A DNA stretch of 52,652 bases from Anaerolineales bacterium HSG25 (GTDB taxonomy: Bacteria; Chloroflexota; Anaerolineae; 4572-78; J111): NCBI GenBank assembly GCA_030377865.1, contig JAUCGA010000020.1, positions 1-52,652 on the forward strand, in the 5' to 3' direction. A program made the translations under genes and the position numbers. Positions 1 to 52,652 of this stretch are shown here, piece by piece (position 1 is the stretch's first letter; every line of letters begins with the position of its first letter). The notes below the pieces were generated by a model, which searched no databases, had not been told where the DNA came from, and worked only from the letters and a program-made list of their open reading frames with translations.

Positions 1-124
1 AATTTAATCAGTTTGGGAGATTTATTTCCTTGGAAATCCCTTAAGCAGGTTTTCCGTTTAAGACGCTGATTTCAATCAGCGGTCATCAGCGGTCAAATGC
101 ACAAGTTAAAAAAATCTCATTCCT
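1..124. repeat. Right half of an inverted-repeat element (family E/D)
   Basis: Bases 1-124 nearly repeat 32234-32346 in the same orientation: the segment reading AATTTAATCAGTTTGGGAG, then AAGCAGGTTTTCCG, then a GATTTCAATCAGCGG stretch, ending in TGCACAAGTTAA and CTCATTCC. The copy at 32 kb shows a complete element with long inverted ends, so the window starts inside an element whose left half lies outside. The last part (TGCACAAGTTAAT...GCTCATTCC) also recurs alone at 10504-10527 and 10689-10712. Confidence 0.8.
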
Positions 125-1181
125 ATGGTTTACGCCATATAAAAATAGACTCGTAAAATTCTGTGGCGCGCCTCCCCGTTCGGCGATTCACATGACGTTT
201 CACAATATCCTCTATCTCTAAGTTTGACATTTGGGCGATTTCATCATAAAGATTGTGTCGGTCACCAGCAACGACTATTATTCGGCTACCAGATGACAGT
301 TTTTTCGTAACAGCACGAAAAACTTCTGAAATACCCTCCTGATATTTTTTTTGTGCCTTTTTGCTTGATCCGTTTTGAGCTGGTCCTATTTCATCTATAC
401 GTTTATCTTCTAGATCAAGTAGATGATAGGCATAGATATGCTGTTCATGGTAATCAATTAGACCAACGTAAGGAGGGCTTGTAATTATACCATCTATCTC
501 ATCAATATTGAGTTTTCGACTATCTTGATGGTAAATAGATACTGATGCATCGGTTCTTATCTGCATGAAATCTTCAATACGTCGTAACGTATCTGTGCTA
601 TATCGTTTCAAGAATTTAAGTGCTTCTTGAGTTGGGGAACATGTCCTACGATGTTTATAACACCAATAAGGTTCTTTTTGTGGATGCTTTGGAAAATCTA
701 AATCGAAATGAGTTGTTAAACGTGCTGACCTAGCCGCACGAGTAAGAATGATCTTAAGTAAATTCTGATATTGATAATTTTCTGATTGTATCAAGTTACA
801 ATATATCATCAATTCTGAAAATGCTTGAGGTGCATACCAATTTCCTAAATATTCATTAGTAACATGAGTAGGAATAGTATAGACCTCTGTTGGTTTTGTA
901 AAAAATGAAAGCTGTTTAACGCGAGGTTGTATCGTCTCTTTTGTTTTTTGTAAGATATCTTGAACCTCTTGTTTTGCTATTTGAATATCATATTTGTCCG
1001 TTTTTACCTTGCATAACAGTGCATTAAATGCAGAAATATCACATCCAATCGAATTAATTCCCAACTCATTAGCTTGAACAAGAGTCGTTCCAGAACCTGC
1101 AAAAGGGTCTAGTATCGTTTGCCCATGTTCAAAGTATTTCCGAAGAAATATTTCGGGTAATTGCGGGATAAATTTACCCAA
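123..1181 (-). CDS. DNA methyltransferase (N6-adenine/N4-cytosine type), start missing
   Basis: SAM-dependent DNA methyltransferase. Visible motifs are DPFAGSGTT at residues 25-33 (motif I, SAM binding) and TSPPY at 234-238 (motif IV, catalytic), so motif I precedes motif IV as in alpha/gamma-type enzymes. The first usable start is a TTG at 1181, but family-like sequence continues upstream in the same frame: HVHGLHPYLGKF, which looks like the motif X region, and further residues back to a TAG at 1314-1316. No ATG, GTG or TTG lies in that 44-codon extension, so either a rare ATT start (1304 or 1265) is used or the 5' end is frameshifted. It could be an orphan or restriction-linked methylase; no restriction enzyme gene is seen in the window. 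The target sequence cannot be predicted. Confidence 0.8.
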   Translation of the reverse strand: MGKFIPQLPEIFLRKYFEHGQTILDPFAGSGTTLVQANELGINSIGCDISAFNALLCKVKTDKYDIQIAKQEVQDILQKTKETIQPRVKQLSFFTKPTEVYTIPTHVTNEYLGNWYAPQAFSELMIYCNLIQSENYQYQNLLKIILTRAARSARLTTHFDLDFPKHPQKEPYWCYKHRRTCSPTQEALKFLKRYSTDTLRRIEDFMQIRTDASVSIYHQDSRKLNIDEIDGIITSPPYVGLIDYHEQHIYAYHLLDLEDKRIDEIGPAQNGSSKKAQKKYQEGISEVFRAVTKKLSSGSRIIVVAGDRHNLYDEIAQMSNLEIEDIVKRHVNRRTGRRATEFYESIFIWRKP

Positions 1182-1291
1182 ATATGGATGGAGACCATGA
1201 ACATGCTTTGTTCTTTTTCGTTGAGGTAAATCTTTTTCACGCCAATTTAGATTTAGGTGTTCAATAGGAGTATCGGTTGTGACTTCACCAG

Positions 1292-1480
1292 CTACAGTAA
1301 CAATACAAGTAAGCTAACCAGCCACCACCAAGGGAAGTTCAGATTCAAGGCAATGTTTTTGATGTTGGCACAACCCGCTTTATCACCTCCGGTCATGTCG
1401 CCCATGTTCAGCGTGACCGGGCTGTTATCTCCCGCACTGATGGTCGGGGCAATAGTTTGACGAGATGAGACATTCGCCAC
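1292..1480 (-). CDS. C-terminal part of frameshifted small membrane protein
   Basis: This 62-codon frame carries a polar stretch, a Gly/Asp motif (GDMTGGDKAG) and a C-terminal hydrophobic segment (FPWWWLVSLLVLLL) predicted to be a membrane anchor. Read further upstream in the same frame it gives a Pro-rich linker (PPQPEPSRSPSQ), which joins naturally to the N-terminal frame at 1408-1677 if one base is lost or gained in a run of six C. The GGDK-like motif resembles segments found beside effector-associated domains in bacterial conflict proteins; that link is an inference. Confidence 0.45.
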   Translation of the reverse strand: MANVSSRQTIAPTISAGDNSPVTLNMGDMTGGDKAGCANIKNIALNLNFPWWWLVSLLVLLL

Positions 1481-1677
1481 TTGTGATGGAGAACGGCTTG
1501 GTTCAGGCTGGGGGGATATTGCTGGTCAACCATACGTTTGATTAACGCTTGTTTGCTGATTTTGCGGTTTAAGCTTTGGTAGATTAACAACAATTGAGGG
1601 TCATCGTAGCAACGGATAATCAGCTGCTCAAAACTCATTGATTGTAATTCTGCTTGTAATGATGCTCGTTTGTTCAT
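1408..1677 (-). CDS. N-terminal part of frameshifted small protein, helical domain
   Basis: Start ATG at 1677 is preceded by AGGTAAAAG. The first ~53 residues look like a compact helical domain (MNKRASLQAELQSMSFEQL onward). After KRMVDQQYP the frame crosses CCCCCC and the remaining 35 residues look like out-of-frame sequence. Shifting by one base at the C run restores a linker, a Gly/Asp motif and a C-terminal membrane helix (frame ending at 1292). The intact product would be ~120 residues. The break could be a real mutation, a phase-variable switch or a sequencing indel. The helical domain resembles effector-associated domains in size and style, but I cannot assign a family. Confidence 0.5.
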   Translation of the reverse strand: MNKRASLQAELQSMSFEQLIIRCYDDPQLLLIYQSLNRKISKQALIKRMVDQQYPPSLNQAVLHHKWRMSHLVKLLPRPSVREITARSR

Positions 1678-1755
1678 TATCTTTTACCTGTTTGATGTGG
1701 TTATTACCTCACCGTGCCAACGGTCATTCTTCTCGGCTCAGACTGTTGCAACCAA

Positions 1756-2274
1756 TTACCTGCGACGACGAGACCGAGCAAAAATAATGGCAAGTTGCTT
1801 AGAACTCAAGGTTAGTTCTTCAACCTCGGCCATTTTGTTGATGATGACCTTCACCTCATGTTTGGAAATTATACGGCGTGTCCACAGTAAACGTAAGATG
1901 TCTACCAAATCATTTGCCAGTATACCATATCGGTGGCAGTAACGCACAGCTTGTTTGTCATTACTTAAAAAAAGAAGTTTTCTGTTCCGCGCTAAGGCTA
2001 TTCCTTCTCGTTCACCTATCTTTAGGTTTTTAGGTAAATTTTGACTGAACTCCTGATCATTGGATGATAGTGGTAAACGTTGTATCCTGTTTTCAAAAAT
2101 CTCTTTTAGAGCGATATTAAGGTGTGTTTTGCCATACTTCAACCCAACTTGAAGTTCATCCTGTACCGCAGGTGGGATACAAATTTCGGAACGTGAAAAC
2201 AACCGGAACAGTAATGGCAATGAATCACATGCGGCAAAGTAGCTGAGGATATTGGTATCGCTGATAATAATCAT
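1756..2274 (-). CDS. PIN-domain toxin (putative ribonuclease)
   Basis: The 172-residue protein begins MIIISDTNILSYF, typical of the PIN nuclease fold. Acidic residues that would bind metal are visible at D6, E40, E88/E90 (GEREGIALA) and D106 (LSNDK). It resembles the DUF3368 group of PIN proteins, usually partnered with UPF0175 antitoxins. The upstream gene is UPF0175-like and overlaps its start by four bases (ATGA), so the two are translationally coupled. It likely cleaves RNA when freed from the antitoxin. The C-terminus is basic (ARSRRRR). Family assignment is strong; activity is inferred. Confidence 0.85.
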   Translation of the reverse strand: MIIISDTNILSYFAACDSLPLLFRLFSRSEICIPPAVQDELQVGLKYGKTHLNIALKEIFENRIQRLPLSSNDQEFSQNLPKNLKIGEREGIALARNRKLLFLSNDKQAVRYCHRYGILANDLVDILRLLWTRRIISKHEVKVIINKMAEVEELTLSSKQLAIIFARSRRRR

Positions 2275-2882
2275 AAATATCCTTCTCGTTCCATTTTTTC
2301 AGCTAAATCATCTATCTCTTCAGCGGTGTGATGGTTATAAACCATTACCGGAATATCCCGCTCATGCAGAATATCCATAATGTGCCACCGATTCGTACCA
2401 GCTAACTCGGCGGCCCGGCCCAAGCCGCACTTATCAGCCAGATATAAGCCAATCGCCTCGTGGATGGTGGTATGGGTCGTATAATGAACATACTCTTCCA
2501 CACTAGTTCCCAAACTGAGTTTGGGAACTAGCTGTCCCTTTGGGGCATCAGGCAGGTTAGCCAAAATCCCGGCCTGCTCAAGTTTGGTATTCAGGTGTTC
2601 TATCTCCGCTCGGCTGTGTTGTCCATACCGCGCCAAAAACAGGTCACGCTCAGACACAGTTTCGAGCAGTTGCTCACGCGTAACCTCGGCGAGTTGGGCC
2701 GCTTCTTCTGAGTTGCACTCATTGGCGATATACCGTTGAATCGCCTCATCAAGGGTAATCGTTGCAGATGGTTGTTCAGCCTCATTCAATCGGCTCAACT
2801 GCTCAATCAACCACTGCCGGTCTGCCGGGGTGAGAATTTGGGCTAACTCTAATAATTGCTCGCGTTCTGTTGTTAAGTTCAT
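2271..2882 (-). CDS. UPF0175-like antitoxin with two tandem domains
   Basis: The protein has 203 residues, about twice a usual UPF0175 protein. It contains two copies of the same HTH-like unit: residues ~41-107 (TITLDEAIQRYIANE to LEQAGIL) and ~139-203 (TIHEAIGLYLADKCG to EREGYL). The first ~35 residues are a separate helical segment. The linker (118-127, LVPKLSLGTS) is encoded by a perfect 29-bp palindrome, suggesting an in-frame repeat insertion. The start is supported by CAGGAAA upstream of ATG at 2882. It precedes and overlaps the PIN gene, as expected for an antitoxin that also represses its operon. Confidence 0.8.
   Translation of the reverse strand: MNLTTEREQLLELAQILTPADRQWLIEQLSRLNEAEQPSATITLDEAIQRYIANECNSEEAAQLAEVTREQLLETVSERDLFLARYGQHSRAEIEHLNTKLEQAGILANLPDAPKGQLVPKLSLGTSVEEYVHYTTHTTIHEAIGLYLADKCGLGRAAELAGTNRWHIMDILHERDIPVMVYNHHTAEEIDDLAEKMEREGYL
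2503..2531. repeat. Perfect 29-bp palindrome inside the antitoxin gene
   Basis: CTAGTTCCCAAACT and its exact reverse complement AGTTTGGGAACTAG flank one central G. The palindrome is read in frame as part of the linker peptide LVPKLSLGTS between the two antitoxin domains. Similar palindromes coding for KLSLGTS-like peptides occur in other bacterial genomes as I remember them, which fits a protein-invading repeat; this window holds one copy only. Confidence 0.85.
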
Positions 2883-3148
2883 AATATTTTCCTGTTCGGA
2901 TTAATTCTGTCGCTATAATTCAATAACTTTGACATTCTTCTCGGCTTGGGCTGTAATAAACCACAGTTGACAGTATTGTAAGTTCCGGCCAAGCTGGGTG
3001 TTTGGAGAACACTCCACCCCTGAATGTTTAACTCACACACAAAGCAATATACGCACGAAAATACGGGGAATAACTAAAACATCTTCGTTTCGGTCAAAGA
3101 GACCAGACCTTCAAGGAGCAGAGCATCTTGAAAGACGTGGAGTCATTC

Positions 3149-3177
3149 TCCTCCGAGGTGCGAAGTTCCTCGGAGGT
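3149..3177. repeat. CCTCCGAGG-type stem repeat (family N)
   Basis: Inverted repeat with arms CTCCGAGG/CCTCGGAG around a GTGCGAAGTT-type loop. Related stems occur at 36029-36062, 39113-39143 and 41938-41965, with CTACGAGG or CTCCGAGG arms. All four are intergenic. No function can be read from them. Confidence 0.6.
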
Positions 3178-3254
3178 GTTGGCCGAAACCATGACCCTCA
3201 CCTTCCTAAACCAGCCTGTCGGCCATATATCTCGATTATAGTTGGTTTGCCCGA

Positions 3255-3313
3255 AATAAAAAAATAAACCCCCAATATTTGAGACACCGCCTATGTCTCA
3301 AACATATTGAGGG
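3255..3313 (-). terminator. Likely terminator of the aceB-aceA unit
   Basis: On the minus strand the arms CCCTCAATATGTTTGAGAC and GTCTCAAATATTGGGGG form a strong hairpin, followed by GTTTATTTTTTTA. It lies about 195 bases past the aceA stop, after the family B element. Confidence 0.6.
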
Positions 3314-3401
3314 TTGTAGAGTAATGTATATCACGATGTGGGTCGAGATCGACCTATATCGATTGTACCTAATTATCGACGCAGTGCGTCTGAGGTGTTT
3401 C

Positions 3402-3503
3402 TATAGATGTTCAGATAAACATTTTCAGTTGTCACCTTCCCGCAAGTTTTGAACTTGCGGGAAGGTTGGTCTTGAATTGAAAATCATTATCTGAAAGACT
3501 GTA
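3402..3503. mobile_element. Family B element, copy 1 (~102 bp)
   Basis: The ends TATAGATGTTCAGATAA and TACAGTCTTTCAGATAA (read inwards) are imperfect inverted repeats around a perfect stem, ACCTTCCCGCAAGTT/AACTTGCGGGAAGGT. Copies occur at 10400-10501, 20415-20517 and 31872-31973. This one begins five bases after the aceA stop. No coding capacity; MITE-like, or a mobile terminator. Confidence 0.8.
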
Positions 3504-3507
3504 ATTG

Positions 3508-4788
3508 CTAAAACTGTGCTTCTTCGGTGGAGCCGGTGAGGGCTGTAGTTGATGATTCGCCGCCCATAATCGCGGTTTTGACCATGTCGAAGTAGCCAGT
3601 GCCGACTTCGCGTTGGTGTTTGGCCGCAGTGTAGCCATGTTGTTCGTAGGCAAACTCTTCTTCTTGCAGAGGCACGTATCCGGCCATGCCAGCTTCACGA
3701 TAATCGGAGGCCAGTTTGAACATGGACATGTTTAGGGCATGGAAACCAGCCAAGGTGACAAACTGGAATTTGTAGCCCATCGCGCCCAACTCTCGTTGGA
3801 ATTTGGCAATGGTGGCTTCATCTAAATGGCGTGACCAGTTAAATGAAGGAGAGCAGTTGTAGGCCAACAGTTTGTCAGGATACTTGGCATGAATAGCTTC
3901 GGCAAAGGTGCGGGCATCATCTAAATCGGGGGTTGAGGTTTCACACCAGACCAAATCGGCATACGGAGCGTAGGCCAAACCACGAGCAATGGCAGTCTCA
4001 AGGCCACTCTTAATGTTAAAGAACCCTTCAGAAGTACGTCCGCCGGTCAAGAAGGCATGGTCTCGTTCGTCGATGTCACTAGTTAGCAGTTTGGCGCTAT
4101 CGGCATCAGTCCGAGCGACCAACACGGTTGGCACACCCATCACATCGGCGGCTAGTCGAGCCGCGTTCAGGGTGTTCACAAATTGTGCAGTCGGAATTAG
4201 TACTTTACCGCCCATGTGACCACATTTTTTCTCAGAGGCGAGTTGGTCTTCAAAATGAACCCCGGCGGCTCCAGCTTCGATCATGGCTTTCATCAGTTCA
4301 AAAGAGTTGAGCGGGCCACCAAAACCAGCTTCGGCATCGGCTACAATTGGGGCAAACCAGTTTACACCATTTTTCCCTTCTGAATGATGAATCTGGTCGG
4401 CTCGTTGCAACGTTTGGTTGATTCGCTTGACCACCTGTGGCACGCTGTTGGCCGGATAAAGACTTTGGTCAGGATACATCTGCCCCGCCAAGTTTGCGTC
4501 GGCGGCAACTTGCCAGCCGCTCAAATAGATTGCTTTTAAGCCCGCTTTAACCATTTGCATGGCTTGGTTACCGGTGAGTGCGCCCAAAGCGTTGACATAA
4601 TCGTCGTTATTAACAAGCTCCCACAACCGTTCCGACCCCATTTTGGCTAACGTATAATCAATTTGAATTGAACCTCGTAGATTCACCACATCAGCGGCGC
4701 TGTAGTTTCGCTCTACACCTTTCCAACGTGGGTCATTGGCCCAGCTTTTTTCTAACTCAGCGATTTGTTCTTGTCGATTTGCAGTCAT
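3508..4788 (-). CDS. aceA: Isocitrate lyase
   Basis: Splits isocitrate into glyoxylate and succinate, the first step of the glyoxylate shunt in the cytoplasm. The 426-residue product has the usual bacterial length and the family motifs [15 protein letters not shown] (metal and substrate region) and [14 protein letters not shown], which holds the catalytic KKCGH loop with the active-site cysteine. Start chosen at ATG 4788 ([16 protein letters not shown]) because GGAGTT sits just upstream; the open frame extends 32 codons further without support. It lies 175 bases after malate synthase on the same strand, with a large hairpin between them. Both are probably controlled by the divergent ScfR/RamB-like regulator. 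Confidence 0.97.
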
Positions 4789-4848
4789 TGTTACAACTCC
4801 TATGGTATTATAATAAAAACGGCTATAGTCTTTGTTTTGACCAATTTT

Positions 4849-4918
4849 AGAACAGGATGTGTGGAATGACACTGATTTTGGCATGATTTAATCAATGTCA
4901 TTCCGTACATCCTGTTCT
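4849..4918. repeat. Long hairpin between aceB and aceA (family F, copy 1)
   Basis: AGAACAGGATGTGTGGAATGAC pairs with the reverse complement of GTCATTCCGTACATCCTGTTCT across a ~25-base loop. A second, more perfect copy lies at 32378-32447. Within the aceB-aceA message it would fold into a stable stem and might lower or stabilise downstream expression. Short repeat; no coding capacity. Confidence 0.75.
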
Positions 4919-4963
4919 TATGGCCCAAATGAAGACCAACGCCATAAAAACAATATTTTGATA

Positions 4964-6574
4964 TTAAATCATTTCGTAGGCCGATAAGGTCAAAAACTCT
5001 TCAAACGTTTCAGCAGAGGTCAAGTCATCAAACAGTTTGGCCGCTTTTTCATAAGTACCAGAGGCAAAGGTCTGTTCGCCAACCATCTCTTTAATTTTCA
5101 CAACTTCTTCGGCTAATATTTCACGGAACAGTTCGACTGTGACCTTGCGGCCATCATCTAACACACCTTTAGGACTGCGAATCCATTGCCAGATTTGCGC
5201 TCGTGAGATTTCAGCCGTGGCCGCATCTTCCATTAAGTTATAAATGGGTACACAGCCATTTCCGGCTAACCATGAACCAAGATAGAGGATGCCAACATTA
5301 ACATTGGTACGTAATCCAGCTTCGGTGATGGGGCCTTCAGGGCCAAATTTCAACAAATCATCGGCAGAGAGTTGGTCGGTGCGTTGTTTATCAATCTGGT
5401 GCGGTTGCGGCATAACCGCATCAAAGGCAGAATTAGCAATGCTGACCAAGCCGGGATGCGCCACCCAAGTACCATCATGACCGTTTTGAGCTTCTCGTTC
5501 TTTATCGGCTCGGACTTTATTTAGCGCGTTTTCGTTCGCAGAGGGATCATTTTTAATAGGAATTTGAGCCGCCATGCCGCCCATAGCATGTGCGCCTCGT
5601 TTGTGGCATGTTTTAATCGCCAGCAGAGAGTAGGAGCGCATAAAGTGAGTTCCCATCGTCACTTGGGCACGGTCGGCCAGACAGAAGTCGGCGTTGTTGC
5701 GGAACTTTTTAATGCAACTGAAAATGTAATCCCAGCGGCCACAGTTTAATCCAGCAGAGTGGTCACGTAACTCGTACAGAATCTCATCCATCTCAAAGGC
5801 GGCTAAAATCGTCTCAATTAATACGGTGGCTTTGATGGTTCCTTGTGGAATATTTAGCTCTTTTTGAGCGGTGACGAATACGTCATTCCACAAACGGGCT
5901 TCTAAATGGCTTTCTAATTTGGGAAGATAAAAATAGGGGCCGGTTCCTTGGCTCAATGCGGCTTGTACGTTATGGAAGAAGTAGAGGCCGAAGTCGAATA
6001 AACTTGCTGAGACCGCTTCTCCATCAACCTGTAGATGTTTTTCATTGAGATGCCAGCCTCGAGGTCGAACAAATAGGACAGCTGTTTTTTCGTTGAGGCT
6101 ATAGTTTTTACCATCGGGGTTGGTAAAGGTGATGGTACGATTGACCGCATCACAGAGATTAATTTGACCAGTAATGCTATTTTGCCAAGTGGGAGTACTT
6201 GAATCTTCAAAGTCGGCCATGAATACTTTGGCTCCGGAGTTGAGGGCGTTGATAATCATTTTTCGCTCAACAGGGCCAGTAATCTCTACTCGTCGGTCTT
6301 GAATATCTGCCGGGGTGGGAGCAATTTTCCAATCACCATTACGAATTTCGGCTGTTTCGGGTAAAAAATCAGGCAATTGCCCTGCATCAATCTGAGATTG
6401 ACGCTCACCTCGTTTTTTTAACAGTGCTAACCGTCTTTGGTTAAAGGCACGATGTAAGGTCGCTACAAATTGAACTGCGCCGGGGGTTAAGATTTTGGCA
6501 AAGCCGGGTTCGACACTGCCTAAAATCTCAACCCCATTGGGAAGCGTGAAATCGCTCATTGTTGAGATTGCCAT
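4964..6574 (-). CDS. aceB: Malate synthase (A-type)
   Basis: Condenses glyoxylate with acetyl-CoA to malate, completing the glyoxylate shunt. The 536-residue length and motifs such as [47 protein letters not shown] and [10 protein letters not shown] are those of malate synthase A, including the acidic metal-binding residues. Start chosen at ATG 6574 ([14 protein letters not shown]), with AAAAAGGACGG upstream; the longer frame to 6625 adds an unlikely N-terminus. First gene of an aceB-aceA unit. A good sigma70-type promoter lies about 95-130 bases upstream, overlapped by short inverted repeats. Confidence 0.97.
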
Positions 6575-6641
6575 TTTATATCCGTCCTTTTTATGATATA
6601 ATTTGATTTCAGATAAAACTCGCATTTAGATAAAACTTGTG

Positions 6642-6675
6642 TTTTTGCGAAAAGTCTCATTCAGCGAATTTTCGC
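6642..6675. promoter_or_regulatory. Candidate operator for the ScfR/RamB-like regulator
   Basis: Two related symmetric motifs lie in the aceB leader and start region: TTTTTGCGAAAA (6642-6653) and GCGAATTTTCGC (6664-6675). RamB regulators bind TTTGC-containing sites near ace genes in actinobacteria. Position and symmetry fit an operator, but binding here is inferred. Confidence 0.35.
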
Positions 6676-6676
6676 T

Positions 6677-6705
6677 ATTTTAACATATAAAATTAGCCGC
6701 GTCAA
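6677..6705 (-). promoter_or_regulatory. Predicted sigma70-type promoter of aceB-aceA
   Basis: On the minus strand: TTGACG (-35, 6700-6705), a 17-base spacer, and TAAAAT (-10, 6677-6682). Transcription would start near 6670, within the GCGAATTTTCGC inverted repeat and ~95 bases before the aceB ATG. Confidence 0.55.
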
Positions 6706-6762
6706 GCCCTATATTAAAAATATCACCCTCATGGGGGATAAAATCATCATTTGGAGTCTTGG

Positions 6763-6904
6763 TACCCGACATCTTGATTAAGAAAAGATTTTTTCGACAG
6801 GATTAACAGAATTGACAGGATTTTTTGCTTTTAATTTTGTAAATCTTGTTAATCCTGTCAGATATTATTCTATAATTAGCCTAGGCTAAACATCTTGTCG
6901 GGTA
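6763..6904. mobile_element. Family P element, copy 1 (142 bp) before the regulator
   Basis: Bounded by TACCCGACA (6763) and TGTCGGGTA (ending 6904). The interior holds a hairpin made of CGACAGGATTAACAG and its reverse complement; this hairpin also occurs alone at 25539-25613. Copies at 17201-17283 and 21430-21825 share the ends, and a one-ended remnant is at ~24127-24160. Three copies lie 20-80 bases upstream of a gene start, in the same orientation relative to that gene. Confidence 0.7.
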
Positions 6905-6923
6905 GCAAGTTTTGGAGTAACCG

Positions 6924-8411
6924 ATGAATACCGATATCGTTAACATCATTTTTGGTTTGAAAGTCCGTCAGGCTCGCCTAGATAGTAAGCTCAGTTTGTC
7001 TCAGTTGGCGAAACGGTGCGAGCTTTCTCCTTCTTATATAACAGAAATCGAGAAGGGACGTAAACATCCCAAAGCTGATAAAATTATGAAAATCGCGGAG
7101 GTGCTGGGAAAAAGTTATGACGAACTCGTCTCTCTTAAACTGGCTCCCTCTTTAACCTCATTAGAAGCCCTACTAGCTTCCCACCTGTTACAGCAATTTC
7201 CCTTTGAGGAGTTTGGGCTTGAAGTGAATAATCTGGTCAATCTGTTTACCCGTACCCCTAATCGGGCCAGTGCTTTGGCTCGGACAATTATCGAGATTGG
7301 GCGGCAGTATGATATGAAGGGAGAACATTTTTTGCGCGCCGCGTTACGGGCTTATCAAGAAATTCGAGAGAATTACTTCCCTGATATAGAGAAAAAAGCG
7401 GCTAATTTTGCCCAAAATTACAACTTTGAGGGTGAGTTACCCCTCAGCCTAACTACATTAGAAACGGTGATTAAGGATGAGTTTAGTTACAGCTTGGATC
7501 GTAATCATCTGGCTGATGATCCGATACTGTCCATCTATCGCTCGGTTTATATTCCGGGTAAGAAGCCCAAACTTTTGCTCAATTCGGCTCTACGAGATTC
7601 CCAAATTAAGTTTTTATTGGCTCGCGAGTTGGGGTATCAATATCTTAACTTAAAAAAACGAGCGAACACTTCCGCTCCCGATACAGTCGATTCATTTCAA
7701 CAAGTTCTCAACGACTTTAAAGCCTCCTATTTTGCTGGAGCATTATTAATACCTCAATCCATGATTTTAGAAGATGTTAAGGCATTTTTTCGGTCTGAGA
7801 CATGGCATGAGGCTCACCTGTTAGGTTTGTTAGGGAAATATGATGTTACCCCAGAAATGTTACTGTATCGGATAAGTGAGCTGATGCCTCAGTTTTTTGG
7901 TATCAAGCCTCATTTTGTTCGTTTTAACGGCGCGCGTGGCAATTATGAACTAATTAAACAGTTAAATATGAACAAACTCCTTTTGCCGAGTAGTGGGACG
8001 GTCTTAGATGAACATCATTGCCGACGTTGGCTGGCTGTGGGCCTACTCCGAGAGATGTCGGAGTATAAGGAAAGAGTAAACGGACAGCCGCTCGTTGGGG
8101 TGCAAATCTCCGAATTTTTACGCTCTAAGGAACGAGTCTTTTCATTTGGTTTTGTTCGTCCGTTGGCCTTGTCGCCCCATCTAGGCAGTAGTGTGACAAT
8201 GGGCTTTTCGATTACCCCCGAAGTGACCGATACCATCCGGTTTATCAACGATTCGGCCATTCCGGTTAAACTAATTCATGAAACTTGCGAGCGTTGTCCA
8301 TTAACGGCAGAGGAATGTCAAGAACGAGCTGTTGAACCAAAAATTTACGAGACCGAACAACGGGCAAAAAAACGGACTGAGGCACTACAAAATCTGGTTG
8401 AGCAGTTGTGA
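6924..8411 (+). CDS. XRE/ScfR (RamB-like) short-chain acyl-CoA responsive regulator
   Basis: The 495-residue protein has an N-terminal XRE helix-turn-helix (~residues 8-65, LSLSQLAKRCELSPSYITEIEKG), a long middle region resembling the IrrE/M78 fold but with the zinc motif changed to RELGYQYL, and a C-terminal Cys cluster (C455, C458, C465: ETCERCPLTAEEC). This is the layout of ScfR/RamB regulators, which control glyoxylate-shunt and propionate genes in response to short-chain acyl-CoA metabolism. TTTTGGAG precedes the ATG. It is divergent from aceB-aceA, so those genes are the likely targets; the nearby mutase genes are a second possibility. Confidence 0.9.
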   Translation: MNTDIVNIIFGLKVRQARLDSKLSLSQLAKRCELSPSYITEIEKGRKHPKADKIMKIAEVLGKSYDELVSLKLAPSLTSLEALLASHLLQQFPFEEFGLEVNNLVNLFTRTPNRASALARTIIEIGRQYDMKGEHFLRAALRAYQEIRENYFPDIEKKAANFAQNYNFEGELPLSLTTLETVIKDEFSYSLDRNHLADDPILSIYRSVYIPGKKPKLLLNSALRDSQIKFLLARELGYQYLNLKKRANTSAPDTVDSFQQVLNDFKASYFAGALLIPQSMILEDVKAFFRSETWHEAHLLGLLGKYDVTPEMLLYRISELMPQFFGIKPHFVRFNGARGNYELIKQLNMNKLLLPSSGTVLDEHHCRRWLAVGLLREMSEYKERVNGQPLVGVQISEFLRSKERVFSFGFVRPLALSPHLGSSVTMGFSITPEVTDTIRFINDSAIPVKLIHETCERCPLTAEECQERAVEPKIYETEQRAKKRTEALQNLVEQL

Positions 8412-8427
8412 GATAAAACTGGACAGG

Positions 8428-8463
8428 AAAAACCCGCTTTCTCATCGAAGAAAGCGGGTTTTT
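8428..8463 (+). terminator. Terminator after the ScfR-like regulator
   Basis: AAAACCCGCTTTC and GAAAGCGGGTTTTT form a strong stem with a T-run, 17 bases after the regulator stop. Confidence 0.85.
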
Positions 8464-8604
8464 AGCTTCTTGCAGTGGGAGGTGAACGGTTACGATTAGC
8501 CTATCGTTGCCCTCTTGAGTATACTCACTCGACACATCCCCTTACAAAAACCAAATAGTACCGCCTCCGTGTATAACGTAGGCCATATCAAAGGAGACAA
8601 CCAC

Positions 8605-10416
8605 ATGGTCACACCAACAAGTGAGCCACTCCATCAACAACCAATCATTAACGATTTTTCCATCCATATCGCCACGACCAACGGATCGGGTAGTCAAACC
8701 GCCAATGGGGTGATTTTGCGCGCCCTATTTAAAATGGGTATCCCCGTCAGTGGCAAAAACATGTTCCCCTCTAACATTAAGGGACTGCCGACTTGGTACA
8801 CCATCCGCCTGAGCAAGGCCGGATATGTGGCTCGTCGGGACAATATCGAAATTTTGATCGCCATGAATCAAAAAAGCGTGATCGAAGACCATCAGCAGTT
8901 AGCCACAGGCGGAGTTTGTATCTATGATGACCGTTTACGGTTCGAGCGGCGAGAGGATGTCACCTACTATGCTCTGCCGGTTAAACAACTGCTCAGCGAG
9001 GAGAAGATTCCCCGTGAGTTAAAAAACTATCTGGTCAACATGATTTACGTTGGCGCGTTGGCGCAACTAATCGGCATCGACCTGAGCCAAATCGAGGCCG
9101 CGATTCAACACCACTTTAAAGGCAAACCGAAACCAGTCGCACTGAACATGGGCATGGTGAATCGGGCATTTCAGTGGACGAGTGAAACCATCAACAAAGC
9201 CGACCTGTATTATGCCGAGCCGATGAACGCCACCGAGGGACGGCTGATGATTGATGGCAACAGCGCCGCGGGTTTGGGGACGGTCTACGGTGGCGTGTCT
9301 GTAGTGGCTTGGTATCCCATCACCCCCTCAACCAGTATCATTGATGCGGTTAAGAGCTATCTGCCTCGTTTGCGCCAAGACCCAGAATCGGGGCAGGCGA
9401 CCTACGCCGTCATCCAAGCCGAAGACGAGTTGGCCGCCATCGGCATGCTCATGGGAGCCGGTTGGGCAGGCGGACGAGCTTTAACTGCCACCTCTGGCGC
9501 GGGAATCGCTTTGATGGCTGAGTTTGCCGGATTGGGCTATTTTGCCGAAATTCCAGCTGTGATATGGGACGTGATGCGGATGGGGCCAAGCACCGGTTTA
9601 CCAACCCGTACCTCTCAGGGTGATGTCCTATTTACTTATACTTTGGGGCATGGTGATACCAAACAGGTCTGCCTGTTTCCGGCAAGCATGGCCGAATGTT
9701 TTGAGTTTGGTTGGGCCGCCTTTGATTTTGCAGAGCAGTTGCAAACACCGGTATTTGTGCTGAGTGACATCGACTTGGGCATGAACCAGTGGATGACTCC
9801 GCCCTTTGAGTATCCCGACAAACCGATGAATCGGGGCAAAGTGTTAAACGCCGAGCAGTTGAGCGCCATACAAGATTATGGTCGGTATCGGGATGTGGAT
9901 GGGGACGGCATCGCCTATCGTACCCTACCCGAAACTAATCATCCCTCAGCGGCCTTTGTGACACGGGGCGTGGGTCATAATCCTTATGCCGCCTACAGCG
10001 AACGCCCCGACGATTGGCAGAACAACCTCAAACGACTACACAAAAAGTTTGAGACGGCCAAAACGGTTCTGCCCGCCCCAATTGTGGAGCGGCATGACGG
10101 TGCGACCGTTGGCCTGATTGCTTACGGCTCGTCTGACCCAGCCGTTGTTGAGGCACGTGACCAGTTGACCGACCAAGGTCTACCGACCAGTTACCTCCGT
10201 CTGCGAGCCTTGCCCATGAGCGACATGGTCGAACAGTTTATTGACCAGCATGAGCAGGTGTACGTGATTGAGCATAACTTTAACGGCCAACTGCATCAAA
10301 TTTTGAACATGGAACTATCCCATGTCGCCACCAAATTACAGTCGGTCGCCCATTGTGACGGCCTCCCGCTGACCGCGGCATGGCTGACTCAACGGATACT
10401 ACAGTCTTTCAGATAA
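8605..10416 (+). CDS. korA: 2-oxoacid:ferredoxin oxidoreductase, fused gamma-alpha subunit
   Basis: Catalytic partner of the thiamine-diphosphate subunit encoded downstream. The complex oxidatively decarboxylates a 2-oxoacid (often 2-oxoglutarate) to its acyl-CoA and reduces ferredoxin, and can run in reverse. Residues ~15-205 form the gamma domain (TNGSGSQTANGVILRAL, GLPTWYTIRLSKAGY); from ~215 the alpha pyrimidine-binding domain follows (YYGGVSVV-like AWYPITPSTSIIDA, GAGIALMAEFAGL). Start is ATG 8605 with AAGGAG eight bases upstream. The last codons (LQSFR, stop) lie inside the end of a family B element, so the native C-terminus was probably altered. The substrate cannot be fixed from sequence; 2-oxoglutarate is favoured. 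Confidence 0.92.
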   Translation: MVTPTSEPLHQQPIINDFSIHIATTNGSGSQTANGVILRALFKMGIPVSGKNMFPSNIKGLPTWYTIRLSKAGYVARRDNIEILIAMNQKSVIEDHQQLATGGVCIYDDRLRFERREDVTYYALPVKQLLSEEKIPRELKNYLVNMIYVGALAQLIGIDLSQIEAAIQHHFKGKPKPVALNMGMVNRAFQWTSETINKADLYYAEPMNATEGRLMIDGNSAAGLGTVYGGVSVVAWYPITPSTSIIDAVKSYLPRLRQDPESGQATYAVIQAEDELAAIGMLMGAGWAGGRALTATSGAGIALMAEFAGLGYFAEIPAVIWDVMRMGPSTGLPTRTSQGDVLFTYTLGHGDTKQVCLFPASMAECFEFGWAAFDFAEQLQTPVFVLSDIDLGMNQWMTPPFEYPDKPMNRGKVLNAEQLSAIQDYGRYRDVDGDGIAYRTLPETNHPSAAFVTRGVGHNPYAAYSERPDDWQNNLKRLHKKFETAKTVLPAPIVERHDGATVGLIAYGSSDPAVVEARDQLTDQGLPTSYLRLRALPMSDMVEQFIDQHEQVYVIEHNFNGQLHQILNMELSHVATKLQSVAHCDGLPLTAAWLTQRILQSFR

Positions 10417-10501
10417 GGGTTTTCAATTCAAGGCCAACCTTCCCGCAAGTTTAGAACTTGCGGGAAGGTGATGGCTGAAAGTATTTATCTGAACATCTAT
10501 A
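10400..10501. mobile_element. Family B element, copy 2, supplying the korA stop codon
   Basis: Starts TACAGTCTTTCAGATAA and ends GAACATCTATA, with the same CTTCCCGCAAGTT stem. The korA stop TAA (10414-10416) is part of the conserved CAGATAA end, so the element overlaps the coding region. Confidence 0.8.
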
Positions 10502-10546
10502 GGAATGAGCATTAATTAACTTGTGCAGATTGATATAGGCTCGTAG

Positions 10547-10637
10547 GTAAAAGTTCAGTAAAGTAGCTCTAGAAACCCGATTTCTTTGAGAAATCGGGTT
10601 TCTGATGCTCTTTCTGGCGAGTTCACTGAATATTTAC
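10547..10637. mobile_element. Family A 91-bp element, copy 1
   Basis: Ends GTAAAAGTTCAGT and its counterpart ACTGAATATTTAC, with a central palindrome AAACCCGATTTCTTTGAGAA... The flanks GCTCGTAG (left) and GGTCGTAG (right) match at seven of eight bases, as expected for a target duplication. All six copies in the window are exactly 91 bp. Confidence 0.9.
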
Positions 10638-10723
10638 GGTCGTAGTGCCCAATTCATTGGGCAGGAACCCAATAAATTGGGTACTACGAATGAGCATTAA
10701 TTAACTTGTGCATGTTGGTCATG

Positions 10724-10756
10724 AGAGTGGTTCAATCTTAAAGATTGAACCACTCT
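10724..10756. repeat. Family C stem repeat, copy 1
   Basis: AGAGTGGTTCAATCTT pairs with AAGATTGAACCACTCT, followed by GGAGCGCGCAACTTGTTT. Related copies are at 13632-13664, 38867-38900, 41421-41454 and 41619-41651. Four of the five carry the GCGCGCAACTTATTT-type tail on the matching side. Non-coding. Confidence 0.8.
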
Positions 10757-10861
10757 GGAGCGCGCAACTTGTTTGATTCCGATTCCTACGAACCTCGTTG
10801 ACCTCTTATCGAGCGTCGAAACGCGCAACTTATTTAATCCCGATTCCAAGGAGTATGAACG

Positions 10862-11875
10862 ATGGATATTAAACTTTATACCAAAGCAGATTACAAAGGC
10901 AAACCCTCGACCCTATGTCCGGGATGCGGGCATGATTCAATCTCTAGTCGGATTATCAGTGCCTGTTTTAAGGCCAAAATTCCGCCCTATAAAATCGCCA
11001 AATTTAGCGGGATTGGCTGTTCGAGCAAAAGTGCGGCCTATTTTCTCAATCAGGCGCATGGTTTCAACTCGTTGCATGGTCGCATGCCCTCGGTCGCCAC
11101 CGGCGGGCTGACCGTCAATCGACGTTTGTTCGGCATTGGGGTCAGCGGTGATGGCGACACCGGCAACATCGGCATGGGGCAGTTCAAACATCTCATGCGC
11201 CGCAATCTGCCCTTGGTCTACATTGTCGAAAACAACGGCGTGTACGGTCTGACCAAGGGGCAATTTTCAGCCACCGCTGATTTAGGTCAAACCAACAAAC
11301 AGGCCGAAACGAACCCTTTCCCGCCCATCGACCTGTGCATGGAGGCCCTAATCGCGGGATGCAGTTTTGTGGCCCGCTCCTTTGCCGGAGATGCCAAACA
11401 GATTGACACCCTACTGCTGGCCGCGCTCAAACATAACGGAACCGCCATGCTCGACATCATTAGCCCCTGCGTGACCTTTAACAATACCGAGTATTCGACC
11501 AAAAGTTATCCCTACGGTAAAAAGCACGAACAACCTCTGCATGAGATGGCCTACATTCCCGATGCCGAGGAGATACAGGTCGATTATGACTCCGGCACAG
11601 CCATCAATGTGGCTTTGCATGATGGTTCGCATATTCGGTTGAAAAAGATTGATGCACGGAGTTACATCCCCTCAAGTCGTATTGAGGCCATGAAACTGTT
11701 GGGCGAGGCGCAGGAAAAACAGGAGTTTATTACGGGGCTACTGTATATCGACAATCAGGTCAAAAGCTGGCACGAGACCATGAATCTGGTCAAGCAACCG
11801 CTTTCTGAATTATCGGAGGCGCAACTACGCCCCTCAAAAGAATCACTGACCGCGATTATGGCAGAGTTGCTCTAG
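10862..11875 (+). CDS. korB: 2-oxoacid:ferredoxin oxidoreductase, beta subunit
   Basis: Thiamine-diphosphate and iron-sulfur subunit of the enzyme whose gamma-alpha chain is korA. Cys residues in CPGCGH (C19, C22), GIGCSSK (C53) and ISPCVTFN (~C205) would bind a 4Fe-4S cluster. GDGDTGNIG (96-104) is the diphosphate/magnesium motif. The 337-residue length is typical. Start ATG 10862 has AAGGAG nine bases before it. It follows korA by 445 bases of repeats, an unusually wide gap for these two genes. A terminator lies downstream. Confidence 0.93.
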   Translation: MDIKLYTKADYKGKPSTLCPGCGHDSISSRIISACFKAKIPPYKIAKFSGIGCSSKSAAYFLNQAHGFNSLHGRMPSVATGGLTVNRRLFGIGVSGDGDTGNIGMGQFKHLMRRNLPLVYIVENNGVYGLTKGQFSATADLGQTNKQAETNPFPPIDLCMEALIAGCSFVARSFAGDAKQIDTLLLAALKHNGTAMLDIISPCVTFNNTEYSTKSYPYGKKHEQPLHEMAYIPDAEEIQVDYDSGTAINVALHDGSHIRLKKIDARSYIPSSRIEAMKLLGEAQEKQEFITGLLYIDNQVKSWHETMNLVKQPLSELSEAQLRPSKESLTAIMAELL

Positions 11876-11980
11876 TACAAGACAGCGGCAGTTGGAGCGC
11901 AGACATCCTTGTCTGCACCGCACGTAGTATGCCCATTTTTTACGACCGGAGAACTTCTGTCATGCTGTACTAGTTTTTTC

Positions 11981-12025
11981 TCAACAAAAAAACACCCGTC
12001 AAATTTGGCGGGTGTTTTTTGTTGA
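11981..12025. terminator. Bidirectional terminator between korB and the ATPase gene
   Basis: Symmetric TCAACAAAAAAACACCCG and CGGGTGTTTTTTGTTGA form one stem with A and T tracts on both sides. It can stop korB (plus) and the convergent ATPase gene (minus). Confidence 0.85.
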
Positions 12026-12040
12026 GTAGTAATTTTTGTA

Positions 12041-13093
12041 CTACGAACCAATCACAATCTGGTTCTCGGAGCGATTATCGCCAAACACGTTGGAAAACCA
12101 CAACTCGCCAAGTGGAGTTTCGAAATCCTCTAACAATCCCTGCAAGCGACCAATTTGAATCGGCAAGGCATGAATCTGAGTTTTTCCTTCTTGGTTCAAC
12201 TCCACCACTCGAATCTGCTTCTGAGTCACATAATCTAACAATACGGAAGAATGGGTCGTGAGCAACACTTGTACCCGTTTGCCGTCAATACCATTGGTAA
12301 CGGCATCGGTCAAAATTTCGATCATACGATACAGTATCCACGGGTGAACCCCATTCTCAAGTTCTTCAAAACAGACCAAACTCGGTGTATCGACTTGGTA
12401 CAGCGCCGTTAAAAAGGCCAGAGTCCGTAAGGCTCCGTCGGACACGTCAGAGGCGGGAATCGGGTGATTGGAATATTTATCTACCAAGTCTAAGCCGTAG
12501 TAGGTTCGATGAAACTTACTTTGTTCATTCAATTTAATTTTAGAAACGTTGGGCACCATCTCAATAAATAACGATTCTAGGAGTTCAAACCGCTCTGGTT
12601 TCTCCTTTTTTAAGATGGCTAACTCATTAGCAATCCCTTCGCCGGTTGGGGAGAGGGAGGTTGGTTTTTCTTCTAATGACATGAGGGCCGAACTAAAGTG
12701 ATACGGAACAACGCGATCAATAGCTTTTAATATCGATTCAGGTACTGGACCAGCCTCAGAAGGGAACTCAATCCCATAATCTAAGTCAATTCCTCCTTCC
12801 TTCATGGAAACACTGAAGGCCATATATTTTGTGTTCCGTCGCCAAAATTTATCCATCCAGTTTTGATATTTGGTCAAACGAGCCGCGCCCTCCAAAATAC
12901 GACTCGGCTCGGCGGCCACAGTCTCCTCACTATGTTTGCCCCGCCATTTCATCAGGTGAGACATCACAAATAGAGCTTCACAGACATTCGATTTGCCGGT
13001 ACTGTTTGGGCCAATCAGAACGGTGAGTGGTTCTAAGTCGATAGTGACATTGTATAAGCTTTTATAGCGTTTAATATTAACTTTTGTAAGCAT
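12041..13093 (-). CDS. AAA-family ATPase (AAA_21/OLD-like)
   Basis: A 350-residue ABC/SMC-type ATPase of the RecF/OLD class. It has a Walker A GPNSTGKSN near residue 29, a signature-like SDGALRTLAF, a Walker B LVCFEELENGVHP and an H-loop LLTTHSSVL near the C-terminus. There is no TOPRIM nuclease domain, so it is shorter than OLD nucleases. Such proteins occur as stand-alone ATPases and as parts of defence pairs. Its upstream neighbour on the same strand is a broken gene remnant (13112-13454), which may once have been a partner. Function unknown. Confidence 0.88.
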   Translation of the reverse strand: MLTKVNIKRYKSLYNVTIDLEPLTVLIGPNSTGKSNVCEALFVMSHLMKWRGKHSEETVAAEPSRILEGAARLTKYQNWMDKFWRRNTKYMAFSVSMKEGGIDLDYGIEFPSEAGPVPESILKAIDRVVPYHFSSALMSLEEKPTSLSPTGEGIANELAILKKEKPERFELLESLFIEMVPNVSKIKLNEQSKFHRTYYGLDLVDKYSNHPIPASDVSDGALRTLAFLTALYQVDTPSLVCFEELENGVHPWILYRMIEILTDAVTNGIDGKRVQVLLTTHSSVLLDYVTQKQIRVVELNQEGKTQIHALPIQIGRLQGLLEDFETPLGELWFSNVFGDNRSENQIVIGS

Positions 13094-13111
13094 ATTCCTT
13101 ATTTTTACTCC

Positions 13112-13454
13112 TTATTGTACCGTAAATGATAATTTTGGCTCAAATCGTACCCAAGCCTCATCGTTACCGCCTAAACAGGAATCTTTCTTAGCAAAACAGA
13201 TTGATAGTTGTAGCGTGTGCCCCGCGCCATTAAAGGCCATGCCATCAAGGGCTGTTCAGTTCTAATCTATATGGGCATAATTGTGACGCTACAAGCGTCA
13301 CCTACAGTGATTTTGTCAGACATGAGGCCGTGAAGGTCACGCTTGTAGCGTGACGAACATGGAGAACTGAACAGCCCTACATGCCATCCTCAAGCCGAAG
13401 AGTCTCTCCGGCTTGAATGAGGCCATTGTCCCAACTGGTTTGAAACGCGCCAGT
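13112..13454 (-). pseudogene. Gene remnant split by a 133-bp mobile element
   Basis: Removing the element at 13247-13379 and one copy of its 9-bp duplication rejoins one open frame. On the minus strand it reads TGAFQTSWDNGLIQAGE..LRLEDGM, then AFNGAGHTLQLSICFAKK..GGNDEAWVRFEPKLSFTVQ, then TAA at 13112. About 69 residues remain, with a stop (TAA at 13455-13457) just upstream and no start codon. The composition suggests the end of an exported beta-sandwich protein. The N-terminal part is gone, so the family is not identifiable. Confidence 0.6.
13247..13379. mobile_element. Family G 133-bp element, copy 1
   Basis: The ends AAGGGCTGTTCAGTTCT and AGAACTGAACAGCCCTA are inverted repeats. The interior has GTGACGCTACAAGCGTCAC and a matching GTCACGCTTGTAGCGTGAC. 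It is flanked by a perfect 9-bp duplication CATGCCATC (13238-13246 and 13380-13388). A second copy of equal length lies inverted at 30808-30940. Confidence 0.9.
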
Positions 13455-13631
13455 TTAGCTGATTGTAGCTCACTGACTGAGCTACTGCCACTGCCTCATG
13501 CGCTTAAATAGGTATACTAAACGAAATAAGAGAATTAGGCAAAGATTGGGTAACTTTGGGGTATGTCTATCACGACATAATTTAAGATGGTGCTAGTGAT
13601 GGGTATCAATTAAGTTGTATATATTGTCGGA

Positions 13632-13664
13632 AGAATGGTTCAATCTTAGAGATTGAACCATTCT
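13632..13664. repeat. Family C stem repeat, copy 2
   Basis: AGAATGGTTCAATCTT and GATTGAACCATTCT form a stem, followed by GGATCGCGCAACTTATTTA. Confidence 0.75.
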
Positions 13665-13717
13665 GGATCGCGCAACTTATTTAGGGGTCGTTCCTAACAT
13701 TTAAACGTTCTCGATTC

Positions 13718-14095
13718 CTAAGCACACACCAACCGCTCAAGCAACTGTTCAAGGGCAATCTGAGGATCGGTACCAAGACCACAATGCACTGGTGAGAACT
13801 GAATAATGGTACTACGGGGAGCAACCAGCCAATGAAACCGGTCGGCTAAATCGAGCGCGCCGATGGGGCCATGTCCGGCGCAAATCTGCTCAAAAATCGC
13901 CAACTGGGCCTCGATACGAGCAAGGTTACATGCTGGTGCGAGGGCTAACAAACGACTCTGGTTGAGGTCGATTTGTACCCCCAAAAAGCGCTGGGTGCGA
14001 CAAAACAGAATCACCCCCGCGTTGACGAACTCGCCCCGTTCAACTTGCGGCACCACTCGGATGAGGGCGTAATCATAGGTGCTTGGCTTGGGCAT
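13718..14095 (-). CDS. DUF3037 protein
   Basis: A 125-residue protein beginning MPKPSTYDYALIRVVPQ, followed by GEFVNAGVILFCR, the signature of DUF3037. Start chosen at 14095 because AGGAGG lies directly upstream; an in-frame ATG at 14125 lacks this. It overlaps the end of the HipA-like kinase gene by 23 bases. DUF3037 genes often follow such kinases, and the pair is presumed to act together, but its biochemical role is unknown. Confidence 0.85.
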   Translation of the reverse strand: MPKPSTYDYALIRVVPQVERGEFVNAGVILFCRTQRFLGVQIDLNQSRLLALAPACNLARIEAQLAIFEQICAGHGPIGALDLADRFHWLVAPRSTIIQFSPVHCGLGTDPQIALEQLLERLVCA

Positions 14096-14876
14096 CCTGC
14101 GCCTCCTGCACAAAGTTGTCAGCATGTTGGAGGCGGTGCGTCAGATAGGCTACGTAGGCTTGTCGATAGTCAGCATGACTGGCAAACTCGCTCTGAGCAG
14201 TAAACGCTTCGCCACCATCCAACCACTCTGCCGGAATCAGATCGACGATTTCCTGCAACACCGCCTCAGACAATTTCTGCCGAGCCAGAGTATCAGCCGT
14301 TTCAATCTCCGTCGCTAAAGGAAGCAGAACATGATCTTTGATGAGCTTAAACGGTGTTTCACTCCGAGAGAGATAGTCGTCCCAACTATGATGAAAATAG
14401 AGCGACGCGCCATGATCAATCAGCCACAAGTCATCTTGCCAAATCAGCATGTTGACGTTGCGCGCCGTGCGGTCAACGTTAGTCACGTAGGCATCAAACC
14501 AGACGATGCGCGAGGCCAACTCGGCTGAAACGGGCGGGGTTTGGAGCGGATCGTAGGCCAACGCACCGGACAAATACTGCAAACCGAAGTTTAGCCCACC
14601 ACTTTTTTGCATCATCTCCTGAATCTCTTGATGGGGTTCAGAACGCCCCAACATGGCATCGAACTGCATCAGCACAATTTCGGGGACGGGCAGGTCTAGC
14701 CGACGGGCAATCTCACCGGCGACGAGGTCGGCGATGAGGGCTTTTGGGCCTTGGGCCGCGCCGATAAATTTGGTTACGTACAGGTCGCCGTCGTTGGCTT
14801 CCATCACTGCGGGCAAAGAGCCACCCTCACGAAGCGGGGTGACATAACGGGTGGCGGTTACGGTTTTTAGGGGCAT
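14073..14876 (-). CDS. HipA-like kinase (HipA_2 type)
   Basis: A 267-residue protein resembling the small HipA-related kinases: LYVTKFIGAAQGPKALIAD (ATP-binding lysine region), LASRIVWFDAYVTNVDRTARNVNML (catalytic D..N segment) and LWLIDHGASLYFHH (metal-binding DHG). It lacks the separate N-terminal domain of classical HipA, and no HipB-type HTH gene is adjacent. It is coupled to DUF3037 downstream. HipA relatives phosphorylate tRNA synthetases or other proteins; the target here is unknown. Confidence 0.85.
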   Translation of the reverse strand: MPLKTVTATRYVTPLREGGSLPAVMEANDGDLYVTKFIGAAQGPKALIADLVAGEIARRLDLPVPEIVLMQFDAMLGRSEPHQEIQEMMQKSGGLNFGLQYLSGALAYDPLQTPPVSAELASRIVWFDAYVTNVDRTARNVNMLIWQDDLWLIDHGASLYFHHSWDDYLSRSETPFKLIKDHVLLPLATEIETADTLARQKLSEAVLQEIVDLIPAEWLDGGEAFTAQSEFASHADYRQAYVAYLTHRLQHADNFVQEAQDAQAKHL

Positions 14877-14955
14877 GTATTCTTCTCCAAAATTAAGCTG
14901 ACCATTACAGTTTTTGTTTTTAATCCGTGTTAATCCGGCGCTACGCAGTCCGTGT

Positions 14956-15046
14956 GTAAATATTCAGTAAACTTGCCAGAAGGAACGTCAGAAACCCGAT
15001 TTCTTTAAGAAATCGGGTTTCTAGGACGGTTTTACTGAACTTTTAC
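14956..15046. mobile_element. Family A 91-bp element, copy 2
   Basis: GTAAATATTCAGT to ACTGAACTTTTAC with the central AAACCCGATTTCTTTAAGAA palindrome. Flanked by perfect 8-bp duplications GTCCGTGT (14948-14955 and 15047-15054). Confidence 0.93.
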
Positions 15047-15085
15047 GTCCGTGTCCCAATTTTATTGCCGAACAACTCTTGTGTA

Positions 15086-15457
15086 TCACACCGAATCGTT
15101 CTTACATACGGCGAGTCGAAGCACTGTGAAAAGCCCTGTCGCAAGAAACAGTATGCCAACGATCTTAATATAAGGGTTTGTTATGGCAAAAAAGATTGAA
15201 TACCCACCAAACAGAAAAATGGATGAGATTGCCACGATTTTGGTTTTGGCCGTGATGCACTTTTTTTCGTGCCAATTATTGATAATGGGGCCAAAAACAG
15301 GATTTGAGAGCAACCATTGATACCATCTATCGGATGAACGAGCAAAACATCCTGCGGCCAACAAAAAAAACACAGTTGTTGGTAATAGGGGTAACAGTAT
15401 GCCGAGTATGCCCACACCGATAAAGAAAAAGCCCAACACTAGATAAAATATCCTCAC
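15086..15457 (-). CDS. YbaN/DUF454 inner-membrane protein
   Basis: A 123-residue membrane protein with hydrophobic segments at ~3-35 and ~70-112. It shows the family pattern GVGILGILLPLLPTTVFFLLAAGCFARSS, then WLLSNPVFGPIINNW. Length and order match DUF454 (YbaN). The function of the family is unknown. Confidence 0.88.
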   Translation of the reverse strand: MRIFYLVLGFFFIGVGILGILLPLLPTTVFFLLAAGCFARSSDRWYQWLLSNPVFGPIINNWHEKKCITAKTKIVAISSIFLFGGYSIFFAITNPYIKIVGILFLATGLFTVLRLAVCKNDSV

Positions 15458-15534
15458 TAACGTATCTCTCCTTGATTTGCCTCAAACCACTTAAAAATGT
15501 CTCGCCAAAATAACAGGTAAATATTCCTCATCGT

Positions 15535-16338
15535 CTAGCTGTTACCTCTCTTAAAATGATAGTCGCCGAACAATGCTCCCACCCACTCGCTATCAGCTTC
15601 AGACAAGTTGGGCGCGGATGGCGACTGACTATAATCGACCCGTAAATCGTACCGAGCCTCATGATAGGCAGTCTGGAGCGCAGTCTGCAAGGCCAACGGC
15701 ACTGCGGGGTCAGGATACCTCAGCGGGATCGGAATGGTCGGTAACGGATCGGCCAACCTCAGCGGCCATGCGTCACAGGTAGGTCGGTTTTGATAGGGGC
15801 TGACCATGACCAGATAGCTCGTTTCAGCAGGTAAATCTCCGCCAAACGGCAGGCGAGGATGGGCACGAAGCAGATCGATCTCGACCAGATGTACGGTAGC
15901 ACTGAGATAGTCGATACGTTTGGTCAGATATTTTTTGCGCCCTAGTCCGGCTCGTTTGTTGACTGGCGAGAGCAGTTCGATCACCGTGACGATTTGGTCA
16001 CTCTCGCGATGGCGAATATGCAGGCTGACTAGTCGGGTCTCGACTTGCATGGGCACGGCTAACTGTACGGGCGCGGGCGCAACCTCGACCGCGGTACTGG
16101 TGTATGGAGCATCGATTGTCGGTTCGGTAATCGTCACATCGGCATACCCAGTTCTTAACGGCGCACCGGGCAGAACTTCATCAATAATCAACTCGGTTTC
16201 TAACTCGGCGGTATATTTGGGAGCAAGATGTGGCGAGAGTTGCTGACGAAAAATGTACATCAGACTGTTATGTAAATCCGGCCAAATATGGGGAGCTTCT
16301 AAATATGGATCCATGCCCGGAAAGGGTGATTTTGTCAT
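15535..16338 (-). CDS. DUF4058 family protein
   Basis: A 267-residue protein starting MTKSPFPGMDPYLEAPHIW, the DUF4058 signature, with SLHIRHRESDQIVTVIELLSP and KRIDYLSATVHLVEIDLLR further on. AGGAGG precedes ATG 16338; the open frame extends to 16395 without need. The family is common in cyanobacteria, Planctomycetes and Chloroflexota. The core resembles a restriction-endonuclease-like fold (..VIELLSP.NK), but activity is unproven. Confidence 0.9.
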   Translation of the reverse strand: MTKSPFPGMDPYLEAPHIWPDLHNSLMYIFRQQLSPHLAPKYTAELETELIIDEVLPGAPLRTGYADVTITEPTIDAPYTSTAVEVAPAPVQLAVPMQVETRLVSLHIRHRESDQIVTVIELLSPVNKRAGLGRKKYLTKRIDYLSATVHLVEIDLLRAHPRLPFGGDLPAETSYLVMVSPYQNRPTCDAWPLRLADPLPTIPIPLRYPDPAVPLALQTALQTAYHEARYDLRVDYSQSPSAPNLSEADSEWVGALFGDYHFKRGNS

Positions 16339-16432
16339 GACTAGCCTCCTGTTGAAACTGAGTTTGATTTTACCATAGCGCATGCCAATAACCAACTCGC
16401 TATTTTGCCAATTCGAGGTTTCACCTTATCAT

Positions 16433-16466
16433 AAAAACAGACGCAGTTTGATCACTGCGCCTGTTT
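16433..16466 (-). terminator. Terminator after the AT-hook coiled-coil gene
   Basis: On the minus strand AAACAGGCGCAGT pairs with ACTGCGTCTGTTT and is followed by TTAT. It lies 45 bases past the stop of the 16511-16825 gene. Confidence 0.7.
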
Positions 16467-16510
16467 ACCTGTTTTTCTTTTTGCAAAGGGTAGGGGCGTT
16501 TGTCCCTGCC

Positions 16511-16825
16511 CTACCCTTTGGGTGGTCGCCCTCGCTTGGCTGGTGGCTTGCTTGACGGTAGCCCCATAAGGTCTAAGATGCGGGTTTGATTATGTTGCAG
16601 GTAGGCTACCTCACGCTTTAACTGCGCTACCTCGACCTTGAGTTGGGCCAGATTCTTGTCGCTGTCTCTCTGCGATTGTTTTAGCGCTGTGTCCCGCTCT
16701 TGCTGGGCTTTGAGTTGGCGATAGAGTGACGCAACATGTTGTAACATCTGCCCGATAGCTCGTTCTATGGTTAGCTCCTCGCTGACCCATTGGGCGAGCA
16801 GTTTGTTTGGTTTTTCGATACTCAT
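16511..16825 (-). CDS. Small coiled-coil protein with AT-hook tail
   Basis: A 104-residue protein with a strong heptad coiled coil from ~35 to ~82 (LYRQLKAQQERD, LAQLKVEVAQLKREVAYLQ), ending in SKPPAKRGRPPKG. The core RGRP with flanking K and P is an AT-hook, a minor-groove DNA-binding motif. GGAGG precedes ATG 16825. A clear promoter lies at 16871-16899, overlapped by a palindrome. It is divergent from an XRE regulator. It may be a DNA-binding scaffold or a partner in a small toxin-antitoxin-like unit; no family name recognised. Confidence 0.7.
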   Translation of the reverse strand: MSIEKPNKLLAQWVSEELTIERAIGQMLQHVASLYRQLKAQQERDTALKQSQRDSDKNLAQLKVEVAQLKREVAYLQHNQTRILDLMGLPSSKPPAKRGRPPKG

Positions 16826-16870
16826 TTAATTTCCTCCATAGTTAGACTTGCATACCAATAGCTACGCAAC

Positions 16871-16899
16871 AATATATCACAGTTAAGACACTGTGTCAA
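16871..16899 (-). promoter_or_regulatory. Promoter of the AT-hook coiled-coil gene, with operator
   Basis: On the minus strand TTGACA (16894-16899), a 17-base spacer and TATATT (16871-16876). The perfect palindrome GACACTGTGTC (16887-16897) overlaps the -35 box and spacer. It lies 10 bases before the ATG of the divergent XRE gene, so it is the obvious candidate operator for that regulator, controlling both directions. Confidence 0.65.
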
Positions 16900-16906
16900 G
16901 ATAGTC

Positions 16907-17119
16907 ATGAAAAAATTCGGTGAAAAATTGACTGAACTACGCCAAGAACGAGGTTTAACCCTCCGACAACTTGGTGAGGAGTTAGAGGTGCATAACACTT
17001 TTATCTCACAAATTGAAAAAGGACGTAAAATGCCCAACGCGATCATGATTCTCAAAATCGCTAAATATTTTGGGGTGACAACAGATCAACTGATGGATGA
17101 TGATTTGGAGTTGGAGTAA
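16907..17119 (+). CDS. XRE-family HTH regulator (70 aa)
   Basis: A compact Cro/CI-type helix-turn-helix protein covering the whole length: KLTELRQERGLTLRQLGEEL, HNTFISQIEKGRKMPN (recognition helix), ILKIAKYFGVTTDQLMDD. No clear ribosome site; with ATG only ten bases after the GACACTGTGTC palindrome, the message may be nearly leaderless. It probably represses its own promoter and that of the divergent coiled-coil gene. The DUF262-HEPN pair lies ~220 bases downstream on the same strand. Confidence 0.88.
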   Translation: MKKFGEKLTELRQERGLTLRQLGEELEVHNTFISQIEKGRKMPNAIMILKIAKYFGVTTDQLMDDDLELE

Positions 17120-17200
17120 GAAAACTACAGAACGGGATCGCCAGAATGAACGGATTAAAAGCATCCAGGTCGGACGTTGCCTCACCTTTAAGAGACTCAG

Positions 17201-17283
17201 TACCCGACATCTTGATTAGAGAAAAGATTTTTTCGACAGGATATTATTCCACAATTAATCTAAACTAAACTTTTTGTCGGGTA
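17201..17283. mobile_element. Family P element, copy 2 (83 bp) before DUF262
   Basis: TACCCGACATCTTGATTA to CTTTTTGTCGGGTA. Compared with copy 1 it lacks the ~60-base inner hairpin and joins GACAGG directly to ATATTATTC. It ends 54 bases before the DUF262 start. Confidence 0.7.
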
Positions 17284-17337
17284 GTAAGTTAAGAGATAAA
17301 CTATTTCGTGTATTACATATAAATTGTGGAGGTTACA

Positions 17338-18378
17338 ATGAGTACTGCATTACTAACTGAACTTAATGAACAAAAGAGAAAAGTTGATTTCGATTCATTT
17401 GATATGTCTGTAAAACAGTTAATCAATATGGTAGAGGAATGGATAATAGATATAGCTCCTATCTATCAGCGTAAATTCCGTTGGGAATCGGATAGACAAT
17501 CTGAATTGGTAGAATCGATCTTTTTGGGAATTCCCGTTCCCAATCTATTTATGGCCGCCAATGCCGATGGTACTTGGGAGGTTATAGATGGGGTTCAACG
17601 CCTAAGCTCCTTAATTCATTTTGCGGGTAATGAAGGTGTACGAAAAACCATTGGTTTAGATGACCAGCTTAAATTGACAAAATTGGATGAATTAAGCTCT
17701 TTTAACGGAAAATTTTTTCATGAGTTACCTCAAACGATACAACTGCAATTCTTGCTCAAACCAATAAAAGTAACAACACTGAGCGATAAAAGTAATAAAA
17801 AGGTGCGTTTTGACTTGTTTGAGCGACTTAATACGGGTGGCGTAAAATTAACATCTCAAGAAATACGTGCCGCAGTATATCGAGGACAATTCAATGAGAT
17901 GTTTGAAGAGTTAGCCGACAAGTCCATATTTAGAGCAGTAGTAAAAATCGCTCCGGCAAAAGAAAACGATGGAACACCTCAAGAAACCGTCTTACGGTTT
18001 TTTGCCTACTATCATGAATATCAAAATTTTACCGGAAGCGTTAAAGGGTTTTTGAATAATTACATGGAAAAAGCATCTCGCAAATTTGATTATCGTTCAA
18101 ATATTGAGCTTTTTGAGTATATTTTTTCTCAGTTAAGCCAAATATTACCAAACGGAATTACTCGCCCTAATAGAACAACAACTCCTATGAGTTTATATGA
18201 AGCTGTAACTGTTGGAGCCGCATTAGCCTATACAGAAAAGGGCAAATTAATTACAGATGGTATAGAACAATGGATGCACTCCGATGAGTTATATGAGTTG
18301 ACAACAGGTTCTACAAATTCAAAAAAACAGGTAATTGCTCGTATTGAATACTGCCGCGATAAATTTATGGGGGAATAA
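17338..18378 (+). CDS. DUF262 (ParB/GmrSD-N-like) protein
   Basis: A 346-residue protein starting MSTALLTELNEQKRKVDF, with GGAGG before ATG 17338. The N-terminus has the DUF262 motifs APIYQRKFRW (41-49), LVESIFLGIPVPNLF and IDGVQRLSSL (the DGQQR-like nucleotide-binding site, D84-R88), then FERLNTGGVKLTSQEIRAAVYRG. It lacks the DUF1524 HNH half of GmrD, so on its own it is a ParB-fold ATP/NTP-binding protein. It shares a TAATG overlap with the HEPN gene. Pairs of this type are suspected defence or toxin systems; the enzymatic role is unproven. Confidence 0.88.
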   Translation: MSTALLTELNEQKRKVDFDSFDMSVKQLINMVEEWIIDIAPIYQRKFRWESDRQSELVESIFLGIPVPNLFMAANADGTWEVIDGVQRLSSLIHFAGNEGVRKTIGLDDQLKLTKLDELSSFNGKFFHELPQTIQLQFLLKPIKVTTLSDKSNKKVRFDLFERLNTGGVKLTSQEIRAAVYRGQFNEMFEELADKSIFRAVVKIAPAKENDGTPQETVLRFFAYYHEYQNFTGSVKGFLNNYMEKASRKFDYRSNIELFEYIFSQLSQILPNGITRPNRTTTPMSLYEAVTVGAALAYTEKGKLITDGIEQWMHSDELYELTTGSTNSKKQVIARIEYCRDKFMGE

Positions 18379-19037
18379 TGCTCAGTGATATATCCGCTAA
18401 CTCAACGATTCGATTACGAGAAGTACATTCTCTATTGCAAGTAATTCGCTCTTTGGAAAGCGAAACACCCTTAATCTCATCTAAAGATACAAAAATAACT
18501 AAAGGGCTATTTTTTGTACACCTATATGGTGCTTACGAATATACGGTAACTGAAACAATCCAAAAGGTTCTACAAATAATTAGCGATGGATCTTATTCCG
18601 TAAGTAGTTACAAACCGTCTCTGTTGAGTGTCGTATTAGACGCTGAGTGTAAGGCAATTTGTAGCGTAGGTCCTGATAAGAAATGGCTCAAAAGAAGAGC
18701 CTTGTTTGAAAAGGCCGCTACAGATGGCATAGTTTCGATAGATACGGTTATTTTACCAACGGGAACAGGAAATCTAAAACAAAGACAGCTTGAAGAATTA
18801 TGGAGCATGTTGGGAGTAGAAAGCCCCGCTTTACCGCGTCCCCCTCTAATCGGTCGATTGGAAGAACTTGTTGAAAACCGTAATGCGATTTCCCATGGAC
18901 GAGAGTCACCTGTAACAATTGGAGGAAGATTTACATCATCAGACCTAGAAAGCAGGTATAATGATGTAAACGAATTATGTAGCTATTTAATCCAACAATT
19001 AGAGATATATTTAAGAGATAAGCAATTTTTGCGTTAG
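18378..19037 (+). CDS. HEPN-domain protein (MAE_28990/MAE_18760-like)
   Basis: A 219-residue all-helical protein with the HEPN signature R-x4-H at R168-H173 (ENRNAISHGR), the catalytic motif of many HEPN ribonucleases. An N-terminal helical segment (GLFFVHLYGAYEYTVTETIQ) matches the family style. Its ATG overlaps the DUF262 stop by one base (TAATG), so the two are coupled. A plausible reading is an RNase effector controlled by the ParB-fold protein; this is inference. Confidence 0.8.
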   Translation: MLSDISANSTIRLREVHSLLQVIRSLESETPLISSKDTKITKGLFFVHLYGAYEYTVTETIQKVLQIISDGSYSVSSYKPSLLSVVLDAECKAICSVGPDKKWLKRRALFEKAATDGIVSIDTVILPTGTGNLKQRQLEELWSMLGVESPALPRPPLIGRLEELVENRNAISHGRESPVTIGGRFTSSDLESRYNDVNELCSYLIQQLEIYLRDKQFLR

Positions 19038-19101
19038 GACTCGTTCTTTAGACGGGTACAACATTCAGCAATACCAGTGGGGCAAAAAATCAGACTATCA
19101 T

Positions 19102-19146
19102 CGTCAACTTAAGACCTGACAGGTTTTTAAAACCTGTCAGGTCTGA
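19102..19146. repeat. GACCTGACAGGTTTT hairpin (family J, copy 1)
   Basis: AGACCTGACAGGTTTT and AAAACCTGTCAGGTCT form a near-perfect stem 65 bases after the HEPN gene. A second copy is at 33983-34018. It may act as a terminator-like stem; a T-tract is lacking. Confidence 0.7.
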
Positions 19147-19219
19147 CACTTATGCAATCATGACGTTTGCACAGAAACCCCCAAAAAGATGCAACGCATC
19201 AAGGAGTTATGAAACTAGT

Positions 19220-20410
19220 ATGACATTATCTCGTATCACCCTAAAACGTGGTCGTGAAAAATCGGTCAAAAATCGACATCCGTGGCTGTTTTCGGGAGCC
19301 ATTCAGCGAGTACAGGGCCAACCAGAAGTTGGTGAGTTGGTGGATGTGTACGACAAACAGAACAATTTTTTAGCCCGCGGAGCCTACAATCCCCGCTCGC
19401 AGATTCGGATACGTCTGCTCAGTTGGCAGGTTGATCAACAGATTGATTCTGACTTTTGGCATGGTCGTTTGGAGCGAGCCATCGCCGGTCGGCAAACGCT
19501 CATCAATCAAACTGACACCAACGCCTACCGGCTGGTTCATTCTGATGGAGACGGCCTGCCGGGGCTGATTGTCGATCAGTATGATGAATGGCTGGTGGTG
19601 CAGTTTTTGTCAGCCGCGGTGGAAGTTCATAAAGAGACGATTGTAGAGAGTTTGCAACAGTTGCTGACTCCGAGGGGCATCTACGAGCGGAGCGACACCG
19701 AGGCTCGCAAAAAAGAGGCGCTACCGCAAACACAAGGTCTGCTGGTTGGTGAGGAGCCACCGGAGCAGATTACGATTGCCGAGCATGGGCAAAGCTTTTT
19801 GGTTGATGTGCGACAGGGCCATAAAACCGGCTTCTATCTTGACCAACGCGAAAATCGGCGCAAGGTGGCGAAATATGCCGCAGGCAAGCGCGTCCTCAAC
19901 GCCTTTTCTTACACCGGCGGATTTGCCGTCAGCGCAGGGCATGCTGGGGCGAGCCACATCACCAACCTCGACAGTTCCGCCGCGGTGCTGGAGTTGGCTC
20001 GACAGAACGTCAGCCTGAACCAGCCGGAGCGAGATGATACTTATGAGGTTGCCGATGTGTTTCAGCAACTGCGCCACTATCAGCAAACAGAGCAAACGTT
20101 TGACCTGATTATTCTCGACCCGCCCAAGTTTGTGCATAATCGGAGCCAAATCGAAAAGGGCGCACGAGGCTATAAAGATATTAACATGTGGGCCATGAAA
20201 ATTCTGGAGTCGGGCGGCGTGTTAGCTAGTTTTTCATGCTCCGGACAAGTCAGCGCCGACCTGTTCCAGAAGATTCTGTTTGGAGCCGCGGTGGACGCGG
20301 GTCGCGAGGTGCAAATCATCGAACGGCTGACTCAAGGCAGTGATCATCCTATCTCGCTGACATGTCCCGAATCGGACTATCTCAAGGGGTTGGTATGTCG
20401 GGTGTGGTAA
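19220..20410 (+). CDS. Class I rRNA large-subunit methyltransferase (RlmI-like)
   Basis: A SAM-dependent 5-methylcytosine-type rRNA methyltransferase of the RlmI/YccW group, 396 residues. An N-terminal PUA domain (ITLKRGREKSVKNRHPWLFSGAI) is followed by the Rossmann domain with VLNAFSYTGGFAVSAGHAGA (motif I), LIILDPPKFV (motif IV) and LASFSCSGQVS (motif VI). ATG 19220 is chosen, since homology starts there and AAGGAG is 13 bases upstream. It ends four bases before a family B element. RlmI modifies 23S rRNA in Escherichia coli; the exact site here is not known. Confidence 0.9.
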   Translation: MTLSRITLKRGREKSVKNRHPWLFSGAIQRVQGQPEVGELVDVYDKQNNFLARGAYNPRSQIRIRLLSWQVDQQIDSDFWHGRLERAIAGRQTLINQTDTNAYRLVHSDGDGLPGLIVDQYDEWLVVQFLSAAVEVHKETIVESLQQLLTPRGIYERSDTEARKKEALPQTQGLLVGEEPPEQITIAEHGQSFLVDVRQGHKTGFYLDQRENRRKVAKYAAGKRVLNAFSYTGGFAVSAGHAGASHITNLDSSAAVLELARQNVSLNQPERDDTYEVADVFQQLRHYQQTEQTFDLIILDPPKFVHNRSQIEKGARGYKDINMWAMKILESGGVLASFSCSGQVSADLFQKILFGAAVDAGREVQIIERLTQGSDHPISLTCPESDYLKGLVCRVW

Positions 20411-20414
20411 CAGG

Positions 20415-20517
20415 TACAGTCTTATCAGATAATGATTTTTAATTCAAGACCAACCTTCCCGCAAGTTTTGAACTTGCGGGAAGGTGACAACTGAAAATAT
20501 TTATCTGAACATCTATA
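20415..20517. mobile_element. Family B element, copy 3
   Basis: TACAGTCTTATCAGATAA to GAACATCTATA with the ACCTTCCCGCAAGTT stem. It begins four bases after the RlmI-like stop codon. Confidence 0.8.
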
Positions 20518-20590
20518 GCCTCATACCGACGGCAACTTATCGAGTTTGCCGCGATATGACATAAAACAGTTGATGACCATCGCCCAACAC

Positions 20591-20681
20591 GTAAAAGTTC
20601 AGTAAAACCACCCTAGAAACCCGATTTCTTTGAGAAATCGGGTTTCTGATGTTCCTTCTAGCGAGTTCACTGAATATTTAC
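20591..20681. mobile_element. Family A 91-bp element, copy 3
   Basis: GTAAAAGTTCAGT to CACTGAATATTTAC. Flanked by perfect 8-bp duplications CCCAACAC (20583-20590 and 20682-20689). Confidence 0.93.
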
Positions 20682-20809
20682 CCCAACACCCGTTTGTTGT
20701 ATTGAGTTCGGTCTCATTAGATGGTTTGTCAAATATCACATTAACGGTAGAATCAATTCCACGCCAAAACCTGCTCCGTGATGGGATGATCTATTTATAA
20801 ACCTGCCCG

Positions 20810-21178
20810 TTACGCATCATAATAAACGACGGTTACGGTATCACCGTTAATATATTTCTCGAATTCTTCCTTGTCGGAGATCTCAAATTCGGAATAGGTT
20901 AACTCCGTACCGTTGGTAGGACGTTCTTCGGGGAAGACACAGGTAATCAATTTGCGTAGCCCTACAAACTCCCATGTAATCGGACGACTGTCATAGGTGT
21001 AATCATCATCAATATCTACCTCATCCTCTTTTGCCCGTTGTACAGCTTTTTCTGCCGCCTCTTTATCCGACTCGGCAGAAACTAAAATGACATTCTCCAT
21101 AACTCGATACAGGTCTTGATTACCATCTTGAAATTTCATGACCATCATGGCATGGGCTACATACCAATTCAACATCAC
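20810..21178 (-). CDS. DUF4288-like small protein
   Basis: A 122-residue acidic protein: LNWYVAHAMMVMKFQDGNQD, then VMENVILVSAESDKEAAEKAVQRAKEDE and ITWEFVGLRKLITC. The order 'WY.A...., E.v.lv.AeS.eEA..kA' resembles DUF4288, whose function is unknown. GAGGTGAG precedes the start, and the upstream small gene abuts it (stop at 21179), suggesting a two-gene unit. Family name given with moderate confidence. Confidence 0.6.
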   Translation of the reverse strand: MMLNWYVAHAMMVMKFQDGNQDLYRVMENVILVSAESDKEAAEKAVQRAKEDEVDIDDDYTYDSRPITWEFVGLRKLITCVFPEERPTNGTELTYSEFEISDKEEFEKYINGDTVTVVYYDA

Positions 21179-21400
21179 TCACCTCACTTCTCTTTTTTGT
21201 CGATTACGACAACCAAAGTATTTTTGTGCTTTGACAATATCTCGTTTAAGTTTTTTATCCCTGCTCTTTTGAACTTCAGACAACATCTCTGCTAAAATAT
21301 CGGTTTGTTCTGACAAATTGTAACCTATTGGAGATAACAACACCAATTTGGCAATCCTCAGATTTGTAGTATAATTCGGTAGTATTGTGAAAAAATTCAC
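21179..21400 (-). CDS. Small hypothetical protein upstream of the DUF4288-like gene
   Basis: A 73-codon frame starting at a GTG, directly abutting the next gene. The C-terminal half is charged and helical (QTDILAEMLSEVQKSRDKKL). No ribosome site is visible and no family recognised. Kept mainly because of the tight junction with the downstream gene; the true start may be internal. Confidence 0.4.
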   Translation of the reverse strand: MNFFTILPNYTTNLRIAKLVLLSPIGYNLSEQTDILAEMLSEVQKSRDKKLKRDIVKAQKYFGCRNRQKREVR

Positions 21401-21461
21401 AGTTATGTAAATGATTCAACGATTCTTGTTACCCGACAGACTGGTTTAGGAAAAACTAAAA

Positions 21462-21552
21462 GTAAATATTCAGTGAACTCGCCAGAAAGAGCGTCAGAAA
21501 CCCGATTTCTTTGAGAAATCGGGTTTCTAGGGCGGCATTACTGAACTTTTAC
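21462..21552. mobile_element. Family A 91-bp element, copy 4 (nested in P)
   Basis: GTAAATATTCAGT to ACTGAACTTTTAC. The flanks AACTAAAA and GACTAAAT match at six of eight bases, an older or eroded duplication. Confidence 0.85.
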
Positions 21553-21567
21553 GACTAAATACGATAA

Positions 21568-21677
21568 CACAGAGGTTCACGGAGATACACAGAGGAAAAA
21601 ATAAATCTCTTTTTTAAAACTCTGTGAACCTCTGTGTCCCTCTGTGAACCTCTGTGTCCCTCTGTGAACCTCTGTGT
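21568..21677. repeat. CACAGAGGTTC stem and tandem direct repeats
   Basis: AACACAGAGGTTCACGGAGATACACAGAGG on the left is complementary to repeated CCTCTGTGTCCCTCTGTGAA units on the right; the 20-22 base unit occurs about three times (21613-21676). A related half-copy lies at 24159-24205. Likely a slippage-prone palindromic repeat. Confidence 0.65.
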
Positions 21678-21678
21678 T

Positions 21679-21764
21679 AAGTAACTTTCATTTCTAAGTT
21701 GTCACTTTTCTCGGAGTGCAAGAATTCCATTCTTGCTGTCAAAATGCAATTTTGACACTCCTGT
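21679..21764. repeat. Repeat I, copy 1 (86 bp)
   Basis: AAGTAACTTTCATTTCTAAG to TTTTGACACTCCTGT with an internal GCAAGAATTCCATTCTTGC stem. A near-identical copy in the same orientation is at 41699-41784. Confidence 0.8.
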
Positions 21765-21901
21765 TTTTAACAAGTTAGTTCTGAAAACTACTTAATTAGT
21801 TTTGGCTAAGAATTTTTGTCGGGTAGTAAGCAACAATTCGGGATTGAGTCGCCTGAATCGCTGACTTGTGTGTTATCGACTCAGTGAGGAATATCAATCA
21901 A

Positions 21902-24043
21902 ATGACAACAGATTCTGCAACACCCCTAACCTTAGACGAGTTTGACCAGCCGACCTACGAAGCTTGGCGCGAACTCGTGGAACAACAACTACGCGGCGCA
22001 CCGTTTGAGAAAAAGGTGATGACCAAAACCTACGAAGGTATCACCCTGCAACCGTTGTACCGTCAAGAGGACGCGACCGACCTGCCGAATCAGAGCAGTT
22101 TTCCCGGCCTGCCACCCTACACTCGCGGGAGCCAAGTCAGCGGTAATCTTAAATCACCGTGGTTAATCTGCCAAGAGTTGGCCTACAGCACCCCGTCGGC
22201 CTTTAATCAGGCGCTTAAGTATGACTTAGAACGCGGCCAAACCGCCATCAACCTGCGTCTAGACCAAGCGACGTTAGCCGGTCTTGACCCTGACCAAGCC
22301 GAAGTCGGACAGGTCGGGGCGGGCGGGGTATCCATCGTCACCGTGGCCGATTTAGCTACCGCCTTTGAGGGCATCGACCTCAGTCAGCTACCGATTTTTG
22401 TGCAGGCTAGTTCGGCGGCCATGCCGACCTTGGCTCTGCTGGTGGCTTACTTGAATCAGGCCGAGGTGCCGCTGACCAACCTGCGCGGCGCAATCGAGAT
22501 GGACCCGCTCGGCAGTCTGGTCAGCGCCGGAACCTTTCCCCGCTCGGTGGCCGGAGCCTACGACCGCATGACGCAGATGATTCGCTGGGCCAAAAACACC
22601 GCTCCCCAACTCCAGATTGTGACTGTGCATGGTCAACCTTACAGCAACGGCGGAGCCAGCGCGGTACAGGAGTTGGCCTTTGTTATGGCAACTGCGGTTG
22701 AATATCTGCGAGAGCTGAATAATCGAGGCTTGAGCATCAACGAGATTGCCCCTCGTCTGCGCTTCTCCTTTACGGCTGGCTCCAACTACTTTATGGCGAT
22801 TGCTAAGTTACGTGCCGCTCGGCTGGTGTGGGCTAAGTTGGTCAAAGCCTTTGGCGGCGACGAGACCGCCCAAAAGATGAGTATGCATGTCCGCACAGCC
22901 AACTGGAACAAAACCAAACATGATGCCCATGTCAACATGTTACGTACCACCACCGAAGCCTTTGCCAGCGCGGTCGGCGGCTGTGATAGTCTGCATGTCG
23001 GTCAGTTTGATGAGGTGTTCGGCCAGCCGGACGAGTTCTCGCGCCGGATTGCTCGCAACACCCAGATTATCCTGCAACGTGAAGCCCATCTGACCCGCGT
23101 CATCGACCCCGCGGGCGGCTCTTGGTATGTCGAAAATCTAACCGACGCGGTCGGACGAGAGGCCTGGAGCCTGTTCCAGCAGGTCGAGCAGAACGGCGGC
23201 ATGTATCAAGTGCTACAGGCCGACTTCCCACAGAGCCAGATTCAGGCGACGGCGGAGCAACGCGACAATCATATCAACAGTCGTAAAGATGTGTTTATCG
23301 GCACCAATAAATATGCCAATTTAACCGAGAAACCAATTACGGCCTCTGTGCCTGATTATCCGGCTCTGCACGAACAACGTGCCAAACATATCACTGATTA
23401 TCGCACCAGTTTGGACGGTCAGCAAGCAACCACCATGCTTGAAAAGTTGAATCACCTGCTAGAGGCTCCCGCCGAAAACGCCCTCCAAGCGGCCATCGAA
23501 GTGGCCTCCGCCGGAGCCACCATCGGCGAGATTGCCCGCACCCTGCGTAGCGGCGACGAGACCAAAGCCACAGTTACGCCAATTCTGGCCGGACGAGCCA
23601 CCATCGGCATGGAAACTTTGCGCCAAAATGCCGAGGCTTACCTCGCCAAAACCGGTCAGCGCCCGCAGATTTTCTTAGCTAACATGGGGCCGATTCCGCA
23701 ACATAAACCCCGCGCCGATTTCAGCACCGATTTCTTCCAAGTCGGCGGGTTTGAAATGTTAGGCAACAACGGTTTTGAGACTCCCGACGCGGCGGCCAAA
23801 TCAGCACTGGAATCGGGTGCGTCAGTGGTCGTTATCTGCTCGACGGATGCCACCTATCCAGAGATTGTGCCGACTTTGACCAAGGCGCTTAAGTCAGCCA
23901 AGCCAGAGATAACGGTCATTGTGGCCGGATATCCAAAAGCACATATTGATGAGTTTAAGGCCGCGGGCGTGGATGAGTTTATCCATGTTCGAGCTGATCT
24001 ACATGCGATTGTGTCGAAGCTACAAACTCAATATCGGCTATAA
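21902..24043 (+). CDS. mutA: Methylmalonyl-CoA mutase, small (non-catalytic) subunit
   Basis: Smaller, non-catalytic chain of the heterodimeric B12 enzyme that interconverts methylmalonyl-CoA and succinyl-CoA. The 713-residue protein has the mutase TIM-barrel (LPPYTRGSQ, then LRFSFTAGSNYFM, MHVRTANWNKTKHDAHVNML, IARNTQIILQREAHLTRVIDPAGGSWYVE) and a B12-domain-like C-terminus (~575-713). That domain lacks the cobalamin-ligand DxHxxG: the matching stretch reads LANMGPIPQHKP. Start ATG 21902 has GAGGAA upstream; the frame open to 21866 begins with TTG. mutB follows 1.6 kb later with another gene in between, whereas the two are normally adjacent. Confidence 0.9.
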   Translation: MTTDSATPLTLDEFDQPTYEAWRELVEQQLRGAPFEKKVMTKTYEGITLQPLYRQEDATDLPNQSSFPGLPPYTRGSQVSGNLKSPWLICQELAYSTPSAFNQALKYDLERGQTAINLRLDQATLAGLDPDQAEVGQVGAGGVSIVTVADLATAFEGIDLSQLPIFVQASSAAMPTLALLVAYLNQAEVPLTNLRGAIEMDPLGSLVSAGTFPRSVAGAYDRMTQMIRWAKNTAPQLQIVTVHGQPYSNGGASAVQELAFVMATAVEYLRELNNRGLSINEIAPRLRFSFTAGSNYFMAIAKLRAARLVWAKLVKAFGGDETAQKMSMHVRTANWNKTKHDAHVNMLRTTTEAFASAVGGCDSLHVGQFDEVFGQPDEFSRRIARNTQIILQREAHLTRVIDPAGGSWYVENLTDAVGREAWSLFQQVEQNGGMYQVLQADFPQSQIQATAEQRDNHINSRKDVFIGTNKYANLTEKPITASVPDYPALHEQRAKHITDYRTSLDGQQATTMLEKLNHLLEAPAENALQAAIEVASAGATIGEIARTLRSGDETKATVTPILAGRATIGMETLRQNAEAYLAKTGQRPQIFLANMGPIPQHKPRADFSTDFFQVGGFEMLGNNGFETPDAAAKSALESGASVVVICSTDATYPEIVPTLTKALKSAKPEITVIVAGYPKAHIDEFKAAGVDEFIHVRADLHAIVSKLQTQYRL

Positions 24044-24398
24044 AGATGTCCAGATCATGGTCGTCAACTTTAAGTAGTTCATAGGCACTTCAGGGCACGT
24101 GGAAGAATTAAATTGTCTCACTTAGTCCCCGACAGAAAATTTAGCCTGAACTAATCAACACAGAGATTCACAGAGGAACACGGAGATTCGCAGAGAAAAA
24201 GCAAAAAAAACTTAGTATGAGAAATTTTGACGGTACATCTACCCGCAAGCTCAACGCTTGCGGGTAGATTGTTGCTCAAGCTTAAACGCCAATTTGTTCT
24301 ATTTTAGTACCTGTGGTATGCTATCTAACAGATAAAAGGTCATCTGATGACTGTAAGTCATCGGATGACTAACGGCCAAAACTTTTCTGGAGGACTAT
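24044..24398. other. Gap between mutA and the coiled-coil gene
   Basis: Contains a one-ended family P remnant (CCCCGACAGAAAATTTAGCC, ~24127-24160), half of the CACAGAG repeat (24159-24205), a TACCCGCAAGC/GCTTGCGGGTA stem (24240-24269) and a tandem palindrome (24342-24370). No gene. Confidence 0.6.
24342..24370. promoter_or_regulatory. Tandem near-palindromes upstream of the coiled-coil gene
   Basis: GTCATCTGATGACT and GTCATCGGATGACT repeat head to tail with four bases between. Each is itself a near-palindrome. They lie 29 bases before the ATG at 24399, an operator-like position. Confidence 0.45.
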
Positions 24399-25301
24399 AT
24401 GGTTATAACAGAAGCACTTTTTTCAGAGTTAGTACAATTTATAAATACTCATCCCAAATGGCGCAACAGACTGTCGAAAGCTTTGTTTCCTGATCTAGAT
24501 ATTGCCAAGGCATTTCAGAATTTGGCCGAATCTCAACGACAAATGCAATTATTATTGCAAAATTTAGACGGACGAGTCGCTCACATTGAAAAAGATGTGA
24601 CTTTCTTGAAAGAAGATGTCACTGGCTTAAAAGAAGATGTCACTGGCTTAAAAGAAGATGTCACTGGCTTGAAAGAAGATGTCACTGGCTTGAAAGAAGA
24701 TGTCACTGGCTTGAAAGAAGATGTCACTGGCTTGAAAGAAGATGTCACTGGCTTGAAAGAAGATGTCACTGGCTTGAAAGACAGGGTTGAGTTTGGGTTT
24801 GCCGAGGCCGCCGCTGAACGGACTGAGATGAAACAAGATATAACGCATCTCAAACGTGAGATGGCTGATGTTAAAGGCTTTAATTATGAAATCCGATTTA
24901 TTCAACTAGTCGCCTCGATTTTGGGACAATTTATACGTCGAGGACATGATGCTAGAAATGATATAGGTCTTTTGCTTGAAAATGCAGAAGATGATGGCCT
25001 GATTACCGAACAGGAACATAGCCAGGTGCTGGCCTTAGATTTATTATGGAAGGGAAAACAAAAAGATACCAAAGCTGACATTGTATTAGCAATTGAGCTT
25101 TCGTGGCGAGTGGAAGAGACGGATATCAAACGGGCCGTCACCCGAGCCAATATCCTCCGTAAAATGGGCTTGAATGTTTTGCCTGTGGTGGCAGGCTTTG
25201 TGTGGGATGAGACGATCCCCCCCCTTATTTATCAACATAAGGTTCTGTTCGTAATGAATAAGAAAATTGATGAATCAAGTTGGCACAATGCCTTTTCATA
25301 G
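24399..25301 (+). CDS. Coiled-coil protein with heptad-pair repeats and nuclease-like C-terminus
   Basis: A 300-residue protein. A short N-terminal helical region is followed by eight copies of the 7-residue unit KEDVTGL (residues ~71-127, DNA 24611-24778), a perfect heptad coiled coil. From ~150 to 300 lies a conserved domain (YEIRFIQLVASILGQFIRRG, then ADIVLAIELSWRVEETDIKRAV) similar to restriction-endonuclease-like (PD-(D/E)xK) DUF proteins common in cyanobacteria and Chloroflexota; the D..ExSW pattern would be the core. GGAGGAC precedes the start. It sits between mutA and mutB. Function unknown. Confidence 0.8.
   Translation: MVITEALFSELVQFINTHPKWRNRLSKALFPDLDIAKAFQNLAESQRQMQLLLQNLDGRVAHIEKDVTFLKEDVTGLKEDVTGLKEDVTGLKEDVTGLKEDVTGLKEDVTGLKEDVTGLKEDVTGLKDRVEFGFAEAAAERTEMKQDITHLKREMADVKGFNYEIRFIQLVASILGQFIRRGHDARNDIGLLLENAEDDGLITEQEHSQVLALDLLWKGKQKDTKADIVLAIELSWRVEETDIKRAVTRANILRKMGLNVLPVVAGFVWDETIPPLIYQHKVLFVMNKKIDESSWHNAFS
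24611..24778 (+). repeat. Eight tandem 21-bp coding repeats
   Basis: The unit GAAGATGTCACTGGCTTGAAA occurs eight times in frame; the copies are almost identical (the first two have TTAAAA). Near-identity of synonymous positions points to recent expansion, so the copy number may vary between strains and change the coiled-coil length by one heptad per unit. Confidence 0.95.
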
Positions 25302-25670
25302 GTTGGATATAGGTCAAATAAAAGAATAAAACCTAACAAAAGATAGCAAATATTTCAGGGCGTTTGTTGTCTTTTTCGTTAAGATGACGCATCGGAATTA
25401 ATCCCGATACTAAAAGCTAAAGCAGGCTGAAACCAGCTATTTAGGCACTCTGGAACGCGCATCTTATTTAATTCCGAATCCTAAATTGGAGCAATAGACA
25501 ATTCAGAAGTTTATCATTTCAACATGGCTAAAACAATATCTGACAGGATTAACAGAATTAACATGATTACAAGTAAAAAATCCTGTTAATTCTGTTAATC
25601 CTGTCGAAAAATGCCTTTTGTTTTATCAATATGTCAGGTCGTGAATGAAACGACAAACTTTTAGACAATT
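25302..25670. other. Gap before mutB with a C-tail and a long stem
   Basis: Holds a family C tail (GGAACGCGCATCTTATTTAA near 25452) and a stem at 25539-25613 in which CTGACAGGATTAACAG pairs with CTGTTAATCCTGTCG. No gene; no strong ribosome site before mutB. Confidence 0.6.
25539..25613. repeat. GACAGGATTAACAG hairpin (family M)
   Basis: Long imperfect inverted repeat; the same hairpin lies inside family P copy 1 (6795-6861). It seems to be a separate element that can stand alone or sit inside P. Confidence 0.65.
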
Positions 25671-27854
25671 ATGAATAACCAACCAGATTTTACCACAATC
25701 AATTATGATGATATTACCTTTCCGCAGGTCGATTATGAGACTTGGCGACAAAAGGTTGAAGAAGAAACCGGCCAATCGATCAACGATTTGGTCTGGAAAA
25801 CGATGGAGCAGTTGGATGTAAAGCCGCTCTATACGCAGGCCGACACGGCCAATCTGCAACATCTTGGCTACACCGCCGGAATTCCGCCCTACCTGCGTGG
25901 CCCGTATGCGACCATGTACGTCACTCGCCCGTGGACGGTACGGCAATACGCTGGATTTTCAACCGCCGAAGAGAGCAACGCTTTCTATCGACGTAATCTG
26001 GCCGCCGGACAAAAAGGGCTGTCGGTCGCGTTTGACCTCGCCACCCATCGGGGCTACGATTCCAGCCATCCTCGTGTGGTTGGTGATGTCGGGAAAGCCG
26101 GAGTCGCTATCGACTCCATTCTTGACATGAAGATTCTGTTCGACCAGATTCCACTCGATAAGATGTCGGTCTCCATGACTATGAACGGCGCGGTACTGCC
26201 AATTATGGCTTTTTATATCGTCGCCGCCGAAGAGCAGGGAGTTAAGCCCGAACAGTTGGCCGGTACGATTCAGAATGACATTTTGAAAGAGTACATGGTG
26301 CGGAACACCTACATCTATCCGCCGGAGCCGTCAATCAAAATTATTGCTGATATTTTCGCCTTCACCTCGCAAAACATGCCTCGCTTCAACAGTATCAGCA
26401 TCTCCGGCTACCACATGCAAGAAGCTGGAGCCACCGCCGACTTAGAGTTGGCCTATACCTTGGCCGACGGGCTGGAATATGTCCGCACCGGTCTCAAAGC
26501 GGGCATGGACATCGACACCTTTGCCCCCCGTCTCTCTTTCTTCTGGGCGATTGGCATGAACTACTTTATGGAAGTTGCCAAGATGCGAGCCGGACGGATT
26601 CTGTGGGCCAAACTGATCAAACAGTTCAACCCCAAAAATCCGAAGTCGATGGCCCTACGAACCCACAGCCAAACCTCTGGCTGGAGTTTGACCGAGCAAG
26701 ACCCGTTTAACAACGTGGCTCGAACCTGTATCGAAGCGATGGCCGCGGCCTTGGGACATACCCAGTCGCTCCACACCAACGCCCTTGACGAGGCGATTGC
26801 CCTACCGACCGACTTCTCGGCTCGGATTGCGCGGAACACCCAGCTTTATCTACAAGAGGAAACCGGAATCTGTAAAGTGGCCGATCCGTGGGGTGGCTCG
26901 TACTATGTTGAAGCCTTGACCGACGCGTTGCTTGAACGGACATGGGCGCATCTGCAAGAGGTAGAATCGTTGGGCGGCATGACCAAAGCGATTGCCGCAG
27001 GCGTGCCAAAACTGCGTATCGAAGAGGCATCGGCTCGTCGGCAAGCCCATATCGACTCGGCGCAAGAGACGATTGTCGGGGTTAACCGCTATCGACTGGA
27101 GAAAGAAGCGCCCATCGAAATTTTAGAGGTCGATAACACCGCGGTACGAGAGGCACAGTTGAGTCGCCTTAAGGCGTTACGGGGCGACCGAGATGAGGCC
27201 AAAGCCCAAGCCGCCCTGAACGCCCTCACCCAATCTGCCGAATCGGGCGAGGGGAATCTGCTGGCCTTGGCCGTTGATGCGGCTCGCGCCCGTGCCTCCT
27301 TGGGTGAAATTTCGGATGCGATGGAGAAGGTGTTTGGTCGCCATAAAGCAGTCATCCGCTCGATTTCGGGTGTGTATAGCGGCGAGTTTGGTGAAGACGA
27401 GGCGGTCGCCAAAACCCGTGCGATAGCCGATGAGTTTGAACAGTTGGAAGGTCGTCGCCCGCGTATCATGATCGCCAAGATGGGTCAAGATGGGCATGAC
27501 CGCGGGGCTAAAGTCATCGCCACCGCCTTTGCTGATTTGGGTTTCGATGTAGACATCGGGCCACTGTTCCAAACACCGGAGGAGACCGCTCGCCAAGCCG
27601 TCGAAAATGACGTGCATGTGGTCGGCATGAGTTCGCTGGCCGCAGGACATAAAACCCTCCTACCGCAGTTGATTGAAGAACTCGGCAAACTCGGTCGAGA
27701 GGATATTGTGGTCGTCATCGGCGGGGTAATTCCGGCCCAAGATTACGACTATCTGTATGAACACGGCGCGGCCGCCATCTTCGGCCCGGGCACGGTGATT
27801 CCGGTCGCGGCGCAGAAGGTGCTGGAGGAAGTGACTCTGCGTTTGGGTGAGTAG
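25671..27854 (+). CDS. mutB: Methylmalonyl-CoA mutase, large (catalytic) subunit
   Basis: Catalytic adenosylcobalamin-dependent chain of methylmalonyl-CoA mutase, 727 residues. The TIM-barrel has [63 protein letters not shown] and [20 protein letters not shown]. The B12 domain has [12 protein letters not shown], containing the DxHxxG histidine that ligates cobalt, then [29 protein letters not shown]. It can run either way; with the glyoxylate shunt and KorAB, conversion of propionyl-CoA-derived methylmalonyl-CoA to succinyl-CoA is likely. Its partner MutA is upstream. No epimerase, carboxylase or MeaB gene is in the window. Confidence 0.95.
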
Positions 27855-27890
27855 GCGAATTTGCGAATTTACGAATAGCGAATGATAATG

Positions 27891-27927
27891 AAAAGTGGTC
27901 ATGCCCATGATGGGTATGACCACTTTT
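27891..27927 (+). terminator. Terminator after mutB
   Basis: AAAAGTGGTCATGCCCA pairs with TGGGTATGACCACTTTT, then ATTTG. It lies 37 bases past the mutB stop and can work on both strands. Confidence 0.8.
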
Positions 27928-27954
27928 ATTTGTTTGAGGCAGTTCCAACTTTTA

Positions 27955-28088
27955 AAATCTCCCAAACTGATTTAATTCTCTATGTCATTCCCGCATGCCT
28001 TTAGCGGGAATCCACATTCTGCATACAAATGGATGCCCGATAACAACATTCGGGCATGACATTTGGGATGTTTATTTTCTTGAAGTTA
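27955..28088. repeat. Family E element, copy 1 (one end eroded)
   Basis: AAATCTCCCAAACTGATTTA to TTTGGGATGTTTATTTTCTTG. The interior stems ATTCCCGCATGC..TAGCGGGAAT and ATGCCCGATAACAACATTCGGGCAT are shared, inverted, with 32109-32287. The left end lacks the outer GGAAATAAATC portion seen in the complete copy. Confidence 0.75.
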
Positions 28089-28501
28089 CCTGATACGAAG
28101 AGATAGGGTATTAAATTTTGGCCTTGGTCATCGTTTGGGCCATGTCACTCTGAAACCGAAGGTTGAAGAGTCTCCATTCTGCTACTTTAGGGCGGATTCT
28201 TCGCAAACAGCGCTCAGAATGACATGTGTAGGTGGCCGAAACCATGACCATCGCCTAAATTTTATAGCGATAATTAGCCAAAATCGAACAAATGGGCTAT
28301 AATTACTGTTCTTTAAAAAGTCTTATGGTATAAGTAACTTATGGTTATTTCAGAACTAGAAAGTATCTTAATTGAAGAATTAGGTTATCAATCAGGTCAA
28401 TTTGCCTCACCCCCGGGACAGCGACCTGTGGCTGATGTTCATAGAACCTACTATGTGCAACATATTCCTGTTTTATGCTCTTCATGGTTCAAACAAACAG
28501 T

Positions 28502-28708
28502 ATGGACGAAACAAATCCCATAGTCCTACAAATCTCCAACAAATGGCATATCGTCGAACATAGCCGCCGCTCGGAGCATGCTTTGTGTGGGCGACGTGTC
28601 ACCAACCGTGGCGCGCATGCTCGATTTAGTCAAGTTGGGGTTAAGCATGCCTGCCCCAAATGCGTTGAGACTTTTCAGCAGTTGTATCCTCATAACCCAT
28701 TAATTTGA
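28502..28708 (+). CDS. Small protein with Cys pair (zinc-ribbon-like)
   Basis: A 68-residue protein starting MDETNPIVLQISNKWHIVEH. The pattern HALCGRRVTN..HARFSQVGVKHACPKCVETF places one Cys in LCGR and two in CPKC, which could bind zinc with nearby His residues. Start chosen at 28502; an earlier ATG at 28475 reads through sequence without support. No family recognised. Confidence 0.5.
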   Translation: MDETNPIVLQISNKWHIVEHSRRSEHALCGRRVTNRGAHARFSQVGVKHACPKCVETFQQLYPHNPLI

Positions 28709-28787
28709 GTATGCGAATCTGCGAATAGCGAAAGTTGTCCATTCATATATTCGTTTATTCGCCCATTCGCATATTCGTCATTCAACA

Positions 28788-30536
28788 ATGAGTGCAGAAA
28801 AACGACGACCCAAAGTATTAATTTGTGATGCCATTGCCCCCACCGGGGTAAAACGATTAGAAACGCATGCTGATGTTGAGGTCAAAACTGGCCTCAGTCA
28901 GGCCGAGTTAATCAGTGTCATTCCTGATTACGAGGCAATTGTTCTGCGGAGTGCCACCCAAGCCCCCGCCGAGGTGATTAAACATGGCCTCAAACTTAAG
29001 GTAATTGCTCGTGCGGGCGCGAGACTAGACAATGTAGATGTGGTCGCGGCTCAAGAGCAGGGAGTACAAGTGGTCAACAGCCCCGATGCCAATACACTGG
29101 CCGTAGCCGAATTGAGCATGGGTCTGCTGATTAGTCTCGCTCGCCATGTGGCCCGTGGCGACCAGACCATGAAGGCCGGTAAGTGGGAAAAGAAAAAGCT
29201 GATGGGCATGGGCTTGGCCGGTAAAACCTTGGGCATTGTTGGATTTGGCCGTATTGGCCGCGAGGTAGCGATTCGAGCCAAAGCCTTTGGCATGACCATT
29301 TTGGTCAACCAGCGTCGCCCTACCCCAGAACTGAATCTGGAAATCGGCGTGGAATCGGTTGACCTGCTCGACCTCCTCGCTCAGTCCGACTTTATTACCC
29401 TGCATGTTCCTTTTAAGCCCGAAACCCAAAACATGATGAGTACCGAGCAGTTTAAGTTGATGAAACCGACCGCCTATCTCATCAATACCGCTCGCGGGGG
29501 CGTGGTTGATGAGGAGGCCCTGCTCACGGCACTCAACGAAGATCAGATTGCTGGTGCGGCGCTGGATGTGTTCCGCGAAGAACCCGCCGTCAACAACAGC
29601 TTGGCTCAGCATGAGCGAGTGGTCGCCACCCCCCACATCGCCGCTAGTACCGACGATGCCCAAGAGGCCGCGGCGCTAACTGTGGCCGATAAAATCATCG
29701 AGATTTTGAACAAGGTTGAGGTGGAGCATATTCTGCCTCTGCAAATTGTCCCCTCAGAAAAAGTGGTACCGCACGAACATGTTGATCCACGTCGAGTAGA
29801 GAGGCTGATGAAACGGCTGGAAACAGATCAAATTCTGATGGATCCGCCTCTCGTTATGGAGGCCGACGATCATTATGTGGTGCTTGATGGAGCTACCCGC
29901 TCTACGGCTCTAAAACAGTTGGGCTACGAGCACATCCTCGTTCAGATTACGCCACCCGAAGAAAATTTGAATCTTCATACTTGGTTCCATGCTATCTGCA
30001 ATATCAACCTGACCGAATTGTTAGAGATGCTAGAGGCTCTGCCCGAAGTGACTCTGGTTGACACAGACATGGATCGAGTGTTGGATGAGATGTTTGAGTA
30101 TGGTGGCCTCTGTTATCTCAAAACGGTTGAGGGACAGGTACTTTTGGTACTCCCAACAACCGGACAAAATCGGCTCGATGCGTTGAACAGCCTAACCAAC
30201 ACCTATATCAGAGCCAGCATCGTTCAACGTACCATTAATGACAATATGATTAGCTTGGGGCATGAATATCCAGACATGGCGGCTTTGGTCGTTTTTCCAG
30301 AGTACACGGTGGCGCAAGTATTGCAGGTCGCCCAATCTGACCGAGTCTTTCCAGCGGGCATTACCCGTTTTATCATCCCCGACCGAATTCTACGCCTTAA
30401 TGCCGACTTAAGTATCTTAAAGTCGGATAAATCACTCCGAGAGAAGAATCAGTGGTTGCATGACCTGCTGGTCGATAAGCTGGCACAGGGTAAAATTCGG
30501 CATTACGAAGAGCCGATTTATCTGTTGGATGAGTAG
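28788..30536 (+). CDS. Phosphoglycerate dehydrogenase fused to an SbnI/SerK-like (ParB-fold) domain
   Basis: Residues ~8-315 are a D-3-phosphoglycerate dehydrogenase-type 2-hydroxyacid dehydrogenase: NAD motif GFGRIG (152-157), INTARGGVVDE with R236, REEP with E265 and TPHIA with H283. The usual C-terminal ACT regulatory domain is absent. Residues ~318-582 resemble full-length SbnI, a free L-serine kinase in Staphylococcus with a ParB/Srx fold: VPSEKVVPHE (HE 329-330), YVVLDGATRSTALKQLGY (DGATR 367-371), FPAGITRFIIPDR, and a C-terminal EEPIYLLDE. In SbnI and SerK the HE glutamate and the DGxxR loop act in phosphoryl transfer. Such a fusion would link serine-pathway entry and O-phosphoserine formation in one chain. 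No ribosome site is obvious. Confidence 0.87.
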   Translation: MSAEKRRPKVLICDAIAPTGVKRLETHADVEVKTGLSQAELISVIPDYEAIVLRSATQAPAEVIKHGLKLKVIARAGARLDNVDVVAAQEQGVQVVNSPDANTLAVAELSMGLLISLARHVARGDQTMKAGKWEKKKLMGMGLAGKTLGIVGFGRIGREVAIRAKAFGMTILVNQRRPTPELNLEIGVESVDLLDLLAQSDFITLHVPFKPETQNMMSTEQFKLMKPTAYLINTARGGVVDEEALLTALNEDQIAGAALDVFREEPAVNNSLAQHERVVATPHIAASTDDAQEAAALTVADKIIEILNKVEVEHILPLQIVPSEKVVPHEHVDPRRVERLMKRLETDQILMDPPLVMEADDHYVVLDGATRSTALKQLGYEHILVQITPPEENLNLHTWFHAICNINLTELLEMLEALPEVTLVDTDMDRVLDEMFEYGGLCYLKTVEGQVLLVLPTTGQNRLDALNSLTNTYIRASIVQRTINDNMISLGHEYPDMAALVVFPEYTVAQVLQVAQSDRVFPAGITRFIIPDRILRLNADLSILKSDKSLREKNQWLHDLLVDKLAQGKIRHYEEPIYLLDE

Positions 30537-30552
30537 GTGAATATCTATAACT

Positions 30553-30777
30553 ATGCGACCTTTAGGAATAATCTTAGCCATTTTTATACTGCTTTACGGC
30601 GCACGTATGCTGGTCACTTCCGCTCAAGCGGCTATCACTGGACGAGTGCTAATGCGGCGCGGCCTACGAATCTTCTGGTATCCGGCTCCGAGCCGAGCCG
30701 AGGCGGTCAAAGTCGCTCTGCGCGATGGGCTGATGGGCGCATTGCTGATGCTGTTGGGAATAGTGATGATCTTGTAA
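30553..30777 (+). CDS. Small two-helix membrane protein
   Basis: A 74-residue protein with hydrophobic segments at 4-24 (LGIILAIFILLYGARMLV) and ~54-74 (RDGLMGALLMLLGIVMIL), separated by a basic loop (MRRGLRIFWYPAPSRAEAV). It begins 16 bases after the fusion gene stop and could be cotranscribed. No family recognised; the start lacks a strong ribosome site. Confidence 0.6.
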   Translation: MRPLGIILAIFILLYGARMLVTSAQAAITGRVLMRRGLRIFWYPAPSRAEAVKVALRDGLMGALLMLLGIVMIL

Positions 30778-30807
30778 TTTTACACACCGAAATGAGTACC
30801 AGTTTGC

Positions 30808-30940
30808 TAGGGCTGTTCAGTTCTCCATGTTCGTCACGCTACAAGCGTGACCTCCACGGCCTCATATCTAACAAAATCACTGTAGGTGACGCTTGTAGCG
30901 TCACAATTATGCCTATATAAATTAGAACTGAACAGCCCTT
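30808..30940. mobile_element. Family G 133-bp element, copy 2 (inverted)
   Basis: TAGGGCTGTTCAGTTCT to AGAACTGAACAGCCCTT, the same length as copy 1 and in opposite orientation. The flanks share GTTTGC (30802-30807 and 30944-30949, with two bases between the latter and the element end), an imperfect duplication. Confidence 0.88.
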
Positions 30941-31000
30941 TCGTTTGCGGTGTGAGCTTTCTTCATGATACTTGTTCTGCATGGGAACATCTGGAGTATT

Positions 31001-31876
31001 ATGAATAAATCTATGACAATTAGAGATGCCATGTCCGCTCAATTAACCGATAAGGCCATCTTCGAGCAGGCCAAACAGTATGCTTACAGCTATATCGACC
31101 AAGTTAATGACCGTCCTGTCTACCCCGACCCAACAGCCATCGCCAATCTAGTTCAGTTTGATGAGCCATTACCAGAACATCCACAGGCTGGCTCAGAGAT
31201 TCTCAAACAGCTTGATGAGTATGGCTCTCCGGCCTGCACGCTGGCTCAGGAGGCGGGAACTTGGGTTCATATTGATGGGGCGTTTGGTCTGTTAGCCGCG
31301 GCCTCACCCGCCAAACAGCATCTGACTCGTGGCATCGAAATGGCCGATTCATGGTCAGTTGATGGGCATAAAACACTCAACACGCCCTACGATTGTGGTA
31401 TTATTCTGTGTAAAAATCGAGATGCGCTGGTGGCGGCTATGCAGGCTAGTGGAGCCTATATTCAGTACGGCGAACAACGAGACAACATGCTCTACACTCC
31501 AGACATGTCTCGTCGAGCCAGAGCCGTAGCGATGTGGGCGACGCTCAAATCTTTAGGCCGACATGGGCTAACCGAAATGATTGATAATCTCTGCGCGGGA
31601 GCTACTCAGTTCGCCGAGTTATTAACCGCTCAGGGTTTTCAGGTACATAACGAGATTGTATTTAATCAGGTATTGGTTACGTGTGATACACCAGCAGAGA
31701 CGACAGCTACCTTGGCCGGAATCCAAGCCTCCGACGAGTGTTGGTGTGGTAGTACAACGTGGCAAGGTCAGCCCGCGATTCGGATTAGTGTCTGCTCTTG
31801 GGCGACTACGCCAACGGATGTAGAACGCTCGGTGCAAGCGTTCGTCAAGGCTCGTGAGGCGAGCACAGGCATATAG
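31001..31876 (+). pseudogene. PLP-dependent decarboxylase with internal deletion
   Basis: Group II (glutamate/aromatic amino acid) decarboxylase-like, but only 291 residues instead of about 470. The N-terminus (to LKQLDEYGSPA, ~78) is joined directly to LAQEAGTWVHIDGAFGLLAA. In complete relatives, roughly 170-190 residues carrying much of the PLP-phosphate and substrate pocket lie between GSPA and this point. The Schiff-base lysine (K124, DGHKTLNTPYD) and the C-terminal domain remain, and the frame stays open. The stop codon is in the end of a family B element. It is probably inactive, though it could form a modified dimer. TGGAG precedes ATG 31001. Confidence 0.75.
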
Positions 31877-31973
31877 ATGTTCAGATAAACATTTTTAGTT
31901 GTCACCTTCCCGCAAGTTTTGAACTTGCGGGAAGATTGGTCTTGAATTGAAAATCATTATCTGAAAAACTGTA
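31872..31973. mobile_element. Family B element, copy 4, supplying the decarboxylase stop
   Basis: TATAGATGTTCAGATAA to CTGAAAAACTGTA with the CTTCCCGCAAGTT stem, in opposite orientation relative to its upstream gene compared with copies 1-3. The decarboxylase TAG is within the TATAG end. Confidence 0.8.
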
Positions 31974-32108
31974 GGTCATGTAACAAGATTAATATTGTAA
32001 TAGGGCACCGCTCATAATCAAACCAAAAACAGGTATTAAGAATACATGGAATGGGGATTAAATAAGTTGCGCGTTTTCACATAAGAATGAATTCTTATGC
32101 TGACACGA

Positions 32109-32287
32109 GAAACCTGCTTAGGTAACTCCAAGAAAATAAACCTCCCAAATGTCATGCCCGAATGTTGTTATCGGGCATCCATTTGTATGCAGAATGTGGA
32201 TTCCCGCTAAAAGCATGCGGGAATGACATAGAGAATTTAATCAGTTTGGGAGATTTATTTCCTTGGAAATCCCTTAAGCAGGTTTTC
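32109..32287. mobile_element. Family E element, complete copy (~179 bp)
   Basis: Long imperfect inverted ends of ~40 bases: GAAACCTGCTTAGG..CCAAGAAAATAAACCTCCC on the left and the complement of GGGAGATTTATTTCCTTGG..CTTAAGCAGGTTTTC on the right. Inside are two further stems (ATGCCCGAATG..CATTCGGGC-type and ATTCCCGC..GCGGGAAT). Half of it is repeated at 1-80 of the window and an eroded inverted copy is at 27955-28088. Confidence 0.8.
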
Positions 32288-32377
32288 CGTTTAAGACGCT
32301 GATTTCAATCAGCGGCCTTATGCACAAGTTAATTAATGCTCATTCCATGTTTGGTTGACAGTCGTTGTTTGAGCAAA

Positions 32378-32447
32378 AGAACAGGATGCGTGGAATGACA
32401 CTGATTAAATCATACCAAAATCAGTGTCATTCCACGCATCCTGTTCT
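32378..32447. repeat. Long hairpin, family F, copy 2
   Basis: The arm AGAACAGGATGCGTGGAATG continues to ACACTGATT and pairs perfectly with the right arm ending CATCCTGTTCT around an ~11-base loop. Same family as the aceB-aceA hairpin. Confidence 0.8.
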
Positions 32448-32883
32448 AAAACAACTGAAACCAAAAACGGTTGAACAATAATCATCACCGAAAGTGTCAA
32501 CCGAATTGAATGACTAAAATATGTTCCGTGAGCGGTCTCCTTTTTTACAAAGAAACACTACATACAGTGTGTTTTTTCTTCCAAACCCATATACAGGTTA
32601 AGTAAATTTAACACAATTTTCAACATCATGTTGACATCTACACCTTTTTGCATAATTTATTTCCATTCTGTATCGTTGCGTTTAATTCTACTCCATGTTA
32701 AAATGTGGCAAGCTCTTTAACAAGTGAAATTGTAGAGCTTACGGTTCATTCAAGGGAATATTTGAGGATAATTTATCGTCAAAACGCAACTTGAGTGTAA
32801 TGACTGGAATATCATCGGCATTATCTGTGATATTCTATAAATATCTTGTTTCTATAGTGTTTTTGCAAAAAAGGAGAAGGATC

Positions 32884-33957
32884 ATGCGACGTTATTTCTT
32901 TTTGGCGGTCAGTTTCATACTGGCTGGTTTTATTTTGGGGGCCTGTTCTTCTGAGCCTGCGACAGAACCTGTGGAGAAAAAAACAGAGTCTGAAGTAAGT
33001 GGCCCGTTAACAGTATTGTGTGGGATGCAGGAAGATTGGTGTCAGGCGGCGGTAGTGGCTTTTGAAGCTGAAACCGGAATAGAAACCTCGATGGTGCGGA
33101 TGTCGTCGGGTGAATCTCTGGCAAGGTTGCGGGCAGAAGGGGATGACACGCTCTTTGATGTGTGGTATGGCGGCCCCAGTTTAGGCCCCGGCGCGGCCAT
33201 AGAAGAAGGATTGATTGAGCCGTATATTCCAGAAAATGGTAAATTTATCCCCGATGAGCTAAAAAATGCGGATGGCAACTGGACGGGGGTTTATGTTGGA
33301 GCATTGGGCTTCTGCTCAAATGCGGAGTATCTGGCAGAATTGGGAGTTGACGCGCCAACCTCATGGCAAGACCTACTCAACCCAGCTTTAGAAGGAAACA
33401 TTGCTATGGCCGACCAGCGTACATCCGGTACAGCCGTAACCGCTGGTGGTACATTGGTAGCCTTGAATGGTGGTGAAGATGAGGCATTGGAATATCTGAA
33501 AAAATTAGACACAAATATTTTCCAATACACCAAAAGTGGCTCATCACCGGGGCGAATGGCAGCCGCGGGTGAGGTAGCCGTCTCGGTTATTTTCTCTCAC
33601 GATTGTGTGAAATTTGCTAAGGAAACCGGAGTTGAGTTGGTAACGTCCTTCCCTAAAGAAGGCACCGGCTATGAAATTGGTCAGGTATCGCTGATTGCGG
33701 CGGCTAAGAATCCAGAAGCGGGCAAGGCGTTCATTGAGTGGACCTTAACCCCCGCCGCGCAAGAGATTGCCGCCCCTGTCAACTCATTCCAGATTCCAAC
33801 AAACTCGGATGCCAAAGTTCCACCTGAAGCAGTGAAACTTGACCAAGTTGTGTTGGCCGAAGGATTTACTCCTAAATTAGTTACCGACTTAAGAGCCGGA
33901 GGATTTCCTGACCGATTTGCCTCCGAGGTGCGAGAAGGTATGGACGCACCGGAATAG
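32884..33957 (+). CDS. ABC transporter substrate-binding lipoprotein (FbpA/AfuA-like)
   Basis: A 357-residue exported solute-binding protein. The N-terminus MRRYFFLAVSFILAGFILGAC is a lipoprotein signal with the lipidated Cys at residue 21. The mature part shows the family pattern LTVLCGMQEDWCQAAVVAFEAETGI, FDVWYGGPSLG, GNIAMADQRTSGTAVT and IGQVSLIAAAKNPEAGKAFIEW. Start ATG 32884 has AAAGGAGAAGG. It is first in an SBP-permease-ATPase operon resembling FbpABC. The paired tyrosines used by FbpA to bind iron are not obvious, so ferric iron is only one option; a phosphonate-type or other anionic ligand is possible. Confidence 0.85.
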   Translation: MRRYFFLAVSFILAGFILGACSSEPATEPVEKKTESEVSGPLTVLCGMQEDWCQAAVVAFEAETGIETSMVRMSSGESLARLRAEGDDTLFDVWYGGPSLGPGAAIEEGLIEPYIPENGKFIPDELKNADGNWTGVYVGALGFCSNAEYLAELGVDAPTSWQDLLNPALEGNIAMADQRTSGTAVTAGGTLVALNGGEDEALEYLKKLDTNIFQYTKSGSSPGRMAAAGEVAVSVIFSHDCVKFAKETGVELVTSFPKEGTGYEIGQVSLIAAAKNPEAGKAFIEWTLTPAAQEIAAPVNSFQIPTNSDAKVPPEAVKLDQVVLAEGFTPKLVTDLRAGGFPDRFASEVREGMDAPE

Positions 33958-34025
33958 TACAAATTTCAATCAGAATGAGCATCAGACCTGACAGATTTGT
34001 TAAACCTGTCAGGTCTAACAATAAT

Positions 34026-34069
34026 AGGCGTAACAGCAAATAACAACTTGCGGTTACGCCTCCTTTTTT
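34026..34069 (+). terminator. Hairpin with T-tract after the binding-protein gene
   Basis: AGGCGTAAC and GTTACGCCT flank a loop and are followed by CCTTTTTT. It may partially terminate between the binding protein and permease. Confidence 0.7.
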
Positions 34070-34198
34070 ACTTCATTCAGGTAGTGGTGCAGAAGTAGTT
34101 CCGTTAGTTACCCGCAAGTTCCAAACAACTTGCGGGTAGCTGACCACTACCAATGCAGGACTACCCTTCATTATTATAATTAGCAGGCAGTAACAATT

Positions 34199-34289
34199 GT
34201 AAAAGTTCAGTAAAGTAGCCCTAGAAACCCGATTTCTTTAAGAAATCGGGTTTCTGACACTCTTTCTGGCGAGTTCACTGAATATTTAC
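34199..34289. mobile_element. Family A 91-bp element, copy 5, inside the ABC operon
   Basis: GTAAAAGTTCAGT to CACTGAATATTTAC. Flanked by perfect 9-bp repeats GTAACAATT (34190-34198 and 34290-34298). It ends 20 bases before the permease ATG. Confidence 0.93.
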
Positions 34290-34309
34290 GTAACAATTTG
34301 CGAGGTGCA

Positions 34310-35995
34310 ATGAACATATTGCGTTCTTCTTATATACAATTTGTTCAGGAGATGAGGCGGTTGTATCAAGACGGTTTGTTGACCGTTGGATTACTTATTT
34401 CGCTCCTTTTTCTTTATGGTTTTGTTATATATCCGTTGCTGAGAGTTCTGGGAGTTGGCTTTAGTCCTGAAGCTCTACCATTATATGCTCGTTTTTTACA
34501 GCAACCGGAAACCGGACGAGTCATTCTAAATACCATTGGTGTAGGATTGAGTGTCGCCAGTTTAGGTACAATACTGGCGTTCATGTTAGTTTTCATGCAG
34601 GTAAAAGTAGATGTGCCGTTGAAACGATTTTTCCATTTGATTACTATTTTACCGGTAATCGCGCCACCGTTTGTCATGGCAATGTCCATCATAACCCTGT
34701 TTGGGCGTAGTGGAATCATTACAAAACGATTGTTAGGCATACGATACGATATTTATGGTGCTGAAGGACTGATATTTGCTTTAACTTTGTCCTTTTTACC
34801 CATTGCTTACCTTAGCTTGTTGGGCATGATGCGGGCACTCGACCCGTCTTTAGATGAAGCGGCTACAAACCTTGGGGCTGGACGATGGCTAATTCTTAGA
34901 AAAATAACCATTCCTTTATTACTGCCCGGTTTTGCCAGCTCGTTTCTCTTACTTTTTGTGCTGGCAATATCTGATTTGGGCAATCCCTTACTATTGGGGG
35001 GTAGTTTTAACGTGTTATCAACGTCAATATACCTCGCTATTGTGGGACAATTTGACCTCACTGCCGGTGCAGTTCTAGCAGTATTACTCATGATTCCCTC
35101 AATGGCGATTTTCTTTTTCCAACACTACTGGCTCAGTAAACGCTCTTATGTGACAATTACCGGTAAACCTACCGGCAGACCACAATTAATTACTAGCCCT
35201 GAAGTAAAATGGCCGCTTTTTATCGCAAACGGCTTGATTATCGGGCTTATTCTTCTTTTGTATGTAAATATTCTAGTAGGAGCATTTACCAAAGTATGGG
35301 GCATAAATTTCACGCCTACTTTGGATCATTTTTACTTTGTCTTATCTGGTTATGGTTCTGAAGCCATTTTGGATACAATTTTTCTAGCCGGAATAGCAAC
35401 GCCTATTGCCGGTTTGGGCGGTATATTGATTGCCTTCCTCGTCGTGCGTCGTCAATTCTTTGGACGAGCTTTGATAGACCTAACTTCCATGCTGGGAGCG
35501 GCTGTGCCCGGAATCATCGTCGGTATTGGGTTGGTCTTGGCCTATAATCAATCTCATCTTGCAGGATTAGTCCCCAAACTTACAGGGACGGCTTTTATCA
35601 TCGTCATGGCCTTCACGGTTCGCTGTATTCCGGCGGCTGTGAGAGGTGGGGTAGCCGCATTGCAACAAATAGATACTTCTATGGAAGAAGCCGCACTCAG
35701 TTTGGGAGCCAGCCCAACAACGACATTTCGCAAAATTACTCTGGCGTTGATACGTCCGGCCTTTTTCGCCGGGTTAATCTGGGGCTTTGCCCATTCTATG
35801 ACATCCCTTTCACCAATTATCTTTTTGGTTACACCGGAATGGCGAATTATGACGGCCCAAATATTAAATGAGGCCGAAGCTGGCCGATTTGGTAACGCGG
35901 CGGCATACAGCGTTGTACTAATTTTGATTGTGCTTACCGCCATCGGCCTGCTACAGGTGACTGTTGGTTCTAGCACGGGTGCTGAACGGGTATAA
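34310..35995 (+). CDS. ABC transporter permease, two fused domains (FbpB-like)
   Basis: A 561-residue inner-membrane protein with about 12 hydrophobic segments. It is made of two permease halves, each with an EAA loop for the ATPase: EAATNLGAGRWLILRKITIPLLLPG in the first half and EAALSLGASPTTTFRKITLALIRPA in the second. GAGGTG lies upstream of ATG 34310; a TTG at 34298 is in frame but lies in the target duplication of family A copy 5. Fused permeases of this kind serve FbpABC-type iron or phosphonate importers. Confidence 0.92.
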   Translation: MNILRSSYIQFVQEMRRLYQDGLLTVGLLISLLFLYGFVIYPLLRVLGVGFSPEALPLYARFLQQPETGRVILNTIGVGLSVASLGTILAFMLVFMQVKVDVPLKRFFHLITILPVIAPPFVMAMSIITLFGRSGIITKRLLGIRYDIYGAEGLIFALTLSFLPIAYLSLLGMMRALDPSLDEAATNLGAGRWLILRKITIPLLLPGFASSFLLLFVLAISDLGNPLLLGGSFNVLSTSIYLAIVGQFDLTAGAVLAVLLMIPSMAIFFFQHYWLSKRSYVTITGKPTGRPQLITSPEVKWPLFIANGLIIGLILLLYVNILVGAFTKVWGINFTPTLDHFYFVLSGYGSEAILDTIFLAGIATPIAGLGGILIAFLVVRRQFFGRALIDLTSMLGAAVPGIIVGIGLVLAYNQSHLAGLVPKLTGTAFIIVMAFTVRCIPAAVRGGVAALQQIDTSMEEAALSLGASPTTTFRKITLALIRPAFFAGLIWGFAHSMTSLSPIIFLVTPEWRIMTAQILNEAEAGRFGNAAAYSVVLILIVLTAIGLLQVTVGSSTGAERV

Positions 35996-36028
35996 ATTAC
36001 GTGTTGCGTATTGCGTATTGCGTAGATT

Positions 36029-36062
36029 CTCCTACGAGGTATGTAGTTTTCCTCGTAGGTGT
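36029..36062. repeat. TCCTACGAGG stem (family N)
   Basis: TCCTACGAGG and CCTCGTAGG around TATGTAGTTTT, between the permease and ATPase genes. Confidence 0.6.
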
Positions 36063-36128
36063 TGATGGCAGAGATGTCATCGCAACGATCACAAAAATTA
36101 CGAAATACGCAACCGGATAACAAAACTT

Positions 36129-37223
36129 ATGACTAAAAATTCAACAGTTGCACTTCAGCTAAAAAGTCTTACCAAAACATTCAAATCAAATACCGACGTT
36201 CATATTGCGGTAAATAACATAGACCTCGATGTTCAACAAGGGGAGCTTATCACGATATTGGGGCCGTCCGGTTGTGGGAAAACAACCACTTTACGTCTTG
36301 TAGCCGGTTTTGAATTGCCAACATCGGGAGAGATTATCCTAGATGGTGAGGTCATCAATAATATGTCGGCCAACAAACGCCCCATGACAATGGTTTTTCA
36401 AAGCTACGCCCTGTTCCCACACATGTCGGTTTTTGAAAACGTCGCATTTGGTCTACGAATCCAACATGTCACTCCCTTAAAAGAAAAAGTTGAAGCCGTT
36501 ATGAGTTTGATGGATTTGGCGGGTCTGGAAGATCGGAGTCCGCACCAATTGTCGGGAGGCCAACAACAGCGCGTGGCTTTGGCTAGAGCCTTGGTGATGG
36601 AACCACGAGTACTTCTATTTGACGAACCTTTATCTAACCTAGATGCCAAGTTGCGGGTTCACATGCGTACTGAAATTCGACGACTTCAACAGCGATTGGG
36701 CATCACTAGCCTTTATGTTACCCATGATCAAGCCGAGGCAATGGGGCTGTCTGATCGTATTGTGGTCATGAATAATGGACACATCGAACAAGTCGGCACG
36801 CCCGCCGAAATATACTTAAAGCCCGCGTCAGTATTTGTAGCCGATTTTATGGGACGTTCAAATTTTATCAAAAGTACGGTTTTAACGAACTTGGAAGGAA
36901 AGTTAGGCTTAGATTTTTTTGGAAAATCTATTGCACTCCAGTGGGATGAGCGTTCTTTTGTGCCGGATGAGGCCGTATATTTAATCATCCGCCCCGAGGC
37001 GGTGAAATTGACCTCTGACCAAAAGACTGAAGCCCGTTTAGAAGGTGAGGTTAAGCATGCAGAATATCTTGGCTCTCAGGTAGATTATGTGGTTGAGGTG
37101 TCGGGAGACCATTCCATTTCAGTCATTGATTATAACCCCCAATTTAATCAGATACATGAAGAGGGTGAACGAATAACGCTTTATTTCCCTACAGAAGCAT
37201 TTCACATTTTGCCCCAATCTTGA
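36129..37223 (+). CDS. ABC transporter ATP-binding protein (FbpC/PotA-like)
   Basis: A 364-residue ATPase of the operon. Walker [10 protein letters not shown] (~47-55), Q-loop [20 protein letters not shown], signature [15 protein letters not shown], Walker [16 protein letters not shown] and H-loop [10 protein letters not shown] are all intact. A C-terminal TOBE-like domain (~245-360) follows, as in PotA/FbpC importers. It is 133 bases after the permease; the gap contains an inverted repeat (CCTACGAGG..CCTCGTAGG). Confidence 0.95.
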
Positions 37224-37236
37224 TAAGTGAGTATTA

Positions 37237-37487
37237 AGGTAGTGTTGCATTATTGACTGATGGACATGTCACCTGAGCGTTTTTGGCGAAGGGTCTCTTT
37301 GACCCGATTCTAAGTAAATATTCAGTGAACTCGCCAGAAAGAGCGTCAGAAACCCGATTTCTTTGAGAAATCGGGTTTCTAGGGCAGTTTTACTGAACTT
37401 TTACGATTCTATGAAGAGTCGGGGGATACTTCGGCTTCGCCTCAGTATGACATCGAACAGGCTATCAGTCAACAGGTCAGCACTACC
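37237..37487. mobile_element. Family H element, copy 1, interrupted by family A
   Basis: AGGTAGTGTTGC at the left and GTCAGCACTACCA at the right are the ends. Compared with the uninterrupted inverted copy at 38919-39073, sequence is continuous except for the 91-bp family A insert and its duplicated GATTCTA. The two H copies flank the LysM/M23 gene in inverted orientation. Confidence 0.88.
37314..37404. mobile_element. Family A 91-bp element, copy 6 (nested in H)
   Basis: GTAAATATTCAGT to ACTGAACTTTTAC. The flanks GATTCTAA (37306-37313) and GATTCTAT (37405-37412) give a seven-of-eight duplication; the empty site is seen in H copy 2. Confidence 0.93.
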
Positions 37488-37563
37488 ATTATTAATATGG
37501 CTCATCAAGATTTTTTAGAGGGCTTGCCACAAAGCTCACTTCATAGCTTTTGTCTGTTAACCA

Positions 37564-38667
37564 CTATTCTTCCTCAACCATTGCCCCACCGAGCAGGTAG
37601 GGCAATGGGTCAACGGCCTCATTATCCTCATAAACGGCCAAATAAAGATACGAGCCAACAGTATCACCATCAGTACGCCCTACTTGCCCAATAATCGTAC
37701 CAAGCGCCACAGTATCACCCGTTTTCACCGTTGATTGCTGAACATGACTATACCAACTTTCTAGCTCATCCTCATGCTCAATGACGATAATCGCGCCATG
37801 TTGATCATCACTCACCGAGATGACGGTTCCGCTGTTGGCCGCCTGAACCGGTGTACCAAGGGGAGCGCTAATCTGAATACCCGGATGGGCTGATGGATGA
37901 AATCCTTTGCTGACTAAGCCGACTAGCGGCCAGCCTAATTGAGTGCTAATCTGCAACGGTGGAACACCCTCGCCGGGGATGGGTTGACGACCAAACGGTA
38001 CAATCAAGCCGGTACCAACAGAGGCGGTATAGGGACGGGTCAGGTGATTAGGTGGATAATTGGTGATGTGGGTAGGCGGTACACCGTATAATTCGGCAAT
38101 TTGAGCCAAGGTTTCGCCTGCACCTAGCCTATGATACACACCTTGTACCGGCAAAATTCGTAACCGTTCTCCGATGCGGATAATGGGGTTATCGCGGTCT
38201 AAATCGGGATTGGCGGCGAATAACGTCTCTAGGTCAAGATCATAGTTGAAGGCAATCCCAAATAAGTTATCCCCCCCCTCTACAGTATAGCTAATAACCT
38301 CGGTTCGCCCGCCCGCGTTGGGCCATGGGACGACTTGGCTCAAGTTTGTATCGAGGTACAAGTCAGCCGTAAACGCATTACTACGCGGATTGGGCGCAAC
38401 CTCTCTCTCGACCAACCGAGCCACGGCTGACGGTGGTGTCGTTGGTTCGGGCAGGGGCGGGAGAGGAATCTGCTCGGTGATGGCAGAGGGAGCCTGTTGT
38501 AATAAGGCTTGATGCAGGTCTTGCTGAGCTTGTTCAAGCGTATGCCAACCACGCACCAGAGTAATTAACCCACATACCGCGATATTTAATAATAACAATA
38601 GTAAAATAAGTCGTCGTCGTGTACGTCGCCGACGTGACGCACGCGACTCCTCTCGATAATAACTCAA
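37564..38667 (-). CDS. LysM protein with degenerate M23 domain
   Basis: A 367-residue membrane-anchored envelope protein. A basic N-terminus and membrane helix (20-38, LILLLLLLNIAVCGLITLV) are followed by two LysM domains (~126-172 and ~178-224) and an M23-like domain (~245-358). The metal-site residues are lost: in the HxGxD position it reads HPGIQ (H261, Q265), and the HxH motif is YLY (340-342), though S307-H308 remains. It is therefore unlikely to cut peptidoglycan itself and may bind the wall or activate another enzyme, as EnvC/NlpD-type proteins do. It is flanked by inverted family H elements. Confidence 0.88.
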   Translation of the reverse strand: MSYYREESRASRRRRTRRRLILLLLLLNIAVCGLITLVRGWHTLEQAQQDLHQALLQQAPSAITEQIPLPPLPEPTTPPSAVARLVEREVAPNPRSNAFTADLYLDTNLSQVVPWPNAGGRTEVISYTVEGGDNLFGIAFNYDLDLETLFAANPDLDRDNPIIRIGERLRILPVQGVYHRLGAGETLAQIAELYGVPPTHITNYPPNHLTRPYTASVGTGLIVPFGRQPIPGEGVPPLQISTQLGWPLVGLVSKGFHPSAHPGIQISAPLGTPVQAANSGTVISVSDDQHGAIIVIEHEDELESWYSHVQQSTVKTGDTVALGTIIGQVGRTDGDTVGSYLYLAVYEDNEAVDPLPYLLGGAMVEEE

Positions 38668-38866
38668 TCTAACACTCCCTAATCATAAAAATTTGCGTTC
38701 AATTATATAGTGACATGTGCGAAGTGAGAAATAGGCTCGCAGAACTGAATTATATTCGATTGACTTGATATTCTATTAGCAGTATACTACCTCTCACTTA
38801 AGGAATCGCTGTATCAATTTAATGTTTGTAGCAATAGGTATGAAATAAGCTGTGCGTATTGCTGGG

Positions 38867-38900
38867 AGAGTGGTTCAATCTTAAAAATTGAACCCACTCT
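38867..38900. repeat. Family C stem repeat, copy 3
   Basis: AGAGTGGTTCAATCTT and AATTGAACCCACTCT, followed by GGAGCGCGCAACTTATTTA. Confidence 0.75.
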
Positions 38901-38918
38901 GGAGCGCGCAACTTATTT

Positions 38919-39073
38919 AGGTAGTGCTGACCTGTTGACTGATAGCCTGTTCGATGTCATACTGAGGCGAAGCCGAAGTATCCCCCCGACTCTTCATAGA
39001 ATCGGGTCAGAGAGACCCTTCGCCAAAAACGCTCAGGGTGACATGTCCATCAGTCAATAATACAACACTACCT
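38919..39073. mobile_element. Family H element, copy 2 (155 bp, uninterrupted)
   Basis: AGGTAGTGCTGACC to CAACACTACCT, inverted relative to copy 1. Flanked by TTATTT (38913-38918 and 39075-39080), a likely duplication. Shows the empty site for the family A insertion in copy 1. Confidence 0.85.
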
Positions 39074-39112
39074 TTATTTAGACCTCATTCCTAGGTGAGT
39101 ATAAATTCTGCG

Positions 39113-39143
39113 AAACACCTCCGAGGAACTTCGTACCTCGGAG
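39113..39143. repeat. CCTCCGAGG stem (family N)
   Basis: CCTCCGAGG and CCTCGGAGG around AACTTCGTA, about 40 bases before the lipoprotein gene. Confidence 0.6.
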
Positions 39144-39179
39144 GAGATAAATCCGAAAACCTTTGCTTGGGTACTTATT

Positions 39180-40274
39180 ATGGGGATACATAGAATACAA
39201 CTTGTAGGGATTATATGGGGATTAGGCTTGCTTTTGCTCGGTGGTATGGCCTGTCAGGCCGCTCCCGCCACGCCATACCCGACCTACACACCCTATCCAA
39301 CTTATACCCCTTATCCGACCTATACCCCTTATCCGACCTATACCCCAGTTGCCAAACCTGAGCCAGTATTGCTCCCCTCGCTTGAGGTAGAAAATCTGCT
39401 ATGGCCCAAAGGGGCACGGGATGACGTGATTCCCGCTTCCGATGCCCATGAGTTTATCGGCGAAAGGATTATTGTCGAAGGGCAGGTGCTCAGAACCCAT
39501 AATGCCGGAAGTGTGGTTTTCCTCGATTTTTCCAAAAAATCAGGCGGATTCGAGGTGGTCATCTTTCCTGACGATTGGCCCAAATTCCCCAAGCCGCCAG
39601 AAGTTTTGTTTGATAAGCAATGGGTTCGGGTTGAAGGGGTGATTGACACTTACGAGGATGATCCGCAAATCATCGTCAAAAATCCGGCTCAGATGGAAGT
39701 TGCCATGACCTTGGGCGAGCCGATTTTTCCGACATGTGATTGTCAAGCTGAGGTGGAAACAGTTGAGGCAGACATTACCGCCGTACCAGAATCCACGCCG
39801 ACTCCAACCATTAAGGCACATGCTCTAGTTGATGAGGTTACTCCAGAGCATACCCCAACATCTGAGGGTGTGTCGGTGGATGGCGCGACTGTTTTTTCGG
39901 ATACGGCGAGTGCATTTGCTCCCCCTGCTTCTGATGACGAAGCGGCTGAAAATTCGGTCGAGGATTCCGCCGAATCAGCTACCAGCCTCGTAAATTGGCA
40001 AGAGGCCGCGAGTTATCAGGGACAGCGAGTCACGGTGGCGGGGCAAGTGGTGGCGACCTATCATTCCGACAAAGTGACCTACCTAAATTTTGATAAAGAT
40101 TATCGCAACACATTCAAGGTGGTTATTTTTCCAGAGGCATGGGAACTGTTTGCCGAACCACCTGAAATCTATTATAAAGAAATGGCGATTCAAGTTACGG
40201 GTGACGTGACGATATATCGGGATGCACCGCAAATTATTGTGGATAATCCCGACCAGATTGAGGTTGTACAGTGA
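39180..40274 (+). CDS. Lipoprotein with Tyr/Thr/Pro linker and two OB-fold-like repeats
   Basis: A 364-residue exported lipoprotein: signal LLLLGGMAC with lipidated C25, then four TPYPTY-type repeats (~30-57). Two similar ~90-residue domains follow, at ~85-185 (GERIIVEGQVLRTHNAGSVVFLDF to PQIIVKNPAQMEV) and ~270-364 (GQRVTVAGQVVATYHSDKVTYLNF to PQIIVDNPDQIEV). They look like OB-fold nucleic-acid or ligand-binding modules, separated by an acidic Thr/Glu linker. Its stop overlaps the next gene (GTGA). Tandem YPTYTP linkers are a habit of Chloroflexota surface proteins. The ligand is unknown. Confidence 0.82.
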   Translation: MGIHRIQLVGIIWGLGLLLLGGMACQAAPATPYPTYTPYPTYTPYPTYTPYPTYTPVAKPEPVLLPSLEVENLLWPKGARDDVIPASDAHEFIGERIIVEGQVLRTHNAGSVVFLDFSKKSGGFEVVIFPDDWPKFPKPPEVLFDKQWVRVEGVIDTYEDDPQIIVKNPAQMEVAMTLGEPIFPTCDCQAEVETVEADITAVPESTPTPTIKAHALVDEVTPEHTPTSEGVSVDGATVFSDTASAFAPPASDDEAAENSVEDSAESATSLVNWQEAASYQGQRVTVAGQVVATYHSDKVTYLNFDKDYRNTFKVVIFPEAWELFAEPPEIYYKEMAIQVTGDVTIYRDAPQIIVDNPDQIEVVQ

Positions 40275-41389
40275 GCTATTTACCAACAATTTTTCTGATT
40301 TTGGCCGCAGGGTGCATTGGCGCAACCGTTATTGCGATCATGTTAGCTCGACGCGCCCGTCGAGAAGCACGAGCCACGATATTTCCGATTGTGTACGAAG
40401 AGGAAATGGCTCGGGTAAAATGGGCCACCATGACGGGAGTGTTCTTCACAGGCATGGCAGTTTTATTTTTTGGCGGATGGATGATGGAACTAACTAATCC
40501 ATTTCCGACGTTATCCCTCCCCACCAGCGACATTGCCGCCACCGAGACAGAACCAGTCACAGAATCGGTACAGGTGATGCGGGTTGATGAGGCCACCGAT
40601 ACCGAGTCGCCTCTCGCTGAACCAGACACGGTTCCCGAAAACAACACCAATAACGATGAACCTGCCGTTGTAGAGGTTGTACCGACTACCGTAGACATTG
40701 CTCCGACGGAAGAGCCTGCATCTCCAACCGTACCGCCCTCAGCCACGCCCGTACCAGCTACACCAACACCGAGCAATACCTCAACGCCGCAACCCTCGGC
40801 CACACGGGTTGAGGTGGTATTGACCACAACGACGGAATCACGTACCGTTACAACCACCCCCTCCGCAGTAGCGGTAAAAGTTGTCGTCGTAACGGTTGAC
40901 CCTGCCGAAATTGAATCATTGTTAGCGGGTATAGCGGTACCCACGACCTTAGTTATTGGTGAAGCAACCACCACTCCAACGGTCAATTCAACCGTCACCA
41001 ATGCCCCAACCGCCACCGCAGAGGCCACCACCGCGTCATCCACAATAGAGCCAGCCACCCCCCCAGCCTTAACAGACGCTGTCTTAGGCCCAATTACGTT
41101 TACCTCGAACACTAACACCGCCGTCAGCACCCGTTCGCAATCTACTTTTTCAGACACGGTTCAGCGAGTATACGCCAGATTTCCATTTAAGGGCATGCAA
41201 AACGGGGTAACGTTTACCGCGGTCTGGTATCGTGATGAGCAAGAGTTGTGGCGAGACGAGCATGATTGGGAATGGGGCGAAGCGGCAGACTCCTACACCT
41301 TTGTCAACATCCGTGGGTTAGGAACATATCGTCTTGACCTGTATGTGGATGGCTCGATGTTAGTCAGTAACTCGTTTCAGGTGGAGTAG
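40271..41389 (+). CDS. Membrane protein with Thr/Pro-rich linker and Ig-like C-terminus
   Basis: A 372-residue protein starting at GTG 40271, overlapping the lipoprotein stop. Membrane segments at ~4-25 (LPTIFLILAAGCIGATVIAIML) and ~55-75 (TGVFFTGMAVLFFGGWMM) are followed by a long Thr/Pro/Glu stalk (~80-275). The C-terminal ~95-residue beta-rich domain contains VQRVYARFPFKGMQNG, VWYRDEQELWRDEHDW and GLGTYRLDLYVDGSMLVSNSF. The domain is probably displayed outside the cell on the stalk. A terminator follows. No family name recognised. Confidence 0.78.
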   Translation: MSYLPTIFLILAAGCIGATVIAIMLARRARREARATIFPIVYEEEMARVKWATMTGVFFTGMAVLFFGGWMMELTNPFPTLSLPTSDIAATETEPVTESVQVMRVDEATDTESPLAEPDTVPENNTNNDEPAVVEVVPTTVDIAPTEEPASPTVPPSATPVPATPTPSNTSTPQPSATRVEVVLTTTTESRTVTTTPSAVAVKVVVVTVDPAEIESLLAGIAVPTTLVIGEATTTPTVNSTVTNAPTATAEATTASSTIEPATPPALTDAVLGPITFTSNTNTAVSTRSQSTFSDTVQRVYARFPFKGMQNGVTFTAVWYRDEQELWRDEHDWEWGEAADSYTFVNIRGLGTYRLDLYVDGSMLVSNSFQVE

Positions 41390-41420
41390 GGGTGAGGCCT
41401 AAATAAATTATTGTGCGCTC

Positions 41421-41454
41421 CAGAGCTGGTTCAATCTTAAAGATTGAACCACTC
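41421..41454. repeat. Family C stem repeat, copy 4
   Basis: AGAGCTGGTTCAATCTT and AAGATTGAACCACTCT; the TGTGCGCTCC tail lies on the left, so the copy is inverted. Confidence 0.7.
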
Positions 41455-41565
41455 TCATGACCATGAGAAGATTCTTCGCCTTCGGCTCAGAATGACATAG
41501 TTTTCAACATCATCTTGACCACTACAATTTCCTCCATTTTGAGCCATGTCTAAATTGTGAATTAA

Positions 41566-41604
41566 AAGAGCCAGTCCTGATAGTCATCGGGGCTGGCTCT
41601 TTTT
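41566..41604 (+). terminator. Terminator after the stalk membrane protein gene
   Basis: AAGAGCCAGTCC and GGGGCTGGCTCT form a stem followed by TTTT. Confidence 0.8.
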
Positions 41605-41618
41605 GGTTGTGGGCAACC

Positions 41619-41651
41619 AGAGTGGTTCAATCTGTCAGATTGAACCACTCT
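41619..41651. repeat. Family C stem repeat, copy 5
   Basis: AGAGTGGTTCAATCT and AGATTGAACCACTCT around GTC; without a GCGCGCAACTT tail. Confidence 0.75.
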
Positions 41652-41698
41652 CCTCGGTCAATCACACAATACGAATTACGAATTACATTTTACTCCTT

Positions 41699-41784
41699 AA
41701 GTAACTTTCATTTCTAAGTTGTCACTTTTTCCGGAATGCAAGAATCCCATTCTTGCTGTCAAAATACAATTTTGACACTCCTGT
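41699..41784. repeat. Repeat I, copy 2 (86 bp)
   Basis: Same orientation as 21679-21764, differing at only a handful of positions over 86 bases. Non-coding. Confidence 0.8.
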
Positions 41785-41937
41785 AGAGATTCCGGCTGAC
41801 CACAATGTCCATAGGTCTTGGTCCCAACACCATGACCGTCAACTTAAGAGTTCGTAGTAGGCACTTTAGTGCCGTTTGAAGGCGATGAATCGCCTACTAC
41901 AAACGTTAAGTTGACACTTATGGTCCCAACACCTACG

Positions 41938-41965
41938 AGGTGCGTAGTTTGCACCTCGTAGGTGG
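41938..41965. repeat. CCTACGAGGTGC stem (family N)
   Basis: ACCTACGAGGTGC and GCACCTCGTAGGT around GTAGTTT, an almost perfect stem ~50 bases beyond the giant-protein stop. Confidence 0.65.
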
Positions 41966-42016
41966 GTATCATGCAATACACAATACCTCCCACGCACTTC
42001 GTATCACGCCAAGAGT

Positions 42017-45000
42017 TTATTGCTTTAGGATAATCGGTAAGTAAAGAGTTTCAGTTTTAGTTTCAACCTCTGCAACGACCACCTCAATCGGTATCGTATA
42101 CTGACGATCACCGCTTTGGGCAATCACCGATAAGGGATAACTGCCGGGCGAGGTGCCGGGCAATGTTTCAACAATAAAATCTACTGTGCCGGGTTCGTCC
42201 AGAGAAAGGTATGTATCAAGCATATCATCCGCTTGAGATGCCGAGACATCCGGGTTAAAACCGTACTGCCCCATAGGTATTTGGGTGGATGTATCAACCA
42301 CTAAGTTGACCGGATTGCTCCAACCATCCTGGAACGACATTTGTAGCGGCACATGCAGAGTATTCGTCTGTCCTAAGGTAGCCGTAATCGGTTCAGGTAC
42401 GGTGATAACAAAGTCAGGCTTAAGAATCGTCAGCGTCCGGGTTATGGTAACCAGGTCTGGCCCATCATCAGCTTGAATGAGGAGGGTGTAGACGCCCCTT
42501 TCGGTTATCGAGGTATCCTCTAAGGTCAAGATAGTCGTTATTGTACCTGTTTCAGTTAAGGTGTCGTTATCATACGACCACAGGATTGGTGGATAGTCCA
42601 CTACTTCTAACGAAATAGAGCGTTCATGTCCATCAAAACGCATGGCCGTAATCGGCAGGGTGACAATACCGCTATCTGTCAGGGTTACGCCGGCCACCGG
42701 AACAGTCAAGGCATAAGTGGGAGCAACAATCTGGGGTTTGAGTTCCAGAGTGCGCTCTTCACCGCCACCACTGGCTTCCACGGTCGCGGTAAGGATGCCA
42801 CTAGACAAGAACTCATTGGCGGTGATAACCACGGTGACATGTGTACCGGTAATGGTCGGGGTTATCATATCGGGAATAAACATCATTTCCAGACCCGGTG
42901 AGCGCGGCCCGACATACAGGCCCACAACTCCGGGATAAGGGTCAAGGTTCGTCTTCAATTCAAGAGTTTTGCTCACCGATTGTCCGGCCTTAAGATTGGG
43001 TAACGCGCCGGAAGCAGTCAACTCAAACTCGGCCCCTTTGATGGTGACCAAAGCAACTTCAGAAACACTGACCCGTTCATTGTAATTGTCCAACGCGTCA
43101 ACGGTGAAAGTGTAGGTTTCATCGGAGTTGAGGTTGGTAACGGTATAACTCGGTTCAGGATCAAGACCACTCACAGAAGTTGTGTGAGTTTCAGTACTGC
43201 TGGACGAACTCCAGACCAAGAGATATTCCTGGAGGTCAGGATTAGGGAAGGGATTCCATTGAGCCGTCACCCCGCGATAGGTGGTTTGAGTTAGCGTTAA
43301 ACCGCTTTCCCAACTATCAGGCCAGGAATGTTCAACCACTAACGGTTCCGGGACAACCATTCTGATAGGCTCATGCGCCATATCATCGGCTGCCACATAG
43401 ACATAGTACGTTCCCCCGCGCAGTAGGTTGGTCTCTATAGCATGACTTTGCAATGTGCCGTCTATCCAGGAGGCATCTGAAGAGGTCAGCGCACTCGTAA
43501 TCGTACGTCCGCTATAGACCGGGGCTTCAACGGTTTGGGCGACACCATTCTCGTCGGTAATGATACTGGTTTCAATGATGGGTGTTGATTTATAGTAAAC
43601 GGCTACGGAGGTGTCCGGCTCGCCACTGGTTAAGCGCCACTGTAAGGTAGGTTGGCCGTCATTCTGCACGATATGAACATCGCTGAGTTCCGGAACCGGT
43701 TTTTTACCTGTAACGCTCAGTTTGTAATCGGCTGTGCCCAGTGTATCCCCGCTTAGTTTGACTTGCCACTTGCCAAGTTCGCTTTTATCAAGGATATACA
43801 TGCCGATAGTCTCTTTAACCGACGTTGTATCATCCCAACCGGCCACAACAAGTGTGCCGCTGTATGGCAGCAGGTCTAAAGTCATATTGCTGCCTCTATC
43901 AAAGATAATATATTCTCTCATAGAGAGGATGTTTTCAGTGCCCGCTTCATACACCGTAACGGTAAAGGGGTCTTGAGCGATAAGTTTTGTGGTATCCGTA
44001 ATGCTGTAATAATGAGCGGAGGAGGGTATTTCAATCTGTTCGCCGACTTCCTTGAAAGAGATATGGCTAAACAGAGGAATCTCGATTCCATCATCTTTGT
44101 CGGTAATGGTCACATCAACCGCTGGCGATCCGGGGGATAGATTAACGAAGCGGATGCCCGTGTTTCCTACATCGGGGATAGTGTTGTTTTCTAACAACAG
44201 CGAATTGATCATCCCTGATTCATCAAAGAATACCAGAGAGTACGCGGTTCCGGTGATCAGTTCTACGGTTCGATTGAGTAAGACCGTGCCACCCTCACTG
44301 ACTTGCACGTCATGGCTACCAGCAAGCAGGTAAAGCTGTTCTGTTGTTATAGCTCGGCCATCTACGGAGAAGGACAGGTTATTACGGATGATGGCATGAT
44401 GGATAATTTTTAATGAGGTGGGAGCAACGGCATCCTGATGCAGAACTGCCTGTACACCCTGCTCGGTGTTGTATACAAACAGGCTGTAGATACCGCCATC
44501 TTCTAAAGCAATGTTTTGCAAATCAACCAGCACTTCACCGGTTTCACTATCCATCAAGTTGAAATGATAGTTATTCGGGGAAAGTGAGAAATAGTTGCCC
44601 ACTTGTTGATAAGCGATTTTCTCAAAGATTTCTTGACCAAATAGTTGGTCCAAACTGAGTGGTGAAACACCATCGGCGGCATGGAGTAAGCGCAGGTAGG
44701 CGGTAGACTCAGTGCCACGCGGGGCGTTATTATCCACCACTGGCCAGGCCATTACCGCTTCGGGTTGTCCGGTAGCCAGAACCGTATAATCCAGACCGGG
44801 GCCGAGATTGAGCGAGGTTTCGGCTAACACGGAGCCACTTGTACCAGTTGACACAAACTTCAACTGATAGGCCCCCGGCTCAACCGTTTTGTAGATGGTG
44901 GTGCTGGTGAAAGCGACATTGCTGAAAATCAACTGATCATTCAACAAGACATCAATGGCCTGACCAGCCACGCCATTGACTACTCGCAGTTGTCCCAGTC

Positions 45001-46921
45001 CCTGACTAGCCGCCGGGCTGAGGCCGAGCGATTGAACATAACTGACATTTTCAGCATAGGTGACACCATCCGGTAAGTTCTCCTGCCCATAAACTGTTCC
45101 GTCGGGGCTGATGAGGCTCATCGTTGGCCCACCTTCCTGACTCTCCAACATTACCATCATCTCGGTCGGATAAGACACATCCACATCAACCAAAACATCC
45201 TGTTGGCGAGCCTGTGGCCCATTACTTCCCGCTCTGCCTGACCGGTCTCCGCCTTCAGTTGGCAAGAAGGTCACATCAGAATCAACATTCAAAAAGTAAG
45301 CGTTTTGATCCCCATTTCGTAGCCGGTTATCTTTATCGAGAGCCTCTTTAGCTTGCTTGATCCGGTTGCGGGTAACCAATTGATACTTCTCAGCGTCACC
45401 ACCGACAGAAAAATTAAGGTCGGTATCAACAAAGAAGGTCACTGTCCAAGATTTCCCAACCAAATCAGCCAATGTATCAACGACTTTCTCAGCAGTATCC
45501 ACTACTACTTTAGTTGTATCAACTACTACATCGACTGCTGTATCAACTGTATCCTCTATTACGTCAATGGGATTAGGTAAACTGAATCTCCTGTCACGGA
45601 TTGGGGGTGCATCAGAGACAAAAGGTACATTAGACAATTCTCTGTCTCTGCTTCTATTGCCATTGCCAGTGAATGTATATTCTGCCTCCCCTTTGAGACC
45701 CCAATATGACGTACTACTCTTCGTAAACCTACCGCCCTGGATAGAGACATCAAAATTGATGCTTTCGTCAGGTAATCTTTCATGAAAATCACTTAACCCA
45801 ATCCCGACTTCCCCGTCAAGTCTACCGGTCATGTTAAATCGGCGAGATTTGCCCTTCCATTTATATTCTTCGCCCCGCCAGACTGCCAAAGTGCCACTGG
45901 CTTCTTTCAGCGGACCGCGCGGTATATATTCCATTTTGACTTCCCCGCCATTAGGATCAACATCAATTATCGCTTTCCTGAGTTCAATACCAAACAGCTT
46001 GGTTATACCCTCCAGATTAAAGTGCCAAGGGTCTTCTTTATATGGGTACTCTTTATGTTTATAAGGCACATCTATCTTAGCCACAACGTCGACCGTAATC
46101 GGCCGGCCCAGATATTTTATTTTCCTACCCACAGACAAACCAATCTCAATTTTGATGATTGTTGTGCCATCATCTAAAGCAAATCCACCCTTTACCTTGG
46201 TCAGAAAAACCGTTTCATTCACTAACGGGATTTCGCAATCCTCAATACCCAACATGATATTTTTGAAAGATAGCCCTCTGGCCTGAATTTGAGATAGGTC
46301 ATCAATTTCTGGAATTTCTTGTTGGCCGACGATGATGGGTTGGCTAATGCCCTCCGGCGTAAGCGGAACTTTCGTGATCTCTCCATCCTCTGAGACCAAG
46401 TTCAACTGAGCGCGTGGATTAAGGCTACGCAAGTTTATGATTTGCCGGTTACTGGCTTTGTCCCAGGCCAGGCCCAGTTCCACGACAAACATACAGTCTT
46501 TTCCACCAACGCCGCCTAACTTCATCCCACCTGTGGCATTGATTTCATACTCGCCTTCCTTAATAGGTTTTAACTCACCTGATAACTTGGCGAAGTCGAA
46601 CCCCCCTTTCTTCTTGCCGGTTGTTTTGTTCTTCTTGCCGCCAACCTTAAACTCGGGCAGGGCGAATTTACCGCCGCCGATTTTCAGATGTTTCTTGTCG
46701 ACTTCCAGATTGTAAACAGAAGCTCCGCCCCCCATAATGTAGAGGCCGGCTTCTTTGGCTTTAAGTAATCCATCTTCAAAGCTGGCTTCGTCAACCTTAG
46801 CCTCAACTCCCGCTAAAGTGAAACTAAAGCCATCCATGTCTCCGGTAATCTTGTCAGTATTATCTGTTTTTAGGGTTAACCCAATAGCGAACTTACCGTT
46901 AGAGACACCCAACTCTTCCAA
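42017..46921 (-). CDS. C-terminal part of giant exported protein (DUF4397, Fn3, YLPIILKQ tail)
   Basis: A 1634-codon frame whose first codon is TTG, with no ribosome site; it continues the 46899-52652 frame after a one-base shift. It begins with beta-rich sequence (NGKFAIGLTLKTDNTDKITG). An amphipathic Val/Asp/Thr tract near 45450-45560 comes next. Then come about four DUF4397-like domains (LRVVNGVAGQAIDVLLNDQL, LRLLHAADG, LKIIHHAIIRN, IRFVNLSPGSPAVDV), a fibronectin III-like domain (LTQTTYRGVTAQWNPFPNPD, YTVTNLNSDETYTFTVDALD), and several Ig-like domains. The C-terminus is TETLYLPIILKQ, like the YLPLxxK/R tails of many Chloroflexota secreted proteins. Likely a cell-surface adhesin or matrix protein. 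Confidence 0.82.
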   Translation of the reverse strand: MEELGVSNGKFAIGLTLKTDNTDKITGDMDGFSFTLAGVEAKVDEASFEDGLLKAKEAGLYIMGGGASVYNLEVDKKHLKIGGGKFALPEFKVGGKKNKTTGKKKGGFDFAKLSGELKPIKEGEYEINATGGMKLGGVGGKDCMFVVELGLAWDKASNRQIINLRSLNPRAQLNLVSEDGEITKVPLTPEGISQPIIVGQQEIPEIDDLSQIQARGLSFKNIMLGIEDCEIPLVNETVFLTKVKGGFALDDGTTIIKIEIGLSVGRKIKYLGRPITVDVVAKIDVPYKHKEYPYKEDPWHFNLEGITKLFGIELRKAIIDVDPNGGEVKMEYIPRGPLKEASGTLAVWRGEEYKWKGKSRRFNMTGRLDGEVGIGLSDFHERLPDESINFDVSIQGGRFTKSSTSYWGLKGEAEYTFTGNGNRSRDRELSNVPFVSDAPPIRDRRFSLPNPIDVIEDTVDTAVDVVVDTTKVVVDTAEKVVDTLADLVGKSWTVTFFVDTDLNFSVGGDAEKYQLVTRNRIKQAKEALDKDNRLRNGDQNAYFLNVDSDVTFLPTEGGDRSGRAGSNGPQARQQDVLVDVDVSYPTEMMVMLESQEGGPTMSLISPDGTVYGQENLPDGVTYAENVSYVQSLGLSPAASQGLGQLRVVNGVAGQAIDVLLNDQLIFSNVAFTSTTIYKTVEPGAYQLKFVSTGTSGSVLAETSLNLGPGLDYTVLATGQPEAVMAWPVVDNNAPRGTESTAYLRLLHAADGVSPLSLDQLFGQEIFEKIAYQQVGNYFSLSPNNYHFNLMDSETGEVLVDLQNIALEDGGIYSLFVYNTEQGVQAVLHQDAVAPTSLKIIHHAIIRNNLSFSVDGRAITTEQLYLLAGSHDVQVSEGGTVLLNRTVELITGTAYSLVFFDESGMINSLLLENNTIPDVGNTGIRFVNLSPGSPAVDVTITDKDDGIEIPLFSHISFKEVGEQIEIPSSAHYYSITDTTKLIAQDPFTVTVYEAGTENILSMREYIIFDRGSNMTLDLLPYSGTLVVAGWDDTTSVKETIGMYILDKSELGKWQVKLSGDTLGTADYKLSVTGKKPVPELSDVHIVQNDGQPTLQWRLTSGEPDTSVAVYYKSTPIIETSIITDENGVAQTVEAPVYSGRTITSALTSSDASWIDGTLQSHAIETNLLRGGTYYVYVAADDMAHEPIRMVVPEPLVVEHSWPDSWESGLTLTQTTYRGVTAQWNPFPNPDLQEYLLVWSSSSSTETHTTSVSGLDPEPSYTVTNLNSDETYTFTVDALDNYNERVSVSEVALVTIKGAEFELTASGALPNLKAGQSVSKTLELKTNLDPYPGVVGLYVGPRSPGLEMMFIPDMITPTITGTHVTVVITANEFLSSGILTATVEASGGGEERTLELKPQIVAPTYALTVPVAGVTLTDSGIVTLPITAMRFDGHERSISLEVVDYPPILWSYDNDTLTETGTITTILTLEDTSITERGVYTLLIQADDGPDLVTITRTLTILKPDFVITVPEPITATLGQTNTLHVPLQMSFQDGWSNPVNLVVDTSTQIPMGQYGFNPDVSASQADDMLDTYLSLDEPGTVDFIVETLPGTSPGSYPLSVIAQSGDRQYTIPIEVVVAEVETKTETLYLPIILKQ

Positions 46922-49900
46922 ATGTACCTTGTAATTCTAGGGTATAGAAATCTTTACCGGCATGAATGATTGTTATACCGGTATCCTTGTCATCGTCTTC
47001 ATCGCCCAGAGCCATCCAGTAAAAGTCGGCCAATTGGACCTTTTCAATTTTACAAGGAGGATATAACTCTTTATGGATGCGAATTTCTTCAAGGGTGTTA
47101 CATCCAATGTCAGGTCCCAACTCTTCAGGGAATTCCCACTCAACGCCCCGGGCATACAAGACGCCATCCTTTAAGTAAGGCTTCTTTAGGATCATCTCGG
47201 TATTGGCTACCTCGAGGATGATATCCGCATTGTTCCCGCTTGAGTCAGGATCAAAGTTTTTGACGGTGAAATGGTTTTGGGGTAGCGACACCTTGTAGTC
47301 GACAACCAATGTTTTCAGGTTATATCCGCTTGAACTCTCTTCAACAATGTAGTTCGTGTCCCCAATTTTGATTTTTTCACCCACCACATTTTGCAAGCCG
47401 TTCTTCGTGATTTTGGCATTTTCCAGGGGTATTTTCTTGCCTTTATACAAAAAATGTGGATTGTCGCTATACAGGCCATAGTTATCAATTATCGCCTTGT
47501 CAAAATAAAGCCGAGGCGTACCGCCCGTGTCAATACCAGTCAACACCGAAGGGCTTTGTTTCCACCGGTCGAGGTTATCGATCGTACCATCCGGCTTTAA
47601 GTCGAATCTAAAACCTTCAATCTCTATGTCATTCCCCGGTAAATTAATTTTCAGTGTTCCTTCACACCAAAGATAGTTTTCTCCAGACTGATATTTTATA
47701 GCACTTATGATAGACGCATTCTCTATTTTGAGTATGCTGCCATCACCGTATAGCAAATCAAAGTTAGCTTCTAACAAGTCACCTGCATGCCCTATCTCAA
47801 ATTTAACATCGCTTAAGTTGGCGGTAACATCTCCTTTTTGGGGAATGTTAATCTGGCCTTCGCCTTTAACCGTACCCCATTTAAGATCAATACTGGTAAT
47901 TTTTGGCTCAGTTATAGGGAAACTGTTAAATTCACTTAGCAATATTTCTTTAACTTGATTTGGTTGTATTATCCCCTCAACGTTACCATCATACAGCAGT
48001 TTGTCTTCAGTGTAGATAGGGATTCCATTGCTCGTTTCCACTGTTCCCCGGCCGTCTACAATGCGCTTGCCCTCCAGCCCTTCCATCTCAATCTCAAGCC
48101 AGGCATCAGCGCCTGTCAACTTAAGCATCCAGGTAAAATCAATGTTGCCGCTCGCCCGGACATGTCCATTATCCAGTTTTTCAAACTTATCGGCGTTAAT
48201 CCTCACTTTCCTTCCTTCAGTAGTATCATTAAACTCTATGAATTCTGTGTCCGGGAAAATAATTTTGGTTTGTTGGGCGTCCTGATTGTTATCCTGATTA
48301 GGGTCATTCGTTACACTGGTTACAATAGCCGTATCCTCAATAATGATGTCATTATAATCAACGCCGGACTCAACAACAATCTTGGACCAGGCACCAAGAT
48401 AAAACTCAACTGTTGCACTCTGGCCGGCAGGAATAATCCCTAACTCACAAACAAGATTAGTAATTCCCTCTTTACAACGCCCTTGAGAGGGCTCGGGTAA
48501 GCGCAGATCAAAGGTTTTCTCATCAAACTCATGTTTAAAGACAACGCCCACGGCCGGATCGTTACTGAGGTTAGTAATTTGGAAATGGGTGAGGTAAGAT
48601 TGAGGATACTTCTCCCCGTTCACAATCTCCGGAATGGGATCACTCAAACGGCTAAGTTTCAGATCCGCGCTATATTGTTCAATGTCGCGAACCTCAACTG
48701 TAACCGTCGCAGTGCTCACGAGTCGGAATCTAGTTGGTATCTGACTTTCTCCAAAAATAATGTGACGTTCGTAAGAAAGCTCGGAATCTTCAATTGTATA
48801 TTCAAACGTGTCAATTCCGACAAAATTTTCGTCAGGCACATATTGATACTTATCAAACCACTTTTTCATTTCAGGCACATAGCCCTGCCCTATTCTTATT
48901 AATTCTCCGTGCGCAGGGTCAGAGTATCTGAAATTGAGACTATCATCATCCGGATCGCTATCATTCTGTAAGGGGAGAAATGTTACCGGCTGATTCGTAA
49001 AGGTTTCAATCGTGTCATCCACCGCTACAGGCGGTGAATTACCGAATAGTACGTGTACCCAAACCTCAGCGCTATCTTCTTCATAACCGTCGGTCATGGT
49101 ATAAGTAAACCTGTTATTTACTCCCCAAAAGTCAGCCGGGGGCGTGTAAAGTAATTGGTTTGTCCCACTGATCGTCACGGTACCGTTTGACGGTTGGCCG
49201 AACGCTTTGATGGATAAAACATCCCCGTCTATATCTTCGTCGTTAGCCAGCACATTGACAGCAACGGGAACATTCATTTTGGTGTAGGTACCCTTATCGC
49301 TAAATGCAACCGGCCGGTTGTTATAAGCAGTAATGGTAAAGGCCTGGGTGACTATTGCTCCGGCTAGGTCTTGTGCCTGAAGAATTACCGGGTATTCTCC
49401 CGCTGGCGGCACCGGGGCATCATTAATATCATATAAATGGGTATGATATTCAATTTTTCCGTCATAGGACTTCGATGAGCTAGACTCTAAATATAACCAG
49501 TCAGGTATTTTTACCGCCGTAAGGCTTATCTCGTCATCAGGGTCAGTATCCAATAGGCTAATCAGGGAAAAATAGTCCCCTTTATAATACTCACCCGGCG
49601 TGGTAGTAAACTTTGGAGCCTCATTTGTATCGGCAACAACAATTTCAAAGGTTTGTTTATCACTCTCACTCCCCCATGCAGCATCAAACACATACAAAGT
49701 GATGGTATAAACACCCACCTCATAATTGGTGGGAATGCCCTCAAGAAATGCTTGCCCTTCTCCCTGGTCATAAAGGGATAGCCATGATGGTAACGAGCCC
49801 GAGGAGACTCTCAACTTCTCATCATCATCAATACCTAAATCAGGATCGGTCGCTGAAATGACATAGGTATAGGTTACATCTTGGGTAGCTTGAACCGGCG

Positions 49901-52652
49901 GCGTGGAAGTAAATTTTGGTGGCGAGTTGACATTGTATACGTTAATTTTAAAAGTGTAGCTGGCCTCGGCTCCGTCTGGGTCACTGACCACCACTTCAAT
50001 CGGATAAATTCCCGCATCATCATAGGCGGGCGTACCGCTAAGTATAGCCGCAGACTCGCCAGGTCTAAACTGTTCATAGCTCAGGATCAACCAGTCAGGT
50101 TTTTGATTGAGCCGGAACGTTAATTCATTGTTGTCATTTTTATAATAGTCATAGAAATCTCTTCTATCGTCAGCATAAACTTTAGAGGAATACGATGAGC
50201 CTTCAAAAGCCCAAGTAGCTGGGTTGTTGTCCCAAAACTTAGGCGGATCATTGACATCCTCTACAATTACATTGAACGTTTGATAGTTCATCGCGTCATA
50301 AGAGTTATATAACTGATCATATAACACTGTATCTTTCACCTTAATCATTATTTCATAACTTCTACTGCTATCGTCATATTCCGGCGTACCACTCAAAGTG
50401 GCACTGCCGTCTCCGTTGTCAATAAAAGTTAACCAGCCTGGTTTTTTATCAGCCGTCATTTCCAGGGCATTGGTACCACTGGCAATGATATTGTAAACAT
50501 AAGGCTGGTCTTGTTTAACTGTGGTAGGAGGTACACTGGTAAAAACCGGGCCTCCAATATCATTTTCAACAACTATCAAGGTGTATTCCTTCGTGGCTTG
50601 CAAACCATCACTATTCGTGGCTTGTAAAACAATGGAATGAGCGCCTATGTCTGCCAGAGCAGGCGTGCCACTGAGTTCGCCGAAGAGGTCATCAGAATAC
50701 TCAGTTAGAGTTAACGTCAGCCAATCAGGGCTGGATAACGCAGTAATCGTTAAATTATCATAGTCACCACCCGGATCTACTACACAGAAAGAATAATCAT
50801 ACTGATCTTGGGCATAAATTTCCTTTTTCGGGCCACCACACGTAAAGAAAGGAGGTTCAGCGGTGTTGTTGTCCACAGTGGTTACACTGATTGTTTTATC
50901 ATCCAGAGCATCATAAGCGTCGTCACTGTTCACCTTGTCCACGCTCAAGGTGACAATTGTCGTTTGGTCCCCGTCAATAGACGTATCATACACCCCAACC
51001 ACCGTGACCGTCTGGGCCGTATCCCAGTTGTCGCCGGTAAAGGTCAGGGTCGCCGGGTTGACCATCGCCTCGTTTGTGTTGCCACTGGTCACGTTAATCA
51101 CTACATTCGAGGCTGGTTGCACACCATCCAGCACCACCGTGAATGTGTCCGTGGTGCCGCTCTCGTTCACCTCGGTATCGCCGCTTTCCATAATTATGAA
51201 GTCTGCTACTAACTCACCCGTACATTGTAGCGTATAGGTGGCCGGACTGTCGTCGGCATTATGATTGACCGTCAGCATGGCCGTGCGCGTTTCTGCTGAC
51301 GATGGGGTACAGGTAATGGTCAAATCTTGAGCCGCCCCACCGTCACTGATGCTTAAAGTAGCCGGGGTAACGCTGAAATCAGCCGCGTTAGCTCCGCTCA
51401 ACGAATGACCGGTTACATTCAAGGCATCACTCCCGTTTTCACTCACGGTTAAGGTAATGTTGCCGGATGCCCCCACGGCAACCGTTCCCACATCAATGGT
51501 ACTGCCCGACGCGGGAGAGGAAGCGTATCCCGGCACAGCCGGGCCAACCCAATTTGAGGTCGTACCGGATAGGGCAAAATTCCATAATGTACCATTTTCG
51601 GTAGTTCCGGCGTTGTTGTTCAATGTGGTAACGGCATCATTATTTCCGCTCACAATACCCTGATTAAAGTTATAATAGATAGCCAGATTACTTTCCGTAC
51701 CGCTTAGTTGAACGGATGTACTCGCTGAAATTTCAGCCGCGGTACGGGCCACAGTCCACAGACGAACATCGTCAAGTATGCCATTAAAGGGTACGGCGAC
51801 CCTGGATGAACCACTTACGGCAGAAGTTCCATTATATTCGGCCCCTAAGACCAATCGGGAAGAAGAATCCACCGGGGTTGTTGCCGGAACAGAGCCGCTA
51901 AAAGTCAACGTTTGTAACGCTCCATCCACATACAGTTTGAGCCGGTCTGCATTACCGGTTTGAGTACCGTCATAGACAATAGCAATGTGATACCAGGTGT
52001 TGGGTGATAATAGGCCGGTTGTACTTTTGCCATATCCGCCGGCAGCGGATACGCCAATCGTACCCAAACTATCATAAGATTGAAGCACAACGGCTCTGTC
52101 ACTATCACCGGTACGTTTACCAAAAACTGTGTCCCAGGAAGAGAAAGTGTCAAACTTGACCCAGGCTTCAATACTGTATTGGCTGACACCGTCAAGTATG
52201 TCCAGGTCGCCCACATCAACAACGTCATTAGCGCCATCAAAATGTAAGGCGTTTCCAAAAACAGATCTGTTATACTCCGCGACTGGTGCCGAACCTGAAC
52301 CCGTACATTGCAGGGTATAGGTGGCCGGACTGCCGCCGGCATTATGATTGACCGTCAGCATGGCCGTGCGCGTTTCTGCTGACGATGGGGTACAGATAAT
52401 GGTCAGCTCTTGGGCCGCCCCACCGTCACTGATGCTTAAAGTAGCCGGGGTAACGCTGAAATCAGCCGCGTTAGCTCCGCTCAACGAATGACTGGTTACA
52501 TTCAGAGTGGCATTTCCGGTTTCGCTCACGCTTAAAGCACTGTTGCCGGATGAGCCTACCATGATTGTTCCCACATCAATGGTACTGCCCGATGTGGGAG
52601 AAGAAGCGTACTCCGGTGCAGACACCGAACCCGTACATTGCAGGGTGTAGGT
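46899..52652 (-). CDS. N-terminal part of giant exported multidomain protein (partial)
   Basis: Open to the right window edge; the true N-terminus is outside. The ~1917 codons read: a choice-of-anchor-D-like domain (ends ~52300), a LamG/concanavalin-like domain (~52262-51550), and a second, nearly identical choice-of-anchor-D domain (~51540-51215). A Calx-beta-like domain (~51214-50860) and about five cadherin/He_PIG-like domains (FTSVPPTTVKQDQPYVYNI, FTSTPPVQATQDVTYTYVI) follow. Next are two Cadherin_5/tandem-95 domains (VNVLANDEDIDGDVLS) and a DUF11-like domain (~48680-48240). A long beta-rich region ends at TAA 46899. The last residues ELQGTFGRVGCL look out of frame; dropping one base of CAAGG joins the next frame (LELQVHLEELGVSNGK). 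Intact length would exceed 3,500 residues. Confidence 0.85.
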   Translation of the reverse strand, partial: TYTLQCTGSVSAPEYASSPTSGSTIDVGTIMVGSSGNSALSVSETGNATLNVTSHSLSGANAADFSVTPATLSISDGGAAQELTIICTPSSAETRTAMLTVNHNAGGSPATYTLQCTGSGSAPVAEYNRSVFGNALHFDGANDVVDVGDLDILDGVSQYSIEAWVKFDTFSSWDTVFGKRTGDSDRAVVLQSYDSLGTIGVSAAGGYGKSTTGLLSPNTWYHIAIVYDGTQTGNADRLKLYVDGALQTLTFSGSVPATTPVDSSSRLVLGAEYNGTSAVSGSSRVAVPFNGILDDVRLWTVARTAAEISASTSVQLSGTESNLAIYYNFNQGIVSGNNDAVTTLNNNAGTTENGTLWNFALSGTTSNWVGPAVPGYASSPASGSTIDVGTVAVGASGNITLTVSENGSDALNVTGHSLSGANAADFSVTPATLSISDGGAAQDLTITCTPSSAETRTAMLTVNHNADDSPATYTLQCTGELVADFIIMESGDTEVNESGTTDTFTVVLDGVQPASNVVINVTSGNTNEAMVNPATLTFTGDNWDTAQTVTVVGVYDTSIDGDQTTIVTLSVDKVNSDDAYDALDDKTISVTTVDNNTAEPPFFTCGGPKKEIYAQDQYDYSFCVVDPGGDYDNLTITALSSPDWLTLTLTEYSDDLFGELSGTPALADIGAHSIVLQATNSDGLQATKEYTLIVVENDIGGPVFTSVPPTTVKQDQPYVYNIIASGTNALEMTADKKPGWLTFIDNGDGSATLSGTPEYDDSSRSYEIMIKVKDTVLYDQLYNSYDAMNYQTFNVIVEDVNDPPKFWDNNPATWAFEGSSYSSKVYADDRRDFYDYYKNDNNELTFRLNQKPDWLILSYEQFRPGESAAILSGTPAYDDAGIYPIEVVVSDPDGAEASYTFKINVYNVNSPPKFTSTPPVQATQDVTYTYVISATDPDLGIDDDEKLRVSSGSLPSWLSLYDQGEGQAFLEGIPTNYEVGVYTITLYVFDAAWGSESDKQTFEIVVADTNEAPKFTTTPGEYYKGDYFSLISLLDTDPDDEISLTAVKIPDWLYLESSSSKSYDGKIEYHTHLYDINDAPVPPAGEYPVILQAQDLAGAIVTQAFTITAYNNRPVAFSDKGTYTKMNVPVAVNVLANDEDIDGDVLSIKAFGQPSNGTVTISGTNQLLYTPPADFWGVNNRFTYTMTDGYEEDSAEVWVHVLFGNSPPVAVDDTIETFTNQPVTFLPLQNDSDPDDDSLNFRYSDPAHGELIRIGQGYVPEMKKWFDKYQYVPDENFVGIDTFEYTIEDSELSYERHIIFGESQIPTRFRLVSTATVTVEVRDIEQYSADLKLSRLSDPIPEIVNGEKYPQSYLTHFQITNLSNDPAVGVVFKHEFDEKTFDLRLPEPSQGRCKEGITNLVCELGIIPAGQSATVEFYLGAWSKIVVESGVDYNDIIIEDTAIVTSVTNDPNQDNNQDAQQTKIIFPDTEFIEFNDTTEGRKVRINADKFEKLDNGHVRASGNIDFTWMLKLTGADAWLEIEMEGLEGKRIVDGRGTVETSNGIPIYTEDKLLYDGNVEGIIQPNQVKEILLSEFNSFPITEPKITSIDLKWGTVKGEGQINIPQKGDVTANLSDVKFEIGHAGDLLEANFDLLYGDGSILKIENASIISAIKYQSGENYLWCEGTLKINLPGNDIEIEGFRFDLKPDGTIDNLDRWKQSPSVLTGIDTGGTPRLYFDKAIIDNYGLYSDNPHFLYKGKKIPLENAKITKNGLQNVVGEKIKIGDTNYIVEESSSGYNLKTLVVDYKVSLPQNHFTVKNFDPDSSGNNADIILEVANTEMILKKPYLKDGVLYARGVEWEFPEELGPDIGCNTLEEIRIHKELYPPCKIEKVQLADFYWMALGDEDDDKDTGITIIHAGKDFYTLELQGTFGRVGCL

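Follow-up and report, generated by a model that had tools for sequence, protein, structure and literature searches.

A phosphoglycerate dehydrogenase-type domain fused to an SbnI/SerK-fold domain, a predicted free-serine kinase, in Anaerolineae

Results and Discussion

The fusion gene and its two halves

The window, by which we mean the whole 52,652-nucleotide stretch that was analysed, carries on its forward strand at 28788..30536 an open reading frame of 582 amino acids, from ATG to TAG, and all features of this gene given below lie on that strand. By Pfam, residues 9–316 (28812..29735) are a 2-hydroxyacid/3-phosphoglycerate dehydrogenase-type domain without the intervening or ACT domain of phosphoglycerate dehydrogenase (PGDH), and residues 317–582 (29736..30533) are, by profile, structure, and alignment matches, an SbnI/SerK-fold domain that we predict to be a free-serine kinase. 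The first-pass annotation had read this frame as a dehydrogenase joined directly to an SbnI-like half, and relatives with the identical layout bear this out. An artefact of assembly at the junction, which the same annotation had named among the ways in which its reading could fail, is dropped together with a chance join because the layout recurs in two groups of genomes and because the 58 fused dehydrogenases compared all lie on the same side of a single branch of the dehydrogenase tree (support 100; the tree is midpoint-rooted, so a clade is not proven). Both halves of the fusion belong to known superfamilies, and in the open-licence literature we found no published description of a fusion of PGDH with SbnI or SerK.

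Two methylmalonyl-CoA mutase genes precede the fusion gene in the window (21866–24043 and 25671–27854), and between them lies a gene for a 300-residue protein (24399–25301) with seven exact consecutive GLKEDVT heptads that look coiled-coil-like. After the fusion come a 303-residue piece of a pyridoxal-dependent decarboxylase (30965–31876), which covers only positions 223–367 of the 375 in its profile and is possibly a decayed gene, and genes for the solute-binding protein, permease, and ATPase of an ABC importer (32791–37223), all of which score below the equivalog cut-offs. No serine-pathway neighbour of the fusion gene was recognised within the window, and no TrpB2 gene lies in its neighbourhood.

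The dehydrogenase half resembles SerA (TIGR01327) in its catalytic core, its NAD motif, and its catalytic triad, and differs from SerA in having the kinase-type domain in place of the intervening and ACT domains. In the NCBIfam comparison, TIGR01327 matches residues 9–319 with 359 bits (cut-off, 454) over positions 1–313 only of the 525 in the profile, which agrees with Pfam and with the first-pass annotation that the ACT domain is missing. The glyoxylate reductase profile scores lower on the same half (261 bits). The NAD-binding motif GFGRIG (residues 152–157; 29241..29258) and the catalytic residues R236 (29493..29495), E265 (29580..29582), and H283 (29634..29636), the last three also located on an alignment of relatives, are all present. 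When the model of the whole protein was compared by Foldseek, the top matches were PGDH structures and the first 50 rows were PGDH or related 2-hydroxyacid dehydrogenase folds, and because these folds dominated the comparison, the C-terminal half was modelled alone.

Modelled in this way, the C-terminal half has a two-lobed ParB-like fold along its whole length, and the match to the SbnI and SerK structures that the first-pass annotation had suggested looking for was found, with full-length similarity in fold and sequence, although the sequence similarity to SerK is weak. SbnI is the free serine kinase of staphyloferrin B synthesis in staphylococci (NF033589; PDB 5ujd, 6nr6, and 5uje), and the archaeal SerK is TK0378 of Thermococcus kodakarensis (NF053625; PDB 5x0b and mutants). 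The window protein scores 98.2 bits with the SbnI profile against an equivalog cut-off of 350 and 40.8 bits with the SerK profile against a cut-off of 380, below the threshold of either equivalog family, and it differs further from SbnI in that its kinase-type domain stands behind a dehydrogenase and from SerK in that the latter is a separate gene in archaea. In joining a ParB-type NTP-binding fold to another domain, it is like the ParB-CTPase-fold fusions surveyed by Kaljevic et al. 2025 (PMC12704722), but the word dehydrogenase is absent from the main text of that survey, as far as that text was available. We reject a role of the C-terminal half as a ParB DNA clamp, as no helix-turn-helix domain (PF17762) follows the NTP fold in a Pfam scan up to an E-value of 10 (with filters that drop most matches above 0.1), and as no more than about 90 residues are spanned by the ParB fold.

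Counted along the alignments, SbnI Glu20 and Asp58 and SerK Glu30 and Asp69 correspond to E330 and D367 of the window protein. These lie in His329–Glu330 (29772..29777) and in DGATR (residues 367–371; 29886..29900), respectively. According to PMC9641203, the kinase activity of SbnI needs both Glu20 and Asp58, and the SerK mutants E30A and E30Q are named in PDB titles. Also shared with SbnI are Arg62, the Trp and His of W399-F-H401 (29982..29990), and the PAG-TRF pattern of PAGITRF (residues 522–528; 30351..30371), the Thr-Arg of which aligns with P. furiosus 1vk1. E330, D367, G368, R371, W399, H401, Y473, and R527 are each present in 278 of the 278 rows that cover the region, out of 303 aligned rows made up of 231 database proteins (the window's included), 12 genome proteins, and 60 loci, a redundant set from which loci L196–L235 were left out. 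One position departs from both known kinases: the His of their DGxHR motif (SbnI H61, SerK H72) is Thr370 here, and across 218 family rows it is Thr in 203, Ser in 14, and Asn in 1 and never His, with Thr, Ser, or Asn again in 60 further loci. This replacement weighs against reading the domain as a serine kinase. The other conserved residues, together with the gene neighbours described below, nonetheless support the production of phosphoserine that the first-pass annotation had put forward, and as far as can be judged from sequence, the C-terminal half likely phosphorylates free L-serine to O-phosphoserine.

Distribution of the fusion and decay of its dehydrogenase half

The same architecture was found in further genomes of the Chloroflexota, where the first-pass annotation had proposed to look. 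Among the matches listed of the 631 in the search with the C-terminal half, 104 of 120 homologues are at least 570 residues long, and among those listed in the search of 400 genomes of the phylum with the whole protein, at least four genomes have both halves and the remaining matches are to the dehydrogenase half, in a search that undercounts since usually at most three candidates were scored per genome. With the kinase domain as the query, 172 of 396 genomes of the window's class contain it. The class of a Desulfobacteraceae record has matches in 12 of 241 genomes, of which 5 are strong, all of them fused, and 7 are weak; Desulfobacula and Desulfosarcinaceae homologues of 267–275 residues were not borne out as stand-alone genes, as the five strong-match genomes all have frames of 584–604 residues. 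In both trees, the fused proteins of this class branch from within the others, which suggests horizontal transfer.

One hundred loci of the window's class (L136–L235) were hand-picked from the matches listed, so that their layouts are not a frequency: the kinase domain stands alone in 59, is fused to the dehydrogenase in 30, and forms part of a PALP–dehydrogenase–kinase protein in 11. The layout thus also exists as a three-domain protein and, as described below, as separate neighbouring genes. The three-domain proteins, of about 905–923 residues, combine a serine/threonine-dehydratase-type PALP domain, a degenerate dehydrogenase, and an SbnI-like domain, and a twelfth, of 913 residues (L103:7296-10037), comes from one of the four genomes of the phylum search; with the profile of threo-3-hydroxyaspartate ammonia-lyase, its N-terminal domain reaches 426 of the 452 bits set as the cut-off. 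In the kinase-domain tree, the fused and stand-alone forms separate, except that four kinase-only rows (L153–L155 and L196) fall inside the fused group, two of them (L196 and L154) at or near contig ends. In one fusion locus, a 106-residue piece of a second kinase-type domain (L164:9372-9692), likely the remnant of a duplicate, follows the fusion gene at a distance of about 1.5 kb.

The catalytic triad of the dehydrogenase is intact in 104 of 137 rows of our first alignment, in 103 of 139 when a gap at position 265 is taken as a loss, and in 127 of 184 in a larger row set. Among 162 nearly full-length rows, the 115 with the triad keep R54 in 111 and K135 in 112, and the 47 without it keep R54 in 6 and K135 in 3, whereas the three glycines of the NAD motif are kept in 45 to 47 of those 47. 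On the tree built from the kinase columns (FastTree only), loss of the triad takes at least five changes in five separate row groups, and among the hand-picked class loci, the triad is intact in 23 of the 30 dehydrogenase–kinase proteins and in 0 of the 11 triple proteins. On this comparison of sequences, the dehydrogenase half is dispensable in evolution. Its repeated loss of the triad suggests that selection may not act on the reaction of this half, and retention of the NAD-motif glycines where the triad is lost suggests that the NAD-binding part may have another use, so that this decay beside an unvarying kinase half offers a natural series from an enzyme to a possible NAD-binding accessory domain.

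As the kinase motifs are invariant while the triad decays, what stays constant in the family is the kinase-type half. This bears on the suggestion that the SbnI-like half has no catalysis of its own and takes over the role of ACT, tuning the dehydrogenase upon binding nucleotide, serine, or heme. The half does occupy the usual place of the SerA regulatory domains, and SbnI is described as heme-sensitive and DNA-binding in PMC7139808, but a sensor would hardly be expected to keep its catalytic-type residues while those of the enzyme it regulates decay, and kinase-domain genes exist without any dehydrogenase. We therefore consider a purely regulatory role unlikely.

A possible route from serine to 3-phosphoglycerate

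The reading that we prefer, and hold with moderate confidence, is that an ACT-less PGDH-type half with its residues intact and an SbnI/SerK-fold half making phosphoserine act, together with a separate SerC, to convert serine to 3-phosphoglycerate. The C-terminal half would move a nucleotide phosphate to serine with E330 and D367 as its essential residues by analogy with SbnI and SerK; SerC, whose gene is found elsewhere in the genome, would turn phosphoserine into 3-phosphohydroxypyruvate; and the N-terminal half, with NADH, would reduce this to 3-phosphoglycerate. Where relatives have lost the triad, other enzymes would still receive phosphoserine from the kinase half. The missing ACT domain fits a route that serine should not shut off. 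Makino et al. 2016 (PMC5120207) report ADP-dependent serine kinase activity in T. kodakarensis, clear SerK homologues in four archaeal genera only, and, in Desulfurococcales, a serK gene close to those for PGDH and an aminotransferase, and they suggest, from small growth effects, that serine is assimilated to 3-phosphoglycerate via SerK, phosphoserine, and PGDH. Assimilation of serine fits the missing ACT domain and this archaeal proposal at least as well as biosynthesis does. As the fusion is a single protein, the proposed pathway is directly testable, and the bacterial SbnI/SerK-type domain, which the fusion joins to PGDH, is widespread in the class, as the genomes sampled above show.

The neighbours of the fusion in relatives, together with the intact triad in the window protein and the similarity to SbnI and SerK, support this route from serine to 3-phosphoglycerate. 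Neighbouring genes were identified through BLAST matches to a reference set (at least 70 bits), with NCBIfam scoring only where bits are cited, and the counts are raw, without a background rate for the class. In one genome (G620), serC lies directly downstream of a fusion with an intact triad (serC_1, 502.8 bits; cut-off, 443.6). Within 1.5 kb and on the same strand, 8 of the 30 dehydrogenase–kinase loci and 4 of the 59 kinase-only loci have a class V aminotransferase gene, and in locus L102 such a gene immediately precedes the fusion. L102 and the six of those eight loci that have no separate dehydrogenase gene keep the fused triad intact, although five of these seven (G088, L174, L175, L189, and L194) belong to a single family, f4. 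In L164 and L191, a separate dehydrogenase with an intact triad stands between the aminotransferase and the fusion, and the fused triad is lost. It is also lost in two genomes (G535 and G570) in which a GcvT–GlyA-like gene lies directly upstream of the fusion, and this too suggests that the dehydrogenase reaction may not be what is selected there. That upstream gene is itself a single frame of 883–902 residues (L100:4105-6813 and L101:6271-8922) joining GcvT (322 and 318 bits; cut-off, 300) to a serine-hydroxymethyltransferase-like domain (239 bits, below the cut-off of 335), and G535 also has, on the other strand, gcvH (scored) together with genes that we identified by eye as gcvPA and gcvPB. 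The loci compared do not support a single fixed operon around the fusion, and L001–L004, L098, and L099 have no reference neighbour apart from a class-I-type aminotransferase, which adjoins L001 and L003 and is encoded on the opposite strand.

By profile, the class V aminotransferases in these neighbourhoods are not SerC, as serC_3 gives at most 105 bits among the four scored (cut-off, 401.65), and this weighs against the route from serine to 3-phosphoglycerate. Their best model is the glyoxylate-type BhcA, with 182 to 205 bits, far below its cut-off of 650, which leads to a non-phosphorylated alternative in which the dehydrogenase would act as hydroxypyruvate reductase and the kinase half would phosphorylate glycerate, beside a serine-glyoxylate-type aminotransferase, and the two fused activities would be consecutive. 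We consider this very unlikely, since the dehydrogenase scores higher as PGDH than as glyoxylate reductase and keeps R54 and K135, and since the TrpB2 and serC neighbours and the relationship to SbnI and SerK point to phosphoserine.

Stand-alone kinase genes and the supply of phosphoserine

A TrpB2 gene lies within 1.5 kb of the kinase gene in 19 of the 59 kinase-only loci, in several families of the class, and the three that were scored pass TIGR01415, a TrpB-like family that we take to be TrpB2. The 19 are not independent events because all fall in one group of the kinase tree, in which 24 of 27 rows lie by TrpB2 or IorA. In L197, L201, L211, and L212, the gene order is TrpB2, aminotransferase, dehydrogenase, kinase, IorA, and IorB, with 1.6 kb between aminotransferase and dehydrogenase in L197 and with all genes of L201 but IorB scored by NCBIfam. 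The dehydrogenase genes found in operons are not supported as direct parents of the fused dehydrogenase, as in the dehydrogenase tree they join SerA, at two distinct positions, and not the fused forms; they appear to be separate recruitments, so PGDH-type enzymes seem to have come to adjoin the kinase more than once. A CysK-type gene lies within 1.5 kb in 4 of the 59 kinase-only loci, and the two that were scored are cystathionine beta-synthase (L205, 542 bits, and L207, 544 bits; cut-off, 510). In 30 of the 59, several of them cut by contig ends, no TrpB2, IorA, or CysK-type gene lies within 4.5 kb on the same strand, although one of these (L153) has the aminotransferase, and these 30 loci also weigh against the route from serine to 3-phosphoglycerate.

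O-phospho-L-serine is a substrate of TrpB2 enzymes (Busch 2014, cited by PMC11917138), so the stand-alone kinase is a possible source of this substrate; no published serine kinase next to TrpB2 was found in the open-licence literature. Both halves of the fusion might then serve to supply phosphoserine to TrpB2 or to a cysteine-type synthase, the dehydrogenase by way of 3-phosphohydroxypyruvate and SerC and the kinase from serine, with little return to 3-phosphoglycerate. Such a supply, which we regard as a serious possibility but not a probable one, is favoured by the genes or domains that adjoin the kinase domain or are fused to it (TrpB2, cystathionine beta-synthase, and PALP) and by the four loci with TrpB2, aminotransferase, dehydrogenase, and kinase together. 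Against it, the equilibrium of PGDH favours 3-phosphoglycerate, the fused enzyme has no feedback domain, and the window gene has no TrpB2 beside it.

The source genome, estimated to be about 80% complete, has cysK (429 bits; cut-off, 351) side by side with cysE (247 bits; cut-off, 211) on one contig, which suggests that cysteine is made via O-acetylserine and argues further against a supply of phosphoserine to a cysteine-type synthase. Another contig carries a canonical serA with PGDH_inter and ACT domains, a short serA, and a SerB-like HAD protein (serB, 86.6 bits, below the cut-off of 144), and a third carries serC (474.6 bits; cut-off, 443.6). As this genome keeps an ACT-bearing serA, serC, cysE, and cysK, the fusion is an additional enzyme. 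The first-pass annotation had proposed that the fusion couples entry to the serine pathway with phosphoserine production; the latter is likely, but the fusion is not the only entry enzyme. For the conversion of serine to 3-phosphoglycerate, this second, canonical PGDH and the lack of a serine-pathway neighbour of the window gene count on the negative side.

More speculatively, and with considerable doubt, these layouts could be drawn together as a phosphoserine node of the Anaerolineae and some Desulfobacteria, in which a free-serine kinase was fused once to PGDH. An intact dehydrogenase would then mark a phosphorylated serine pathway run in reverse, a dead one would be an NAD-binding redox sensor of the kinase, and the stand-alone kinase would feed TrpB2 in tryptophan synthesis. 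Where the stand-alone SbnI/SerK-type gene lies by TrpB2, indolepyruvate ferredoxin oxidoreductase genes often follow, a possible operon for serine-kinase-fed tryptophan synthesis or for indole salvage.
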